The notes under the pieces are model-generated. The model was not told where the DNA came from. It saw only the letters and a list, made by a program, of their open reading frames with translations, and made no database searches. From NCBI RefSeq assembly GCF_019049855.1, contig NZ_JAHLSY010000010.1, positions 1-64,000 of the forward strand: DNA of 64,000 bases. The letters are read 5' to 3'. Shown here in pieces: positions 1 to 64,000 of the stretch. The translations under genes were made by a program, and so were the position numbers. The stretch's first letter is position 1, and each line of letters opens with the position of its first letter. Source of the DNA: Hydrogenophilus thiooxidans (GTDB lineage: Bacteria > Pseudomonadota > Gammaproteobacteria > Burkholderiales > Rhodocyclaceae).

Positions 1-324
<324 letters not shown>

Positions 325-363
325 GCTTGATACCCCTTTTTCGTTGCCGCGTGCGAGAGAAAA

Positions 364-438
<75 letters not shown>

Positions 439-453
439 ACTTTACCCTTCGAC

Positions 454-527
454 TGGAGCGGGTGAGGGGAATCGAACCCCCGTCTTAAGCTTGGAAGGCT
501 TCTGCTCTACCATTGAGCTACACCCGC
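454..527 (-). tRNA. tRNA-Gly(TCC)
   Basis: A 74-nt cloverleaf on the minus strand. Acceptor GCGGGTG pairs with CACCCGC, the anticodon loop CTTCCAA gives TCC, the T arm contains GGTTCGATT, and CCA is encoded. The outermost anticodon-stem pair appears mismatched (G-A), which is tolerable. It is the middle tRNA of the Tyr-Gly-Thr-tuf transcript. Confidence 0.96.
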
Positions 528-557
528 TCAAACCCGCAACCTGTCCAGCCTGAAACC

Positions 558-642
558 TGGTGGAGGGGGTAGGATTCGAACCTACGAAGGCTGAGCCGGC
601 AGATTTACAGTCTGCTCCCGTTGACCGCTTGGGTACCCCTCC
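558..642 (-). tRNA. tRNA-Tyr(GTA)
   Basis: An 85-nt class II tRNA on the minus strand with a long variable arm. Acceptor GGAGGGG pairs with CCCCTCC, the anticodon loop CTGTAAA gives GTA, and CCA is encoded. It is the first tRNA of the tRNA-tuf operon, starting 13 bp downstream of the -10 box at 655-660. Confidence 0.97.
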
Positions 643-654
643 GAGAGAATCGAC

Positions 655-683
655 ATTATGCCGGATTTCACAGACACGGTCAA
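655..683 (-). promoter_or_regulatory. Promoter of the tRNA-Tyr-Gly-Thr-tuf operon
   Basis: On the minus strand, TTGACC (678-683) and CATAAT (655-660) are separated by exactly 17 bp. This is a near-consensus sigma-70 promoter whose start would fall just upstream of the tRNA-Tyr 5' end. It sits between the dnaB stop and the tRNA cluster, so the stable-RNA/tuf unit does not depend on dnaB read-through. Confidence 0.8.
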
Positions 684-749
684 CACCTTTACTCCCTTTC
701 TACCGCTCTGCGTTCCTGCCGTCCATTTTTTCGATCACGCACAATCGCG

Positions 750-2129
750 CTAAAAGTCACCGCCCGCACTATAGTTTTCGAAGCGCGTGTATTCACCAAA
801 GAATGCAAGCCGGATCGTTCCGGTGGGGCCGTTACGGTGCTTCGCGATGATGATCTCGGCGGTCCCCTTGTCGGGGCTGTCCGGGTGATAGACCTCGTCG
901 CGGTAGATGAACATGATGATGTCGGCATCTTGTTCGATCGCGCCAGACTCGCGCAAGTCCGACATCACGGGTCGCTTGTTCGGTCGCTGTTCAAGACTGC
1001 GGTTGAGCTGCGATAGCGCGATGATCGGGGTGTTGAGCTCCTTCGCAAGCGTCTTCACCGAGCGCGAGATCTCCGAAAGCTCATTCGCGCGGTTGTCGCT
1101 CTCCTTGGCGCCGACCATCAACTGGAGGTAGTCGATCACGACGAGTCCCAAACGACCCCCGAACTGCCGCGCCAGACGCCGCGCACGGGCGCGCAGATCG
1201 ATCGGGTTGAGCCCGCCGGTCTCATCGATGAAGATCGGCGCATCGTAGAGTTTGCCCATCGCGGCCGAGAGCCGCGCCCAGTCGTCGTCGGTCAGTTTGC
1301 CGCGACGCAGTTTCTGCAAATCGATGCGCCCCACTGAGGCAAGGAAACGCATCGCCAGCTGAGTGGCTGGCATCTCCATCGAAAAGATCGCCACCGGAAG
1401 TTTTTGATGGAGTGCCACATGCTCGGCGATATTGAGGGCAAAGGTAGTCTTACCCATCGCGGGACGCCCCGCGACGATGATGAGGTCACTGGGTTGCAAC
1501 CCTGCCGTCTTTTCGTCCAAATCGAGGTAACCGGTCGGCACACCGGTAACATCGTTGCTTGCATTGCGATCATAGAGTTCCTGAACGCGGTCGACGACTT
1601 GTTTCAATGCGGTACCGATCGAGACGAAGCCCGTAACGGCGCGTGCGCCTGCTTCGGCGATTTCGAAAATTTTCGCCTCGGCTTCGTCGAGGATCGTTTT
1701 GGCGTCCCTACCCATCGGCGCGAGCGCGCTTGCGGCGATCTCGTCGGCGACACTGATCAATTTGCGCAGGATCGCCCGCTCGCGGATGATCTCCGCGTAA
1801 CGGCGCACGTTCGCAGCGGAAGGGGTCTGGTTCGCGAGCTCCGCAAGATAGGCGATCCCACCCGCCGCTTCGTCTTCCCCACTCTTTTGCAAAGATTCAT
1901 GAACGGTGACGATGTCCGCCGGTTTTCCTTGCTGGATGAGCGCGGTGATGTGGCGAAAGATCCTGCGGTGGTCGTCTCGATAGAAATCTTCCGCAGCGAC
2001 GATGTCTGCGACACGCTCCCACGCGTCGTTGTCGAGCAAAAGCCCCCCGATCAACGACTGTTCGGCTTCGATCGAGTGGGGCGGCAGGCGTAGCGCCGCA
2101 GTCTCATACCCGAGCGCTTCCGACGTCAT
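750..2129 (-). CDS. dnaB: Replicative DNA helicase DnaB
   Basis: Hexameric 5'-3' helicase that unwinds DNA ahead of the replication fork. The 459-aa length is normal. The N-terminal domain (about 15-115) begins LPPHSIEAEQSLIGG. The RecA-like C-terminal domain has Walker A GRPAMGKTT at about 221-229, the Walker B region VVIDYLQLM at about 330-338, and SDLRESGAIEQDADII near 390-405. The start is supported by a strong GGGAGGT before the ATG. It follows the S6-S18-L9 operon, as in many proteobacteria, but a terminator-like hairpin lies between rplI and dnaB. No intein is present: the Walker A region, a common intein site, is uninterrupted. Confidence 0.98.
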   Translation of the reverse strand: MTSEALGYETAALRLPPHSIEAEQSLIGGLLLDNDAWERVADIVAAEDFYRDDHRRIFRHITALIQQGKPADIVTVHESLQKSGEDEAAGGIAYLAELANQTPSAANVRRYAEIIRERAILRKLISVADEIAASALAPMGRDAKTILDEAEAKIFEIAEAGARAVTGFVSIGTALKQVVDRVQELYDRNASNDVTGVPTGYLDLDEKTAGLQPSDLIIVAGRPAMGKTTFALNIAEHVALHQKLPVAIFSMEMPATQLAMRFLASVGRIDLQKLRRGKLTDDDWARLSAAMGKLYDAPIFIDETGGLNPIDLRARARRLARQFGGRLGLVVIDYLQLMVGAKESDNRANELSEISRSVKTLAKELNTPIIALSQLNRSLEQRPNKRPVMSDLRESGAIEQDADIIMFIYRDEVYHPDSPDKGTAEIIIAKHRNGPTGTIRLAFFGEYTRFENYSAGGDF

Positions 2130-2145
2130 CTTTTACCTCCCGAAA

Positions 2146-2170
2146 CGAAAAAGGCAGCCGAAGCTGCCTT
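2146..2170 (-). terminator. Rho-independent terminator downstream of rplI
   Basis: Minus-strand hairpin with an 8-bp stem AAGGCAGC/GCTGCCTT closing a TTCG tetraloop, followed by TTTTTCG. It lies between the rplI stop (2197) and the dnaB start (2129). It would end or attenuate the ribosomal-protein transcript before dnaB. Confidence 0.8.
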
Positions 2171-2196
2171 CTTCGCGACCGATTCGCAAACGGCGC

Positions 2197-2643
2197 TTAC
2201 TCACCCAAGACTGCGACATGGATTTTCGGCCGCACGTCGGCGTGCAGGTAAATTTCGATTTCGACTTCGCCGATCGCTTTGATCGGCCCTTCGGGCATGA
2301 GCACTTGTCCTTTGGATACGGCAAAACCCATCCGGTTGAGCTCGTCGGCGATGTCGATATGGGTGACCGACCCGAAGAGACGGCCATCGACACCGGCTTT
2401 GCGCACGATCTGAAGGGTAATCCCTTCGATCTGACTACCAAGCGCCTGCGCTTGCGCCAAGCGCTCCGCAGCCTGCCGTTCGAGCTCGGCGCGACGGGCT
2501 TCGAACTCGGCGATGTTTTCCGGAGTTGCCCGCTTTGCCTTCCCTTGCGGGATCAGATAGTTGCGCGCGTACCCATCCTTGACGGTGACGACATCGCCCA
2601 GATTCCCCAGATTTGGCACTTTGTCCAGCAGAATGACTTGCAT
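2197..2643 (-). CDS. rplI: 50S ribosomal protein L9
   Basis: Ribosomal protein L9, which binds 23S rRNA domain V near the base of the L1 stalk. The 148-aa length matches the family. The N-terminal rRNA-binding domain ([19 protein letters not shown], with the family glycines and [15 protein letters not shown] at about 22-36) is followed by a charged connecting helix (about 42-75) and a C-terminal domain. It is the last gene of rpsF-priB-rpsR-rplI, with a terminator just downstream. Confidence 0.98.
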
Positions 2644-2657
2644 GGTTGGGCTCCCGA

Positions 2658-2900
2658 TTATTTGTGCTGATCGGTGTAGGGCAGCAGCGCCAAGAATCGC
2701 GCGCGCTTGATCGCCAATGCCAACTGGCGCTGAAAGCGCGACGAAGTCCCGGTGATCCGCGCCGGCATGATTTTGCCCGTTTCCATGATGTATTCTTTCA
2801 GGGTATCGATATCTTTGTAGTCGATGGTCTCGACCCCTTCCGCCGTGAAGCGGCAGAACTTACGACGCCGCGCGTTGCGGCCACTTTTAGCGAAACTCAT
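2658..2900 (-). CDS. rpsR: 30S ribosomal protein S18
   Basis: Small-subunit protein that pairs with S6 on the platform. It has 80 aa, including [20 protein letters not shown] and the conserved segment [20 protein letters not shown]. The start overlaps the priB stop (ATGA), so the two are probably translationally coupled. rplI follows after a 14-bp gap. Confidence 0.98.
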
Positions 2901-3217
2901 TGTGCTTTCCTTTCTTCATCCTGATGCCATTGCACTGCGGTGAGGTGGAGCTGCAACTGCCGACCGCCTTTGCGTCGTGCCGCGAAAAAACCTTCCCCGG
3001 TCACTTCCGCGCCCATCGGCAGCGCATCCATCACGGTTGCCACATCCCCCATCGCAACCCAATGGAATCGAAAATCGACTTCGCGTGTACGTCCAACTTC
3101 GCACTGCATCGAGCGGTGCCACCCTTCCCCTTCGCTCACTGCCAACCCCGCAGGGGTATAACGCAACGCATCACGCGCAGTGACATCAAAAGTGAGGCGA
3201 CAGCGATTGGCGCCCAT
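2897..3217 (-). CDS. priB: Primosomal replication protein N (PriB)
   Basis: Single OB-fold protein that binds ssDNA and helps PriA reload DnaB at stalled forks. The 106-aa product starting [20 protein letters not shown] contains the family signature RYTPAGLAV at about 19-27. I placed the start at 3217, downstream of the rpsF stop, because the open frame upstream overlaps rpsF and is not PriB-like; no strong ribosome-binding site is visible there. Its position between rpsF and rpsR is characteristic. The reading frame ends within the rpsR start codon. Confidence 0.93.
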
Positions 3218-3239
3218 CGCGATGCAGTCGATCCCGCGC

Positions 3240-3665
3240 TTACGCGTCGGTTGCGGCCTCAGCGGAAGCTGCAGGTTCGGCTGCCGCTGGCGCAACGATC
3301 TGATCAGCCCCCGCGGTGGTGCTGGGGTCGAGCAGCGAGCGCGCCTTTTCCCCTTTCATCATCGGAGAGGGTTCGGTCACCGGCCCTTCCATGCGAATCG
3401 TCAAATGACGCAGGATTGCATCATTGAAGCGGAACGCCGTTTCGAGCTCTTGCAAGGTTTCCAAGTCGCACTCGATGTTCATCAAAATGTAGTGCGCCTT
3501 GTGAATCTTTTGGATCTGGTACGCCAGGTGTTTACGCCCCCAGTCTTCCAACCGATAAATTTTGCCGCCGCGTTCGGTGATCAATTTCCGATAACGCTCG
3601 ACCATCACCGGCACGTTTTCCGACTGGTCGGGATGGACCATGAAGACGATTTCATAATGACGCAT
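3240..3665 (-). CDS. rpsF: 30S ribosomal protein S6
   Basis: First gene of the S6 operon; the product binds S18 and 16S rRNA. It starts [20 protein letters not shown] and contains the conserved [19 protein letters not shown] segment at about 34-52. At 141 aa it has a C-terminal Ala/Pro-rich extension beyond the folded domain. AGAAGGAG lies before the ATG, and a good promoter is located at 3729-3757. Confidence 0.98.
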
Positions 3666-3728
3666 GAAGACTCCTTCTGGATGTGTTGACCACAGCCTTC
3701 CCGAGCTGGGTAAGGCAAGGAACCTAAC

Positions 3729-3757
3729 ATTTTATCGGATCAACCATTTTTGCGCAA
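3729..3757 (-). promoter_or_regulatory. Promoter of rpsF-priB-rpsR-rplI
   Basis: Minus-strand TTGCGC (3752-3757) and TAAAAT (3729-3734) are separated by 17 bp. The -35 box lies inside the last codons of pgsA. The predicted leader is about 55-60 nt and ends in an AAGGAG ribosome-binding site. Confidence 0.7.
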
Positions 3758-4309
3758 CACCGGCCACGCCGCGCGCAGGTAGTGAATCATCGAAACGATC
3801 GTCAAAACCGCCGCGAGCCACAGCAGCCACCGCCCCCATAGGAGGGGTTCGAAAGTACCGAACGGGTCGGCATAGAGGAGGAAGGGGATCGCGACCATTT
3901 GCGTGGCCGTTTTGAGTTTGCCGACGAACGCAACGGCAACGGTTTGCGCCTCACCAACCAATGCCATCCACTCCCGGAGCGCCGAAACGGTAATCTCGCG
4001 CCCGATGATGATGAGTGCGGCGACGGCATCCGCGCGCCCGAGATCGACCAACACGACGAGCGCGGCGGCGACCATCAGTTTGTCCGCCACCGGGTCGAGA
4101 AACGCCCCGAATGCCGACTGCTGCTGGAGCTTGCGTGCCAGGTAACCATCGAGCCAGTCGGTCACACTGGCGGCGACGAAGAGCACGGTTGCCGCCAGAT
4201 TGACGAAATGGCCCGTGACCCAGGCAGTGGGCAGGTAGAACAAGAGGACGAGGAGCGGGATCGCCGCGATCCTCAGCCAGGTCAGTAGGTTGGGCCAGTT
4301 CCAGCGCAT
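3740..4309 (-). CDS. pgsA: CDP-diacylglycerol-glycerol-3-phosphate 3-phosphatidyltransferase
   Basis: Integral membrane enzyme that makes phosphatidylglycerophosphate from CDP-diacylglycerol, the committed step to phosphatidylglycerol and cardiolipin. At 189 aa with several hydrophobic helices, it begins MRWNWPNLLTWLRIAAIPLL. The CDP-alcohol phosphotransferase motif DGxxAR...GxxxDxxxD is visible as DWLDGYLARK (about 52-61) and GAFLDPVADK (about 68-77). It ends the long minus-strand run from uvrC and lies just before rpsF. Confidence 0.96.
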   Translation of the reverse strand: MRWNWPNLLTWLRIAAIPLLVLLFYLPTAWVTGHFVNLAATVLFVAASVTDWLDGYLARKLQQQSAFGAFLDPVADKLMVAAALVVLVDLGRADAVAALIIIGREITVSALREWMALVGEAQTVAVAFVGKLKTATQMVAIPFLLYADPFGTFEPLLWGRWLLWLAAVLTIVSMIHYLRAAWPVLRKNG

Positions 4310-4335
4310 CGCGCCCGCGCTCCGCCTGTTTTTCG

Positions 4336-5193
4336 CTAACGCCCTTGCCGACCGAAGAGACCGCGAACCGCCTCTTGGAGATCGCCCGGAAGGACGACCG
4401 TTTTGGCGCTCTGCGATTCGGCAAGGGTTGCGAGCGCGGTGACATATTTTTCGCCCAGCAGGTAGCGAATCGCGATGTCGTTGGCTGCAGCCGCCTCGGC
4501 AACCCGCCGAATCGCTTCTGCAGAAGCCGCGGCGAGCGTCACTTGGGCCTGCGCGTCGCGTTTCGCCGCTTCGAGCCGCGCTTCCGCCTCCAAGATCGCT
4601 GCTTGCTTCGCCCCTTCGGCGCGGGTCACCGTCGCCTTGCGTTCCCGTTCCGCCGCTGCTTGCATCTCCATCGCTTGTTGCATCGACGGGGACGGGTTGA
4701 TGTCCTGGATTTCGACCGTCTTCACCGTGACCCCCCAGTCGACCGCTTCGTCGGCGATTGACTCCCTGAGGCGCGCCTTGATCTTTTCCCGGTTGGAGAG
4801 TGCCTCGTCGAGCGACATCTCGCCGATGATCGAGCGCAACGTAGTCATCACCAAATTGCGGATCGCCACGGCGAAATCGACCACGCCATACGCGGCCCGA
4901 ACGGGATCGGTCACTTTGACGAACGCCACCGCGTTGGTACGGATCACCGCGTTGTCGCGGGTGATCACCTCCTGCTCCTGGACGTCGAGGATGATGTCCT
5001 TGGTGACCAAGCGGTACGCCACGTCGTCGAGATAGGGAATGATGAAATTGAGACCGGGCGTCAGCGTCTTGTGGTACTTACCCAGACGCTCGACGACCCA
5101 CTCCTCCCCTTGCGGTACGGTCCGGATCCCTTTGGCGAGGGTGATGACGACGAAGACGATGGCGACGATAAGCACGATGAGTTGCGGATCCAT
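4336..5193 (-). CDS. SPFH/stomatin-like membrane protease-associated protein (QmcA family)
   Basis: A 285-aa protein with an N-terminal membrane helix (MDPQLIVLIVAIVFVVITLA), then an SPFH/Band 7 domain starting KGIRTVPQGEEWVVERLGKY, and a C-terminal Ala/Glu-rich coiled coil (about 200-250). Such proteins form ring or cage assemblies in the inner membrane and partner with NfeD proteins and membrane proteases. The start at 5193 is fixed by a strong GGGAGGAAGTGAG. It follows nfeD by 1 nt, the classic NfeD-SPFH pair. Confidence 0.92.
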   Translation of the reverse strand: MDPQLIVLIVAIVFVVITLAKGIRTVPQGEEWVVERLGKYHKTLTPGLNFIIPYLDDVAYRLVTKDIILDVQEQEVITRDNAVIRTNAVAFVKVTDPVRAAYGVVDFAVAIRNLVMTTLRSIIGEMSLDEALSNREKIKARLRESIADEAVDWGVTVKTVEIQDINPSPSMQQAMEMQAAAERERKATVTRAEGAKQAAILEAEARLEAAKRDAQAQVTLAAASAEAIRRVAEAAAANDIAIRYLLGEKYVTALATLAESQSAKTVVLPGDLQEAVRGLFGRQGR

Positions 5194-5194
5194 C

Positions 5195-5671
5195 TCACTT
5201 CCTCCCAGGTTGGGCTTTTGCCGGGGCAACCGTAAATTCAGCGCCGTCGAACGCGACGACGACAACCCGCTCTCCGACCGCGATCGCGCTTTCCGAGCGA
5301 CACGGCCAGCGATCACTCCCCAGTACCGGTTTTTGCAGCAACACTTCCCCGCGTTGAAACGGCGCGACCGCCCGAGTAAGGATGCCGACCTCTCCCACGA
5401 CACTCTGCGCATCGGTGACGGAATCGGCTGCGGTGCGGCGATCATGCGGCCGCCACACCGCGAACCACAGCACCAAGAGTGCGATCGCCACCGCCAACCA
5501 GAGCCCGAGTTGCGCAAAGAGGGTCATCGGCACGATCGCTTCGGCGATGCCGACCACCACGCCCGCAATACCGAACCAGATCACGACGAACGATGGAATC
5601 ACGAGCTCGAGCGCCATCAAGACGATCCCGATCACCACCCAATGCCACCACAGCAACGGCGCCCACGTCAT
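5195..5671 (-). CDS. NfeD family membrane protein
   Basis: A 158-aa protein with an N-terminal helix, two or three more hydrophobic helices up to about residue 70 (VVIGIVLMALELVIPSFVVI and FAQLGLWLAVAIALLVLWFA), and a C-terminal OB-like NfeD domain (about 90-150) with the VGERVVVVAFDGAEFTV pattern. NfeD proteins act with stomatin-type partners, here encoded 1 nt downstream. The start overlaps the uvrC stop by 4 nt (coupled translation). Confidence 0.9.
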   Translation of the reverse strand: MTWAPLLWWHWVVIGIVLMALELVIPSFVVIWFGIAGVVVGIAEAIVPMTLFAQLGLWLAVAIALLVLWFAVWRPHDRRTAADSVTDAQSVVGEVGILTRAVAPFQRGEVLLQKPVLGSDRWPCRSESAIAVGERVVVVAFDGAEFTVAPAKAQPGRK

Positions 5672-7542
5672 CGCGCACCCCCTTCCCCGTCCGGGTTTTC
5701 CCCGTGCAATGCATTATAGAGGATCGTGGCGATCTTGCGGTCGATTCCTGGCACCCGCAACAGGGCTTCGAGCGGCGCGGCGCGCACGCCTTCGAGGCTA
5801 CCAAAAGCAGCCAACAGCGCCCGCCGCCGTTTCGGTCCAATGCCGGGGATCTCTTCGAGCCGGGTACGGGCACGCGCTGCCGCACGACGCACTCGATTCC
5901 CGGTAACCGCAAAGCGATGCGCCTCGTCCCGAATCTCTTGAATGAGATGCAGCGCCGCGCTCGTCGCGCCCAGCACCCGCTCGGCCCCGTCGGGCCGCAC
6001 CAACCGCTCCTCCCCGGGGCGGCGTTCGGGACCTTTCGCTACCCCAAGCAACCGTTCGCACCCCATACCCAGATCAGCGAGCGCTTCGGCAGCCGCGCGC
6101 ACCTGGCCGAGGCCGCCGTCGATCAAGATCAGATCGGGAAGCGGTTCGCCCTCTTGCGACAAACGCGTGTAGCGGCGGCGGACCGCTTGTCCGATCGCGG
6201 CGGTGTCGTCGCCCGGTTTCACGTCGCGGATTGCGAAGCGGCGGTAGCGCTTGGGTTGCAGCGCACCATTCGCCCAGACGACACAGCTCGCGACCGTGGC
6301 TTCACCGCCCAGGTGGCTCACGTCGAACGCTTCGATCCATTCGGGGGGTCGCTCGAGGGGAAGCCAATCGCGCAGCGCTTCATGGAGGGCCTTGGCACGT
6401 GCCGCCTGACGCAAGGTATCGTTTTGCCGCGCCGCCAACGCCAAACGGGCATTTTTTTCTGCGATCTCGACCCATGCCCGCTCGATTTCGCTTCTGGGCG
6501 CCGCAACCACCACGCGCGGCACCTCAGCAACCGCTTCGAGGCTCTCCCGCAACCACTGAAGCGACGCGGGCGATGCGGGCGCGATGAGGATGCGGTCGGG
6601 TACCGGCTGTTCGGCGTAATGGCGCTCGAGGCAAGCTGCGAGCAGATCCTCGGCCGCAGCGCGTTCGTCGTTCGTCGTCGCCGTCCGCTCGAGAAAGAGG
6701 GTGCGATCGCCCAGATGGCGTCCGCCGCGCACCGCGGCCCAACTCACCGCGGCGTCGGTGCCCGTGACCACCGCGACGAAGATATCGACGTTCTCTTCGC
6801 GGCGGCTGTCGATCGCTTGCGTCGTGCGCAATTCCTGAAGCTGACGGATCTGATCGCGCAACTGCGCGGCGCGTTCGAACTGCCACGCGTCGCTCGCTGC
6901 TTGCATCGCTTCGGTCAGTTCCGAAATCAGTTCCGAGCTTTTGCCCGAGAGGAACTGCACGGCCGCCCGCACCTGAGCCTGGTAGTCGGCAACCGAAACC
7001 GCTCCGACGCACGGCGCGGTACAGCGGTGGATCTGGTGCAGCAGACAGGGGCGCGTGCGGTGGGCAAAGACCGTGTCTTCGCAGGTGCGAAGCTGAAAGA
7101 TTTTCTGGATCCACTGGATGCTTTCCCGCGCCGCGAGCGCGTTGGGGTAGGGGCCAAAATAGCGGTCACTGTTCTTCAACGGGCCGCGGTAGTAGTAGAT
7201 GCCGGGAAAGTCGCCTCCGCTGATCCGAAGGTAGGGGTAGGTTTTGTCGTCGCGAAAGAGGATGTTGTACTTCGGCTGCAGCGTTTTGATCAGGTGGTTT
7301 TCGAGGATGAGCGCTTCGGCTTCGCTGCGCACGACGGTGACTTCGATCGCGGCGATCTGTGCGACCATCCGCGCGATGCGTGGGCTCGGCAGTTGCGTGC
7401 GAAAGTAGCTCGCGAGCCGTTTTTTGAGGTTTTTCGCCTTGCCTACATAGAGCACTTGCCCCTCTGCACCGAGCATGCGATAAACACCCGGCGCTTCTGG
7501 TGCGGTAGCGAGGAACCGTTTGGCGTCAAACGCGGCCGACAT
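5668..7542 (-). CDS. uvrC: UvrABC excision nuclease subunit C
   Basis: Makes both incisions in nucleotide excision repair. The product is 624 aa from the ATG at 7542 (MSAAFDAKRFLATAPEAPGV); a GTG at 7548 overlapping the nagZ stop is an alternative start. The GIY-YIG domain is at about 14-95 (GVYRMLG, VLYVGKAKNLKKRLASYF), a UVR motif is near 200-235, the UvrC RNase H-like domain includes EAFDVSHLGG, and tandem helix-hairpin-helix motifs close the C-terminus (LEEIPGIGPKRRRALLAAFG). No clear ribosome-binding site is present; coupling to nagZ is likely. In other bacteria uvrC commonly sits beside pgsA; here nfeD and the SPFH gene separate them. Confidence 0.97.
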   Translation of the reverse strand: MSAAFDAKRFLATAPEAPGVYRMLGAEGQVLYVGKAKNLKKRLASYFRTQLPSPRIARMVAQIAAIEVTVVRSEAEALILENHLIKTLQPKYNILFRDDKTYPYLRISGGDFPGIYYYRGPLKNSDRYFGPYPNALAARESIQWIQKIFQLRTCEDTVFAHRTRPCLLHQIHRCTAPCVGAVSVADYQAQVRAAVQFLSGKSSELISELTEAMQAASDAWQFERAAQLRDQIRQLQELRTTQAIDSRREENVDIFVAVVTGTDAAVSWAAVRGGRHLGDRTLFLERTATTNDERAAAEDLLAACLERHYAEQPVPDRILIAPASPASLQWLRESLEAVAEVPRVVVAAPRSEIERAWVEIAEKNARLALAARQNDTLRQAARAKALHEALRDWLPLERPPEWIEAFDVSHLGGEATVASCVVWANGALQPKRYRRFAIRDVKPGDDTAAIGQAVRRRYTRLSQEGEPLPDLILIDGGLGQVRAAAEALADLGMGCERLLGVAKGPERRPGEERLVRPDGAERVLGATSAALHLIQEIRDEAHRFAVTGNRVRRAAARARTRLEEIPGIGPKRRRALLAAFGSLEGVRAAPLEALLRVPGIDRKIATILYNALHGENPDGEGGAR

Positions 7543-7544
7543 CG

Positions 7545-8480
7545 TCACCAGGCGTCCAACATGCGATCGATCGCAGCAAAGTCGTTACACGCCAACGCCA
7601 CGTCGCCCCCTGCGGCGAAAAAGGCGCGCCCCCGTTCGGCGAGCGTGGCGCCCGCCCAGTTCGCCGCGGCCATGCCTAAGTCGTCGGACGCGATCCAGCC
7701 GGCGAACTGCAGCCGTTCACGCAGCACGGTCTGCAACCAAAACGGGGAAAACGCAGCGGGCGCATCGTCACAATGGGGAAAACGAACGAGCGCCGCCATC
7801 ACGCCACAGCCCGACAACAACGCGCCGTCCGTTGCCACTGCCCGCACCAACTGCCGATAAGGAACCAAATCGGCAGCCCAGAGGGCATCCCAAGATCGGG
7901 AGTCCGTGGGCAGTTCGAGGTGGGAATCTTCGACCACACCACCGTGCCCAGGGAAATGTTTGAACACTGGGCACACGCCGGCACGCGCGAGCCCATCGGC
8001 AAAGGCCAACGCCAACGTCGCTGTGATGTGGGGGTCGGCGGAAAAGGCGCGATCACCGATCACCCGTGACCGGCCGTCGTCGAGATCGACCACCGGCGCA
8101 AAATCGACGTCGATCCCATGTGCGGCGAGCTCCCTACCGGCGAGCGCCCCCCAACGCCGCGCCGTCTGCACGGCCGCCTCTGGATCGGTCGTCCACTGGG
8201 CGCCTAAATGGCGCATCGGCGGGAGCTGCGTAAAACCTTCGCCTTGGAAACGCTGTACACGTCCGCCTTCGTGGTCGACCGAGATCCGAAGGTCGTCGCG
8301 CACGCTGCGAATCGCTTCGGTCAAACGGCGCAGTTGCGCGCTCGTCTGCCAATTGCGGGCAAAGAGGACCACGCCACCCACCGCCGGATGGACGAGGCGC
8401 GTCCGATCGCGCGCCGTAAGCGCAGGACCCTCGACGCCGATCCACCACCGGGGCGCTGCGATCGTAAACCGCTCAGACAC
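7545..8480 (-). CDS. nagZ: Beta-N-acetylhexosaminidase NagZ
   Basis: Glycoside hydrolase family 3 enzyme that releases GlcNAc from anhydro-muropeptides during cytoplasmic cell-wall recycling. At 311 aa it is slightly shorter than E. coli NagZ. Family motifs are KHFPGHG at about 174-180, the following mobile loop with DSH at 185-187 (general acid His), and SDDLGM at 265-270 containing the nucleophile Asp. It overlaps acpS by 8 nt upstream and abuts uvrC downstream. Confidence 0.95.
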   Translation of the reverse strand: MSERFTIAAPRWWIGVEGPALTARDRTRLVHPAVGGVVLFARNWQTSAQLRRLTEAIRSVRDDLRISVDHEGGRVQRFQGEGFTQLPPMRHLGAQWTTDPEAAVQTARRWGALAGRELAAHGIDVDFAPVVDLDDGRSRVIGDRAFSADPHITATLALAFADGLARAGVCPVFKHFPGHGGVVEDSHLELPTDSRSWDALWAADLVPYRQLVRAVATDGALLSGCGVMAALVRFPHCDDAPAAFSPFWLQTVLRERLQFAGWIASDDLGMAAANWAGATLAERGRAFFAAGGDVALACNDFAAIDRMLDAW

Positions 8481-8892
8481 GGGTTCCTCCTTCGATCACG
8501 ACGAAGGCGACGACGTGCGTCTCTTCGTCACTCAGAGAGAGATGGGCTGCCGTTGCGCCGCGATCGGCAAAGCGCTGCGCGAACGACTCGGAAAAACGCC
8601 ACACCGGTTGCCCGCTGGGTTGGTGGGTGATTGCGATGTCGTAAAACCTCACCTCGGCGCCGATGCCACTTCCCCACGCTTTCGCGAACGCCTCTTTCGC
8701 AGCGAACCGTTTGGCGAGGAACCGCGCCGCAAAGCGGTCTCGCTCCAGAGGCGCACGCGCCGCGAGCCGGGTAAAGAACACCTCCTGTTCGGTTGGCTGC
8801 AAAATGCGACACGCCAAGCGATCGCGATGTCGGCCCCAGACTTGTTCGACCCGTGCCACCGCCACCAGATCGACACCGATGCCCAAAATCAT
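8473..8892 (-). CDS. acpS: Holo-[acyl-carrier-protein] synthase
   Basis: Transfers 4'-phosphopantetheine from CoA to the conserved serine of AcpP. The 139-aa product starts MILGIGVDLVAVARVEQV with the metal-binding Asp8. It has the second signature FLAKRFAAKEAFAKAWGSG at about 58-76, with the metal/CoA-binding Glu. It is slightly longer than E. coli AcpS. It follows pdxJ by a 24-bp gap, as in enterobacteria; its substrate AcpP is encoded in this window at 21353-21601. Confidence 0.96.
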   Translation of the reverse strand: MILGIGVDLVAVARVEQVWGRHRDRLACRILQPTEQEVFFTRLAARAPLERDRFAARFLAKRFAAKEAFAKAWGSGIGAEVRFYDIAITHQPSGQPVWRFSESFAQRFADRGATAAHLSLSDEETHVVAFVVIEGGTRV

Positions 8893-8916
8893 CGCACGTA
8901 AGCTCGAACCGGAGCG

Positions 8917-9672
8917 CTAACCGCTACGTTGCGCCGCATCCGCGATCAACGCCTTCATTTCCCGAACTGCTTGTTCGAGCCCGACGAAGAGCGCTCGGCT
9001 GATGATCGCGTGACCGATGTGCAGTTCCGCAATGCCCGGCAGCGCCGCGATCGGCGCAACGTTGGCGTAGTTGAGCGCGTGCCCGGCGTTGAACTGCATC
9101 CCCGCGGCACGGATCGCTTCCCCGGCCTGGCGCACCGCCGCGATCGCCGCACGGGTTTCGGGATGGTCGGCACGGCGACCATACGCCCAAAAGGCGTGCG
9201 CGTACGGGCCGGTATGGACTTCGCACACCGTCGCGCCCACTTCGGCAGCGGCTTCGATCTGCTTCAGATCGGGATCGACGAAGAGGCTGACCCGAATCCC
9301 GGTTTCAGAAAGTTTCGCGACCACGGTTTTGAGCCGCGCTCGTTCTCGCACGACGTCGAGCCCCCCTTCGGTGGTGATCTCCTGCCGTCCTTCGGGAACG
9401 AGCGTCACCATTTCGGGCCGCAGCTGGCATGCGATCGCAACCATCTCATCGGTAGCCGCCATCTCCAAATTGAGGCGCACTTGCACCGATTCCCGCAACA
9501 GCCAGACGTCGCGATCCTGAATATGGCGACGGTCTTCGCGCAGATGAACCGTAATGATCTCTGCGCCAGCAAGCTGCGCCACGGTTGCAGCCCAGACGGG
9601 ATCGGGCTCATAGGTGCGGCGCGCTTGCCGAACGGTCGCCACATGGTCGATATTGACACCCAATTCGCACAT
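8917..9672 (-). CDS. pdxJ: Pyridoxine 5'-phosphate synthase
   Basis: TIM-barrel enzyme that condenses 1-deoxy-D-xylulose 5-phosphate with 3-amino-1-hydroxyacetone phosphate to give pyridoxine 5'-phosphate. It has 251 aa; family segments are [17 protein letters not shown] at the N-terminus, [16 protein letters not shown] at about 40-55, and [11 protein letters not shown] near 205. It starts 3 bp after the recO stop. Its substrate DXP is made by Dxs, encoded at 53759-55666. Confidence 0.97.
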
Positions 9673-9675
9673 CGT

Positions 9676-10326
9676 TCATCCCTTCCCGTTCGTAACCCAT
9701 TCTTTCATGAAGGCGCGGGTACGCAGCGGCCGCCCCTCCAGGCAATGGTCGATGAGCGCACGCAACCACGGCTTGACCTCGCGCGCGACGATCGGCGCCG
9801 ACCATGCGCCTTGCGCCACCGCTTGGTACGCTTCGGCCGATAGCGGCACCGCAACCGGTCCGGTCTCCGGCCATTGCGGGGCATGGCCGGTTGCCTGAAG
9901 CGACGCCCATTCGAACGCGCGCAATACCGGCGCGACCGGTTCGCCCGCGGCGAGCGCGCGCACTGCGGTTTCGTACGCGTCGAACCACTCCGGATGGGGG
10001 ACTTCACGCGGCGCAAGCCGCAGGATCAATTCGTTGAGATAATACCCGCACCAGAGCGCTTCGCCCGAAAGCAGCGGCATTCCGCCCAACCATTCGGCCC
10101 CGGTCAGGGTCAGCCGTTCGCCTTTCCCGGACCAGCGCAGATGGAGCGGTTGGAACGGCAGCAGCACCGAACGCAAAGCCGAGTGCGGCCGCTTCGCCCC
10201 TTTGGCCACCAACCACAGCCGCCCATGCGCTCGGGTCCAGGCATCGACCAAGAGGCTGGTTTCGCGCCACGGTTCCGCGTGGAGGAGAAACCCGCGATCG
10301 CTGCCGCCACGCCGCGTCTCATTCAT
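9676..10326 (-). CDS. recO: DNA repair protein RecO
   Basis: Mediator that loads RecA onto SSB-coated ssDNA with RecR. It has 216 aa with an N-terminal OB fold ([20 protein letters not shown], then [15 protein letters not shown]) and a helical C-terminal domain. It is a little shorter than E. coli RecO (about 240 aa), and no zinc-ribbon cysteines are visible. It lies between era and pdxJ, as in E. coli. Confidence 0.94.
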
Positions 10327-10341
10327 TGCCTACGCTGCGGA

Positions 10342-11262
10342 TCATCCGTCGAGCCCGAGTTCGCGCAACGCGCGCGGATCGTCGGCCCAACCGCCACGGA
10401 CCTTGACCCAGACGTCGAGATAGACCGTGGCGTCAAGCAGCGCCTCCAATTCTTTGCGCGCTTCCGACGCGATCCGTTTGATCCGCTCCCCCCCTTCGCC
10501 GATCACGATCGGTTTGTGCGCGTCGCGCTCGACGATGATCTCGGCCCAGATCCGCCGCAGTCGCCCCTCCTCCTCGTAGCGGCGGATTTCGACCGCAGTG
10601 CCGTAGGGGAGCTCGTCGCCCAAGAACCGAAACACCTTTTCTCGTAGGTACTCCGCCGCGAGAAACCGCTCGCTGCGGTCGGTGATCGTATCCGGATCGA
10701 AGATCGGTTCCGATTCGGGCAGATAGCGCACAATCGTCTGGATCAGATCGTCGAGATTGCGTTTTTTTTCCGCGGAGATCGGGACGATTTCCGCGTAGGG
10801 AAAGTCGTTGGCGCGTTCGGCGATGAACGGCAAGAGGAGATCCTTGCGCGGCAAACGATCGACTTTGTTGATCACGAGAAAAACCGGAACCCCTTGCGGT
10901 AAGAGGCGCATCACTTTCTGATCGTCCGCGGTCCATTTTCCGGCTTCGATCACGAAGAGGACCAGATCAACATCGGCGAGGGCTTGGGTCACGACCCGGT
11001 TCATCGCTTGGTTGAGCAGCCGCTTGTGGCGGGTTTGGAACCCCGGGGTATCGACAAGTACGATCTGCCCGTCGTCGGTGGTGACAATGCCGTGGACGCG
11101 ATGGCGCGTCGTCTGCTGTTTTTTCGAGACGATACTCACCTTCGCGCCGACGAGCGCGTTCGTAAGTGTCGATTTGCCGACGTTCGGTCGCCCGACGACG
11201 GCGACGTACCCGGCGCGGAAAGACGGTTTTGTGCTATCGACTTGCGATTCGCTCGTGTGCAT
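10342..11262 (-). CDS. era: GTPase Era
   Basis: Essential GTPase that binds the 3' end of 16S rRNA and assists 30S assembly. It has 306 aa from MHTSESQVDST. G1 GRPNVGKST lies at about 24-32, G3 DTPGF near 74, G4 NKVD near 136, and the C-terminal KH domain contains VIGEGGERIKRIASEARKEL. The start codon overlaps the rnc stop by 1 nt (TGATG), so Era synthesis is coupled to RNase III as in E. coli. Confidence 0.98.
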   Translation of the reverse strand: MHTSESQVDSTKPSFRAGYVAVVGRPNVGKSTLTNALVGAKVSIVSKKQQTTRHRVHGIVTTDDGQIVLVDTPGFQTRHKRLLNQAMNRVVTQALADVDLVLFVIEAGKWTADDQKVMRLLPQGVPVFLVINKVDRLPRKDLLLPFIAERANDFPYAEIVPISAEKKRNLDDLIQTIVRYLPESEPIFDPDTITDRSERFLAAEYLREKVFRFLGDELPYGTAVEIRRYEEEGRLRRIWAEIIVERDAHKPIVIGEGGERIKRIASEARKELEALLDATVYLDVWVKVRGGWADDPRALRELGLDG

Positions 11263-11969
11263 CAGCCTCCCCCTTCGTTTGCTTGGCGCAACCCCGCAAG
11301 CAGAACGGAGGCTGCGGCTTGTTCCGCACGGCGGCGGCTCGCCCCTTCCCCTTCGGCAGTCGCGTTCAACGCTGCGCTCACCACCCGGACGCGAAAATGT
11401 TGCGCATGCGCAGGCCCTTTCGCTTCGATCAAATCGTAGCGCGGTGGCGGCAGGTGGCGCGCCTGCAACCACTCTTGCAAAGCGGTTTTCGGGTCTTTGA
11501 GGGTTGTCAGGTCGCCGATTCTGTCCAGTTCCGGGGCGAACCACGCTTCGACACAAGCCGCCGCGGTAGTAAAACCAGCGTCGAGAAAGAGCGCACCGAT
11601 GAGCGCCTCCAGCGCGTCGGAAAGGATCGACGGGCGGCGATGCCCGGCACCTCGACGCTCACCTTCGCCCAGAATCAACCAATCGGGAACGCCCAAGCGT
11701 TCCGCGAGCGCCGCCAACGTCTCTTGCCGCACCAACCGGGCACGGGCGCGGGAGAGGTCCCCTTCGCTCGCATTCGGGAAACGGCGGTAGAGGAGTGACG
11801 CCACCGCACACCCCAACACCGCGTCGCCCAAGAACTCCAACCGCTCGTTGTGCTGCTCTCCAGCAGAACGGTGCGTGAGCGCTTGGCGCACCAACGCGGG
11901 TTGCGTAAAGCGGTGCCCAAACAGCGATTCCACCTGCGACAAGATCGCTGCAAAACCGTTCGGATGCAT
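11262..11969 (-). CDS. rnc: Ribonuclease III
   Basis: Double-strand RNA endonuclease for rRNA processing and mRNA decay. It has 235 aa from MHPNGFAAIL. The signature NERLEFLGDAVLG is at about 40-52, with the catalytic acidic cluster completed by DALEALIGALFLDAG near 115-130. A dsRNA-binding domain covers about 155-230 (DPKTALQEWLQ). Starts and stops overlap neighbours on both sides as TGATG. Confidence 0.98.
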   Translation of the reverse strand: MHPNGFAAILSQVESLFGHRFTQPALVRQALTHRSAGEQHNERLEFLGDAVLGCAVASLLYRRFPNASEGDLSRARARLVRQETLAALAERLGVPDWLILGEGERRGAGHRRPSILSDALEALIGALFLDAGFTTAAACVEAWFAPELDRIGDLTTLKDPKTALQEWLQARHLPPPRYDLIEAKGPAHAQHFRVRVVSAALNATAEGEGASRRRAEQAAASVLLAGLRQANEGGG

Positions 11970-12340
11970 CAGGGTGCGCTGGCCTCGAAGGTAAAGAGGA
12001 GACTGACGTTCGCGACCAAGGGCAACACCTTCTCGTAGGCGACGCGGACGACGTACCCATGCTCCCCATCTTTGCGAATTTCTAGATCCCGCGCCGAGAC
12101 CGAGGTGATGTAGTCGGCTGCTGCGCGGCGGTCGAACGCTTGCCGAATCGCCTGCGGCTCTCCTTCGGCCGCGGCTGCAACCAGCGCCCGCTTGACCGCA
12201 GCGAATTCGGTGTAAAACGGAACGATGCGCATCGCTAGAATGATCGCTACGCCCGCAATCGCCCCCCAAAAGAGTACCGATAGGAGCGAAAAACCTCCAT
12301 TTGCCCGGATTTGCTGCGGCTTGCACCCCTTTCCACCCAT
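11969..12340 (-). CDS. DUF4845 membrane protein
   Basis: A 123-aa protein with one N-terminal transmembrane helix (about 16-37, GGFSLLSVLFWGAIAGVAI) and a predicted extracytoplasmic domain (about 38-123) of the DUF4845 type, including VKRALVAAAAEGEPQAIRQAF. This family is commonly found between lepB and rnc in betaproteobacteria and has no established function; the location suggests an envelope role. The start at 12340 is the first ATG after the lepB stop. A pilin-like prepilin motif was considered because of the GFSLL segment, but the family is better defined by context. Confidence 0.82.
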   Translation of the reverse strand: MGGKGCKPQQIRANGGFSLLSVLFWGAIAGVAIILAMRIVPFYTEFAAVKRALVAAAAEGEPQAIRQAFDRRAAADYITSVSARDLEIRKDGEHGYVVRVAYEKVLPLVANVSLLFTFEASAP

Positions 12341-12353
12341 CTTCGCCACCCCC

Positions 12354-13151
12354 TTACTCGAATCCGCCAATGCGCGACAGATCGTCGAAGTTGAACCAGA
12401 TCCAGAAGGCTTTCCCCACCAAATTTTCGTCTGGGACGAACCCCCAAACGCGCGAATCGCTGCTGCCGTCACGGTTGTCGCCCAGCACCAGATAGTGCCC
12501 CTCGGGAACGGAACAGCTGAATCCGCGGCGGTGGTAGGTACAGAGTTCACGATACGGGAAATCCATGCGGTGGGTCACATAGGGCGGCGCACTCTCGTCC
12601 CAGATGATCGCATGGGCGTGTTTCCCCAACTGCTCGCGCCACTGAATCCGGTACGCACGCCGATCGGGCATCACGTAGTCGGGCAAGCGCTCGAGCGGCA
12701 CGGTCACGCCGTTGATCCGCAACCGTTTGTCGATGTATTCGACGTAGTCGCCAGGCAACCCCACCACCCGCTTGATATAGTCGAGCGACGGATCGACCGG
12801 ATAGCGAAAGACCACGACGTCGCCGCGCTCGGGTTTTCCCAAATCGATCACTTTGGTCTTCACGACCGGCAAGCGAATGCCATAAGCGAATTTATTCACC
12901 AAAATGAAGTCGCCGGGCAACAGCGTGGGAATCATCGATCCCGACGGAATTTTGAACGGCTCGACCAGAAACGAGCGCAAGAGAAAAACCGCAGCGAACA
13001 CACCGAAAAAGCTTGCGCCGTATTCGACCCACCACGGGTCGGGCGCACCCGCAGGCCGCCGACGGCGCGCGAAGAAGCGGTCGAACCCCCAGAGGATTCC
13101 GGAAACGAGCGTCAAAAGAAAGAGGAAAAACTCGAAATCCACCGCCGTCAC
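12354..13151 (-). CDS. lepB: Signal peptidase I
   Basis: Inner-membrane Ser-Lys protease that removes Sec/Tat signal peptides. It has 265 aa with two N-terminal membrane segments (about 5-24 and 45-65). The catalytic serine lies in [10 protein letters not shown] (about 72-81) and the general-base lysine in [12 protein letters not shown] (about 131-142); box [12 protein letters not shown] is near 225. It starts with GTG overlapping the lepA stop by 4 nt. Confidence 0.98.
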
Positions 13152-14941
13152 CCTTCGTCGGTACGCAACACGGCAAGGAACGCCTCTTGCGGGATCTCGA
13201 CGCTACCCACCTGCTTCATCCGCTTTTTCCCCGCCTTCTGTTTCTCAAGGAGTTTCTTCTTGCGGGTGATGTCCCCCCCGTAACACTTCGCCAACACATT
13301 TTTACGCAGCGCCTTGATCGTTTCCCGGGCGATGATGTGCGAACCGATCGCCGCTTGAATCGGCACGTCGAACATCTGCCGCGGAATCAACTGCCGCAGT
13401 TTCACCACGAGCTCACGCCCCCGCTGCTGTGCCGAACTGCGATGGACGATCACCGACAACGCGTCGACCCGCTCGCCGTTCACCAAGATGTCCAATTTGA
13501 CGAGATCGGCGGCGCGGTAATCTTTGAATTCGTAGTCGAGCGACGCGTAACCGCGGGAGACCGATTTGAGCTTGTCGAAGAAGTCGAGCACCACCTCGTT
13601 GAGCGGCAGATCAAAACGCACCTCCACCTGCCGTCCGTGGTAACGCATGTCCTGTTGCACGCCACGCTTCTGATTGCAGAGCGTCAAGACCGGCCCCACG
13701 TAGTCCTGCGGCACGAAAATGGTCGCGGCGATGATCGGCTCGCGAATTGCTTCGATCTGCCCGGGATCGGGAAGCTTTGCCGGGTTTTCGACCCGCAACA
13801 CCTCCCCTTTCTTCGTGACCACCTCATAGACCACCGAGGGTGCGGTGGTGATGAGATCTTGGTCGAATTCGCGCTCGAGCCGCTCCTGGACGATCTCCAT
13901 GTGGAGCAGTCCCAGGAATCCGCAACGGAAACCAAAGCCGAGCGCCTGCGACGTCTCCGGTTCGAACTGCAGTGCCGCGTCGTTGAGCTTGAGCTTTTCG
14001 AGCGCCTCGCGCAACTGATCGTATTCACTCGATTCCACCGGGTAAAGTCCAGCGAACACCTGCGGCTTAATTTCACGAAAACCGGGCAACGGCTCCGCCG
14101 CCGGACGAGCGGCGAGCGTAACCGTATCGCCCACTTTGGCTTCGGAAAGGAGCTTGATGCCAGCGATCACGAACCCCACTTCACCGCACTCGAGCGATTC
14201 CCGCTCGACCCCTTTCGGCGTAAAAACCCCCACCTTGTCGATTTCGTGCTCGGCGCCTGTGGCCATCAAGCGGATCGTGTCGCCCCGCGCCAAACGGCCG
14301 TCGACGACGCGCACCAGCATCACCACGCCGACGTAATTGTCGAACCACGAGTCGATCACGAGCGCCCGGGTCGGCGCTTCCGGATTGCCCCGCGGCGGAG
14401 GCACGCGCGCGACCACCGCCTCCAGGATCGCTTCGATTCCGATCCCGTTTTTCGCGGACGCGGCGATCGCATCGGACGCCGGGATGCCGATCACCTCTTC
14501 GATCTCTTCTTTCACCCGTTCCGGCTCAGCCTGCGGCAAATCGATCTTGTTGAGCACCGGAACCACCTCGACGCCAAGATCGATCGCCAGGTAACAGTTC
14601 GCGACCGTCTGCGCTTCGACCCCCTGCGACGCATCGACGACCAACAGCGCCCCTTCGCACGCCGAAAGCGACCGGCTCACCTCGTAGGAAAAATCGACGT
14701 GCCCCGGAGTATCGATCAGGTTGAGCTCATAGACCTTGCCATCTTTGGCTCGGTACTGCAACGTAGCGGTTTGCGCCTTGATCGTAATGCCGCGTTCGCG
14801 CTCGATATCCATCGAATCGAGCACCCGATCCTGCATCTCGCGGTCTTGAAGCCCGCCGCAAAGTTGGATCAGGCGGTCTGCGAGCGTCGATTTCCCGTGG
14901 TCGATATGGGCGATGATCGAAAAGTTACGGATGTGGTCCAT
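13148..14941 (-). CDS. lepA: Elongation factor 4 (LepA)
   Basis: Ribosome-binding translational GTPase that back-translocates or aids 30S biogenesis. It has 597 aa from [19 protein letters not shown], with G1 [10 protein letters not shown]3 DTPGHVDF and G4 [10 protein letters not shown]. The LepA-specific C-terminal domain ends [14 protein letters not shown]. In-frame open sequence extends upstream but is not LepA-like, so the ATG at 14941 is preferred. It precedes lepB as in E. coli. Confidence 0.98.
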
Positions 14942-15009
14942 GGTCACCAAAGAAAAAAGCCCCACAGGGGGATCCGCGAAAAGGGCTATTGTACCGAAAC
15001 CGCAACGGT

Positions 15010-15483
15010 TTAGCGTGCCACGATGCGCACGACCGGTCGAATGCGGCGCGCCGCTTGCCGCCAGACGAAGAGCATGGTACCGACGAGCAATGCAACCGCT
15101 CCCCCATCGGCGACGAAGGAAGAGAAGGGGGCAAGGAGCGCATGACCGACTGCGGCAAGCGCCACACCGATCACGAGCGGTTGCCCATAAACCCGCCACG
15201 CCGCGGCGAGCGGCGCCCCAGAAGCCGTGACGACCCAAACCGGTTGCCCGGCTTCCAATGGGGTTTCCCACTGTGCGCGGGGGAACCAAAACCGTTTCGT
15301 GCCCTGCCAATTGACGAGCGAAACCCCACCGCAACCCCCAGACTCATGACAGCGCCCACAGCCGCCACGCGGTTCGACGATCGTGATCCACGCCCCCGCC
15401 GCATCAACGGCTTCGACCACCGCCGCAACGCGATCCGATACGGTGCACGCGGCGTTAGGCGCGTGCACATTACTCATCGACAT
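15010..15483 (-). CDS. rseC: SoxR-reducing system / sigma-E regulator RseC family protein
   Basis: A 157-aa inner-membrane protein. A cytoplasmic N-terminal domain holds a cysteine cluster [14 protein letters not shown], likely metal- or Fe-S-binding. Two membrane helices follow (about 90-140, including [20 protein letters not shown]). RseC family members act in the RpoE operon and, with Rsx proteins, reduce SoxR. The ATG at 15483 has GGGA at suitable spacing; an ATG six nt later is an alternative. It overlaps the rseB 3' end by 14 nt. Confidence 0.9.
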
Positions 15484-16474
15484 ACCGCATCCCGTCCAAT
15501 AAACGGTGGAGCGTCGCCGCCGGGACCTCACCGACGGCGGTCTGCAACCACCCGTTGCGGTTTCGCCGCACGATCAAGGTTGCGCCCCAACGCTGCGCAG
15601 AGCCACGTTCTGCAGACTCCGCGATCGCTGCGCCCGGACGCTCCGTTTCTGTTTCCGTGTCCCTCGCGTGCTGCGACGGCGCCTGTTCGACAAACAGGGA
15701 GACCGACGCGGCGCCGTCGCTAAGAGCCCATTGCCATACGCGGGAACCGGATGGCCCTTGCCGCCACCCTGAGGCGCGCAACGCAAACCCCGGCGGGAGA
15801 TCATCGAGACGCCACGGCATCGCGTCCGGGGCGACGGTATGGAGACGGAAATCGACCCTATCGCTCTGCCCCAAACTGCTCCACGCTTGGCGCACTTCGG
15901 TGAGATCGGCTTGGGCGTGCCGTTCGAATCGAACGAACGCAAACCGTTCGAGCGGGGTCATCGAGCCATCGAATATCGTTCGTTCCAGCGTCACCCCGGT
16001 AGCGGCGTCCAGCCACCAGCGCTGCGGGTAGCGCCAGGGATCCCGCGGCTGCATGAGCCAACCGTTTGCCGGGTGGCCTTGCCAGTTTTGCTCGGGAAGC
16101 GGGGTCACTTCGTACCACTGCGCCAATTCGCGGAGCGAACGGCTCAGGGCGGGAACGCTCTGATGGCGCACGTCCCAATCGGCTTCCAACACGACCTGTT
16201 CGGCAGCGAGTTCGGTGCGGCAGCGATTGCGCCAACACAACGTAACCCGCTCGTTCGGTCCTTCGACCGTCGTCCAATAATAGGCGCCCAGCGGCGTTTG
16301 CCCCGAATCGATCCGAACGACGACGGGCGTTTCGTCACGCACCCACACCGCGACCCCGGAGAAAGTGGTCGTCGGTACGGTTTGCGCTGCTTCGTTCGCC
16401 TCGCTAGCGCCCCCCCATGACGACGAAACGAAAACGAGGAGAAGACCCGCAAGCAGCCGCTGCGTGCGCCCCAT
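15470..16474 (-). CDS. rseB: Sigma-E regulatory protein RseB (MucB)
   Basis: Periplasmic sensor that binds RseA and protects it from proteolysis until lipoproteins or LPS intermediates displace it. It has 334 aa with a signal peptide (QRLLAGLLLVFVSSSWGGAS). An N-terminal LolA-like lipid-binding domain and a smaller C-terminal domain follow. The start at 16474 is preferred because GGGAGGAAAGGGGGCG precedes it; an ATG at 16495 overlapping the rseA stop would add seven residues. Confidence 0.9.
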   Translation of the reverse strand: MGRTQRLLAGLLLVFVSSSWGGASEANEAAQTVPTTTFSGVAVWVRDETPVVVRIDSGQTPLGAYYWTTVEGPNERVTLCWRNRCRTELAAEQVVLEADWDVRHQSVPALSRSLRELAQWYEVTPLPEQNWQGHPANGWLMQPRDPWRYPQRWWLDAATGVTLERTIFDGSMTPLERFAFVRFERHAQADLTEVRQAWSSLGQSDRVDFRLHTVAPDAMPWRLDDLPPGFALRASGWRQGPSGSRVWQWALSDGAASVSLFVEQAPSQHARDTETETERPGAAIAESAERGSAQRWGATLIVRRNRNGWLQTAVGEVPAATLHRLLDGMRYVDE

Positions 16475-16491
16475 CGCCCCCTTTCCTCCCC

Positions 16492-17154
16492 TCATCGGGC
16501 GTTCGTCGAAACGCGCGGCGGCGTGGCAAGGGCGCGCACAGTCACGCCGCCCATCGGCTGCGCCGGGTTGTGCGCCAACATGTAAAACGGGGCTGAAGTG
16601 AATCGTACCGGTTGTACCCCCGCGTCTGCTGCCACGACGACCGAACGCACGCCCATCGGCAGCGTCGGCAAGCGCCGCTGCCCGCCCATTGCCGCAGGGG
16701 CGAAAGCCACCGACTCGGCGCGAAGCGCCATTTCCCGTTCTGCAACGCGCACGCCCGCTTCACGGGGCGACTGCAACGCCAAAACGCCCGTTACCACCAC
16801 CGCAACGAGCGTGGCAGCCACCGCGCTCCAGCGCCACCACGCGTCGTTTGCTGCGGTAACGGGCGTCGTTCCGTCCCCTCCTGCAGCGTCTGCCAAGCGA
16901 GCCAGTTCCCTTTGCGGGGGTGCTTCGGAGCCGGGCTCTGCGATGCGCTGCAGCACCGCAGCGACGAAACCGTCCGACGGTGTTGCGAGCGGTTCGCCAC
17001 GCAGCGCTGCACCGATCAGCGCGTAGGTTCCCCAGGTGCTTCGTGTGTTGGGGTCGCGCAGGATCGCTTCGAGATCGAGATCCGTTGCCGGTTCCGCGTA
17101 CTCGTCGTCGAACCACGCGGAGAGCACTTCCTCGTTGCCATTCAACCGATCCAT
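16492..17154 (-). CDS. rseA: Anti-sigma-E factor RseA
   Basis: Single-pass inner-membrane anti-sigma factor that holds RpoE. It has 220 aa. The cytoplasmic N-terminal domain (1-80) shows the RseA_N pattern LSAWFDDEYAEPATDL and TWGTYALIGAALRGE. A transmembrane helix spans about 108-128, and a periplasmic domain follows for RseB and DegS recognition. It is encoded 39 bp after rpoE and precedes rseB with a 4-nt overlap, matching the MucA/RseA operon layout. Confidence 0.92.
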   Translation of the reverse strand: MDRLNGNEEVLSAWFDDEYAEPATDLDLEAILRDPNTRSTWGTYALIGAALRGEPLATPSDGFVAAVLQRIAEPGSEAPPQRELARLADAAGGDGTTPVTAANDAWWRWSAVAATLVAVVVTGVLALQSPREAGVRVAEREMALRAESVAFAPAAMGGQRRLPTLPMGVRSVVVAADAGVQPVRFTSAPFYMLAHNPAQPMGGVTVRALATPPRVSTNAR

Positions 17155-17193
17155 CTTCGCCTCGTCTGCCTTGTCGTTATCGCAATCCCCGAA

Positions 17194-17838
17194 CTACCAG
17201 CGTCGGTCGGGTGGGGTTTCCAGAAGGGGGCGCAATCGGCGAGCAATCGCTTCCCGCGCCCGGAAAATGCGGGAGCGCACCGTTCCGATCGGACACCCCA
17301 TCGCCTCCGCGATCGCTTCGTAACTCAACCCTTCGAGCTCCCGTAATTGGATTGCCGTGCGCAATTCCTCCGGGAGCTCGGCCATCGCTTCCTCCACCGT
17401 ACGCGCGATCTCCTGCGAAAGCAGCAACCGCTCCGGCGTATCGTCCGTTCCCTGTCCCTCCAAAAGATCGAACGACTCTCCCTCGTCGTTGTCCTGGGTC
17501 GTGCTTGTCGTCATCACCTCTCGTTTCGCGCTCACCAGATGGTTCTTCGCGGTATTGAGCGCAATTCGGTAGAGCCAGGTATAAAACGCGCTTTCGCCGC
17601 GAAACGCGTTGATGGCGCGGTACGCTTTGATGAATGTTTCCTGCGCCAGATCTTCCACCTCTGCGGGATCATGCACCAACCGCGCGATCAAGCGTTCCAC
17701 CCGGCGGCGGTATTTTTCCACCAGCAACCCAAACGCTGCCTGGTCGCCCGCCTGCACGCGCGCCACCAACGCTGCATCGGTGAGCGAACGGGGCGTTTCC
17801 TCCACGCCGCGATCCGTTTTCGAAGTGTTTGCCGCCAT
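17194..17838 (-). CDS. rpoE: RNA polymerase sigma-E factor
   Basis: ECF sigma factor for envelope stress. It has 214 aa from the ATG at 17838. Region 2 includes LVEKYRRRVERLIARLVHD and AEVEDLAQETFIKAYRAINA (about 40-75). Region 4 includes LPEELRTAIQLRELEGLSYE and GCPIGTVRSRIFRAREAI (about 150-205). No ribosome-binding site precedes the ATG; instead TATAAT sits six bases upstream, which may mean a leaderless mRNA. It is divergent from nadB, as in E. coli. Confidence 0.97.
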   Translation of the reverse strand: MAANTSKTDRGVEETPRSLTDAALVARVQAGDQAAFGLLVEKYRRRVERLIARLVHDPAEVEDLAQETFIKAYRAINAFRGESAFYTWLYRIALNTAKNHLVSAKREVMTTSTTQDNDEGESFDLLEGQGTDDTPERLLLSQEIARTVEEAMAELPEELRTAIQLRELEGLSYEAIAEAMGCPIGTVRSRIFRAREAIARRLRPLLETPPDRRW

Positions 17839-17844
17839 GCGCGC

Positions 17845-17850
17845 ATTATA
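17845..17850 (-). promoter_or_regulatory. TATAAT box six bases before the rpoE start
   Basis: A perfect minus-strand -10 hexamer lies 6 nt upstream of the rpoE ATG. The hexamer at 17-bp spacing (GTAGCA) is a poor -35. If used, transcription would begin at or near the start codon. Confidence 0.4.
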
Positions 17851-17871
17851 CGCGGCGCACCGTGCTCTGCT

Positions 17872-17899
17872 ACTGACCATCGATCGCGGGAAATGTTCC
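17872..17899 (-). promoter_or_regulatory. Possible sigma-E-type autoregulatory promoter of rpoE
   Basis: Minus-strand GGAACAT (17893-17899), resembling the sigma-E -35 GGAACTT, is followed after 15 bp by GTCAGT (17872-17877), a partial match to the GTCTAA-like -10. rpoE is autoregulated in many proteobacteria, so the location is sensible, but the -10 match is weak. Confidence 0.3.
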
Positions 17900-17944
17900 G
17901 GAATATGCTAGGATTGGCGCGCGCCATTCGGTAGGGGAAAGGCT

Positions 17945-19528
17945 GTGACCGTGCTCTGCTTCGACGTTTTGGTGATTGGCTCAGGTCTTGCCGGACAATC
18001 GGTGGCGCTTCGTCTTGCCGACCATCGCCGTGTCCTGCTCGTTGCGAAACGGTCACTCACCGACACGGCCACCCAATGGGCGCAAGGGGGGATTGCCGCA
18101 GCGCTCGATACCCCCGAAGGAATCGCGTCGCACGTTCAAGACACGTTGATCGCTGGTGCCGGGCTCTGTCACGTCGAAACGGTTCGCTTCGTCGTCGAAC
18201 ACGGTCACCAGGCGATCGAATGGCTGATCGCGCAAGGGGTGCCGTTTACGCGCGACGCCGACGGCAGCTACCACCTGACGCGCGAAGGGGGCCACTCTGA
18301 GCGGCGCATCTACCATTCGGCCGACGCCACCGGCGCCGCCGTCCAAGAGACCCTCACCGCGAAAGTGCGTGCCCACCCCAACATCACCATCTGGGAGAAT
18401 CACCTTGCGCTCGACCTCATCACCGGCGCGCGGGTTGGAGTGCCGCAGCGGGGGTGCGTGGGAGCGTATCTCTTCGACCGCACCACCGGGCGGGTGAAAA
18501 CGGTCGCAGCGTCGCACACCGTGCTCGCAACCGGTGGCGCCGGGAAGGTCTACCTCTACTCGACCAACCCCGATATCGCCACAGGCGACGGCATCGCGAT
18601 GGCGTGGCGCGCAGGCTGTCGCGTCGCGAACATGGAGTTCATCCAGTTCCACCCCACCTGCCTCTTCCATCCGCATGCCAAATCCTTCCTGATCAGCGAA
18701 GCGGTGCGCGGCGAAGGGGGAATCCTCAAACTCCCAAACGGCGAGCGTTTCATGCCGCGACACGATCCGCGTGCAGAACTTGCGCCACGCGATATCGTCG
18801 CGCGGGCGATCGACTTCGAGATGAAGAAACACGGGCTCGATTGCGTCTATCTCGACATCAGCCACAAACCGGCCGAATGGATTCGCAGCCATTTCCCGAC
18901 CATTACGCAGCGCTGCCTCGAGCTCGGGATCGACATCACGCGCGAGCCGATCCCCGTGGTGCCGGCAGCCCACTACACGTGTGGCGGCGTCGTGGTCGAT
19001 CTCCGCGCTCGCACCGACCTTCCCAACCTCTATGCAGTAGGCGAAACCTCATGTACGGGGCTGCACGGTGCCAATCGCCTGGCGAGCAATTCGCTACTGG
19101 AGTGCGTGGTATTTGGCGAGGCGGCGGCACACGACATCCTCGCGCAGCCGGTTCATCCTGCCTGCACGCTTCCCGAATGGGATGAGAGCCAGGTTACCGA
19201 CCCAGACGAAGAGGTGGTAATCTCCCATAACTGGGATGAATTGCGCCGCTTCATGTGGGACTACGTCGGGATCGTGCGCAGCGACAAACGGTTGTTGCGC
19301 GCGATGCACCGCATCCGTCTCTTGAAACGGGAAATCGACGAGTTCTACGCCCACTTTCGCGTGAACAACGATCTGATCGAGTTGCGTAACCTCGTGCTCG
19401 TTGCCGAACTGATCGTCCGTTCGGCGATGCGCCGCAAGGAGAGCCGGGGGCTCCATTTTTCGCGTGACTACCCCGAACCGTTACCCAACGCGCGCGATAC
19501 GGTGCTTCGCCCACGGCGCCCCCGTTGA
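17945..19528 (+). CDS. nadB: L-aspartate oxidase
   Basis: FAD enzyme oxidising L-aspartate to iminoaspartate, the first step of de novo NAD synthesis. It has 527 aa. The N-terminal dinucleotide-binding motif [17 protein letters not shown] is at about 8-24. The active-site region [17 protein letters not shown] lies near 112-128, and [10 protein letters not shown] and [20 protein letters not shown] are succinate-dehydrogenase/fumarate-reductase family signatures. The start is GTG preceded by AGGGGAAAGG. It is divergent from rpoE. Confidence 0.97.
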
Positions 19529-19568
19529 AAAAGCCCTTTTGATCCCGTTTTACGCGCGCGTTGCCCCG

Positions 19569-20111
19569 TCAAGCGAACGGGGGCGACGCGTAGCCGATCC
19601 ACCCTTGCGCCCGAACCGCAAGACGCCAGTCATCGGCAGCGGAAAGCCGCCACCGTTCGGTCCAAATGGTGAAATGGGTTCCCTTGACCGTTCGGGCGGT
19701 GAGTCGCCACCACAACCCCACGCGCTGAAGCGCAACGAGCCGTCCGATGCGCTCTGCGGAGGCGGTAGCCCGGTTTGAGAAAGGCGCACCCGTAGGGTCG
19801 CGCACCGCTTGCACCCGATCCCCTTCGAGTAAATACCTTGTCGCGCGCTGCTCGCGCCAGCGCCAAGCCGTCTCGAGCGCCGATAGGGCAAGAAAGACGA
19901 CTGCCAGCGCGAGCGCTTTGCCGGCAAGGAACGCAAACGCAACCGCTGCACAAAGCCCGTGTGCGCCCACAAGCAGAACAACGGTCTGAGTGGGAGGCGG
20001 CAGCAAGACCGCTTCGCATGCCGGGAACGCGCTTCCTGGCCTCTTGCTGGGTGCCGCGCCCGTTTCGGGTGCCGCGCAACGGTGCGCTGCTTCAGATCCG
20101 CTTGAAGACAA
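19569..20111 (-). CDS. YgfX/CptA-like membrane protein, start uncertain
   Basis: A small membrane protein. Two hydrophobic helices ([20 protein letters not shown] and [20 protein letters not shown]) are followed by a basic beta-rich tail with [12 protein letters not shown] and [16 protein letters not shown], the layout of the YgfX family. No ATG lies between the fabF stop and the helices. The TTG at 20111 (180 aa, overlapping fabF by 20 nt) is my choice; a TTG at 20006 (about 145 aa) is also possible. No sdhE partner is adjacent. Family assignment rests on topology and pattern only. Confidence 0.5.
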
Positions 20112-21327
20112 GCGTTGCGTTGGTGCCACCGAATCCGAACGAATTGGAGAGCGCCGCGCGAATCTTCGTCGCCCGCGCCGTATGCGGACAGTAATCGAGA
20201 TCGCACCCCTCGCCCGGTTCGTCGAGGTTGATCGTGGGCGGTGCAACCTGATGGTGGAGCGCAAGGATCGTAAAGATCGCCTCCACGCCACCTGCGGCCC
20301 CCAACAGATGCCCCGTCATCGACTTGGTCGAACTCATGATCAGCCGTTTTGCATGGTCGCCGAACGCGCGCTTCACCGCCAACGTTTCGGCGACGTCACC
20401 GAGCGGCGTCGAGGTGCCATGGGCGTTGATGTAATCGATTTCGTCGGGGTCGAGGCGCGCATCCCGCAGCGCATTCCGCATGCAGCGCATCGCCCCATCG
20501 CCATCCTCACACGGCGCCGTCATGTGGAAAGCGTCCGCACTCATACCGTACCCGACGAGCTCCGCGTAGATTCTCGCCCCGCGGCGCTTCGCGTGCTCGT
20601 ACTCTTCTAGGACGATCACGCCGGCACCTTCACCCAACACGAACCCATCGCGCGCTTTGTCCCACGGTCGGGACGCTTTTTCGGGTTCGTCGTTACGGGT
20701 CGAGAGCGCTTTTGCCGAGGCAAAGCCACCGATTGCAAGCGGCGTCACGGTCGATTCGGCACCGCCAGCGATCATCACGTCGGCATCGCCGTACTGAATG
20801 AGACGCGCCGACTCGCCGATCGAGTGGGTCGCGGTGGCACACGCGGAAACGACGGAGAGGTTGGGCCCTTTCGCCCCGAGCAGGATCGAGAGGTTGCCCG
20901 AGATCATGTTGATGATCGAACTGGGGATGAAGAAGGGCGAAATCTTCCGCGCGCCGCCGCTCAGGAAATCGTGGTGGGTCGCCTCGATCATCGGCAGACC
21001 GCCGATCCCCGAGCCAATATTGATCCCCACCCGTTCGGCGTTGGCCTCAGTAATCTCCAATCCGGCGTCGCGCACCGCCTGAATGCCAGCCGCCATGCCG
21101 TAGTGGATGAAGAGATCCATTCGGCGCGCCTCTTTCTTCGGCAGGTACGCGGTGACGTCGAAATTCTTGACTTCCCCAGCGATGCGCACCGGAAACGTGC
21201 TGGCGTCGAAACGCGTGATGGGACCAATGCCAGAGCGCCCCTCGACGATGTTTTTCCACGCCTCTTTGACACTATTGCCTACGGGAGAAACGATCCCCAG
21301 GCCGGTCACGACCACGCGCCGACGCAT
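20092..21327 (-). CDS. fabF: Beta-ketoacyl-ACP synthase II
   Basis: Condenses malonyl-ACP with acyl-ACP in fatty-acid elongation. It has 411 aa from [20 protein letters not shown]. The catalytic Cys lies in SACATATHS (about 164-172), with active-site His residues in [11 protein letters not shown] (about 303) and [11 protein letters not shown] (about 340). The start is supported by AAGGAG 7 nt upstream. It follows acpP by a 25-bp gap, the usual acpP-fabF pair. Confidence 0.98.
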
Positions 21328-21352
21328 GCCGTACTCCTTCGGATAAAGGGAA

Positions 21353-21601
21353 TTATTTGTTGAGGTGCGCGACGATGTAGTCGATCGCCTGTTGCACCGT
21401 GGTGATCTTTTCAGCCTCCTCGTCCGGAATTTCGCACTCGAACTCCTCCTCAAGCGCCATGACGAGCTCAACCGTATCGAGCGAATCGGCCCCCAGATCC
21501 TCGACGAAAGACGACTCGTTCTTGATGTCGGCCTCATTCACGCCGAGTTGTTCGGCCACGACCTTTTTCACACGCTGCTCGATTTGCTCGATGTTTTCCA
21601 T
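21353..21601 (-). CDS. acpP: Acyl carrier protein
   Basis: A small acidic carrier of acyl intermediates, 82 aa. The DSL motif in [20 protein letters not shown] places the phosphopantetheine attachment at Ser40. The ATG is preceded by AAGGAGTCATCC. It lies between fabG and fabF in the canonical order and is the substrate of AcpS encoded at 8473-8892. Confidence 0.98.
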
Positions 21602-21672
21602 TTCGGATGACTCCTTGAACGGGATGAAAAGCGAGGTTATTCTACCAAAGCAAAAAGCAATTCAAGCCTTTT

Positions 21673-22452
21673 TCACGCCATGTACATACCGCCATTGACG
21701 TGAAGTGTGGCGCCGGTGACATAGGATGCCGCCGGTGACGCCAAGAAGAGCACACACCCGGCAACTTCCGCAACCGACCCCAAGCGCCCCAACGCGATCT
21801 GGCTCGCGAGCAGCTCGCGTTGGGCTTCGGGTAACGCTTCGGTCATATTGGTTTCGATGAAACCCGGCGCAACGCAGTTCACGGTGATGTTGCGGCTACC
21901 CAATTCGCGCGCCAACGCCCGGCTCATCCCCGCAACGCCCGCTTTTGCGGCGGCGTAGTTGGCCTGCCCGGCGTTCCCCATGCTGCCGACCACAGAGGTG
22001 ATATTGATGATCCGCCCGTACCGCGCTTTCATCATCCCTTTGAGCACGAGGCGCGACAGACGAAAGACCGCCGTGAGGTTGGTATCGATCACTGCCTGCC
22101 ATTCGTCGTCTTTCATCCGCATCGCCAGGTTGTCTTTGGTGATGCCCGCGTTATTGACCAGAATGGTGATCGCACCGCGCGCTTTCTCGATCGCGCGAAC
22201 CAAACGCTCGGCCGCAGCGCCGTCGGTGACATCGAGCACGTGCCCTTCGCCGCTCAGCCCTGCCGCAGCGAAACGGGCGCGGATCGCCTCAGCACCCGCT
22301 TCGCTCGTTGCCGTTCCGATCACATAGGCGCCTGCTGCGGCGAGCCAGTCCGCCACCGCCGCGCCGATCCCGCGCGACGCACCGGTGACAAGCGCCGTCT
22401 GCCCATCCAGCCGAAACGCGCGCGCTACCGTTTCCTGCACCGTCTGCTCCAT
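21673..22452 (-). CDS. fabG: 3-oxoacyl-ACP reductase
   Basis: NADPH-dependent SDR that reduces beta-ketoacyl-ACP. It has 259 aa from MEQTVQETVA. The cofactor motif is TGASRGIG, the NAG motif is NNAGITKDN, the catalytic Ser lies in ITSVVGSMGN and the Tyr/Lys pair in YAAAKAG. The start at 22452 is preferred for its GGAAAG 8 nt upstream and lies 1 nt after the fabD stop. A start at 22470 would add six residues. Confidence 0.97.
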   Translation of the reverse strand: MEQTVQETVARAFRLDGQTALVTGASRGIGAAVADWLAAAGAYVIGTATSEAGAEAIRARFAAAGLSGEGHVLDVTDGAAAERLVRAIEKARGAITILVNNAGITKDNLAMRMKDDEWQAVIDTNLTAVFRLSRLVLKGMMKARYGRIINITSVVGSMGNAGQANYAAAKAGVAGMSRALARELGSRNITVNCVAPGFIETNMTEALPEAQRELLASQIALGRLGSVAEVAGCVLFLASPAASYVTGATLHVNGGMYMA

Positions 22453-22453
22453 C

Positions 22454-23401
22454 TCAATTCTTTCCGTCATGGCGTTCTGTCTCAAGCAGCGACTGCACGG
22501 CTTGCGCATCGCTCAACGCGACGCTTTCAAGCGACTTGACGATCCGCTTCGTGAGCCCCGCAAGCACTTTCCCAGGACCACATTCGACCACTTGCGTGAC
22601 CCCCGAAGCCGCCGCGTGTTCGATCGTTTCGATCCAGCGCACGGGGGAATAGGCTTGCGCTACGAGCGCGGCACGAATCGCTTCCGGCTCTGCGTGCCTT
22701 GCCACGTCGACGTTGTGGATCACCGGGATGCGGGGCGAACGCAACGCAACTTCGGCAAGCGCAACCGCAAGCCGCTCCGCAGCGGGACGCATCAGCGCAC
22801 AGTGAAAGGGGGCGCTCACCGGCAAGAGCACCGCGCGTTTGGCGCCGCGCGCTTTCGCAAGCTCCGAAGCCCGCAAGACCGCGTCCCGATGCCCCGCAAC
22901 CACGATCTGGCCGGGGGCGTTGAGATTCGCGGGGGCAACGATCTCCTCTGCCGATGCGACCTGAGCACACACGTCGGAGACCGCCGCAGCATCGAGCCCC
23001 AAGATCGCTGCCATCGCTCCCACGCCCTCCGGCACGGCCTCTTGCATCGCCTCCCCTCGCAGGCGAACCAACCGGACGGCGTCAGGAAAAGCAAGCGCCT
23101 CAGCAGCCACGAGCGCACTGTACTCGCCGAGGCTGTGCCCCGCAAGGAACGCGGGATCATGGCCACCGAGCGCTTTCCATGCCCGCCAGACCGCAACGCC
23201 AGCAGTGAGCATCACCGGCTGGGTATTGCGCGTCCGCGCGAGTTCCGCCTCCGGCCCCTCATCGACCAGACGCCACAGATCGATCCCCAAGGCATCGCTC
23301 GCCTCCCGAAAGGTTTCCCGAATGGCCGGCAATCCTTCGTAGGCGCGCATCATGCCGACACTCTGTGACCCCTGACCGGGAAAGACAAACATCGTCGTCA
23401 T
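22454..23401 (-). CDS. fabD: Malonyl-CoA:ACP transacylase
   Basis: Loads malonyl groups from CoA onto ACP. It has 315 aa from MTTMFVFPGQGSQSVGMM. The nucleophilic Ser is in GHSLGEYSALVAA (about 92-104), and the catalytic His is in the VSAPFHCALM segment (about 200). GAGGAG lies before the ATG. It is encoded between fabH and fabG. Confidence 0.98.
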   Translation of the reverse strand: MTTMFVFPGQGSQSVGMMRAYEGLPAIRETFREASDALGIDLWRLVDEGPEAELARTRNTQPVMLTAGVAVWRAWKALGGHDPAFLAGHSLGEYSALVAAEALAFPDAVRLVRLRGEAMQEAVPEGVGAMAAILGLDAAAVSDVCAQVASAEEIVAPANLNAPGQIVVAGHRDAVLRASELAKARGAKRAVLLPVSAPFHCALMRPAAERLAVALAEVALRSPRIPVIHNVDVARHAEPEAIRAALVAQAYSPVRWIETIEHAAASGVTQVVECGPGKVLAGLTKRIVKSLESVALSDAQAVQSLLETERHDGKN

Positions 23402-23426
23402 GCGTCTCCTCGCTTTTTGGTTCAGG

Positions 23427-24395
23427 TCACCAACGCAGAAGCGCAGCACCCCAGGTAAAACCGCCACCGATCCCTTCGAGCAGCACCGTTTGACCGGGCA
23501 GGATCTGCCCCGCCTGCACCGCATCGCACAACGCAAGCGGTATCGACGCCGCCGAGGTATTGCCGTGCTGCTGCACGGTGGTCAGTACCCGCGAAAAAGG
23601 CACCTCAAGACGCTTCGCCGTCGCCTCCAAAATACGGATATTGGCTTGATGGGGCACCAACCAGTCGAGCCGATCGGGAGTCATCTGCGCCGCTTCGAGC
23701 ACTTCCAGCGCAACGTCGGCAAGCGACTGCACGGCAAATTTGAATACCGCCTGACCCTGCATCCGGACGAACGGATCTCCCGTCACTTGGCCATGCGCAG
23801 TCTGGCCCGGAACACAGAGAAGGTGGCGGTAGCGTCCGTCGGCGTGCAATTTCGTCGCCAAAATACCGGGCGCGTCGCTCGCTTCGAGCAGCACCGCACC
23901 CGCCCCGTCGCCGAAGAGCACGCAGGTCGTGCGGTCACGCCAATCCAGAATACGGGAGAAGATTTCGGCGCCGATCACCAACGCGCGCTGCGCAGCGCCC
24001 AATCGTATAAATTGGTCGGCCAACGTCAACGCATAGACGAAACCGGTACACACCGCTTGGACGTCGAATGCCGGCGAACCGTTGGTAATCCCCAGTTTGT
24101 CCTGCACGATCGTCGCGGTGCTCGGAAAAATCATGTCGGGCGTTGAAGTCGCCAGAACGATCAGCTCCACGTCGTTCGGCTGCCAACCTGCGGTGGCAAG
24201 CGCCTGCTGCGCCGCAACAACCGCCAGATCGCTCGTCTGCTCGTCGTCGGCAGCAAAATGGCGGGTGATGATCCCGGAACGTGTGCGGATCCACTCGTCT
24301 GACGTATCGACCCCACGCGCAACGAGCTCCTCGTTGGTAACGGGAGCCCCGGGAAGGTACCCACCCACTGCGACGAGCCGAGAATAGCGGGCCAT
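23427..24395 (-). CDS. fabH: Beta-ketoacyl-ACP synthase III
   Basis: Starts fatty-acid synthesis by condensing acetyl-CoA with malonyl-ACP. It has 322 aa from [20 protein letters not shown]. The catalytic Cys is in [12 protein letters not shown] (about 115), His in VPHQANIRI (about 249) and Asn in [12 protein letters not shown] (about 279). AAAGGGGAG lies just before the ATG; an ATG 15 nt upstream overlaps the plsX stop. Confidence 0.97.
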
Positions 24396-24406
24396 CGTCT
24401 CCCCTT

Positions 24407-25453
24407 TCATCCCGCAGAAGGCGTCGAGTCAGCCGTGTTTTCCGCGGCGCAAACCCCGTTGAGCGCCGCCAACTGCTCCGCGACGCGATCGACCAGGCGA
24501 TGGGTGCCGGCCTCCCAAGCCCGCTCGAGCGCCCAACCGAACGCATAGGCGTCGACCCCGCCATGACTCTTCACGACGGCGCCGCGCAAGCCGACCAAGA
24601 CCGCCCCGTTGTACCGCCGCGGATCGACACGATCCTTGAAGCGGCGCAACACCGGCAATGCCACCAATGCGGCCAGTTTCGTCCACCACGCTCGGGAAAA
24701 CTCTTCCCGCAGGAACGTCGCCAACATCTGCGCCAGCCCCTCGGTCGTCTTCAACGCCACGTTGCCGACGAACCCGTCGCACACCACCACGTCGGCAGCG
24801 CCCGCGTAGATATCTTCCACGTTGCCGACGAAATTGAGCGGCGACGCTGCAAGGAACTCCGCGGCTTCGCGAACGACCTGGTTGCCTTTGATCGCCTCTT
24901 CGCCGATATTGAGTAGCCCTACGCGAGGCTCGGAGACCCCTTCGACCGCGCGCACCAGCGCCGCCCCCATCACGCCGAATTGCAGGAGGTGTTCTGCGGT
25001 GCAGTCGACGTTCGCGCCCAGATCGAGCACCCAAACCCGCCCCTGGCGCGCCGGCAATACCGTTGCGATCGCCGGGCGATCGATCCCCGGCAAGGTTTTG
25101 AGGACGAAACGGGCAATCGCCATCAGCGCACCGGTATTACCGGCAGAGACGGCGGCCACTGCCCGACCATCACGCACCAACTCGATTGCGCGGCGCATCG
25201 ATGAATCGCGTTTGGTCCGCAGCGCCGACTGGGGCAACTCGTCCATCGCGACGACCTGAGACGCCGGCTCCAAGGTGATTCGGTCCGGGAAACGACGGGC
25301 AAGGCGCTCGACTTCGGGCGCCAACCGATCGGGCATACCCACCGCAATGACGCGCGCGGCGGTGTTTTTGATCAAAAATGTTTCGATCGCAGGGATCGTG
25401 ACGGAGACTCCATGGTCTCCGCCCATACAATCGACAGCCAGCGCGTGGTTCAT
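24407..25453 (-). CDS. plsX: Phosphate acyltransferase PlsX
   Basis: Converts acyl-ACP to acyl-phosphate for PlsY and links fatty-acid to phospholipid synthesis. It has 348 aa. Family segments are [12 protein letters not shown] at the N-terminus, [14 protein letters not shown] near 105 and [20 protein letters not shown] near 220-240. It overlaps the rpmF stop by 4 nt (ATGA) and precedes fabH. Confidence 0.97.
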
Positions 25454-25629
25454 TCGCCAGCGGTATCGATCACTTTACGACCGCGATAAAAACCACTCGG
25501 CGTCACATGGTGACGAAGATGGACTTCACCCGTGGCGGCATCGACCGCGATCGGCGGGTTCTTCAGGCGGTCATGCGACCGATGCATGCCACGCTTCGAC
25601 GGTGATTTTTTGTTCTGCTGAACAGCCAT
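25450..25629 (-). CDS. rpmF: 50S ribosomal protein L32
   Basis: A 59-aa basic protein starting [20 protein letters not shown] and containing [19 protein letters not shown], the L32 pattern. Its C-terminal half lacks the zinc-ribbon cysteine pairs of some L32 proteins, as in the zinc-free type. It lies between yceD and plsX, the conserved yceD-rpmF-plsX order, with a 4-nt overlap into plsX. Confidence 0.97.
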
Positions 25630-25632
25630 GAT

Positions 25633-26133
25633 TTAGCGCTCCATTTGACGTAACACGGAAAAAGGGGAAAGCGGTTCGCCCACTTGCGCCGGCCCCGGCA
25701 ACGCGCACGCATCATGCACCGCACCTTGAGGCCACGCCAACAACAGCTCCTCTTCCAACAGCTCGAGTAGCGTGATGGGTTCGTCCATCACGCGCGCATC
25801 CCAGTTCTCCTCCTCGAGCTCCTCTTCCGGAATCGCCTCCGCAGACCGGTACCAAACGACCAGACGTTCGATCACCACCGTCCAAGGCGCCACCGCGAGA
25901 CAATGCGGGCAGACCACGGGCAGCACGCCTTCGAGGCGCAGCCGACTCGCGGCACGCCCTTCCGGCGTTCGTTCGGGCTCGACCCGCCAATCGAGCGTCG
26001 CGGCAAGGTCACCGATCTGCTCCGCTGCACGCGCAAACCGCGCTGCGGCCACTTTTCCGGACCACGGCGCGTCGCCTCGAACGAAAGCAACCGGATCGAA
26101 TACCTGAGCGAGGAGATCAGGATGTTCGGACAT
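25633..26133 (-). CDS. yceD: YceD/DUF177 family protein (23S rRNA accumulation protein)
   Basis: A 166-aa acidic protein with the conserved core VCPHCLAVAPWTVVIERLVV (CxxC at about 94-97) and an acidic block EEELEEENWDARV, typical of the DUF177/YceD family encoded with rpmF and linked to 23S rRNA accumulation. It is the first gene of the rpmF-plsX-fab operon. No ribosome-binding site precedes the ATG, and a strong -10 box ends 9 nt upstream, so the mRNA may be nearly leaderless. Confidence 0.88.
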   Translation of the reverse strand: MSEHPDLLAQVFDPVAFVRGDAPWSGKVAAARFARAAEQIGDLAATLDWRVEPERTPEGRAASRLRLEGVLPVVCPHCLAVAPWTVVIERLVVWYRSAEAIPEEELEEENWDARVMDEPITLLELLEEELLLAWPQGAVHDACALPGPAQVGEPLSPFSVLRQMER

Positions 26134-26142
26134 AAAAGCGGA

Positions 26143-26171
26143 ATGATAAAATGTTCGCCACTTTTTGTCAA
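26143..26171 (-). promoter_or_regulatory. Promoter of yceD-rpmF-plsX-fab operon
   Basis: Minus-strand consensus TTGACA (26166-26171), 17-bp spacer, and TATCAT (26143-26148). The start point would lie about 0-4 nt before the yceD ATG. It lies in the short divergent gap with maf and likely drives the whole fatty-acid cluster. Confidence 0.82.
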
Positions 26172-26185
26172 AGCCTTGCGTCCCG

Positions 26186-26785
26186 ATGAACAGACCCGAT
26201 TCTGCGCTTTTGGTGCTCGCATCTACCTCCCCGTACCGTCGTGCGTTGCTGGCGCGACTCAATCTCGACTTCGTCACCGCAAATCCCGAAACCGACGAAA
26301 CCCCACAGCCCAACGAATCGCCGCGCAACCTTGCCTTGCGTCTTGCCGAAGCCAAGGCGCGCGCTGCGGCCCGTCAATTCGCGCAACCCGCCCTCATCAT
26401 CGGCAGCGACCAAGTGGCCGCGTTGGGCAACGAACGCTTCGGTAAACCGGGCACGCCGGATCGCGCGATCGCGCAACTCAAGCGCATGCGCGGGGAAACC
26501 GTCTGTTTTTATACGGCAGTAGCCGTTTTCGACACCGCGACACAACAGAGCCTGGTCACCGAGGTTCCCACCGCGGTGACCTTTCGCGCCGACCTCACGG
26601 ATGATGCGATCGAACGGTACGTGCGCATCGAACAACCGCTCGATTGTGCGGGCGCCGCCAAAATCGAAGCGCTCGGCATCACGTTGGTCGAAAAAGTGGT
26701 CAGCGACGACCCCACTGCGCTCATCGGGCTACCGTTGATCGCCACCGTTCGCCTGCTGCGCCGTTTCGGCTGGCAAATCCCGTGA
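26186..26785 (+). CDS. Maf-family nucleotide pyrophosphatase (YceF type)
   Basis: A 199-aa Maf protein. The family motif at the N-terminus is LVLASTSPYRRALLARLNLD, with IIGSDQVAAL at about 69-78 and a C-terminal DPTALIGLPL segment. The YceF type hydrolyses modified nucleotides such as m7GTP. I used the ATG at 26186; an upstream TTG at 26165 overlaps the yceD promoter. It is divergent from yceD. The 3' end overlaps the convergent rluC by 57 nt. Confidence 0.93.
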   Translation: MNRPDSALLVLASTSPYRRALLARLNLDFVTANPETDETPQPNESPRNLALRLAEAKARAAARQFAQPALIIGSDQVAALGNERFGKPGTPDRAIAQLKRMRGETVCFYTAVAVFDTATQQSLVTEVPTAVTFRADLTDDAIERYVRIEQPLDCAGAAKIEALGITLVEKVVSDDPTALIGLPLIATVRLLRRFGWQIP

Positions 26786-27802
26786 CGCACCCTTCAGTAC
26801 CCGCTGGGGCACCCCACCTTCGGTCGGCCGCCCCAGCCGTCTGACGCACTTTGTGAGCGCCGCAGGAAGCGGCGCATCGAGCACGAGACGCTGCCCCGAT
26901 TCGGGATGGTGAAACGACAGTCGGCTGGCATGGAGAAACAAACGCGGCAGATCGAGTCGACGCGCCACCACCTTATTGAGCGAAAAATCGCCGTACTTCT
27001 CGTCCCCAACGATCGGGTGCCCGACGTGCGCCAAATGGGCGCGAATTTGATGGGTCCTTCCCGTATGGATCTGCACTTCGACCAACGAAAACCCCGGCGC
27101 AGGCTCGCCCCACGACGCAAGACGAACCACCTCCGAATCCGAAGGTTTCCCCGTCTCGGCGATGCGCACCCGTCGCTCCCCCGCCGCAGTCAAGTAGCGC
27201 TCAAGCGGCGCGCGAATGCGTAAGCGCGGTTCTGCCATCACCCCAACCGTCAGAGCGAGGTAGGTTTTCGCCACCTCGCCAGTGCGCCAAGCCGCTTGCA
27301 ACTTTTTCAACGCGCGACGCGTTTTCGCGATCACGAGCAACCCGGACGTATCCCGGTCGAGCCGATGGACGAGCTCCCAGCGCTGCGCCTCTGGCCAATG
27401 GGCACGCACCCACTCGATCAAACCCCAGGAAAGCCCCGACCCGCCATGAACCGCGACCCCAGAGGGTTTGTCGACGACGAGCAGCGCCGCATCCTCATAG
27501 ACCACCGAAAGCGAAGCGAGCGCCCGCGCGGGTGGCGCCACCGCAGGAGCGGGTTCGGGCAAACGCAACGGCGGCACCCGCACCGTCTGGCCTGCGTACA
27601 ACCGACTGTCGGGTTGCGCACGGCGACCATCGACCCGCACTTCACCGCACCGAATGATGCGATAAATCAACGCCTTCGGCGCCCCCTTCAGATGGCGACG
27701 CAAGAAATTGTCCAACCGCTGCGGCCCCTCGGTCACCTGCAAAAAACGGACCGCAGATGTGACTGGCGCGGGTTCCCGGTCGAGATCTTGCGCTTTTCCC
27801 AT
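26729..27802 (-). CDS. rluC: 23S rRNA pseudouridine synthase RluC
   Basis: Makes pseudouridines at 955/2504/2580 (E. coli numbering) of 23S rRNA. It has 357 aa with an S4 domain (about 28-75, QRLDNFLRRHLKGAPKALIY). The catalytic motif HRLDRDTSGLLVIAK is near 148-162, and TGRTHQIRAHLAH near 245. It is divergent from rne, as in E. coli. No ribosome-binding site is visible; TATAGT lies 7 nt before the ATG. The C-terminal 18 codons overlap the maf 3' end on the other strand. Confidence 0.95.
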   Translation of the reverse strand: MGKAQDLDREPAPVTSAVRFLQVTEGPQRLDNFLRRHLKGAPKALIYRIIRCGEVRVDGRRAQPDSRLYAGQTVRVPPLRLPEPAPAVAPPARALASLSVVYEDAALLVVDKPSGVAVHGGSGLSWGLIEWVRAHWPEAQRWELVHRLDRDTSGLLVIAKTRRALKKLQAAWRTGEVAKTYLALTVGVMAEPRLRIRAPLERYLTAAGERRVRIAETGKPSDSEVVRLASWGEPAPGFSLVEVQIHTGRTHQIRAHLAHVGHPIVGDEKYGDFSLNKVVARRLDLPRLFLHASRLSFHHPESGQRLVLDAPLPAALTKCVRRLGRPTEGGVPQRVLKGASRDLPAETAQQANGGDQR

Positions 27803-28196
27803 AATCAGTACTATACTTTCGACTTGACCAAGACCCGATCTTACTCCTTTGGTCGAGCCGTTTATCACTGCTCCCAAAAGGGTCTTGACCGGTTTTTTCG
27901 TTACGCACTGAACCCGACCAACCTTCTTCGGCGGTGCCTGACGTAAGGAAAGCAAGTGAAGCGCTCATTGGGTTTCGAGCGCGCCATCGAGGAATCCGTG
28001 AACACGATTTTTTTGACCCTCTTCCCGCTTCTTCTCATTGCGCTCGCCTGTACCTTAAGGCGTAAGAGCGTTGTGCCGGCTGCTTTTCGGTCTAAGCCAA
28101 CCCTCTGTGCGCATCGCGAAGCGGCACGGTCCGCACGGCTTATCCCTCCCCTTTCCTGTCGGGTCCCGCCCATCGACTCGTGGAGACCCGAATCCG
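27803..28196. other. Intergenic region between rluC and rne (rne leader)
   Basis: A 394-bp gap without a convincing gene. The rluC side has TATAGT (27810-27815, minus). Towards rne it is pyrimidine-rich with several GC hairpins, the last of which masks the rne ribosome-binding site (28160-28190). Size and arrangement recall the long autoregulatory 5' leader of E. coli rne. No clear -35/-10 pair for rne was found. Confidence 0.6.
28160..28190 (+). promoter_or_regulatory. Hairpin masking the rne ribosome-binding site
   Basis: CGGGTCCC (28160-28167) can pair with GG-A-GACCCG (28182-28190) with one bulged A, closing a 14-nt loop. The 3' arm contains the GGAG (28182-28185) that lies 11 nt before the rne ATG, so the folded leader would hide the likely ribosome-binding site. 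Confidence 0.5.
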
Positions 28197-31100
28197 ATGA
28201 AACGCATGCTCTTCAATGCCACGCAAGCCGAAGAATTGCGCGTGGCGATCGTAGATGGCCAGAAACTGATCGATATCGACATCGAATCCGCCCACCGCGA
28301 ACAACGTAAGGGCAACATCTACAAAGCGGTCATCACCCGCATCGAACCCAGTCTGGAAGCGGTCTTCGTCGACTACGGCGAAGAACGGCATGGCTTTCTT
28401 CCCTTCAAAGAGGTTGCGCGCAGCTACTGGCGCAGCAGCGAACAGAACGGTCGCACCCGTGTTCAAGACGCGCTCGAAGTCGGTCAAGAGCTGATCGTTC
28501 AAGTCGAAAAAGAGGAGCGGGGCAACAAAGGCGCAGCACTCACCACGTATGTTTCGCTCGCAGGGCGTTATCTGGTCCTGATGCCCAACAACCCGCGCGG
28601 CGGCGGCGTTTCTCGCCGCATCGACGGTGAAGAGCGCGCCGAACTCAAACAGATGCTGGAGATGCTCAACGTCCCGGAGGGCATGAGCCTGATCGCACGC
28701 ACCGCAGCGATCGGCCATTCGCTCGAAGAACTCCAATGGGACCTCGACTACCTGTTGAAGCTCTGGCGCGCGATCGAAGAAGCGGCAAACGCCCAAAAAG
28801 CCCCTTTCCTCATCTATCAAGAGAGCGCGCTCGTCATCCGCGCGATCCGCGACTACTTCCAGCCCGACATCAGCGAAATCCTCTGCGACACCGACGAAAT
28901 TTACGAGCAGGCGCGCCAGTTCATGCAGCACGTGATGCCCGACTGTGTGCGCCGTGTCAAACGGTACGCCGATGATGTCCCGCTTTTTTCCCGCTTTCAG
29001 ATCGAACATCAGATCGAAACCGCGTACGCGCGCCAAGTAACCCTGCCCTCTGGCGGTGCGATCGTAATCGACCACACCGAAGCGCTTGTCGCGATCGACG
29101 TCAACTCCGGCAAAGCGACCAAAGGTGCCGACATCGAAGAGACCGCGCTCAAGACCAACCTCGAAGCGGCGGAAGAGATCGCGCGACAGCTGCGGCTACG
29201 CGACCTAGGCGGCCTGATCGTGATCGACTTCATCGACATGGAAAACCCGAAAAACCAGCGGGAAGTCGAACAGAAACTCAAAGAGGCGCTGCACTTCGAC
29301 CGGGCGCGGGTCCAGATGGGGCGCATCAGCAAATTTGGGCTCCTCGAGCTCTCACGGCAACGGCTCCGCCCGGCGCTCGCCGAAGGCACCTATGTCCCCT
29401 GCCCGCGCTGCAGTGGCACCGGTCATATCCGCAGCACCGAATCGGCCGCGCTGCATATCCTGCGCATCATCGAAGAAGAAGCGATCAAAGAGCATACCGC
29501 CGCGGTTTATGTTCAAGTTCCGGTCGACGTCGGCACCTTTTTGCTCAACGAAAAACGGTTCGACGTCGCCCGTATCGAGGCGCGCCACCAGGTCCGCGTC
29601 GTGATCATCCCCAACCGGCACATGGAAACGCCAGCGCACGAAGTGGTGCGGCTGCGCCACGACCAAATCGACAACCTGGACGTGCGCTTGGTGAGCTACG
29701 AACTGGTCACGCCGCCAGCGCCGGAAACCGCGCCGACGAACCTCCTGTCCGAGCGCAAAGCGCCCAAGCAAGAAGCCGCGGTGAAAGGGATCGCCCCCGA
29801 CGCCCCGCCCCCGGTCACGCGAGCAACGGACGCACCGGAAGACGCGACGGCAGACACGGCGCCGACGGCCCAAACCACCGAGGCACCCCAGCAAGCTCCG
29901 CTGCTTCAGCGCCTTTTCGCGTGGCTCAAAAGCTTGATGGGACCAGGCGACACCAGCGCTACCTCATCGGAAACCGAAACCGCGAGCCCGTCCGCGCCAC
30001 CGGTGCGAAATGGCAACGGTCGCCGCAACGGCAACAGACGTCGCCCACCGCGCCGCAAACGGAGCGACGAATCGCCGCGCGACGCGTTGACCAGCGAAAC
30101 GTGGGCCGCACCGCCACAATCCCAAAGCGCCTCGGGCGAATCTTCCGAACCGTCCCCCGAGTCATCGGCTGAATCGGAAACAGGTGCCGAACCGTTGGAA
30201 CTGGTGCTCACACCGGAGAGCGGCAGCGAATCGCCGAGCAAACGGCGCCGTCGCCGCGGCCGAGGACGGCGCAAAGAGTCGGCTGCCGAAAGCGAGACCA
30301 CTGCTCCGACCGAAACCTACGACGCAGCAACCACCGAAACCACTTCGGCGGTAGCGGACACAACCGAGGAGCTTCCGGCTGAAGAACCGACCCCGACCGC
30401 ACCGTCAGCAGCATCGGCACAACCGGCCGAAACCGCGCGCGAAGCGGCCAAAGGGGCTGAAACCGCACAACCCGAGGCCACCGAACCTGCCGTGACGGCA
30501 TCCACCGATGCGGCAGAAGAAATAGCAACACCAGCACCCGAGCACGCCGAGAAGGAGCGCGTACCTGACGACGGCATCCTTCCAGAACGGCAGCTCCCGG
30601 TACCGGTTACGCCAGCAGTCACGGAAGTAGGGGCAGTAAGCGCTGCTGGCGAAACGACAGATACTCCAACTGCAGCGGACGAAACGGCTCTTGACACCAC
30701 CCAACGTCCGGAGGCAGAGCCTGGCGCAACCGCGGCAGTCGTGCCGCAAGACGGCGAAACAGCCAAGCAGGTGCCCGCTCGCGCAGAGCCCGGTGCCGAA
30801 TCGCAACCGGCTGCATCAGAAGCCACGGCACCCGAAGCAGCCGAACCCAAATCCGGTGCGTCGCCTGCGAACGCCGAAGGCTCCGAAGAAGCCCCGGTGC
30901 TGCTTGCGCCGCTTCCGGTCCCGGAACGCCTTGACGGCTCGCTGGCCGCCATCCCCCCGGGGCGTCCAGCGGTTTCGCAAAACCTGAGTGAAGGCGAGCC
31001 GCGTGACGGCAACACGGCAACGGAAGCCGCGCTTGGCACCCCTGAGCCGACAACGGACCTGCCAGCGCGCGCCGCAGACGACACCACCCACGAAACCCCG

Positions 31101-31421
31101 CCGGCAATGTCCGAACCGGGCGTGCCGCCCGCCAGCGCGGCGCCTTCCGCAACCGCCGCGCCATCGTCCCGCAACGCAGAGACGCCGAAGGGCAACGAGC
31201 CGCACGAGATTACGGATAAGCCTGCCCCGCGCCGCGAAACCGATACCGCGGCGCTGCGGGAAATGGTCGCGCAAGCGGGCCTCGTCTGGATCGAAACCGA
31301 CCCCAGCCGCGTCACGTATCGACCGGTTTTTCCGCAACCTGAGGGCTTGGGGCGCGTGATCCCGCGCGCCCCGAAACGCGACGAAGGACCGCTCATCCAG
31401 GTGGAGACGCGACGCAGCTAA
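28197..31421 (+). CDS. rne: Ribonuclease E
   Basis: Endonuclease central to mRNA decay and rRNA/tRNA processing. It has 1074 aa from [20 protein letters not shown]. It has an S1 RNA-binding domain (about 35-125) and a DNase I-like catalytic site with [11 protein letters not shown] and [11 protein letters not shown] (the two metal-binding Asp). The Zn-link CPRCSGTGH is at about 402-410. After about residue 530 comes a ~540-aa low-complexity Ala/Pro/Glu/Thr tail with Arg-rich patches ([25 protein letters not shown]). The extreme C-terminus is more ordered ([20 protein letters not shown]), a likely docking motif. It is divergent from rluC. Confidence 0.97.
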
Positions 31422-31912
31422 CTGCTCAGCGTGGCTCGATGGCGCGCTTCCAGCCAATCGAGCCACCCTTTCGCCCCCTCTTCGATGAGATCGAGCACCT
31501 GCTCGAACCCTTCTCGCCCGCCATAGTAAGGGTCTGGCACTTCGTAATTGGGAAACGCGCGGCTATGCGCCATGAAAAGCCCCAGCTGCGCGCGCGCCTC
31601 GAGCGGACGCATCCGTTCGAGCAGCGCCAGGTGGCTGCGATCCATCGCCAGAATCCAGTCGAAGCGGCGAAAATCGTCGCGGCAGATTTGCCGCGCGCGC
31701 AGCGCCGAAAGATCATAGCCCCGGGCGCGCGCGGCCCGTAGCGTCCGAGGGTCCGGCGGTTCCCCCACATGGTAGTCGTGCGTTCCCGCCGAATCGACCT
31801 CCAGCCACGTCACACCGCGCTGCTGCGCCAGATGGCGCAAAACCCCTTCCGCGGTCGGCGACCGGCAGATATTGCCCGTGCACACACACAACAAACGAAG
31901 TGGTGTTGTCAT
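31418..31912 (-). CDS. Low-molecular-weight protein-tyrosine phosphatase
   Basis: A 164-aa phosphatase of the LMW-PTP family. The P-loop [13 protein letters not shown] at about 9-21 gives the CX5R active site, and the general acid Asp lies in VPDPYYGG (about 128). The start at 31912 has AGGAGG upstream. It is encoded downstream of uvrB (29-bp gap) and overlaps the rne stop tail to tail by 4 nt. Single-gene LMW-PTPs outside capsule operons are common in betaproteobacteria; the substrate is unknown. Confidence 0.92.
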
Positions 31913-31941
31913 ACTCCCTCCTGAGGCGCAATCGAGCGGCG

Positions 31942-34092
31942 TCACGCAACCGTCTCGAACCCGAACACCGACCGCCGCAACGCCAGCAGTTGATCGCGCA
32001 ACGCCGCCGCCTTTTCGAATTCGAGCGCCTCGGCGTGGCGTTTCATCTCGCGCTCCAGCTTCTGAATCGCTTTCGCGACCGCCTGCGGGTCACTGCGGTC
32101 GAGCTCAGCCAACCAATCCCCGTCCGCACGCGACGCCGCACGACCGCTTACACGGGCCGCCGCACCCGCACCGGATGCAGGCAACCCATCGATCAACTCT
32201 TTGACCGCTTTGACCACCGAACGGGGCGTAATCCCATGCGCCGCGTTGTAGGCGATCTGTTTGGCCCGCCGCCGCTCGGTCTCCTCGATCGCGCGGCGCA
32301 TCGAATCGGTGACCGTATCGGCGTAGAGGATCGCGGTTCCATGGACATGGCGCGCCGCTCGGCCGATCGTCTGGATCAACGACCGCTCCGAACGCAAAAA
32401 CCCCTCTTTGTCGGCATCGAAGACCGCCACCAACGAAACCTCGGGAATATCGAGCCCCTCGCGCAACAGGTTGATCCCCACCAGAAGATCAAACGCCCCC
32501 AAACGCAAGTCGCGGATGATCTCGGCGCGCTCCACCGTGTCGATGTCGGAATGGAGGTAGCGCGCCCGCACCCCATTTTCGTTGAGAAACTCGGTGAGGT
32601 CTTCGGCCATCCGCTTGGTGAGCACCGTCACCAACACCCGCTCACCGCGCGCGATGCGCTGCTGCGCTTCATGGAGCAGATCATCGACCTGCTGCGACGC
32701 AGGCCGCACCCACACCTCCGGGTCGACGAGACCGGTGGGGCGCACCACCAGTTCGACCACCGCGTCGCTCGTTTCCCGTTCATAATCCCCTGGTGTTGCC
32801 GAAACGAAAACCGTCTGCGGCATTCGCGCTTCGAACTCCGTCCAAGTAAGCGGCCGATTGTCCATCGCGCTGGGGAGGCGGAACCCGTACTCGACCAGAT
32901 TGGCCTTCCGCGCGCGGTCGCCGCGGTACATCCCTCCGATCTGTCCCACCGTGACGTGCGACTCGTCGATGAACAACACCGCGTCGGGAGGCAAATAGTC
33001 CATCAAGGTCGGCGGCGGCTCACCGGGCGCGCGCCCCGAAAGGTGGCGCGAATAGTTTTCGATCCCTTTGCAAAACCCCACCTCTTCGAGCATTTCCAGA
33101 TCGAAGAGCGTGCGCTGCTCGAGCCGCTGCGCTTCGACCACCTTCCCCGCAGCCAGCAGCGCTTCGCGCCGCTCCCGCAACTCGGCCTTGATCGCGTCGA
33201 TCGCGCGCAACACGGTTGCGCGCGGTGTGACGAAGTGGCTCGACGGATAGACCGTAAAGCGGGCAAGCTGTTGCACCACCGCACCGGTGAGCGGATCGAA
33301 GAGCTTCAACGCCTCGATCTCATCGTCGAACCACTCCACCCTGAGCGCCCATTCGGCGTGTTCGGCCGGAAAGATATCGATCACTTCGCCGCGCACGCGG
33401 AACGTCCCGCGCACGAAATCGCTCTCGGTGCGCTCATACTGCATCGCGACCAACCGCTCGATCGCCGCGCGGCGCGCAAGCTGCTCCCCCACCCGCAAGT
33501 GCAGGATCATCGCGTGGTAGTCGACCGGATCCCCGATCCCGTAGATACACGAGACGGTGGCGACGATCACCACATCCCGCCGCTCCAACAGGCTCTTGGT
33601 TGCCGACAGGCGCATCTGCTCGATGTGCGCGTTGATGCTCGAATCCTTCTCGATGTAGAGATCGCGGCTCGGCACGTAGGCTTCGGGTTGGTAGTAGTCG
33701 TAATAGGAAACGAAGTACTCGACCGCGTTCTTGGGGAAAAATTCGCGAAACTCGCTGTAGAGCTGCGCCGCCAAGGTCTTATTGGGCGCGATCACCAACG
33801 CCGGACGCCCAAGGCGCGCGATCACGTTGGCCATCGTAAAGGTCTTACCGGAACCGGTCACCCCCAACAACACCTGGCGCGCGAGCCCCGCCTCGAGCCC
33901 CTCGACCAACTGCGCGATCGCCTGCGGCTGATCCCCTGCCGGGGAATATGGGGCGTAGAGCACGAAAGGGCTTCCGGGAAAACGGTGCCAGGTCCCCTGC
34001 TCCTCTGCGTTTCGTAGCGGGACACCCCCTGGATTTGGCAAAGAATCGCCTGGGAGCGCCGTGGTAGAATCGTTTGCTGTCACAGGTACCAT
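31942..34092 (-). CDS. uvrB: UvrABC excision nuclease subunit B
   Basis: Damage-verifying helicase-like subunit of nucleotide excision repair. It has 716 aa from the ATG at 34092. Walker A GVTGSGKT is at about 77-84, the beta-hairpin [15 protein letters not shown] near 125-140, DESHV motif II, helicase motif [14 protein letters not shown], and a C-terminal UVR domain ([10 protein letters not shown]). The first ~35 residues are an extra Pro/Ala/Gly-rich segment. GATAAT and GGAAAG lie just upstream, so a GTG at 34083 is a rival start. It is divergent from the aminotransferase gene, with only 32 bp between starts. Confidence 0.96.
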
Positions 34093-34124
34093 CTTTCCAT
34101 TATCGCAAAAGTTGGAGAATCGCG

Positions 34125-35327
34125 ATGTCACTTTTTGCCAATGTCCCGCTTGCGCCGCGCGACCCGATCCTGGGTCTCAACGAAGCCTACGCTGCCGACC
34201 CGCGCTCGAACAAAGTGAACTTGGGCGTTGGGGTCTACTACGACGACAACGGGAAAATTCCGTTGTTGGCGTGCGTGCGCGAAGCGGAAACCGCGATGGC
34301 GGCAAACCCGAAACCACGCGGCTACCAGCCGATCGAAGGGCCAGCGCACTACACCACTGCGGTGCAGCACCTGCTCTTCGGCCCCCAATCCCCCCTCTTG
34401 GCAGAAAAACGGGTCGTCACCGCGCAAGGGCTTGGCGGCACCGGGGCGCTGCGTATCGGCGCCGACCTTCTCAAGCGGATCGTCCCCGACGCTTCGGTCT
34501 ATATCTCCGCCCCGTCGTGGGAAAACCACCGCGGCATCTTCGAAGCAGCGGGTTTCCCCGTTCATGAATATCGCTATTTCGACGCCCAAACGGGCGGCGT
34601 CGATTTCGCGGGCATGATTGCCGATCTCGAAGCCGCACCGGCCCACAGCATCATCGTGCTCCATGCCTGCTGCCACAACCCCACCGGCGCCGATCTCACC
34701 GAAGCGCAATGGCAAACGGTCGTTGAAGTCTGCCAAACCAAAGCGCTCGTGCCGTTCCTCGACATGGCCTACCAAGGCTTCGCCGAAGGAATCGACGCCG
34801 ACGCGGTTGCCGTGCGCCGCTTCTGCGACGCGGGAATTCCGTTGTTCATTTCGAGCTCGTTTTCGAAGAACTTCTCGCTCTACGGCGAACGGGTTGGGGC
34901 ACTTTCGATCGTCACCACCTCCGCCGACGAAGCCGCGCGGGTGCTTTCGCAACTCAAACGGGTGATCCGCACCAACTACTCCAACCCGCCGACCCACGGG
35001 GCAGCGTTGGTCGGCACCGTGCTCTCCGACCCGGCGCTTCGGCAGCAGTGGGAGACGGAACTGGCGGGCATGCGCGAACGCATCCGAGCGATGCGCCAAG
35101 GGCTGCGGGCGCGCCTGGAAGCCGCGGTTCCTGGGCGCGACTTCACCTTCGTCACCGCGCAGCGTGGGATGTTCTCCTACACCGGACTCACACCGGAACA
35201 GGTCGAACGGCTCCAACGCGACTTCGGCATCTACGCCGTGCGCTCGGGTCGGATCTGTGTCGCCGCGCTCAACAGCCGCAACCTCGACACCGTTGCCGAC
35301 GCGATCGCCACAGTGTTGCGCAGCTGA
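34125..35327 (+). CDS. Aromatic/aspartate aminotransferase (class I, AspC/TyrB type)
   Basis: PLP-dependent transaminase of subgroup I-alpha, 400 aa, starting [20 protein letters not shown] with [14 protein letters not shown]. It has [12 protein letters not shown] (about 184-195), the PLP lysine in [16 protein letters not shown] (about 243-258) and substrate-carboxylate Arg in [11 protein letters not shown] near 377. The length and these motifs match AspC/TyrB; which amino acid it prefers cannot be told from sequence. GGAG precedes the ATG. It is first of a plus-strand run to clpS-clpA. Confidence 0.93.
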
Positions 35328-35344
35328 CTGCGACTCGCTAGAAT
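35316..35344 (+). promoter_or_regulatory. Candidate clpS-clpA promoter
   Basis: TTGCGC (35316-35321), a 17-bp spacer and TAGAAT (35339-35344). It overlaps the end of the aminotransferase gene, and the -10 box ends 7 nt before the ATG at 35352. Transcription would start at or next to that codon. Confidence 0.55.
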
Positions 35345-35351
35345 GACCTCC

Positions 35352-35660
35352 ATGAGCGTGCAACCGGTCGAGCACATTGAACCGCAGGCGGCGGAAACCG
35401 AACTCAAGCCGCCGCCGCTCTTCAAGGTGCTGCTTTTGAACGACGATTTCACGCCAATGGACTTCGTGGTGGAAGTGCTGCAGCGCTTTTTTCATATGAA
35501 CACGGAACGCGCCGTCGCAATCATGCTCAAAGTCCACCATGAAGGGATGGCCGTGTGCGGCGTCTTCCCGAAAGACATCGCCGCCACCAAAGTGGCGCAA
35601 GTCACCGAGTTTGCGCGCAAGCACGGCCACCCCTTGGCGTGCACCATGGAGGAAGTTTAG
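35352..35660 (+). CDS. clpS: ATP-dependent Clp protease adaptor ClpS
   Basis: N-recognin that binds N-degron substrates and feeds them to ClpAP. It has 102 aa from the ATG at 35352 ([12 protein letters not shown]); an in-frame ATG at 35343 lies inside the -10 box. Conserved core: [20 protein letters not shown] with the substrate-pocket Asn-Asp, then [16 protein letters not shown] disordered N-terminal tail is typical. It is followed 2 bp later by clpA. No ribosome-binding site is seen. Confidence 0.95.
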
Positions 35661-35662
35661 CG

Positions 35663-37987
35663 ATGATCGCCCCGGAGCTCGAAGTCACTCTGCATCTGAT
35701 CTTTGCCCAAGCGCGCCGGATGCGCCACGAGTATGTGACCGTCGAGCACCTGTTGCTCGGGCTACTCGACAACCCGTCGGCTTCGGAGGCGCTGCGCGCA
35801 ATCGGCGCCAACATCGATGGGCTGCGGCGTGACCTACAGCAGTTCATCGACACCCACGTCCCGCGCGTTCCGGGTGAGGGCGATTTCGACACCCAACCCA
35901 CCCTGGGCTTCCAGCGCGTCGTTCAGCGGGCGATCCTCAGCGTCCAGTCGGCGGGGAAATCGGACGTCACCGGCGCCGCGGTGCTCGTCGCGATTTTCGG
36001 CGAAAAAGATTCGCACGCGCTCTACTTGTTGCAGCGGCACAAAATCACCCGCCTCGACATCACCAACTACCTTGCGCACGGCGTCGTCCCCGATCGGGTC
36101 GCGCAACAGCAGAACCTACGCAACAAAGCTACCGCCCCCAAGAATAACCCCGCGGCAAGCGACGAGGACGACGAACAGCGTCCCGCAAACGGCGCTGCGG
36201 CGCTCGAACAATTCACCCTCAACCTCAACCAACTTGCGAAAGAGGGCAAGATCGACCCCCTCATCGGTCGCGACGCGGAACTTGAGCGGGTCGTGCAGAC
36301 CCTTTGCCGTCGGCGCAAGAACAACCCATTGCTCGTGGGCGAAGCCGGTGTGGGCAAGACCGCGATCGCCGAAGGGCTCGCGAAACGGATCGTCGACGGC
36401 GAAGTCCCCGAAGTGCTTGCGCACGCCACCGTCTATGCGCTTGACCTCGGAACCCTGCTTGCGGGAACCAAATACCGCGGCGATTTCGAACAGCGGCTGA
36501 AAAACGTCCTCAAAGCATTGCAGGAACAAGAGGGGGCGATTCTCTTCATCGACGAAATCCATACGCTGATCGGCGCCGGCGCCGCCTCGGGCGGAAACCT
36601 GGACGCTTCGAACCTCTTGAAACCGGCGCTTGCGAAGGGGCAATTGCGGTGCATCGGCGCCACCACCTACAACGAATACCGTCAGATCTTCGCCAAAGAT
36701 CACGCGCTCTCGCGCCGCTTTCAAAAAATCGACGTCACCGAACCGTCGGTTGCCGACACGGTCGCGATCCTCAAAGGGCTCAAAGAGCGCTTCGAAGCGC
36801 ACCACGGCGTCAAATACACCGCTGCGGCACTGCAAGCTGCCGCCGAACTCTCCGCGCGCTACATCACCGACCGGCAACTCCCCGACAAAGCGATCGACGT
36901 GATCGACGAAGCAGGTGCCGCGCAAAAAGTGCTCCCCAAAGGCAAGCAGAAAAAGACGATCGGCAAAGCGGAAATCGAAGCGGTGGTTGCCAAACTGGCC
37001 CGAATCGCGCCCCGCGCCGTCGCCCACGACGACCGGCAAAAGCTCGCTACCCTCGAACGTGACCTCAAACAGGTGGTGTTCGGGCAGGACGAAGCGATCG
37101 AACAGCTCGTGCGCGCGATCAAACTCAACCGCGCCGGACTCGGCAACCCCAACAAACCCATCGGCTCGTTCCTCTTCTCCGGGCCAACGGGTGTCGGCAA
37201 AACCGAAGTAGCGCGCCAGCTCGCCTTTACCCTCGGGATCGACCTCGTGCGCTTCGATATGTCCGAATACATGGAGCGCCACACCGTAAGCCGCCTCATC
37301 GGTGCGCCGCCCGGTTACGTCGGGTACGAAGAAGGGGGGCTGTTGACCGAAGCGGTGATGAAAAAACCCCACTGCGTCCTTCTCCTCGACGAAATCGAAA
37401 AGGCGCACCCGGACGTCTTCAACCTGCTTTTGCAGGTGATGGACCACGGAACGCTCACCGACGCCAACGGCCGTAGCACCGATTTCCGCCACACGATCCT
37501 CATCATGACCACCAACGCGGGCGCAGAAACGATGCAGCGAAGCGCCATCGGCTTCACCGCGAAGCGCGAAGCGGGCGACGAGATGGCCGAACTCAAACGC
37601 GTCTTCACCCCAGAGTTCCGCAACCGACTCGACGCGATCGTCTCGTTCAAGCCGCTTACCCCCGACGTGATTGCACGCGTCGTCGATAAATTCCTCCTGC
37701 AGCTCGAAGCGCAACTCCAAGAAAAACGGGTCGAAGCCCACTTCACCGACGAACTCAAAGCGTGGCTCGCTGCGAAAGGGTTCGATCCGGTGATGGGCGC
37801 CCGTCCGATGGCGCGCCTCATTCAAGAGACGATCCGCGCAGCGCTCGCAGACGAACTCCTCTTCGGCCGTCTGGCCCACGGTGGCGAAGTGACGATCGAC
37901 ATCGACGACCACGAAAAGGTGGTGCTTCGCTTCCCGGAAGACGGCGAAACTTCCGATCACCTCCCTGTCGTCGAAGCCGAAGGATGA
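35663..37987 (+). CDS. clpA: ATP-dependent Clp protease ATP-binding subunit ClpA
   Basis: AAA+ unfoldase that partners ClpP. It has 774 aa. The N-domain (about 1-145) begins [21 protein letters not shown]1 has Walker A GEAGVGKT at about 227-234 and Walker [15 protein letters not shown]2 has Walker A GPTGVGKT at about 507-514. C-terminal ClpB-D2-small domain features [11 protein letters not shown] near 712. It is coupled to clpS (2-bp gap) and precedes rraA by 7 bp. clpP is not in this window. Confidence 0.98.
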
Positions 37988-37994
37988 CGCAGCG

Positions 37995-38474
37995 ATGACC
38001 TTTCAAACCACCGACCTCTGTGACGCCTTCGAAAGCGAACTCCAGGTACTTGCGCCAATCCTGCGCTCCTACGGCGGCGCGCGCTGCGCGGGCGGCCCAA
38101 TCCGCACCCTCAAAATCTTCGAAGACAACGCGCTCGTGCGGGAAACGCTGGCAACCCCGGGCGAAGGGGCAGTGCTCGTGATCGACGGCGGCGGCAGCCT
38201 GCGCCGCGCGCTCCTTGGCGATCAGCTCGCGGAACTGGCAGTCCAAAATAGCTGGGCAGGCGTGATCGTCTATGGCGCGATCCGCGACTCCCGCGCCATC
38301 GCGCAGCTGCCGCTTGGCGTCTGGGCCATGGGCACGATTCCCCTCAAAACCGTGAAACGGGGCGAGGGACAACGCGACATTCCCGTCACCTTTGGCGGGG
38401 TCACCTTCACGCCCGGACACTTTGTCTATGCCGACGAAGACGGCGTGATCGTCGCGCCGCGCCCACTCCTCTGA
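37995..38474 (+). CDS. rraA: Regulator of RNase E activity RraA
   Basis: A 159-aa protein of the RraA/MenG-like family. Motifs are DLCDAFESELQVL, DGGGSLRRALLGDQLAELA (about 63-81) and GAIRDSRAIAQLPLGVWA (about 95-112). In E. coli RraA trimers bind the RNase E tail and inhibit it; homologues can instead act as oxaloacetate decarboxylases or HMG aldolases. The short 159-aa form and the presence of rne in the same window favour the RNase E role. It follows clpA by 7 bp. Confidence 0.9.
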   Translation: MTFQTTDLCDAFESELQVLAPILRSYGGARCAGGPIRTLKIFEDNALVRETLATPGEGAVLVIDGGGSLRRALLGDQLAELAVQNSWAGVIVYGAIRDSRAIAQLPLGVWAMGTIPLKTVKRGEGQRDIPVTFGGVTFTPGHFVYADEDGVIVAPRPLL

Positions 38475-38501
38475 TCCCAGGAAAACGGGGCACAGCCGCC
38501 C

Positions 38502-40112
38502 TTGACCGAACTGGCGACCCCCTCCGCCCCTTGGCTCGCGCTTGCTGGCGGGTTGGGCTTTTTCTTGCTGGGTCTCGAGCTCCTCACCGACGGCCTTCGC
38601 CTGGCCGCAGGTCCCAACCTCCAGCGCCTGCTCAGTCGTGCAACCGATACCCGGTGGCGTGGACTCGGTACCGGCATCCTCATCACCGCGCTCGTCCAAT
38701 CGTCGTCGCTCGTCACGTTTGCCACGATCGGCTTTGTCAATGCCGGGTTGCTCACCCTTCACCAATCCCTATGGGTCATCTTTGGCGCCAACATCGGCAC
38801 GACTGTCACCGGCTGGCTCGTCACCTTGGTTGGCTTCGAGTGGGCGCTCGAATCGTGGGCGTTGCCGCTTGTTGCAATCGGCGCGTTTTTCCACCTGACC
38901 GGCAAGAGCAGCCGCCGTGGCGCGCTGGGGTTGGCGTTGGCTGGCTTCGGTCTGCTGATCACCGCGATCGATCTTCTCAAGAGTGGTTTGGGCGGTGCTG
39001 CAGCGCACGTGACACTACCCATCGGTGACGGACCGCTTCTGCTCATGGCGCAAACCGGCGCTGGGTTTGTACTCACCCTTCTCCTCTTCTCCTCGAGTGC
39101 CGCCACGGCGCTCATCCTCACCGCAATCCACAGCGGCCTCATCGACCTCTCGAGCGCCGCCGCGATGGTGATCGGCGCGAACCTCGGCACCAGCGTCAAA
39201 GCCTTCCTGGCCGCAATCGGCGCAACGGCGAACGCCAAACGCGCCGCAGCCGCCCACATCCTCTTCAACACCCTTACCGCAGTAGTCGCATTCCTCATCC
39301 TCCCTGCCCTGGTTACCGTGACCACCGCGCTCACTGCGTGGAGCGGAGCCGAACGCGACCCTGCGATCGCGATCGCGCTATTCCACACCCTGTTCAACGT
39401 CCTGGGTGTCGTTCTGATCTGGCCACTCGCCAACCCGATGGCCGCTTGGCTGCAACGTCACTTCCGTACGCGCGAAGAAGACGAAGCGCAACCCCGCTAC
39501 CTCGACCACACGCTCGTCACCATCCCTGACCTGGCACTCTCTGCGCTCCAACACGAACTGGTGCGTCTGCGCGACATGGCCTCAGCGATCCTCGAACGGG
39601 CGATCGTCGGAACCGTACCCGACCCAACCGCGGTCCATGCGGTGCGAACCCTCACCCACGCAATCGCCCGCTTCATCGCCGCAATGAACCAAGGAACGCT
39701 CACACCGCAATTGATCGACACCAGCGAACGGCTCTTGCGTGTGGCTCGCTACTATGAAAGCGCGGCGCGGTTTGCCGAAGAGGGTGCGCACGCTTGGGGC
39801 GAATACGACGAACGCGACCCGTCCGTGATGGCCGCATGGGAACGCTTTCGCACCGCGGCGCTGGCGCTGCTGCCCACCGCCACCCATGCACCCCTCGAAG
39901 CGGCCGGGCCATCAGACGACGCCATGGAAGCCGCGTACCAAAACCTCAAAGCCGCGCTCCTGACCGCCGGCAGCCGTGCAGCGCTCTCCATCGCCGCAAT
40001 GGACGCGCAACTGCGCGCAACAAGCGCGATCCACCGTGGTCTGCAACAACTACGCAAAGGCATCACGCGCACACCCCCACCCCTCACACCGCAAAAAACG
40101 CCACATACCTGA
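38502..40112 (+). CDS. Na/Pi cotransporter family protein with PhoU-like C-terminus
   Basis: A 536-aa protein. The N-terminal ~320 residues are multi-pass membrane with two inverted repeats marked by ITALVQSSSLVTFATIGFVN (QSSS motif) and LFSSSAATALILTA, as in NptA/YjbB phosphate transporters. From about 345 the protein is soluble and helical, resembling PhoU (LALSALQHELVRLRDMASAI). The start codon is TTG at 38502 with a weak upstream site. It follows rraA by a 27-bp gap. Phosphate export or uptake direction is not predictable. Confidence 0.88.
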   Translation: MTELATPSAPWLALAGGLGFFLLGLELLTDGLRLAAGPNLQRLLSRATDTRWRGLGTGILITALVQSSSLVTFATIGFVNAGLLTLHQSLWVIFGANIGTTVTGWLVTLVGFEWALESWALPLVAIGAFFHLTGKSSRRGALGLALAGFGLLITAIDLLKSGLGGAAAHVTLPIGDGPLLLMAQTGAGFVLTLLLFSSSAATALILTAIHSGLIDLSSAAAMVIGANLGTSVKAFLAAIGATANAKRAAAAHILFNTLTAVVAFLILPALVTVTTALTAWSGAERDPAIAIALFHTLFNVLGVVLIWPLANPMAAWLQRHFRTREEDEAQPRYLDHTLVTIPDLALSALQHELVRLRDMASAILERAIVGTVPDPTAVHAVRTLTHAIARFIAAMNQGTLTPQLIDTSERLLRVARYYESAARFAEEGAHAWGEYDERDPSVMAAWERFRTAALALLPTATHAPLEAAGPSDDAMEAAYQNLKAALLTAGSRAALSIAAMDAQLRATSAIHRGLQQLRKGITRTPPPLTPQKTPHT

Positions 40113-40157
40113 CCCAACCGCACACGTTCTCGACTTCGCGCGTTTTTGTCTCTTATG

Positions 40158-40169
40158 TCTTATATAAGA
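40158..40169 (+). promoter_or_regulatory. Perfect palindrome upstream of aceA (operator candidate)
   Basis: TCTTATATAAGA is a perfect 12-bp palindrome ending 3 bp before the aceA -35 box, with a further TCTTAT half-site at 40151-40156. AT-rich dyads of this kind are typical GntR-family or similar operators. The regulator is not in this window. Confidence 0.5.
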
Positions 40170-40172
40170 TAC

Positions 40173-40201
40173 TTGACGCGGCGCAACAAGCACGGTATCA
40201 T
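40173..40201 (+). promoter_or_regulatory. aceA promoter
   Basis: TTGACG (40173-40178), 17-bp spacer, TATCAT (40196-40201). The leader is about 40 nt and ends with GAAAGGACG before the aceA ATG. Confidence 0.8.
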
Positions 40202-40247
40202 CAATCCCGTCGCCACTTGGCACATTCGTAACCGAAAGGACGCAATC

Positions 40248-41543
40248 ATGGACCGTCAACAGCAGATCGAAGCGATCAAAAAAGATTGGGCCGAAAACCC
40301 GCGCTGGAAAGGGATCACCCGCACCTACACCGCCGAAGACGTCGTGCGTCTGCGCGGTTCGGTGACACCGGAATACACCTTCGCGCGCATGGGCGCAGAA
40401 AAACTCTGGAAATTGCTCCACACTGAGCCCTACATCAACGCGCTCGGGGCGCTCACCGGCGGCCAAGCCATGCAACAGGTCAAAGCCGGGATCAAAGCGA
40501 TTTACCTCTCCGGCTGGCAAGTTGCCGCGGACAACAACGAATACCGCGCGATGTACCCCGACCAGTCGCTCTACCCGGTGAACTCGGTGCCGGTGGTCGT
40601 CGAACGCATCAACAACGCGTTCAAACGTGCCGACGAGATCCAATGGGCCAAAGGGCTCAACCCAGGTGACGAAGGGTGGATCGACTATTTTGCCCCGATC
40701 GTCGCCGACGCCGAAGCGGGTTTCGGAGGCGTACTCAACGCCTTCGAACTGATGAAGGCCATGATCCGTGCGGGCGCCGCTGGGGTGCACTTCGAAGACC
40801 AGCTCGCAAGCGTCAAGAAGTGCGGCCACATGGGCGGGAAAGTGCTCGTTCCCACCTCTGAAGCGGTGCAGAAACTGATCGCCGCGCGGCTGGCTGCGGA
40901 CGTCTGCGGCGTGCCCACGCTGGTGATCGCGCGTACCGACGCCGAAGCCGCTGATCTGCTCACCTCGGACCACGACGAATACGACAAACCGTTCCTCACC
41001 GGCGAGCGCACCGCCGAAGGGTTCTACCGCACCAAGAAGGGTCTCGAGCAAGCGGTGGCGCGCGCACTCGCCTACGCGCCGTACGCCGACCTCGTCTGGT
41101 GTGAAACCGGTACGCCCGACCTCGAATTCGCGAAAAAATTCGCCGAAGCGGTCCATGCCAAGTTCCCCGGCAAGATGCTCGCGTACAACTGCTCGCCGTC
41201 GTTCAACTGGAAGAAGAACCTCGACGACGCCACGATCGCCAAATTCCAACGCGAACTCGGCGCGATGGGGTACAAATTCCAGTTCATCACGCTTGCCGGT
41301 GTCCACAGCATGTGGTACAACATGTTCGACCTGGCGTACGATTACGTGCGTCGCGGCATGAGCGCCTACGTCGAGAAAGTGCAAGAGCCCGAATTCGCGG
41401 CCCGCGAACGCGGTTACACCTTCGTCGCCCACCAGGCCGAAGTGGGTACCGGTTACTTCGACGACGTCACCACGGTCATCCAAGGGGGTCAGTCGAGCGT
41501 CACCGCGCTCACCGGTTCCACCGAAGAAGAGCAGTTCCACTGA
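40248..41543 (+). CDS. aceA: Isocitrate lyase
   Basis: Cleaves isocitrate to glyoxylate and succinate in the glyoxylate shunt, allowing growth on acetate or other C2 units. It has 431 aa from [20 protein letters not shown]. The signature KKCGHMGGK with the catalytic Cys is at about 190-198, and the metal-binding segment is [13 protein letters not shown]. The length is that of bacterial class-I ICL. It stands alone with its own promoter and a strong terminator; malate synthase is not adjacent. Confidence 0.98.
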
Positions 41544-41612
41544 TCAGCCCGTGAGAGGCACGGCATGGCGCGATCCGTGCCTCGCCCATGCCAGAGGGAG
41601 ACAAAAACGGTT

Positions 41613-41638
41613 GGGTAGCCCCAGGGGCTACCCTTTTT
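41613..41638 (+). terminator. Rho-independent terminator of aceA
   Basis: GGGTAGCCCC and GGGGCTACCC form a 9-10 bp stem with a minimal loop, followed by TTTTT. It lies 70 bp after the aceA stop. Confidence 0.9.
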
Positions 41639-41733
41639 CGTGTCCGAGCGAAATGCACGCCGCAGATGGACAAATCGACACGAACTCAGTATCCTTCCAC
41701 CAAGTACGGCCACACCAAGGAGACCTTACCCCA

Positions 41734-42099
41734 ATGATCACCCTCGAAACCCACGACGATCGCGTCGAAGCCACCGTCTTTGGCGAATTTACCCTTGCCG
41801 ACTTTCGCGCATTCGAAGAGCAGATCGAATACGCGAACCGCTTCCACGGCCCGGTGCGGCTCCTTCTCGACTTACGCCAGATGATCTCTTACACCATCGA
41901 CGTGGCGTGGGAAGAGCTCAAATTCACCCGCGCACACCCCGACGCGTTCGACCGCATCGCGATTCTCACCGACGACGATTGGCTCACGTGGATCGCCTGG
42001 ATCGAGCGCTTTTTCGTCCATGCCGAAATCCGCACCTTCACCGACGAAGACGCTGCACGCGCCTGGCTCGACGAACCCGTGACGAACCCAGCGGATTGA
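41734..42099 (+). CDS. SpoIIAA-like (STAS/DUF3478) protein
   Basis: A 121-aa protein with the pattern of the SpoIIAA-like family: LADFRAFEEQIEYANRFHGP, VRLLLDLRQMISYTIDVAWE and IAILTDDDWLTWIAWIERFF, then FTDEDAARAWL. These are lipid-binding or regulatory alpha/beta folds; no function is established. AAGGAGA lies 10 nt before the ATG. It lies 96 bp after the aceA terminator and 11 bp before a sulfurtransferase gene, probably as a two-gene operon. Confidence 0.75.
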   Translation: MITLETHDDRVEATVFGEFTLADFRAFEEQIEYANRFHGPVRLLLDLRQMISYTIDVAWEELKFTRAHPDAFDRIAILTDDDWLTWIAWIERFFVHAEIRTFTDEDAARAWLDEPVTNPAD

Positions 42100-42110
42100 C
42101 CGAAACGCAC

Positions 42111-42980
42111 ATGGCCGTGATGAGCCTTTTTCCCGCTACCGTGATCGATAATGCCACGGCGTACCGCTGGCTCAACGAAGGAAACGCGGTCGCGATCGAT
42201 TGCCGTTTCGACCTTGCCAACCCCGAACTCGGCGAAGCCGCGTACCGCACCGCCCATCTTCCGAGGGCACGCTACTGGCATCTGGAACGGGACCTCTCTG
42301 CCCCACCGTCGGGGCGTAACGGCCGCCATCCGCTGCCGTCGCCCGAATCGTTCGTCGCGCTACTGGCTGCAAGCGGCATCACGCGTCAAACTCCCGTGAT
42401 CGTCTACGACGCAGCAGACGGCTTGATGGCCAGCCGCGCATGGTGGATGTTGCGCGCATGCGGCATTTCGGCCGCCGTCCTCGATGGCGGCTGGCGCGCT
42501 TGGTGTGAAGCAGGGTTACCCAGCACTGCGGAACCCGCAACCCCCGTTCCCACCGCCCCGATCACACTCGATGATTGGCATCTGCCGGTTGCCACCGCCC
42601 AGACGGTACGGGCCGCACTGGACGACCCCGGGGTCCTACTCATCGACGCCCGAGCCCCCGAACGCTATCGCGGTGAACACGAACCGATCGATCCCGTCGC
42701 GGGCCACATCCCAGGCGCCGTCAACCGTTTCTACCGGGAAAACCTTGACCCAGAAACCGAGCGCTTCTTGCCACCGGAACGGCTGCGCGCCGCCTTTGCT
42801 GCGTTGCTGGGCGCGATCCCGCCACAACAGACCATCCATTACTGCGGCTCAGGCGTCACCGCATGCCACAACCTGCTGGCAATGGCGCATGCCGGGATGC
42901 CATTCGGCCAGTTGTACGCCGGTTCGTGGAGCGAATGGTGCGCCGACCCCTCGCGCCCCGTCGCCCGCACCCCATCCTGA
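42111..42980 (+). CDS. Two-domain rhodanese-like sulfurtransferase (3-mercaptopyruvate/thiosulfate type)
   Basis: A 289-aa protein with two rhodanese domains. Domain 1 (about 10-135) contains AVAIDCRFDLANPELGE and VIVYDAADGLMASRAWWMLR. Domain 2 (about 160-285) carries LLIDARAPERYRGEHEPIDP and the catalytic Cys loop HYCGSGVTACHNLLAM. The six-residue loop CGSGVT fits 3-mercaptopyruvate sulfurtransferases (SseA-like) as well as rhodaneses; substrate is uncertain. A second ATG lies 9 nt downstream. It converges on murI with a 4-bp gap. Confidence 0.88.
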   Translation: MAVMSLFPATVIDNATAYRWLNEGNAVAIDCRFDLANPELGEAAYRTAHLPRARYWHLERDLSAPPSGRNGRHPLPSPESFVALLAASGITRQTPVIVYDAADGLMASRAWWMLRACGISAAVLDGGWRAWCEAGLPSTAEPATPVPTAPITLDDWHLPVATAQTVRAALDDPGVLLIDARAPERYRGEHEPIDPVAGHIPGAVNRFYRENLDPETERFLPPERLRAAFAALLGAIPPQQTIHYCGSGVTACHNLLAMAHAGMPFGQLYAGSWSEWCADPSRPVARTPS

Positions 42981-42984
42981 TCCC

Positions 42985-43818
42985 TCACCCTTCCAACACC
43001 ACCCGCTCTACCTCGGGCAGCGACCGCGCCAAGAAGCGCTCGGCCAGGGTGTGAAACCGCGGGGGTTTGTCCGAAACGTAGAAGTGATGCTGGGGCGCAG
43101 CCGCTTCACGGCGCAGGAGCGCCTGTTCCGCCAGCACCTGCGCGGCGGCTTCGGCAACGGCAACCGCCGAATCGACCAACGCCACCTCCGGCCCCGCGAC
43201 GCGGCGCAACAGCGGTTTGAGCAACGGATAGTGCGTGCACCCCAAAACCAGGGTATCCACCGCCTCCGAGGTGAGCGGCGCCAAATATTCCCGTGCCACC
43301 TGTTCGGTCACCGGATGATCGACCCACCCCTCCTCGACCAACGGAACGAAGAGCGGGCACGCCCACGCATGCACCCGCACGTCGGGTGCGTACGCATGGA
43401 TCCGTCGCGCGTACGCGCCGCTATCCACAGTCGCCATCGTGCCGATCACCGCAACAGCCCGGCGCCGCGTCATCTCCGCAGCCGCCCGTGCCCCGGCGTC
43501 GATCACGTCGAGCACCGGCACGCCGGCCGCCAAACCCGCTACTGTGTCCGCAGCGACCGCGGCCATCGAATTGCACGCGATGATGAGGAGCTTCACCTCT
43601 TGCTGCAACAAAAAGCGGGTGATTTCCGCAGCATACCGCCGGATGGTCTGCGCCGACTTCACCCCATAGGGCACGCGCGCGGTGTCACCGAAATAGACGA
43701 TCGCTTCATTAGGCAGCCGCTCCATCACCGCCCGCGCCACCGTTAGCCCCCCAACCCCCGAATCGAAGATACCGATCGGTGCATTGCTCACCGGTTGCCT
43801 GCCCATCGTCTGCGCCAT
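42985..43818 (-). CDS. murI: Glutamate racemase
   Basis: Makes D-glutamate for peptidoglycan. It has 277 aa. Motifs are IGIFDSGVGGLTVARAVMER, VYFGDTARVPYG, the first catalytic Cys in IIACNSMAAVAAD (about 80-92) and the second in LGCTHYPLLKPLL (about 190-202). The first Cys loop reads CNSMAA rather than the more usual CNTASA, but both catalytic cysteines are present. It is on the same strand as queG, 12 bp downstream. Confidence 0.95.
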   Translation of the reverse strand: MAQTMGRQPVSNAPIGIFDSGVGGLTVARAVMERLPNEAIVYFGDTARVPYGVKSAQTIRRYAAEITRFLLQQEVKLLIIACNSMAAVAADTVAGLAAGVPVLDVIDAGARAAAEMTRRRAVAVIGTMATVDSGAYARRIHAYAPDVRVHAWACPLFVPLVEEGWVDHPVTEQVAREYLAPLTSEAVDTLVLGCTHYPLLKPLLRRVAGPEVALVDSAVAVAEAAAQVLAEQALLRREAAAPQHHFYVSDKPPRFHTLAERFLARSLPEVERVVLEG

Positions 43819-43830
43819 CGCCCCGCGTCA

Positions 43831-44922
43831 CTAAGCAAATGGAACGGATTGTACCGTACCACCCTGGCCGCGATGGCGCGCCAGCGCCCACTGGACGTGT
43901 TCGCGCACCAGCGGCGACGGGTCGTCGGCGCGCTGCCTGAGCGCCGCCACCACATCTGGGGTCGTCGGGGCGTTACCCAACGCCACGGCCAAATTGCGCA
44001 ACCAACGCGGATAGCCGATGCGCCGAATCGGAGAACCCGCGAAACGATCCAGGAATTCGTGTTCGCGCCAAGCAAACAGTTCGACCAACCGCGGCGCATC
44101 GAGCCCATGCCGCGGCTGAAAGTCGGAGCATTGTGACGGCGTCGCGAAACGATTCCACGGACAGACCAATTGGCAATCGTCGCAGCCATAGATTCGGTTG
44201 CCAACGAGCGGCCGCAGTGACTCCGGAATCGATCCAGGATGTTCGATCGTCAGGTACGAAATGCAGCGCCGCGCATCCACCGTGTAGGGCGCGACGATCG
44301 CCTGCGTTGGACACGCGGTGAGACAACGCACGCATCGCCCACAATGCGCACGTTGCGGCGCGTCGACCGGCAACGGCAGGTTGGTGACCAGTTCGCCCAG
44401 AAAAAAGTAGGACCCTTCGCGTGTCAGCAACAGCGTATGCTTTCCGCGCCACCCCAAACCCGCGCGCGCGGCGAGCGCCACCTCCCATATCGGCGCCGAA
44501 TCGACGAAGACCCGCCCTTGGTGTTCTGGCGCCAACGTTTTCAGGACGTTTTCCAGTTTCGCCAAGCGGGCGCGCACCACCTTGTGGTAATCTCGGCCCA
44601 GCGCATACCGCGAAATATAAGCGCGCGACGGGTCGGCGAGCACCGCTTCGGCCGGCGCCGCCTGCTCGGGCCAGTAGGGAAAACGCAACGAGACGACGCG
44701 CTGCGCGCCTGGAACGAACGCGGCGGGGCGCGCGCGCAGCGTCCCCCACTTTGCCATATAATCCATCTCGCCGTGGTACCCTTCGCGCAACCACGCAAGG
44801 AGTTTCGGCTCTTCCGCGGAGAGGTCGACGTCGCTCACCGCCATCGCGGCAAACCCGAGCGACTCCGCCGCGCGCCACAACGCTGCTTTGATCTGTGCCC
44901 AATCGCGAACCGTTCCTGCCAT
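43831..44922 (-). CDS. queG: Epoxyqueuosine reductase QueG
   Basis: Cobalamin- and Fe-S-dependent enzyme performing the last step of queuosine synthesis in tRNA. It has 363 aa from MAGTVRDWAQ; a GTG at 44928 is an alternative start. Segments KLLAWLREGYHGEMDYMAKW and AGLGWRGKHTLLLTREGSYF precede two [4Fe-4S] motifs: CGRCVRCLTACPTQA (about 192-206) and CDDCQLVCPWNRF (about 247-259). QueA and Tgt of the same pathway are encoded at 60-62.5 kb. It is divergent from tsaE, with 17 bp between starts. Confidence 0.96.
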   Translation of the reverse strand: MAGTVRDWAQIKAALWRAAESLGFAAMAVSDVDLSAEEPKLLAWLREGYHGEMDYMAKWGTLRARPAAFVPGAQRVVSLRFPYWPEQAAPAEAVLADPSRAYISRYALGRDYHKVVRARLAKLENVLKTLAPEHQGRVFVDSAPIWEVALAARAGLGWRGKHTLLLTREGSYFFLGELVTNLPLPVDAPQRAHCGRCVRCLTACPTQAIVAPYTVDARRCISYLTIEHPGSIPESLRPLVGNRIYGCDDCQLVCPWNRFATPSQCSDFQPRHGLDAPRLVELFAWREHEFLDRFAGSPIRRIGYPRWLRNLAVALGNAPTTPDVVAALRQRADDPSPLVREHVQWALARHRGQGGTVQSVPFA

Positions 44923-44939
44923 CGACACCCATCGCCCCC

Positions 44940-45419
44940 ATGAATACCGACGCCTCTTTTACCACAACCGCGCACCTCGAAAACGAAGCCGAAACCGGCG
45001 CGTTCGCGCGACGCGTTGCCCCCTGCTTCGTCGCGACCCGCGGCATCGTCACGCTGACCGGGCCGCTGGGTGCCGGCAAGACCACCTTCGTACGGGCACT
45101 CCTCAACGCGCTCGGCCATCACGGACCGGTCAAAAGTCCCACCTATACCTTGGTCGAACCCTACCCAGATCTCGCTGTTCCAGTTTATCATTTCGACTGC
45201 TACCGGTTCGCCGACCCCGAAGAGTTCCGCTGGGGCGGCTTCGACGAATACTTTCAACCGGAAAACCTCTGCTTGGTGGAATGGCCCGAAAAAGCGCACC
45301 CCTACCTACCGAGCCCCGACTGGCAGGTTCGGATCGCGATCGAAGCGACGGGCAGTCGGCTGCTGACCCTGGGCGCCTGCTCGACTGCGGCGAAGCGGCA
45401 GTGGCCAGCGCTCGGCTAG
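44940..45419 (+). CDS. tsaE: tRNA threonylcarbamoyladenosine biosynthesis ATPase TsaE
   Basis: P-loop ATPase that supports TsaD/TsaB in making t6A37. It has 159 aa from MNTDASFTTTAHLENEAETG. Walker A LTGPLGAGKTTFVRALL is at about 38-54, SPTYTLVEPY near 67 and VYHFDCYRF near 81. The 3' end overlaps the start of amiC, an arrangement also seen in other proteobacteria (tsaE-amiB/C). Confidence 0.96.
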   Translation: MNTDASFTTTAHLENEAETGAFARRVAPCFVATRGIVTLTGPLGAGKTTFVRALLNALGHHGPVKSPTYTLVEPYPDLAVPVYHFDCYRFADPEEFRWGGFDEYFQPENLCLVEWPEKAHPYLPSPDWQVRIAIEATGSRLLTLGACSTAAKRQWPALG

Positions 45420-46774
45420 CCACCCCCGCAGCCGCGTTGTCCCGCGTCCAAGCGGCACGCCGCGCCTTTCTCTCCCGCGCCACGCTCCTTGCGGCATTCA
45501 CTTGGCTGCCGACACGCCTCATCGCCGCGTCGCCACCGCGCATCGTCGCCGTTCGCGCTTGGCCCGCAGAGGAATACACACGCGTCACGCTCGAAGCCAG
45601 CGCCGCACTCGAACACGAAGCATTCTTACTAGAAAATCCACTGCGCCTTGTGATCGACCTCAAAGGGGTGGTCGTCCAAACGATTTTGCGTGCCCTTGCA
45701 GAACATATCGCACCCGACGACCCCTATATCGCCGCGGTCCGCGTCGGGCAGTTCACCCCAGAGACCACCCGCATCGTCTTCGACCTGAAGCAAGCAGTCG
45801 TCCCGCAGATCTTCCTTCTCGACCCCATCGATCCCTATCAATACCGCCTGGTGATCGACCTCTATCCCGAAAAACCGCAAGACCCCGTCGCGCGGCTCTT
45901 GGCCGAACTCGACAAACGGCAGCGGACGGAAAGTGACACGCCGGTCCTCAGCGAAACGCCCCCGCGGCGACCCGCCGAAACCCAAGCGAACCGGGCAACC
46001 AACCCGCGTAAGCCACAACCGAAACCACCGGAACAGGACGCCCCATACGTGATCGTCCTCGACCCCGGGCACGGTGGCGAAGACCCCGGCGCGATCGGTC
46101 GTCACGGTACCCGGGAAAAGGACGTGGTGTTGGCGGTGGCGCGGCGCGCCAAGAAGCGGTTCGACGACGACCCGAAAACGCGCGCGGTGCTGACGCGCAG
46201 CGATGACTACTTCATCGCGTTGGGGGAAAGGGTGAACCGCGCCCGGCGCGCCCAAGCCGACCTCTTCGTCTCGATCCACGCCGACGCCTTCGTGCGCCCC
46301 GACGTCGCCGGGAGCTCGGTCTATGCCCTCAGCGACCGCGGTGCCTCGAGCACCGCAGCGAAGTGGCTCGCGCAAAAAGAGAACCAATCCGACCTCATCG
46401 GCGGCGTCCAATTGGCAGCGCGCAGCGACCATGTCGCCGCTACGCTCCTCGACCTCTCGATCACCGCAACCCGCACCGACTCGTTGCGCCTCGCGCAAGC
46501 GGTGCTCGCCGAGCTCGCGCGCGTAAGCCCCCCCCACCGCCCCGAGGTCGAAACCGCGAATTTCGCAGTCCTGCGTAACCCCGACGTCCCGTCGGTACTC
46601 GTCGAGCTGGCGTTCATCTCCAATCCCACCGAAGAACGGCGACTAAAGAGTGCAGACTACCAAGAACAGCTCGCCGAAGCGATCTACCGCGGCGTGAAGC
46701 GCTACCTCGAACGCCACGCGCCGCGTCCTCGTGCGTTGATGCTCGCCGCCAAGAGCCGCGACCCCGCAAGTTGA
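45401..46774 (+). CDS. amiC: N-acetylmuramoyl-L-alanine amidase (AmiC type)
   Basis: Zinc amidase that splits septal peptidoglycan. It has 457 aa from a GTG overlapping tsaE by 19 nt; a TTG at 45437 is the other candidate. The N-terminus carries a Tat-like signal (RRAFL at about 20-24, hydrophobic stretch to ~43). An AMIN domain (about 46-150) and a Pro-rich linker lead to an Amidase_3 domain (about 215-445) with IVLDPGHGGEDPGAIG, SIHADAF and the catalytic Glu in VLVELAFISNPTEE. Tat export matches E. coli AmiA/AmiC. Confidence 0.93.
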   Translation: MASARLATPAAALSRVQAARRAFLSRATLLAAFTWLPTRLIAASPPRIVAVRAWPAEEYTRVTLEASAALEHEAFLLENPLRLVIDLKGVVVQTILRALAEHIAPDDPYIAAVRVGQFTPETTRIVFDLKQAVVPQIFLLDPIDPYQYRLVIDLYPEKPQDPVARLLAELDKRQRTESDTPVLSETPPRRPAETQANRATNPRKPQPKPPEQDAPYVIVLDPGHGGEDPGAIGRHGTREKDVVLAVARRAKKRFDDDPKTRAVLTRSDDYFIALGERVNRARRAQADLFVSIHADAFVRPDVAGSSVYALSDRGASSTAAKWLAQKENQSDLIGGVQLAARSDHVAATLLDLSITATRTDSLRLAQAVLAELARVSPPHRPEVETANFAVLRNPDVPSVLVELAFISNPTEERRLKSADYQEQLAEAIYRGVKRYLERHAPRPRALMLAAKSRDPAS

Positions 46775-46827
46775 TCCGCGGAATACCGGTATAATTGGGC
46801 GTTTTCCGAAAGCAGACTCAGAGGACG

Positions 46828-47799
46828 ATGCGCATCCTGCGGGGCCATGCGCCCAGCCTTGCACCGACCGCGCTCACCGTCGGCAATTTCGATGGCGTCC
46901 ATCGCGGACACCAGGCGTTGTTGCGCCTGGTCTGCGACCGTGCGGTAGCACGACAACTCACCCCTGCGGTGCTCACCTTCGAACCCCACCCGCGCGAGCG
47001 GTTGGCACCGACCAGTGCCCCCCCGCGTCTCACCCCGCTGCGTGACAAAGCAGCACTGCTTGCGCGGGAAGGGATCGCGCAACTGCACATCCTCCCCTTT
47101 ACCCGCCGTATCGCACAGTGGTCGCCTGAGGCGTTCATCGCGTTCTTGGTCGAACGTCTCATGGTTCGCCATTTGATCGTCGGCGACGATTTTCGCTTCG
47201 GCGCCCATCGCGCCGGCACGTTGGAAACCTTGCTCGACGCTGGCGATCGCTTCGGCTTTACCGTCGAAGCGATGTCGACCCTTACGTTAGGCCCCGAACG
47301 CATCAGCTCGAGCGCCGTGCGCACCGCGCTCGATGCGGGCAACGTCGAACACGCCGCGGTGCTGCTTGGGCGTTGGTACGCGGTCACCGGACGCGTCCAC
47401 CCAGGCGCACAACTCGGCCGCCAAATCGGCGTTCCGACGATGAACCTACTGATCGCACCACGGCAAGCGCTTCCTTCGGGCGTTTTCGTCGGCTGGGTCA
47501 CCGGTCTGGGCAATCGGCCAGAACCGGCGGTGATCAACGTCGGCGTACGCCCTACCGTCACGCAGCGCCACCCAGCCGATCGCGCATCCTGCCCTCTGCT
47601 CTCCCCCACACTGGAGGCGCACCTCCTCGATTGGCACGGTGACGCATACGGCAAGCGGATCACCGTCCATTTCGCCGCCAAACTGCGGAACGAACAGCGC
47701 TTCCCGTCGCTTGCTGCGCTCACGACACAAATCCACGACGACATCGCCGCGGCGCGACGCTGGCACGCAACGCACCCCACGCAATACCCATTGGATTAG
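46828..47799 (+). CDS. ribF: Bifunctional riboflavin kinase/FAD synthetase
   Basis: Makes FMN and FAD from riboflavin. It has 323 aa. The N-terminal adenylyltransferase domain begins near [18 protein letters not shown] (about 22-39), with [10 protein letters not shown] and [11 protein letters not shown]. The C-terminal kinase domain has [11 protein letters not shown] near 200. CAGAGGACG precedes the ATG. ileS follows after 10 bp, the conserved ribF-ileS-lspA order. No FMN riboswitch was recognised upstream. Confidence 0.97.
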
Positions 47800-47809
47800 G
47801 AGTCGATCG

Positions 47810-50647
47810 ATGGCTAACGGAAAGGGCTACCGCCAAACCCTCAACCTCCCCGACACGCCGTTCCCCATGCGCGGCGACCTCGCGAAACGTGAACCGGGTT
47901 GGGTCGCGGCGTGGCAAGAGAAACGGCTCTACACACAGATCCGCGAGCGGTGTCGGGGCCGCCTGAAAAAGTTTGTGCTTCACGACGGCCCGCCGTACGC
48001 GAACGGGGATATCCATATCGGCCACGCGGTCAACAAAATCCTCAAAGACATCATCGTCCGCTCGAAAACCCTCGCGGGATACGACGCCCCCTACGTTCCG
48101 GGGTGGGACTGCCATGGGCTGCCCATCGAACACCAGATCGAAAAACGGTACGGGCGCGGCCTACCCGGCAGCGAAGTGCGGCGGCTGTGCCGCGAATTCG
48201 CAGCGGAACAGATCGAACGGCAAAAGCGCGACTTCATCCGCTTGGGGGTGCTCGGTGACTGGGACAACCCCTACCTCACCATGAACTACGCCAACGAAGC
48301 GAACGAAATTCGCGCGCTCGCCCGCCTGGTCGCCGCCGGTTTCGTCGTGCGCGGTCTCAAACCCGTGCATTGGTGCTTCGACTGCGGGTCGGCGCTCGCG
48401 GAAGCGGAGATCGAGTACGAAGAGCGCACCGCTTCGGCAATCGACGTCGCGTTCCCCCTCGACCCGGCGGAACAGGCGCGTGTGGCGCAAGCGTTTGGCC
48501 TTGCCGAAGCGCCGCAGCAGCCGATTCTAGCCGTGATCTGGACCACTACTCCCTGGACGATCCCGGCGAACCAGGCACTCAACGTCCATCCCGAATACCG
48601 GTACGAACTTGTCGCCACCCCGAAAGGGTGCCTGATCCTGGCCGCAGAACTGAAGGATGCGGCATTGGCGCGCTACGGCTTTTCCGCCTCAGAAGTCGAA
48701 ACGCTCGGCGCGTGTCAGGGGGCGGCGCTTGCGCGCGTCACGTTCCGCCATCCGCTCTATGATCGCGCTTCACCCGTCCTGCCCGACACCTACGTCGAGC
48801 TCGCCACCGGCACCGGCATCGTCCATTCGGCCCCCGCCTATGGGGAAGACGACTTCCGCGTCTGGATCGCCGCGGGTTTCCCCCAAGAGGCGATCCTCAC
48901 TCCGGTTCAAGGCGACGGGCGCTTCGCCCCTGATCTGCCGGAATTCGGCGGCCTTTCCGTCTGGGAAGCGAACCCGAAGATCGTCGCCGCGCTCGAAGCT
49001 GCCGGGGCGCTGCTTGCGCACGCGCCGATCCGCCACAGTTACCCACACTGTTGGCGCCACAAAACGCCGACGATCTTCCGTGCCACCAACCAGTGGTTCG
49101 TCGCGATGGACCTGCCTCGCCCCGATCCCCTGCGCGACAACCACCCCACCACGTTGCGCGACCGGGCGCTTGCCGGCGTCGATGCCACCCGCTTCTACCC
49201 CGCTTGGGGTAAACAACGGCTGCACGCGATGATCGCGAACCGTCCCGACTGGTGCATCTCACGACAGCGCCACTGGGGCGTCCCGATCCCCTTCTTCGTC
49301 CACAAGCAGACAGGGGCGCTTCACCCGCGCACCGTCGAACTCATGGAAGCGGTTGCGCAACGCGTGGAACAGGAGGGCATCGAAGCGTGGTTTACACTCG
49401 ACCCTGCAGAGCTTCTGGGAGACGAAGCGCGCGACTACGAAAAAGTCACCGACACCCTCGACGTCTGGTTCGACTCCGGCACCACGCACCTGCACGTCTT
49501 GCGTGGCTCCCATCCCGAGCTCGGCCACCCTGCGGCGATGTACCTCGAAGGGTCCGACCAGCACCGCGGGTGGTTCCACTCGTCGCTCCTCACCGGTTGT
49601 GCGATCGACGGTCGCCCCCCTTACGACGCGCTCCTCACCCACGGCTTCGTCGTCGACGGGCAAGGGCGCAAGATGAGCAAATCGCGCGGCAACGTCGTCG
49701 CGCCGCAAGAGGTGTGTGACACCCTCGGCGCCGACATCCTGCGCCTCTGGGTCGCCAGCACCGACTATTCCGGTGAGCTCACCATCTCGAAAGAGATCCT
49801 GCAACGGGTCGTCGAAGTCTACCGCCGGTTGCGCAACACTTTGCGCTTCATGCTCGCGAACATCGCCGACTTCGACCCGACGCGCGAAGCGGTCGCGCCA
49901 GAGGCGCTCGTCGACCTCGACCGCTGGGCGATCCTGGCAACCGCAACGGCGCAACAGCAGATCACCGACGCGTACGAGGCGATGGAGTTTCACCGCGTCG
50001 TCCAGACGATGATGCACTTTGCCTCGGAAACGCTTGGGGCGTTCTACCTCGACGTCCTCAAAGACCGCCTCTACACCACCCCCGCGCAAGGACACCCGCG
50101 CAAAAGCGCCCAGACCGCGATCACCCACATCCTGCATGCGTTCGTCCGCTGGATGGCGCCAATTTTGCCATTCACCGCGGAAGAGGTCTGGGAACACCTC
50201 ACCGGCAACCCCGAAGAGAGTGTGATGTTCCACACCTGGTACGAACTGCCCGCAATCCCCGACGCCGACGCAGTGCGCGAACGCTGGCACTGGGTGCTCG
50301 ATACCCGCGAACGGGTCACCAAAGCGATCGAAGCAAAACGCGAAGCGGGCGAAATCGGCGCAAACCTCGAAGCGGAGATCACCCTCTTTGCCGCCGGGGC
50401 GCGGTACCAAGCCTTGGCAGCGCTTGGGCGCGAACTCCACTTCCCGTACATCGTCTCGCGCGCCGAAGTGGTCGAAGTGGCGACCGCGGAGGAAGAGCGG
50501 GTCGAAGCACGCAAATCGCCGCACGGGAAATGCGCACGCTGCTGGCACTACGAACCCGACGTCGGCAGCGACCCGGCGCACCCCGACCTCTGCGGCCGCT
50601 GCCAAACCAACCTCACGGGTTCTGGAGAAACCCGGCTGTGGGCATAA
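47810..50647 (+). CDS. ileS: Isoleucyl-tRNA synthetase
   Basis: Class I synthetase charging tRNA-Ile. It has 945 aa. The HIGH-type motif is in [18 protein letters not shown] (about 63-80). The editing (CP1) domain follows with [15 protein letters not shown] near 244, and KMSKS is at about 622-626 ([10 protein letters not shown]). C-terminal zinc motifs are CARCWHYEP and CGRCQTNL (about 908-935). TTAGGAG precedes the ATG. The C-terminal codons overlap the lspA start by 10 nt. Confidence 0.98.
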
Positions 50648-51153
50648 ACCCCGCGTTTCCCGAACCCGCACCCTCCGTGCCATCGGGGACGGCGGCAACG
50701 CGCCGCCTTCGGGTCGTAGGCATCGCGGCGCTGGTTTTCGCGCTCGACCAACTGAGCAAATGGATCATCGCGGCAACCATACCCACGGGCGAAGCGCTTG
50801 TTGTCACCCCCTTCTTCCAACTCGTCTCCGTCTACAACCCGGGCGCGGCGTTCAGCTTCCTTGCCGGCGCCGCGGGCTGGCAGCGGTGGTTCTTTTTAGC
50901 GATCGCCCTTGCCGTCTCGCTTTGGCTGCTGTGGGAAGCGGGCACCGCCACCCGCAAAACCCTCTTGACCGCGTACGGTATGATCGTGGGTGGCGCACTC
51001 GGCAATGCTTGGGATCGCGTCGCCCACGGCGCCGTCCACGACTTCCTGCTCTTTCACTACCGCGCGTGGCACTGGCCCGCCTTCAACCTTGCCGACAGCG
51101 CGATTACCCTTGGCGTGGCGTTGCTCCTCTGGCATCTCAGGAAAGACCGATGA
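50638..51153 (+). CDS. lspA: Lipoprotein signal peptidase (signal peptidase II)
   Basis: Aspartyl membrane protease that cleaves prolipoproteins. It has 171 aa from a GTG inside the ileS end. Four membrane helices are present. Conserved blocks are ALDQLSKW (about 38-45), [11 protein letters not shown] (about 71-81) and the catalytic Asp pair in [15 protein letters not shown] and FNLADSAI (about 122 and 150). TCTGGAG lies about 11 nt before the GTG. It overlaps the next gene by 4 nt. Confidence 0.96.
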
Positions 51154-51632
51154 ACGAACCCCTTACCCCGGCGAACGCGTCGCACTCAAAACCCGACACC
51201 GACGCCCCGGCATGTGTCGCACCGCACCATCTGGTGACGCTCCACTACCGCATCACGTTAGAGAACGGCGTCCCGATGGTGAGTACCTTCGAAGCGACGC
51301 CGGCAACGTTGCAACTGGGCGACGGCACCCTGGCCCCGCAATTCGAACGACTCCTCGTCGGCCTGCCCGTTGGCAGCCGCCACATCTTCACCCTACCGCC
51401 GGAAGCGGCGTTCGGGCCGCGCCGCGACGACCTGATCGAACGGGTTCGTCGCGCCGATTTTCCCGACGACACCGCCGCAGTGGGCACGATCCTCTCGTTC
51501 GCGGCACCCGACGGTTCCCGTTACGCGGGTGTCGTCGTGGAACTCGACGACGAATGGGGGGTCGTCGATTTCAACCACCCGCTGGCGGGCAAGACCATTC
51601 GCTTCGAAGTCGAAATCATCGGAGTCTGCTGA
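51150..51632 (+). CDS. fkpB: FKBP-type peptidyl-prolyl isomerase (SlpA/FkpB family)
   Basis: A 160-aa SlyD/SlpA-type isomerase and chaperone. After a ~27-residue extra N-terminal segment come [56 protein letters not shown] and [20 protein letters not shown], the two-part FKBP with an inserted flap. Its place between lspA and ispH is the same as in E. coli. The ATG overlaps the lspA stop. Confidence 0.94.
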
Positions 51633-51633
51633 C

Positions 51634-52581
51634 GTGACCGCACCGACCCATCGACCCACCATTGCGCTCCTTGCCAATCCACGCGGCTTCTGTGCCGGTG
51701 TCGACCGGGCGATCGCGATCGTCGAAGAGGCACTGAAGCGTTTCGGCCCCCCGGTTTATGTCCGCCACGAAGTCGTGCACAACCGTCACGTCGTCGACGG
51801 GCTCAAAGCCCGCGGCGCGGTCTTCGTCGAAACCCTTGCCGACGTTCCGGACGATGCGGTGGTGATCTTCAGCGCCCACGGCGTCTCGCAAGCGGTGCGC
51901 GAAGAGGCAGCGGCGCGCGGGCTCAAGGTTCTCGATGCCACCTGTCCGCTCGTCACCAAAGTCCACCTCGAAGTCCAGCGCCTTTACCGCGCCGGTTACC
52001 AGATCGTGATGATCGGCCATGCCGGTCACCCCGAAGTCGAAGGAACGATGGGGCAAGTTCCAGACCGCGTCTGGCTGGTCGAAAACGAACGTGATGTCGC
52101 CAACCTCCCGGAATTGGGCGACCGGGTCGCCTTCGTCACCCAAACCACCCTTTCGGTCGACGACGCCCGCCGCATCGTCGCGGCCCTCACCGCACGCTTT
52201 CCCCACATCGTCGGCCCCAAGAAAGACGACATCTGCTACGCGACGCAAAACCGGCAAGACGCCGTGCGCACGCTCGCAACCGCAACCGACCTCGTGCTCG
52301 TGATCGGCTCGAAGAACAGTTCCAACTCCAACCGTCTGCGCGAAGTCGCCGCAAGCTGTGGCGTCCCCGCCTACCTGATCGACGGCCCAGACGACATCGA
52401 CCCGACGTGGCTAAACGGCGCAACACGCATCGGCATCACCGCGGGCGCCTCGGCGCCTGAGGCGCTCGTCACCGCGGTGACCGACCGTCTGCGCGCGTTG
52501 GGCATCACTGCGATCCAAGAAAGCGACGGCATTCGCGAAACGGTCCATTTTCCCTTACCGAAGGAGCTCGTCGATGCGTGA
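51634..52581 (+). CDS. ispH: 4-hydroxy-3-methylbut-2-enyl diphosphate reductase
   Basis: Last enzyme of the MEP isoprenoid route, a [4Fe-4S] reductase giving IPP and DMAPP. It has 315 aa from a GTG with GGAG upstream, 1 nt after the fkpB stop. The three cluster cysteines lie in [25 protein letters not shown] and [13 protein letters not shown]. The catalytic Glu region is [11 protein letters not shown]. It overlaps xseB by 8 nt. It works downstream of Dxs, encoded 1.2 kb away. Confidence 0.97.
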
Positions 52582-52885
52582 CGACACCGCCGCGCGCACC
52601 CCTGAAGCGATCGACCGACTCGATTTCGAAACCGCACTCAAACAGCTGGAAGGCATCGTCGCCGCATTGGAAAGCGGCCATCTGCCGCTCGAGCAGGCGC
52701 TCACCCAATATGAGACGGGCGTGCGCCTCGTGCACCACGCCCGAACGCTGCTGCAAGCCGCCGAAGAGCGGTTGGTGCGCATCGAATCGCTCCACCGCCA
52801 GACGGCAGCGGCGGAAAACGGCGCGACGCGTCTCGCGAACGAATCCACCCCCGCCACCGATGACAGCGACGACATCCCTTTTTGA
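52574..52885 (+). CDS. xseB: Exodeoxyribonuclease VII small subunit
   Basis: A 103-aa protein. The conserved helical-hairpin core is [20 protein letters not shown], then [20 protein letters not shown] (about 18-58), followed by an acidic, low-complexity tail. The small subunit assembles with XseA, which is not in this window. It overlaps ispH (8 nt) and ispA (26 nt), giving the conserved xseB-ispA-dxs cluster. Confidence 0.93.
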
Positions 52886-53762
52886 CCCGGCCCGCTTCGA
52901 AGCCGCGCTCGAACACGCGCTCACGGCAAGCGCGAGTCTCAGCCCGCGGCTACTCGCCGCGATGCGCCATGCGCTCCTGGCCCCCGGCAAACGGTTGCGC
53001 CCCCAACTCGTCTTCGCCGCTGGCGCGCTCACCCAGGCATCCGCCGAAGCGCTCACCCCCTTTGCTGTTGCGGTCGAACTCATCCACACCTACTCGCTCA
53101 TTCACGACGACCTCCCCGCGATGGACGACGACGCGCTGCGCCGCGGCCGCCCCACCGTTCACGTCGCGTTCGACGAAGCCACTGCGATCCTTGCCGGGGA
53201 CGCGCTACAAGCGCTCGCGTTCGAAACGCTCGCCATCACACCGGAACTCACGCTCGAACAGCGGATGCGGCTCGTCGGGCTCCTTGCGCACGCCGCCGGC
53301 GCGGGCGGCATGGTCGGCGGACAAGCACTCGATATCGAAGCGGAGCGCTTCCCGTCCACAGCTGCGCCCGAAAGCGACGCGTTGACCGCGCTCGAGCGAC
53401 TCCACCGCGGCAAAACCGGCGCGCTCATCGAAGCGGCGGTGATCGGTGGTGCGCTCTGCGGCCCCAAAGTCAAACGTACCCTACTGGAAACCCTGGCGCC
53501 GCTCGCCGCGCAACTGGGGTTGGCGTTCCAAATCGTGGACGACCTGCTCGACGCCACGAGCGACGCGACCACGCTCGGCAAAACGCCCGGCAAAGACGCA
53601 CGACAGGGCAAACAGACCTTCGTCACCCTGCTCGGTGAACGTGCGGCGCGCGAACGACTCCGCACCCTCCAACGACAGATCGACGCAGCGATTGCCGCGC
53701 TCGGCCGTGATGCGGCGCCGCTCGCCACAGTCGCACGGCACGTGATCGAACGCAACCGATGA
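52860..53762 (+). CDS. ispA: Farnesyl diphosphate synthase
   Basis: Short-chain trans-prenyl transferase that extends IPP and DMAPP to FPP. It has 300 aa. The first Asp-rich motif is [15 protein letters not shown] (about 82-96) and the second is [13 protein letters not shown] (about 222-234), with [11 protein letters not shown] and the [15 protein letters not shown] segment. The start ATG at 52860 lies inside the xseB tail. It overlaps dxs by 4 nt. Confidence 0.96.
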
Positions 53763-55666
53763 GGCCACCCCCTATGGAACCTGCAGCGCTTGCGATCCGC
53801 TTCCCGCTTCTTGCCCGTATCGACACGCCGGAGGATTTGCGCAGAGTGCCCAAAGAGCGACTGCCGGAATTGGCCGCGGAACTGCGCACCTTCATTTTGG
53901 AATCGGTCGCGAAAACCGGCGGGCACCTCGCCTCCAACCTCGGCGCGGTCGAACTCACCATCGCGCTCCATTACGTCTATGACACCCCGTTCGACCGCCT
54001 GGTCTGGGACGTCGGCCACCAATGCTACCCGCACAAGATCCTCACAGGGCGGCGCGACCGTTTTCACACCCTGCGCCAATGGGGGGGGATCGCCGGCTTT
54101 CCCAAGCGGGACGAAAGCCCGTACGACACCTTCGGTGTTGGCCACTCCTCGACCTCGATCTCCGCAGCGCTCGGCATGGCGGTCGCTGCGAAAGCGCGTG
54201 GTGAATCGCGTCACGTAGTCGCGGTGATCGGTGACGGCGCGATGTCGGCGGGCATGGCATTCGAAGCGCTCAACAACGCCGGGGATATGGAAGGCATCGA
54301 CCTCACCGTGATCCTCAACGACAACGAGATGTCGATCTCGCCGCCGGTCGGTGCACTCACCAAGATCCTGGCGCGGCTCCTCACGGGCGAACCGTACCGC
54401 ACCGCACGTGAGATCGGCTCGTCGCTCCTTGCGGCGGCGCCGCCCCTCAAAGCGTTCGCGCGGCGGGTCGAAGAACACATGATCGGGATGCTCACCCCGG
54501 GCACCCTGTTCGAAGAGTTCGGCTTTCGTTACATCGGGCCGATCGACGGCCACGATCTCACCACGCTCGTCCCTACGCTGGAAAATTTACGGGAAACAGG
54601 GGGACTACAGTTCGTCCACGTCGTCACCAAAAAGGGACACGGCTACAAACTGGCCGAAGCCGACCCGATCCGCTACCACGGCGTCAGCCGCTTCGACCCG
54701 AAGGCAGGGCTTCCCGAACCTGCCCCCCTACCGGCACCCGCGAAGCCGCCCACCTACACCGAAGTCTTCGGCAAGTGGCTCTGCGCGATGGCCGAACGCG
54801 ATCCCCTTCTCATCGGCATCACCCCCGCGATGCGCGAGGGCTCCGGGCTGGTCGCGTTCTCCGAGCGCTTTCCCAACCGTTATTTCGACGTCGGCATCGC
54901 CGAACAGCATGCGGTCACCTTCGCCGCGGGGCTCGCCTGCGAAGGCTTCCACCCCGTGGTCGCGATCTACTCCACCTTCCTGCAACGCGCCTACGACCAA
55001 CTCATCCACGACGTCGCGTTACAAAACCTCAACGTCACCTTCGCGATCGACCGTGGCGGTCTGGTGGGTGCCGACGGCCCCACCCACCACGGCGCGTTCG
55101 ACCTCTCCTACCTCTCCTGCATCCCCAACCTGATCGTGATGGCCCCCTCCGACGAAGCGGAGTGTTGGCGCCTGCTCACCACCGCCTACACCTACGAGGG
55201 CCCCGCAGCGGTGCGTTACCCCCGCGGTACCGGCCCTGGCGCGCCGCTACCGACCGCACTCGAACCGCTGCCCATCGGCAAAGCGCGGGTGGTCCGCGAA
55301 GGCAAGCGCCTGGCGATCCTCGCGTTCGGCGCCCCGCTCGCCGCAGCGCGGCCCGTTGCGGAAGCACTCGACGCGACGCTCGTCGATATGCGCTTCGTCA
55401 AACCGCTCGACGCGGAACTGCTCGATGCGCTCTGCGAAACCCACGATCTGTTCGTCACCGTCGAAGAGAACGCGGTGATCGGGGGTGCTGGCAGCGAAGT
55501 GGCGCGCCTGCTCGAATCGCGCCCCACCCCCCCGCGCCTCTTGCGCTTGGGACTTGCCGACCGATTCTACCCCCACGGCGACCCGCAGAAACTGCTGGCA
55601 TGCGCAGGACTCGATAGCGAAAGCCTGCACCGGGCGATTGACGATTTCTATCGAACTTCGCCTTGA
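53759..55666 (+). CDS. dxs: 1-deoxy-D-xylulose-5-phosphate synthase
   Basis: TPP enzyme condensing pyruvate and glyceraldehyde 3-phosphate to DXP, feeding isoprenoids, thiamine and PdxJ. It has 635 aa from the ATG overlapping the ispA stop; an ATG 15 nt later has GAGG at good spacing and is a rival. Motifs are [20 protein letters not shown], the TPP motif [19 protein letters not shown] (about 156-174), the catalytic Glu in [14 protein letters not shown] and a C-terminal transketolase domain. The folE2 promoter overlaps the stop codon. Confidence 0.97.
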
Positions 55667-55691
55667 CTTCGCGGTCGGAAACAGGTAAAAA
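55663..55691 (+). promoter_or_regulatory. folE2 promoter
   Basis: TTGACT (55663-55668), 17-bp spacer, TAAAAA (55686-55691). The -35 box contains the dxs stop codon. The leader of about 38 nt ends with AAGGAACGGCCC before the folE2 ATG. No Zur-type palindrome was seen. Confidence 0.65.
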
Positions 55692-55735
55692 ATCCTACGA
55701 AAACAGTCAACAAATCAACCCACAAGGAACGGCCC

Positions 55736-56554
55736 ATGACTGAGATCGCCCAACCGCCACTTGCCGACGTCGCCCACGAAATGCCGGACGTTCAAGGTTC
55801 GGCCGACCACCGCAACCTCGACATCGACCGGGTTGGCATCAAAAGCATCCGCCACCCAATACGCGTCTCCGACCGCAGCGGCGGCGTGCAACACACCGTG
55901 GCCACCTTCAACATGTATGTCGGGTTGCCGCGCCACTTCAAAGGCACCCACATGTCGCGCTTCGTCGAGATCCTCAACCAGCAAGAGCGCGAACTGTCGG
56001 TGGAATCGTTCGAGCCGATGCTCCGCCACATGGTCGAACGGCTCGAAGCCGCCACTGGGCGTGTCGAGATGACCTTCCCCTATTTCGTCCTCAAAAAAGC
56101 GCCGGTCTCGGGCGTCGAAAGCCTGATGGACTACGACGTCACCTTCATCGGCGAGATCGACGAAAGCAACCAGTACCGCTTCACCCTGACAGTGGTCGTA
56201 CCGGTCACCTCACTCTGCCCCTGTTCAAAAAAAATCTCGGAGCGCGGTGCGCACAACCAGCGCAGCCACATCACGATCACCGCAACGCTCGCGGATCATG
56301 TCTGGATCGAAGAACTGATCGACATCGCCGAAACCGAAGCCAGCTGCCAGCTCTACGGACTCCTCAAACGGCCCGACGAAAAATATGTCACCGAGTACGC
56401 GTACGACCACCCCAAATTCGTCGAAGATCTGGTGCGCGACGTCGCTGCGCGCCTCAATCGTGATCCCAGAGTCGTCCGCTACGTGGTCGAATCGGAAAAC
56501 TTCGAATCGATCCACAACCACTCGGCCTACGCGCTCATCGAAGGGCCGAAATAA
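55736..56554 (+). CDS. folE2: GTP cyclohydrolase FolE2
   Basis: Type IB GTP cyclohydrolase making 7,8-dihydroneopterin triphosphate, first step to folate and to queuosine precursors. It has 272 aa. Family segments are [30 protein letters not shown] and the metal-site motif [20 protein letters not shown]. FolE2 can use metals other than zinc. The bacterium may rely on it instead of FolE; no folE is seen here. The dxs-folE2 neighbourhood recurs in betaproteobacteria. Confidence 0.95.
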
Positions 56555-56617
56555 CGCACCGCGGGGCAAAGACCAGCCACACCCGCCGTGGCAGGTTTTT
56601 CTGAATGAATCCATGAA

Positions 56618-56644
56618 AAAGGCCACCGCCAACCGGTGGCCTTT
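56618..56644. terminator. Bidirectional terminator between folE2 and the BI-1 gene
   Basis: GGCCACCG and CGGTGGCC form an 8-bp stem with a 5-nt loop, flanked by AAAAA on the left and TTT on the right. It can serve both folE2 (plus) and the convergent BI-1 gene (minus), whose T-run would be the complement of the AAAAA. Confidence 0.75.
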
Positions 56645-56672
56645 CGCGCTTTGGCAATCAGGATACGCTCCT

Positions 56673-57437
56673 TTACTCGTCGCTATTCAGCACCCCCAAC
56701 AAGTGCAGCAGGCTCGTGAAGAGATTATAAATGCTGACAAAGAGGGCGACCGTGGCCAAGATATAGTTCGTCTCTCCTCCGCGGACGATCTGATTCACCT
56801 CGAAGAGGATGAATCCCGCCATCAACAGGACGAACGCGGCCGAAACCGTGAGCGACAGCGCCGGGATTGCGAAGAAAATCGCCGCCAAGCCGGCCAAGAA
56901 CGCCACCAAAACGCCGACGAAGAGAAACCCGCCCAGGAAGGAAAGGTCGCGCTTCGTCGTCGACGCGTAGGCGGCTAGCGCCAAGAAGATCACCGCCGTT
57001 CCCGCAAACGCTTGGAAGATGATCTCCGGGCCATGGGGCAACTTCAAATAGGCCGAAAGGATCGGCCCCAGGGTGTAGCCCATAAAACCGGTAAGCGCAA
57101 AGACCGCAACGATCCCGGCCGGACGGTTTGCCAGTTTATGGACCAGGAAGAGCAACCCGAAATAACCGATCAGCGTCACGAGGATCCCGGGATGGGGCAA
57201 CCCCAGCACCATCGCCGCGCCGGCGGTCAGCGCAGAAAAGCCCAGCGTCAACGACAACAATAGGAAAGTGTTGCGCAGCACCTTCTGTGCTCGGGCGGTA
57301 TCGACGCGCGATGCCACCGACGAAAACGTCGGTTCGCTCGGCGTCGCCCCGTCGCGTGCCTGACACAGCGCTTCCAACTCTTCCCACGTCAGCGTCCGGC
57401 CCGTTGCCGAACGGTTTTGCTCAGAAGGAACGTTCAT
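56673..57437 (-). CDS. Bax inhibitor-1 family membrane protein (YccA/YbhL type)
   Basis: A 254-aa protein with seven predicted membrane helices after a ~55-residue soluble N-terminus. Helices include TFLLLSLTLGFSALTAGAAM, FGLLFLVHKLANRPAGIVAV and the C-terminal SIYNLFTSLLHLLGVL. The conserved acidic pair near the C-terminus (FEVNQIV and NSDE) fits the BI-1 pH-gated leak family. In E. coli YccA inhibits FtsH. The start at 57437 is the second ATG after AAAGGAGGT. HPF-like gene lies 41 bp upstream. Confidence 0.9.
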   Translation of the reverse strand: MNVPSEQNRSATGRTLTWEELEALCQARDGATPSEPTFSSVASRVDTARAQKVLRNTFLLLSLTLGFSALTAGAAMVLGLPHPGILVTLIGYFGLLFLVHKLANRPAGIVAVFALTGFMGYTLGPILSAYLKLPHGPEIIFQAFAGTAVIFLALAAYASTTKRDLSFLGGFLFVGVLVAFLAGLAAIFFAIPALSLTVSAAFVLLMAGFILFEVNQIVRGGETNYILATVALFVSIYNLFTSLLHLLGVLNSDE

Positions 57438-57478
57438 CATACCTCCTTTCATTGGTCAAACCCAAAACCCACTATGGT

Positions 57479-57853
57479 TCAGACACCCACCGGGACACTC
57501 TGTTGCAATCGGCGTGCCAGCACCCGCTCGAGTCGCGCAGCGGCTTCGGCAAGCGCCTCACGTGCCGAATGGGCGGTGACCGCGAACACCACCTGCGGCG
57601 AATGGCGCAACCGCATCTGCACGACACACCGTTTCATCAGTACCCCGGTTTCGTCGCGCACATCGAGGAACTTGATCCGCGCCCACGCCACCCGCCCTGT
57701 CACCTGCGCGAGCAAACGGCGAAAACGCCCCTCGACCTCCGGCTGCAATGGCGCGTTGCTCTCAGAGCACACGACTTCTATCGGAAGCCGTTTCAGCGCA
57801 CTTTTCGTCCGCCGCAGACCAAACCACCCTTTTTTCTCTTTGGGTTGTTCCAT
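57479..57853 (-). CDS. HPF/RaiA-like ribosome-associated protein
   Basis: A 124-aa protein. After a basic N-terminus (EKKGWFGLRRTKSALKRLP) comes an alpha/beta domain with ARIKFLDVRDETGVLMKRCV and VTAHSAREALAEAAARLERV, ending in ARRLQQ. This is the order of the HPF/sigma-54 modulation fold (strand with D-x-N/E-G, K-x-C, then a helix of Ala/Leu/Arg). Similarity is clear but remote, so a ribosome-hibernation role is inference. It has AAGGAGA before the ATG and its own strong promoter at 57900-57928. Confidence 0.62.
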   Translation of the reverse strand: MEQPKEKKGWFGLRRTKSALKRLPIEVVCSESNAPLQPEVEGRFRRLLAQVTGRVAWARIKFLDVRDETGVLMKRCVVQMRLRHSPQVVFAVTAHSAREALAEAAARLERVLARRLQQSVPVGV

Positions 57854-57899
57854 TACGCGTATCTCCTTCCGTCCTGCCACGGCTCTGTGGCACATTACT

Positions 57900-57928
57900 T
57901 TTATAGCATCACTCAAAACCCGATACAA
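57900..57928 (-). promoter_or_regulatory. Promoter of the HPF-like gene
   Basis: Minus-strand TTGTAT (57923-57928), 17-bp spacer, TATAAA (57900-57905), giving a leader of about 40 nt. The same AT-rich gap carries TACAAT on the plus strand (57924-57929), which could serve the divergent LysR gene. Confidence 0.75.
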
Positions 57929-57964
57929 TCAGATTTTATTAGACCTTTTGTTCGAAAAAATCGG

Positions 57965-58876
57965 ATGATCAGTCTCAAACAACTCCACCACTTCTGGCTC
58001 ACCGCGCACCGCGGTGGCATCCAACGCGCGGCCGAAGCAAGTGGCCTGGCGCCACAGACCATCAGCGCGCAGATCGCTGCGCTGGAAAACCATTTAGGAC
58101 GACCGCTCTTCGAGCGCCAAGGACGCCGCCTCGTCCTCACCCCCGCAGGAGAACTCACGCTGCAATACGCCGACGAAATCTTGCGCCTCACCGAGGCACT
58201 CGAACAGACGCTTGCCAGCGACCGTCCTACCCTGCGGCTCAAAGTGGGCCTGCTCGACAGCGTGCCCAAGGCCATCGCCGCCTACCTGTTGGCGCCACTT
58301 CGCGCACTCGAGCAGCCGGTCACCCTACACGTGAGCGAAGAACGCTTTGCGCAACTCCTGGGGGCGTTGGCAACAGGAGCGCTCGACCTGATCTTGAGCG
58401 ACATCCCGCCCACGGCCGACCCGGCATTGCCGCTCTTCAGTCAGTGCCTGCTCGATACCCCGGTCGCGTGGTACGGCGCCCCGCGTTGGGGCCCTGGCCC
58501 GATTACGTGGTCGGACCTCACGCACATCCCGCTGCTGCTGCCCGCCGCGCCGACGCATGCGCGCGTCACCCTACTTGCGCAACTCCAGGCACATGGCGTC
58601 ACCCCGACGATCGCGGGCGAATTCGCCGATACGGCACTTCTCGTCGAAATGGCCCGGTTGGGCGATGGCATCTTCACCGCGCCGGAACTCCTGAGCGACG
58701 CACTCTGTCAAGATGGGCGGCTGGTGCCGCTCGGCAACATCGCCGAACTGCACGAGCGCTACTGGCTGATCAGCCACCGCCGCAAACGCCACCATCCGGC
58801 CGTCGTACAATTGAGCCAGACGTTTCGCGCCGCATCCGTGCCGTCATCCGCCCAGCCGACAAAGGAAACCCCCTGA
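57965..58876 (+). CDS. LysR-family regulator, NhaR-like
   Basis: A 303-aa LysR regulator. The N-terminal helix-turn-helix (about 1-60) begins MISLKQLHHFWLTAHRGGIQ and continues with AAEASGLAPQTISAQIAALE and LFERQGRRLVLTPAG, close to NhaR. A substrate-binding domain covers about 90-290. NhaR regulators respond to Na+ or membrane stress in E. coli. It overlaps the downstream CDF exporter by 1 nt (TGATG), so it may co-vary with metal or cation export. No ribosome-binding site is evident. Confidence 0.9.
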   Translation: MISLKQLHHFWLTAHRGGIQRAAEASGLAPQTISAQIAALENHLGRPLFERQGRRLVLTPAGELTLQYADEILRLTEALEQTLASDRPTLRLKVGLLDSVPKAIAAYLLAPLRALEQPVTLHVSEERFAQLLGALATGALDLILSDIPPTADPALPLFSQCLLDTPVAWYGAPRWGPGPITWSDLTHIPLLLPAAPTHARVTLLAQLQAHGVTPTIAGEFADTALLVEMARLGDGIFTAPELLSDALCQDGRLVPLGNIAELHERYWLISHRRKRHHPAVVQLSQTFRAASVPSSAQPTKETP

Positions 58877-59913
58877 TGAATCGGACGACACAACAACGGC
58901 TCACCCTTGCGGTCACCGTCACCTTCGGTTTCGCCCTCATCGAAGCGCTCGGCGGCTGGTTCGCCGGATCGCTCGCGCTCCTTGCCGACGCGAGCCACAT
59001 GGTGACCGACGGGGCGGCACTTGCGCTCGCGCTCTTTGCCGCGTGGCTTGCCAACCGTCCCGCCAGCCCGCGCTTTTCGTACGGATGGGGCCGTGCCGAA
59101 CTCCTCACCGCGCTCGTCAATGCCGCCGCGATGCTGGTGATCGTTGCCGGAATCGTCTGGGAAGCGTGGCAGCGCTGGCGCAACCCAACGCCGATCGACG
59201 GACCGTTGGTAGTGGGTGTTGCGGTGATTGGGCTCGCCGTCAATGGTCTGGTCGTCTGGCTACTGGGCGGGCACGCACATAGCCACGCCCATTCCCATGA
59301 TCACGATCATGATCACGGTCACGACCTCAGTCACGCACCGGGACACCAGCACAAACCTGAACCGGCACGCAAAACCGACCACGAACCCGAGCACTCCGCC
59401 GCACTCGGCGAAGCAAACCTCAACCTCAAAGGAGCGCTGTTGCACGTGATCGGCGATCTGCTCGGCTCGGTTGCTGCGATTCTCTCAGGAATCGTCGTTT
59501 GGGCCACCGGCTGGACCCCGATCGACCCGCTGCTGTCGCTCCTCATTGCAGCGCTGGTTGCGCACGCCAGCTTGCGCCTGCTCAAAGAGGCGCTGACCCG
59601 GCTACTCGACGGCGTGCCGCCGACGGTGGCGCTCACCACCTTGGGGCAGTCGCTTGCCGAAACCCCCAACGTGCGCGAAATCCACGACCTGCACGTCTGG
59701 TCCCTTTCGGGGGAACGGTTTGCGCTGACCGCGCACGTCACGGTCGAGACACTCACCGCGTGGCCGGAAACGCTGGCGCAACTCGAAGCGAAAGCCCGTT
59801 CGGCAGGAATCCACCACACCACTTTCCAACCGGAACGCGACCCATGCGCGGCAGACGCTACCCGCAACACATGCGTTACCCAGAGCTATCGCACGGAAAC
59901 GGCGCAGAAATGA
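58876..59913 (+). CDS. Cation diffusion facilitator (CzcD/ZitB-like) metal exporter
   Basis: A 345-aa inner-membrane antiporter with six helices. Metal-site motifs are LLADASHMVTDGAALA (helix II) and ALLHVIGDLLGSVAAI (helix V). The loop between helices IV and V is very His-rich (HAHSHAHSHDHDHDHGHD and further His, about 132-176). A cytoplasmic C-terminal domain carries VREIHDLHVWSLSGERFALT. This is typical of Zn/Co/Cd exporters. It is translationally coupled to the LysR gene. Confidence 0.94.
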   Translation: MNRTTQQRLTLAVTVTFGFALIEALGGWFAGSLALLADASHMVTDGAALALALFAAWLANRPASPRFSYGWGRAELLTALVNAAAMLVIVAGIVWEAWQRWRNPTPIDGPLVVGVAVIGLAVNGLVVWLLGGHAHSHAHSHDHDHDHGHDLSHAPGHQHKPEPARKTDHEPEHSAALGEANLNLKGALLHVIGDLLGSVAAILSGIVVWATGWTPIDPLLSLLIAALVAHASLRLLKEALTRLLDGVPPTVALTTLGQSLAETPNVREIHDLHVWSLSGERFALTAHVTVETLTAWPETLAQLEAKARSAGIHHTTFQPERDPCAADATRNTCVTQSYRTETAQK

Positions 59914-59985
59914 GGAAGATACCGTGAAGGGAAACGAGCGCGCGGCTCTCTCAAGCGGTTTGCGCTGCTAAAATAGCGCTTCTGT

Positions 59986-60072
59986 TGGTGCCGAGAGAGG
60001 GAGTCGAACCCTCACGGTGTCACCACCGGCGGATTTTGAGTCCGCTGCGTCTACCTATTCCGCCATCTCGGC
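59986..60072 (-). tRNA. tRNA-Leu(CAA)
   Basis: An 87-nt class II tRNA on the minus strand. Acceptor GCCGAGA pairs with TCTCGGC, the anticodon loop CTCAAAA gives CAA, the variable arm is long, the T loop is TTCGACT and CCA is encoded. It is isolated and lies between the CDF gene and queA. Confidence 0.96.
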
Positions 60073-60098
60073 TTGAGAGCAACTATTATAGGAAAGAA

Positions 60099-61175
60099 AT
60101 GAGACTTTGCCAAGAGCTCGATCGGCTCGATGCCTACGATTTTCCGCTTCCGCCCGAGCGGATTGCCCGGTACCCACAACCCGAACGTGACGCGAGCCGT
60201 CTGCTCGTCGTCGGCGAAGAACGTTTCGACGACCGGACGTTCCGCGATCTTCCTGCGCTGCTCGTACCCGGCGACCTCCTGGTGCTCAACGACAGCCGCG
60301 TGATCCATGCCCGCCTCTTTGGCCACAAAGCGACGGGGGGCGAAGTCGAAGTGCTCTTCGAGCGGCTGATCGGGGAAAAAGAGGCGCTCGCGCTGGTGCG
60401 CGCCAGCAAGTCGCCGAAACCCGGAACGACGTTACACCTGGCGAAGGCTTTTACCGTCGAAGTGGTCGATCGCCATGGCGACCTCTTTCACGTGCGACTG
60501 CGCGACGACGGCACCTTGTTCGACTGGATCGAACGCTTCGGGCAACTGCCGATCCCCCCCTATCTCGAGCGTCAGCCGGAAGAGACCGACGAAACCCGCT
60601 ACCAAACCGTCTTTGCGCGCCATCCGGGGTCGGTCGCTGCGCCCACCGCGGGGCTCCATTTCACCGAGCCACTTCTTGCGCAATTGCAAAACCAGGGGGT
60701 GGGGCTGGCGTGGGTCACCTTGCACGTCGGTGCAGGCACTTTTCAACCGGTTCGCACCGAGCGGGTGAGCGAACACCGCATGCATGCCGAACGCTTCGTC
60801 ATACCCGAAGCCACGGTCGAAGCGATCGCGCGCACGAAAGCTGCCGGCAAACGGGTGATCGCGGTAGGCACCACCGCGATGCGCACGCTTGAAGGGGCCG
60901 CACACCACTGGGGCAGGCTGCGCGCTGGACAGGGCGAAACCGACCTCTTCATCCGACCGGGCTTCCGCTTTCAGGTGGTCGACGCCCTCATCACCAACTT
61001 TCACCTCCCGCGTTCGACCCTCATCATGCTGGTCGCAGCGTTTGCCGGCTACCAGCGAACGATGGCCGCGTACCGGCACGCACTCGCAGGCGACTACCGC
61101 TTCTTCAGCTACGGCGACGCGATGTTCCTGCCGCAACGCTACGACACGGATTGGGCGCCGCATGAAACCCATTGA
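60099..61175 (+). CDS. queA: S-adenosylmethionine:tRNA ribosyltransferase-isomerase
   Basis: Converts preQ1-tRNA to epoxyqueuosine-tRNA using the ribosyl group of SAM. It has 358 aa. Family segments are [53 protein letters not shown] and the C-terminal [18 protein letters not shown]. The ATG at 60099 follows AGGAAAG; upstream open frame runs antisense through tRNA-Leu and is excluded. It is followed by tgt. Confidence 0.97.
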
Positions 61176-62513
<1,338 letters not shown>

Positions 62514-62544
62514 ACGCTCCGCAGCCGATCGGGCTACGGAGCGT
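62514..62544 (+). other. Strong hairpin immediately after the tgt stop
   Basis: ACGCTCCG (62514-62521) pairs with CGGAGCGT (62537-62544), and the loop holds an inner AGCC/GGCT stem. No T-run follows, so it is not a classical terminator; it could stabilise the queA-tgt mRNA end or assist Rho. Confidence 0.4.
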
Positions 62545-62621
62545 ACCGCTTACCGCTGCCCGCTTCGGTTTGCAGGCGGGAGCGCACGAACGCAGACCGT
62601 TACCGCGCCGAAACGCACCGA

Positions 62622-62810
62622 TTACGCTTTCACGTCGACGGTGTTGCCCAAATGGGGCGGGTTGCTCGGTTGCGGCAATGCGGCCAAAAGCGATAGCGCC
62701 GTCTGCTCTTGTACGTCGTTGATTTTCTTCAAGACGGCGGTTTGAATCGCTGTGGTCACTTGATTTTGCTGCAGCACGTTCGCGATCTGGGTTACATCCA
62801 TGGTATCCAT
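62622..62810 (-). CDS. YjfB-like putative motility protein
   Basis: A 62-aa protein beginning MDTMDVTQIANVLQQNQVTT, with an amphipathic helix AIQTAVLKKINDVQEQTALS, matching the YjfB_motility family pattern (two short helices, VLKK core). The family is named for proximity to motility genes but has no firm function. GGAGCAGACG precedes the ATG, and a promoter lies at 62840-62869. It lies between the convergent tgt and the groEL terminator. Confidence 0.62.
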   Translation of the reverse strand: MDTMDVTQIANVLQQNQVTTAIQTAVLKKINDVQEQTALSLLAALPQPSNPPHLGNTVDVKA

Positions 62811-62839
62811 CGTCTGCTCCGGCGCCCTGGGCGCTTTTC

Positions 62840-62869
62840 ATTCTATTGGGTTAACGGCAGAAATGCCAA
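62840..62869 (-). promoter_or_regulatory. Promoter of the YjfB-like gene
   Basis: Minus-strand TTGGCA (62864-62869), 18-bp spacer, TAGAAT (62840-62845), giving a leader of about 25 nt with a GC hairpin and the GGAG ribosome-binding site. Confidence 0.6.
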
Positions 62870-62903
62870 TTACTTGAGCTATTTGAAGACACGCTCGCGA
62901 AAA

Positions 62904-62934
62904 CAAAAAATCCCACCCCCAATGGGAGTGGGAT
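62904..62934 (-). terminator. Rho-independent terminator of groEL
   Basis: Minus-strand ATCCCACTCCC pairs with GGGGGTGGGAT (11-bp stem, one T-G pair, 3-nt loop), followed by TTTTTTG. It lies 33 bp after the groEL stop. Confidence 0.88.
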
Positions 62935-62967
62935 CGTGATGAGGTTCGGTACAGGACCTCAGACCGA

Positions 62968-64000
62968 TCAGAAGTCCATGTCACCCATGCCGGCACCCGC
63001 AGCCGGCGCAGCGGCTTTCTCATCCTTCGGCGCTTCGGCGATCATGCACTCGGTAGTGAGCATGAGGCCAGCGACCGACGCGGCGTTTTGCAGCGCCGAG
63101 CGGGTGACTTTGGTCGGGTCCAGCACACCCATTTCGATCATGTCACCGAATTCGCCGGTTGCGGCGTTGTAGCCATAGTTGCCCTTGCCTTCGAGCACCT
63201 TCGCGACGATCACGCTCGGCTCTTCACCCGCGTTCGCGACGATCTCGCGCAGCGGCTGCTCGACCGCGCGAAGCACGATCTTGATCCCGGCTTCCTGGTC
63301 GGGGTTGTCGCCCTTGAGCCCTTTCGCGACCGCCGCTTCACGGGCACGCAGAAGCGCCACGCCACCACCCGGCACGATCCCTTCTTCGACCGCGGCGCGG
63401 GTTGCATGCAGCGCGTCTTCGACGCGCGCTTTTTTCTCTTTCATTTCGACTTCGGTGGCGGCACCGACTTTGATCACCGCAACGCCACCCGCGAGCTTCG
63501 CGACACGCTCTTGCAGTTTTTCGCGGTCGTAGTCGCTCGTGGCTTCTTCGATCTGCACGCGGATCTCTTTGACGCGCGCTTGGATCTTCGCCGGGTCGCC
63601 CGCACCGTCGATGATCGTGGTGTGCTCTTTCGCCACTTCGACACGCTTGGCTTGACCCAGATCTTCGAGGGTCGCCTTTTCGAGCGAAAGACCGACCTCT
63701 TCGGAGATCACGGTACCGCCGGTGAGGATCGCGATGTCTTGCAGCATCGCTTTGCGACGATCACCGAAGCCCGGCGCTTTGACCGCGCAGGTCTTGAGGA
63801 TGCCGCGCAGGTTGTTCACCACGAGCGTGGCAAGGGCTTCGCCTTCGACGTCTTCCGCGATGATCAGGAGCGGCCGGCCCGCTTTCGCCACTTGTTCGAG
63901 CACCGGCAAGAGGTCGCGGATGTTGCTGATCTTCTTGTCGTGCAAGAGGATGTAGGGGTTGTCGAGCACCGCGACTTGCTTGTCGGGGTTGTTGATGAAG
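62968..64000 (-). CDS. groEL: Chaperonin GroEL, C-terminal part (5' end outside window)
   Basis: 60-kDa chaperonin subunit, about 343 residues present. The open frame runs off the window end ([20 protein letters not shown]). Visible features are apical-domain sequence [40 protein letters not shown] and the equatorial segment [16 protein letters not shown]. The C-terminus ends [10 protein letters not shown], shorter in GGM repeats than E. coli GroEL. It is truncated only by the window edge. Confidence 0.98.

Follow-up and report, generated by a model that had tools for sequence, protein, structure and literature searches.

A palindrome abutting the aceA promoter of Hydrogenophilus thiooxidans as a putative operator of the GntR-type regulator SdhR

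Introduction

Among described elements, the closest counterpart of the one studied here is the operator of SdhR, a regulator of the citric acid cycle that belongs to the HutC subfamily of the GntR family and has received little study. The available portion of PMC4494728, whose account of SdhR is one of comparative genomics and cites Suvorova et al. (2012, J Bacteriol 194:3234) as its source, gives the motif as TCTTATGTCTTATATAAGACATAAGA. The full operator printed there consists of four boxes, two inner ones forming a palindrome and two outer ones. Section 17 of the same text describes extra, weaker boxes near GntR-family palindromes generally, at 7–12 nt from the palindrome centre. In the literature searched, this was the only paper carrying the 12-mer palindrome considered below. 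As far as the accessible text of PMC5343134 goes, the PdhR and PsrA regulons of the Shewanellaceae resemble this system in that one regulator presides over sdh, gltA, and ace genes; however, PdhR is another GntR-family protein, PsrA belongs to the TetR family, and the hosts are gammaproteobacteria.

A second regulator of relevance is PhaR, a sensor of stored carbon, for which excerpts of PMC12849132 give the motif YTKNTGCRNYGCANMAR in Ralstonia eutropha, with up to 3 mismatches accepted. According to the accessible part of PMC12542648, binding at the sdhC promoter was reported for the PhaR of Sinorhizobium meliloti (AniA/PhaR), a putative site of this protein lies at gltA, and PhaR module 1 includes an isocitrate lyase-family protein.

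Here, we describe the promoter region of aceA within a 64,000-nucleotide stretch of the Hydrogenophilus thiooxidans genome (positions 1 to 64,000 of contig NZ_JAHLSY010000010.1), hereafter the window. In comparison with the SdhR operator as printed in the available portion of PMC4494728, the core palindrome TCTTATATAAGA, the 5′ outer box, and the G spacer of the aceA site are identical to TCTTATGTCTTATATAAGACATAAGA over 19 contiguous bases. The difference lies at the other end, where the 3′ outer box is missing and TACTTGA, which enters the −35 box, stands instead. A manual count gave 4 mismatches to the printed 26-mer.

Results

Architecture of the aceA promoter region

By direct reading, positions 40151–40201 run TCTTAT-G-TCTTATATAAGA-TAC-TTGACG-N17-TATCAT. 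The outer half-site TCTTAT (40151–40156, forward strand) repeats the core half directly in a 7-bp register and is separated by a single G (40157) from the core palindrome (40158–40169, without strand), an exact 12-mer that we assign as an SdhR operator from its motif identity and conservation. After 3 bp (TAC), the core is followed by the −35 box TTGACG (40173–40178) and, across a 17-bp spacer, the −10 box TATCAT (40196–40201) of a predicted forward-strand promoter. This sigma-70 promoter, with 10 of 12 consensus matches (shuffles averaged 0.2), was the sole one in a scan of 40080–40300. The sequence and the promoter scan confirmed the original observation that TCTTAT and a 12-bp palindrome end 3 bp before the −35 box of the aceA promoter.

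The aceA start codon lies at 40248, 46 bp past the −10 box, and the gene (40248–41543, forward strand) encodes an isocitrate lyase of 431 aa. Two NCBIfam equivalogs for isocitrate lyase gave this identity, both scoring above cut-off (813.6 and 660.6 bits), and Pfam agrees. The upstream neighbour (38502–40112) resembles, by sequence reading, a Na/Pi-cotransporter-type membrane protein. A repeat search over 40100–40260 reported nothing. When plasmids were searched with the aceA region, the best 20 of 68 records matched only from query base 354 onward, which is coding sequence, and plasmids therefore provided no promoter comparison.

The motif and its regulator in the genome

A search of the window for the 12-mer, allowing up to 2 mismatches, gave a single occurrence where 0.14 would be expected. 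Across the 2.31-Mb genome, two exact places and one with a single mismatch were found when 1 mismatch was allowed, and the reversed control gave none. The 19-mer composite of the core and one outer box, at up to 3 mismatches, marked these same three loci, against none for the reversed control: aceA (0 mismatches), the intergenic region between mdh and sdhR(-sdhCDAB) (1 mismatch, in both directions), and the stretch preceding acnB (1 mismatch). The identity of AcnB is backed by three Pfam domains, and the two other genomes of the genus, as well as G025, have the acnB site too. When the bare 12-mer was relaxed to 2 mismatches, it scored 9 places and the control 7, which means that the signal is drowned, so we make no claim beyond the three loci.

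The element had been proposed as the operator of an unlinked regulator of the glyoxylate shunt, of GntR or IclR type, that is not encoded nearby. This reading is supported: over the 19 bases there is no difference from the printed motif of SdhR, a GntR-family protein, and an sdhR orthologue lies on a contig different from that of aceA. The encoded protein (241 aa) carries Pfam GntR (78.0 bits) and UTRA (102.4 bits) domains; the best match to its sequence in the PDB was 3cnv (E = 3.6e-39), a putative GntR-family regulator represented by its ligand-domain part. The sdhR gene, which has its own operator, is located between the divergent mdh and sdhC, sdhD, sdhA, and sdhB, the last three named by sequence reading. 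In G002, a genome of the same genus, the aceA and sdhR sites are about 242 kb apart on one contig.

Conservation and co-occurrence with SdhR

Absence of the motif from orthologous aceA promoters and other cycle genes would have spoken against an operator; we checked for it and found the opposite. In 53 of 80 aceA loci, the 300 bp upstream contained a core that matched at 11 or more of the 12 positions, while none of 400 shuffled upstream regions reached 11. Sites also precede sdhR-sdhCDAB/mdh and acnB, and icd, aceB, and sucC each have one in a single relative. The 27 aceA loci without the core came from Pseudomonas and other gammaproteobacteria, and also from Chitinimonas, Parachitinimonas, Aquitalea, and a Neisseriaceae bin.

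In a set of 61 genomes (60 relatives and our own), we considered whether the palindrome is no more than an UP element of the promoter or a dyad that arose there by chance. It is AT-rich and located where the polymerase alpha subunits bind, but the exact 12-mer occurred 81 times, in 44 genomes, against 4 times for the control, and it is tied to SdhR and to citric acid and glyoxylate cycle genes, which leaves this explanation highly improbable. Chance origin of the motif was ruled out by the controls for the 12-mer and the 19-mer in our own genome and for the exact core in the 61 genomes.

An SdhR-like protein was found in 52 of the 61 genomes at E < 1e-35, a cut chosen after inspection of the list. 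The exact core was present in 44 of these 52 genomes and in 0 of the 9 without SdhR (Fisher p = 1.4e-6, a nominal value because the genomes are related), and it preceded sdhR in 39 of the 44 core-bearing genomes. These two results also bear on the alternative that a different regulator, of IclR type or another GntR paralogue, shares the motif. Relatives do encode several GntR paralogues, yet the location of the core before sdhR itself and its absence from all genomes without SdhR make a different regulator very improbable.

Eight of the 52 genomes with an SdhR-like protein have no exact core, and in two of these (G041 and G048) that protein may be a paralogue. Seventeen genomes have no exact core, and 9 of them carry an aceA gene. 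Where SdhR is also missing (three of the 9), the best core match before aceA was 7, 7, and 8 of 12, and in the six with SdhR it was 11, 11, 11, 10, 9, and 8 of 12. In G058 and G018, relatives with SdhR, the aceA core is reduced to 8–9 of 12.

We examined 70 regions, which cover 73 of the 79 exact sites outside our own genome. They comprised 26 aceA promoters, 35 sdhR promoters, 34 of which pair with mdh (the exception being L123), and 9 regions elsewhere: icd, aceB, and sucC once each, ATP synthase operons three times, and three unexplained. Six further sites are in G037, G050, and G057. Five of them were examined (aceA 1, sdhR 3, dctP-like 1), and the sixth is one of three G050 sites.

Outer boxes

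Outer boxes were counted at cores of at least 11/12 with a box of at least 5/6, giving 103 aceA sites in 83 loci. A 5′ box only was found in 39, a 3′ box only in 36, both in 1, and neither in 27, so that 75 sites were one-sided. The 35 sdhR sites were distributed as both in 9, 5′ only in 15, 3′ only in 4, and neither in 7. Our own aceA site has an exact 5′ box, and its 3′ box matches at 3 of 6 positions. By the taxon labels of the records, the 5′ form belongs mostly to Rhodocyclaceae-type loci and the 3′ form to Comamonadaceae-type and Polynucleobacter loci. The extra box, 10 bp from palindrome centre to box centre at our site, resembles the additional GntR-family half-sites described in the available portion of PMC4494728; it differs from them in being nearly always one-sided at aceA, on a side that depends on the lineage.

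Position of the core relative to the promoter

In our own aceA promoter, the core spans −50 to −39 from the predicted start, with its centre at −44.5. Among the best 14 of 78 predicted aceA promoters, the centre was at −44.5 in 12, −45.5 in 1, and +10.5 in 1. In the 14 of 32 mdh promoters listed, it was at −52.5 to −56.5, and the predicted start-to-ATG distances were 44 to 121 bp. Position classes were based on the best-scoring promoter anywhere in 260 bp, and these predictions are uneven. On this basis, the 106 aceA sites fell at −60 to −36 (48), in the core promoter (21), beyond +10 (33), and further upstream (4), and 28 of 32 mdh sites fell at −60 to −36. The 39 sdhR sites were found beyond +10 (16), in the core promoter (15), at −60 to −36 (6), and further upstream (2). 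Four acnB sites were divided equally between the core promoter and positions beyond +10; our own acnB site is at +19.5.

We also measured the spacing between the gene-proximal core and the best −35 box near it. In aceA this was 9.5–10.5 bp in 43 of 83 loci, a set that is partly selected, since some loci were included for holding the core; in 12 of the 83, the core centre lay 13.5–15.5 bp inside the −35 start, and the remainder were scattered. In mdh the spacing was 17.5–20.5 bp in 29 of 35 cases, including 17 at 19.5 bp. The aceA and mdh spacing modes differ by one helical turn; spacing can also be preserved by common ancestry. Comamonadaceae-type aceA loci often contain a second core, located some 30 bp downstream. 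In about 16 two-core aceA loci, sequence reading placed this second core just before a TAGAAT-like −10 box, and thus inside the promoter.

A PhaR-type palindrome on the −35 box

A recurring TTGCTGC...GCAA beside the core was spotted first and was compared with the printed PhaR motif afterwards. In our own promoter, the 17-bp palindrome TTGACGCGGCGCAACAA (40173–40189, without strand) starts at the −35 box, which it overlaps, and has one mismatch to YTKNTGCRNYGCANMAR. When one mismatch was allowed, 21 of the 83 distinct aceA promoters that have an SdhR core contained a match, where permuted palindromes gave 0.2; when two were allowed, 46 did, where permuted palindromes gave 4.4. These matches are not independent because the loci are related. 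Measured from the core start, 18 of the 46 were at +14 to +16, 15 at −96 to −98, and 13 elsewhere. Within the genus, the site is kept in G002 (L147), and the G001 promoter (L145) is absent from the matches.

PhaR is encoded in our own genome (PF07879, 104.1 bits). The exact PhaR motif was found there in 8 places, against 1 in the control; by sequence reading, single copies precede a phaB-like, an enoyl-CoA hydratase-like, and a formate/nitrite-transporter-like ORF, and 5 are inside reading frames. An exact copy at 24204–24220 of the window, inside a fabH-like reading frame, is probably due to chance. The aceA promoter likely carries a second site, a candidate for binding PhaR. It shares the palindrome with the PhaR operators described in the accessible parts of PMC12849132 and PMC12542648, and it differs from them in lying on the aceA −35 box and adjoining an SdhR operator. 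Among the matches listed, no paper tied PhaR to a betaproteobacterial aceA, and the excerpts of PMC12849132 make no such mention.

ATP synthase operons and other sites

Regions upstream of atpB were surveyed at 59 loci from 58 of the 61 genomes, taking one best place per genome and two in G014; the other 3 genomes had no atpB match. An SdhR core precedes the ATP synthase operon in 6 of the 58 genomes, three times exactly (L121, L129, and L149, from G038, G033, and G026, with the site at 1201) and three times with 11/12 (L259, L267, and L284). The three exact sites had prompted the survey. All six sites lie 537–626 bp before the atpB Pfam match. Six further atpB loci reached 10/12; permuted palindromes gave 0.1 at 11 and 1.35 at 10. 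Each of the three exact sites is followed by atpI, identified twice by Pfam and once by sequence reading. The ATP synthase operon of our own genome has no site (best match below 9/12). Since the sites are found in only 6 of 58 genomes and not in ours, the operon is, as judged from sequence, a minority target.

Several other sites were observed. In L123 and L233 (G052 and G050), sdhR is divergent from a gene of the PEP-mutase/isocitrate-lyase superfamily, possibly prpB, which replaces mdh, with the operator between them. In L232 (G050), an exact SdhR core (1201–1212) lies directly before a DctP-type (TRAP transport) gene, and in L230 a core site lies beside a Crp/Fnr-like ORF. L119, L126, and L182 hold exact cores (site at 1201) without a recognised citric acid cycle gene adjoining, a number that fits chance (4 control sites in 61 genomes).

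Discussion

The motif identity, the presence of the regulator, the conservation, and the co-occurrence lead us to conclude, with a probability of roughly 0.9, that the palindrome and its extra half-site form an operator of SdhR, the HutC-type GntR/UTRA regulator whose gene stands next to mdh and sdhCDAB in another part of the genome. The operator and the regulator type have already been described, and the aceA site is a new instance, although Suvorova et al. (2012) may already list aceA.

As to the mode of action, we lean towards blockage of a strong promoter, because a near-consensus promoter has the core 3 bp from its −35 box, and because two-core loci have a core inside the promoter. Position as proof of repression was dropped, as −44.5 fits both signs. 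SdhR could instead activate aceA, and mdh with it, from the same operator by contacting RNA polymerase upstream of −35, while repressing its own operon. We consider this doubtful. The GntR-family protein FadR activates fabA and sets a precedent, and a core centred at −44.5, here and in most of the best-scoring aceA promoters, suits a class II activator; promoters this near to consensus, however, should make an activator needless, and in the two-core aceA promoters one core would sit inside the promoter. The mdh core, about 10 bp further upstream, would be on the same helix face, although the predicted start-to-ATG distance varies among the listed mdh promoters. The −35 spacing is fixed in many promoters of both genes, but it could reflect common ancestry and takes other values in 40 of the 83 aceA promoters.

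In the repressive mechanism that we favour, an SdhR dimer would bind the core at −50 to −39, a further SdhR subunit would occupy the outer box, and the bound protein would cover the −35 region, shutting the near-consensus aceA promoter. The sdhR-sdhCDAB operon and acnB would be held shut along with aceA, until SdhR is released by a ligand that binds its UTRA domain and probably is an intermediate of the citric acid or glyoxylate cycle. We propose this chain, as a whole, with moderate confidence. Through the PhaR-type site on the −35 box, polyhydroxybutyrate storage probably provides a second input.

More tentatively, and at somewhat less than even odds, betaproteobacterial aceA promoters may be two-input gates. 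SdhR would report the state of the cycle through a one-sided, three-box operator, acting from a fixed helical face that is displaced by one turn between aceA and mdh, and in some genomes it would also act on the ATP synthase operon. PhaR would report stored polyhydroxybutyrate from a fixed offset, on the −35 box in our own lineage and, in a different one, at about 97 bp upstream of the core.

For the central metabolism of H. thiooxidans, these results point to one regulator with few sites (mdh/sdhR-sdhCDAB, aceA, and acnB). The PhaR overlap, the core-to-−35 spacing, and the ATP synthase sites are fresh leads, and the metabolite sensed by SdhR and the joint gating of isocitrate lyase by PhaR (stored polymer) and SdhR (cycle state) have become testable. 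If the two-input reading is true, SdhR would, in some genomes, couple carbon entry to energy conversion via the ATP synthase operon.
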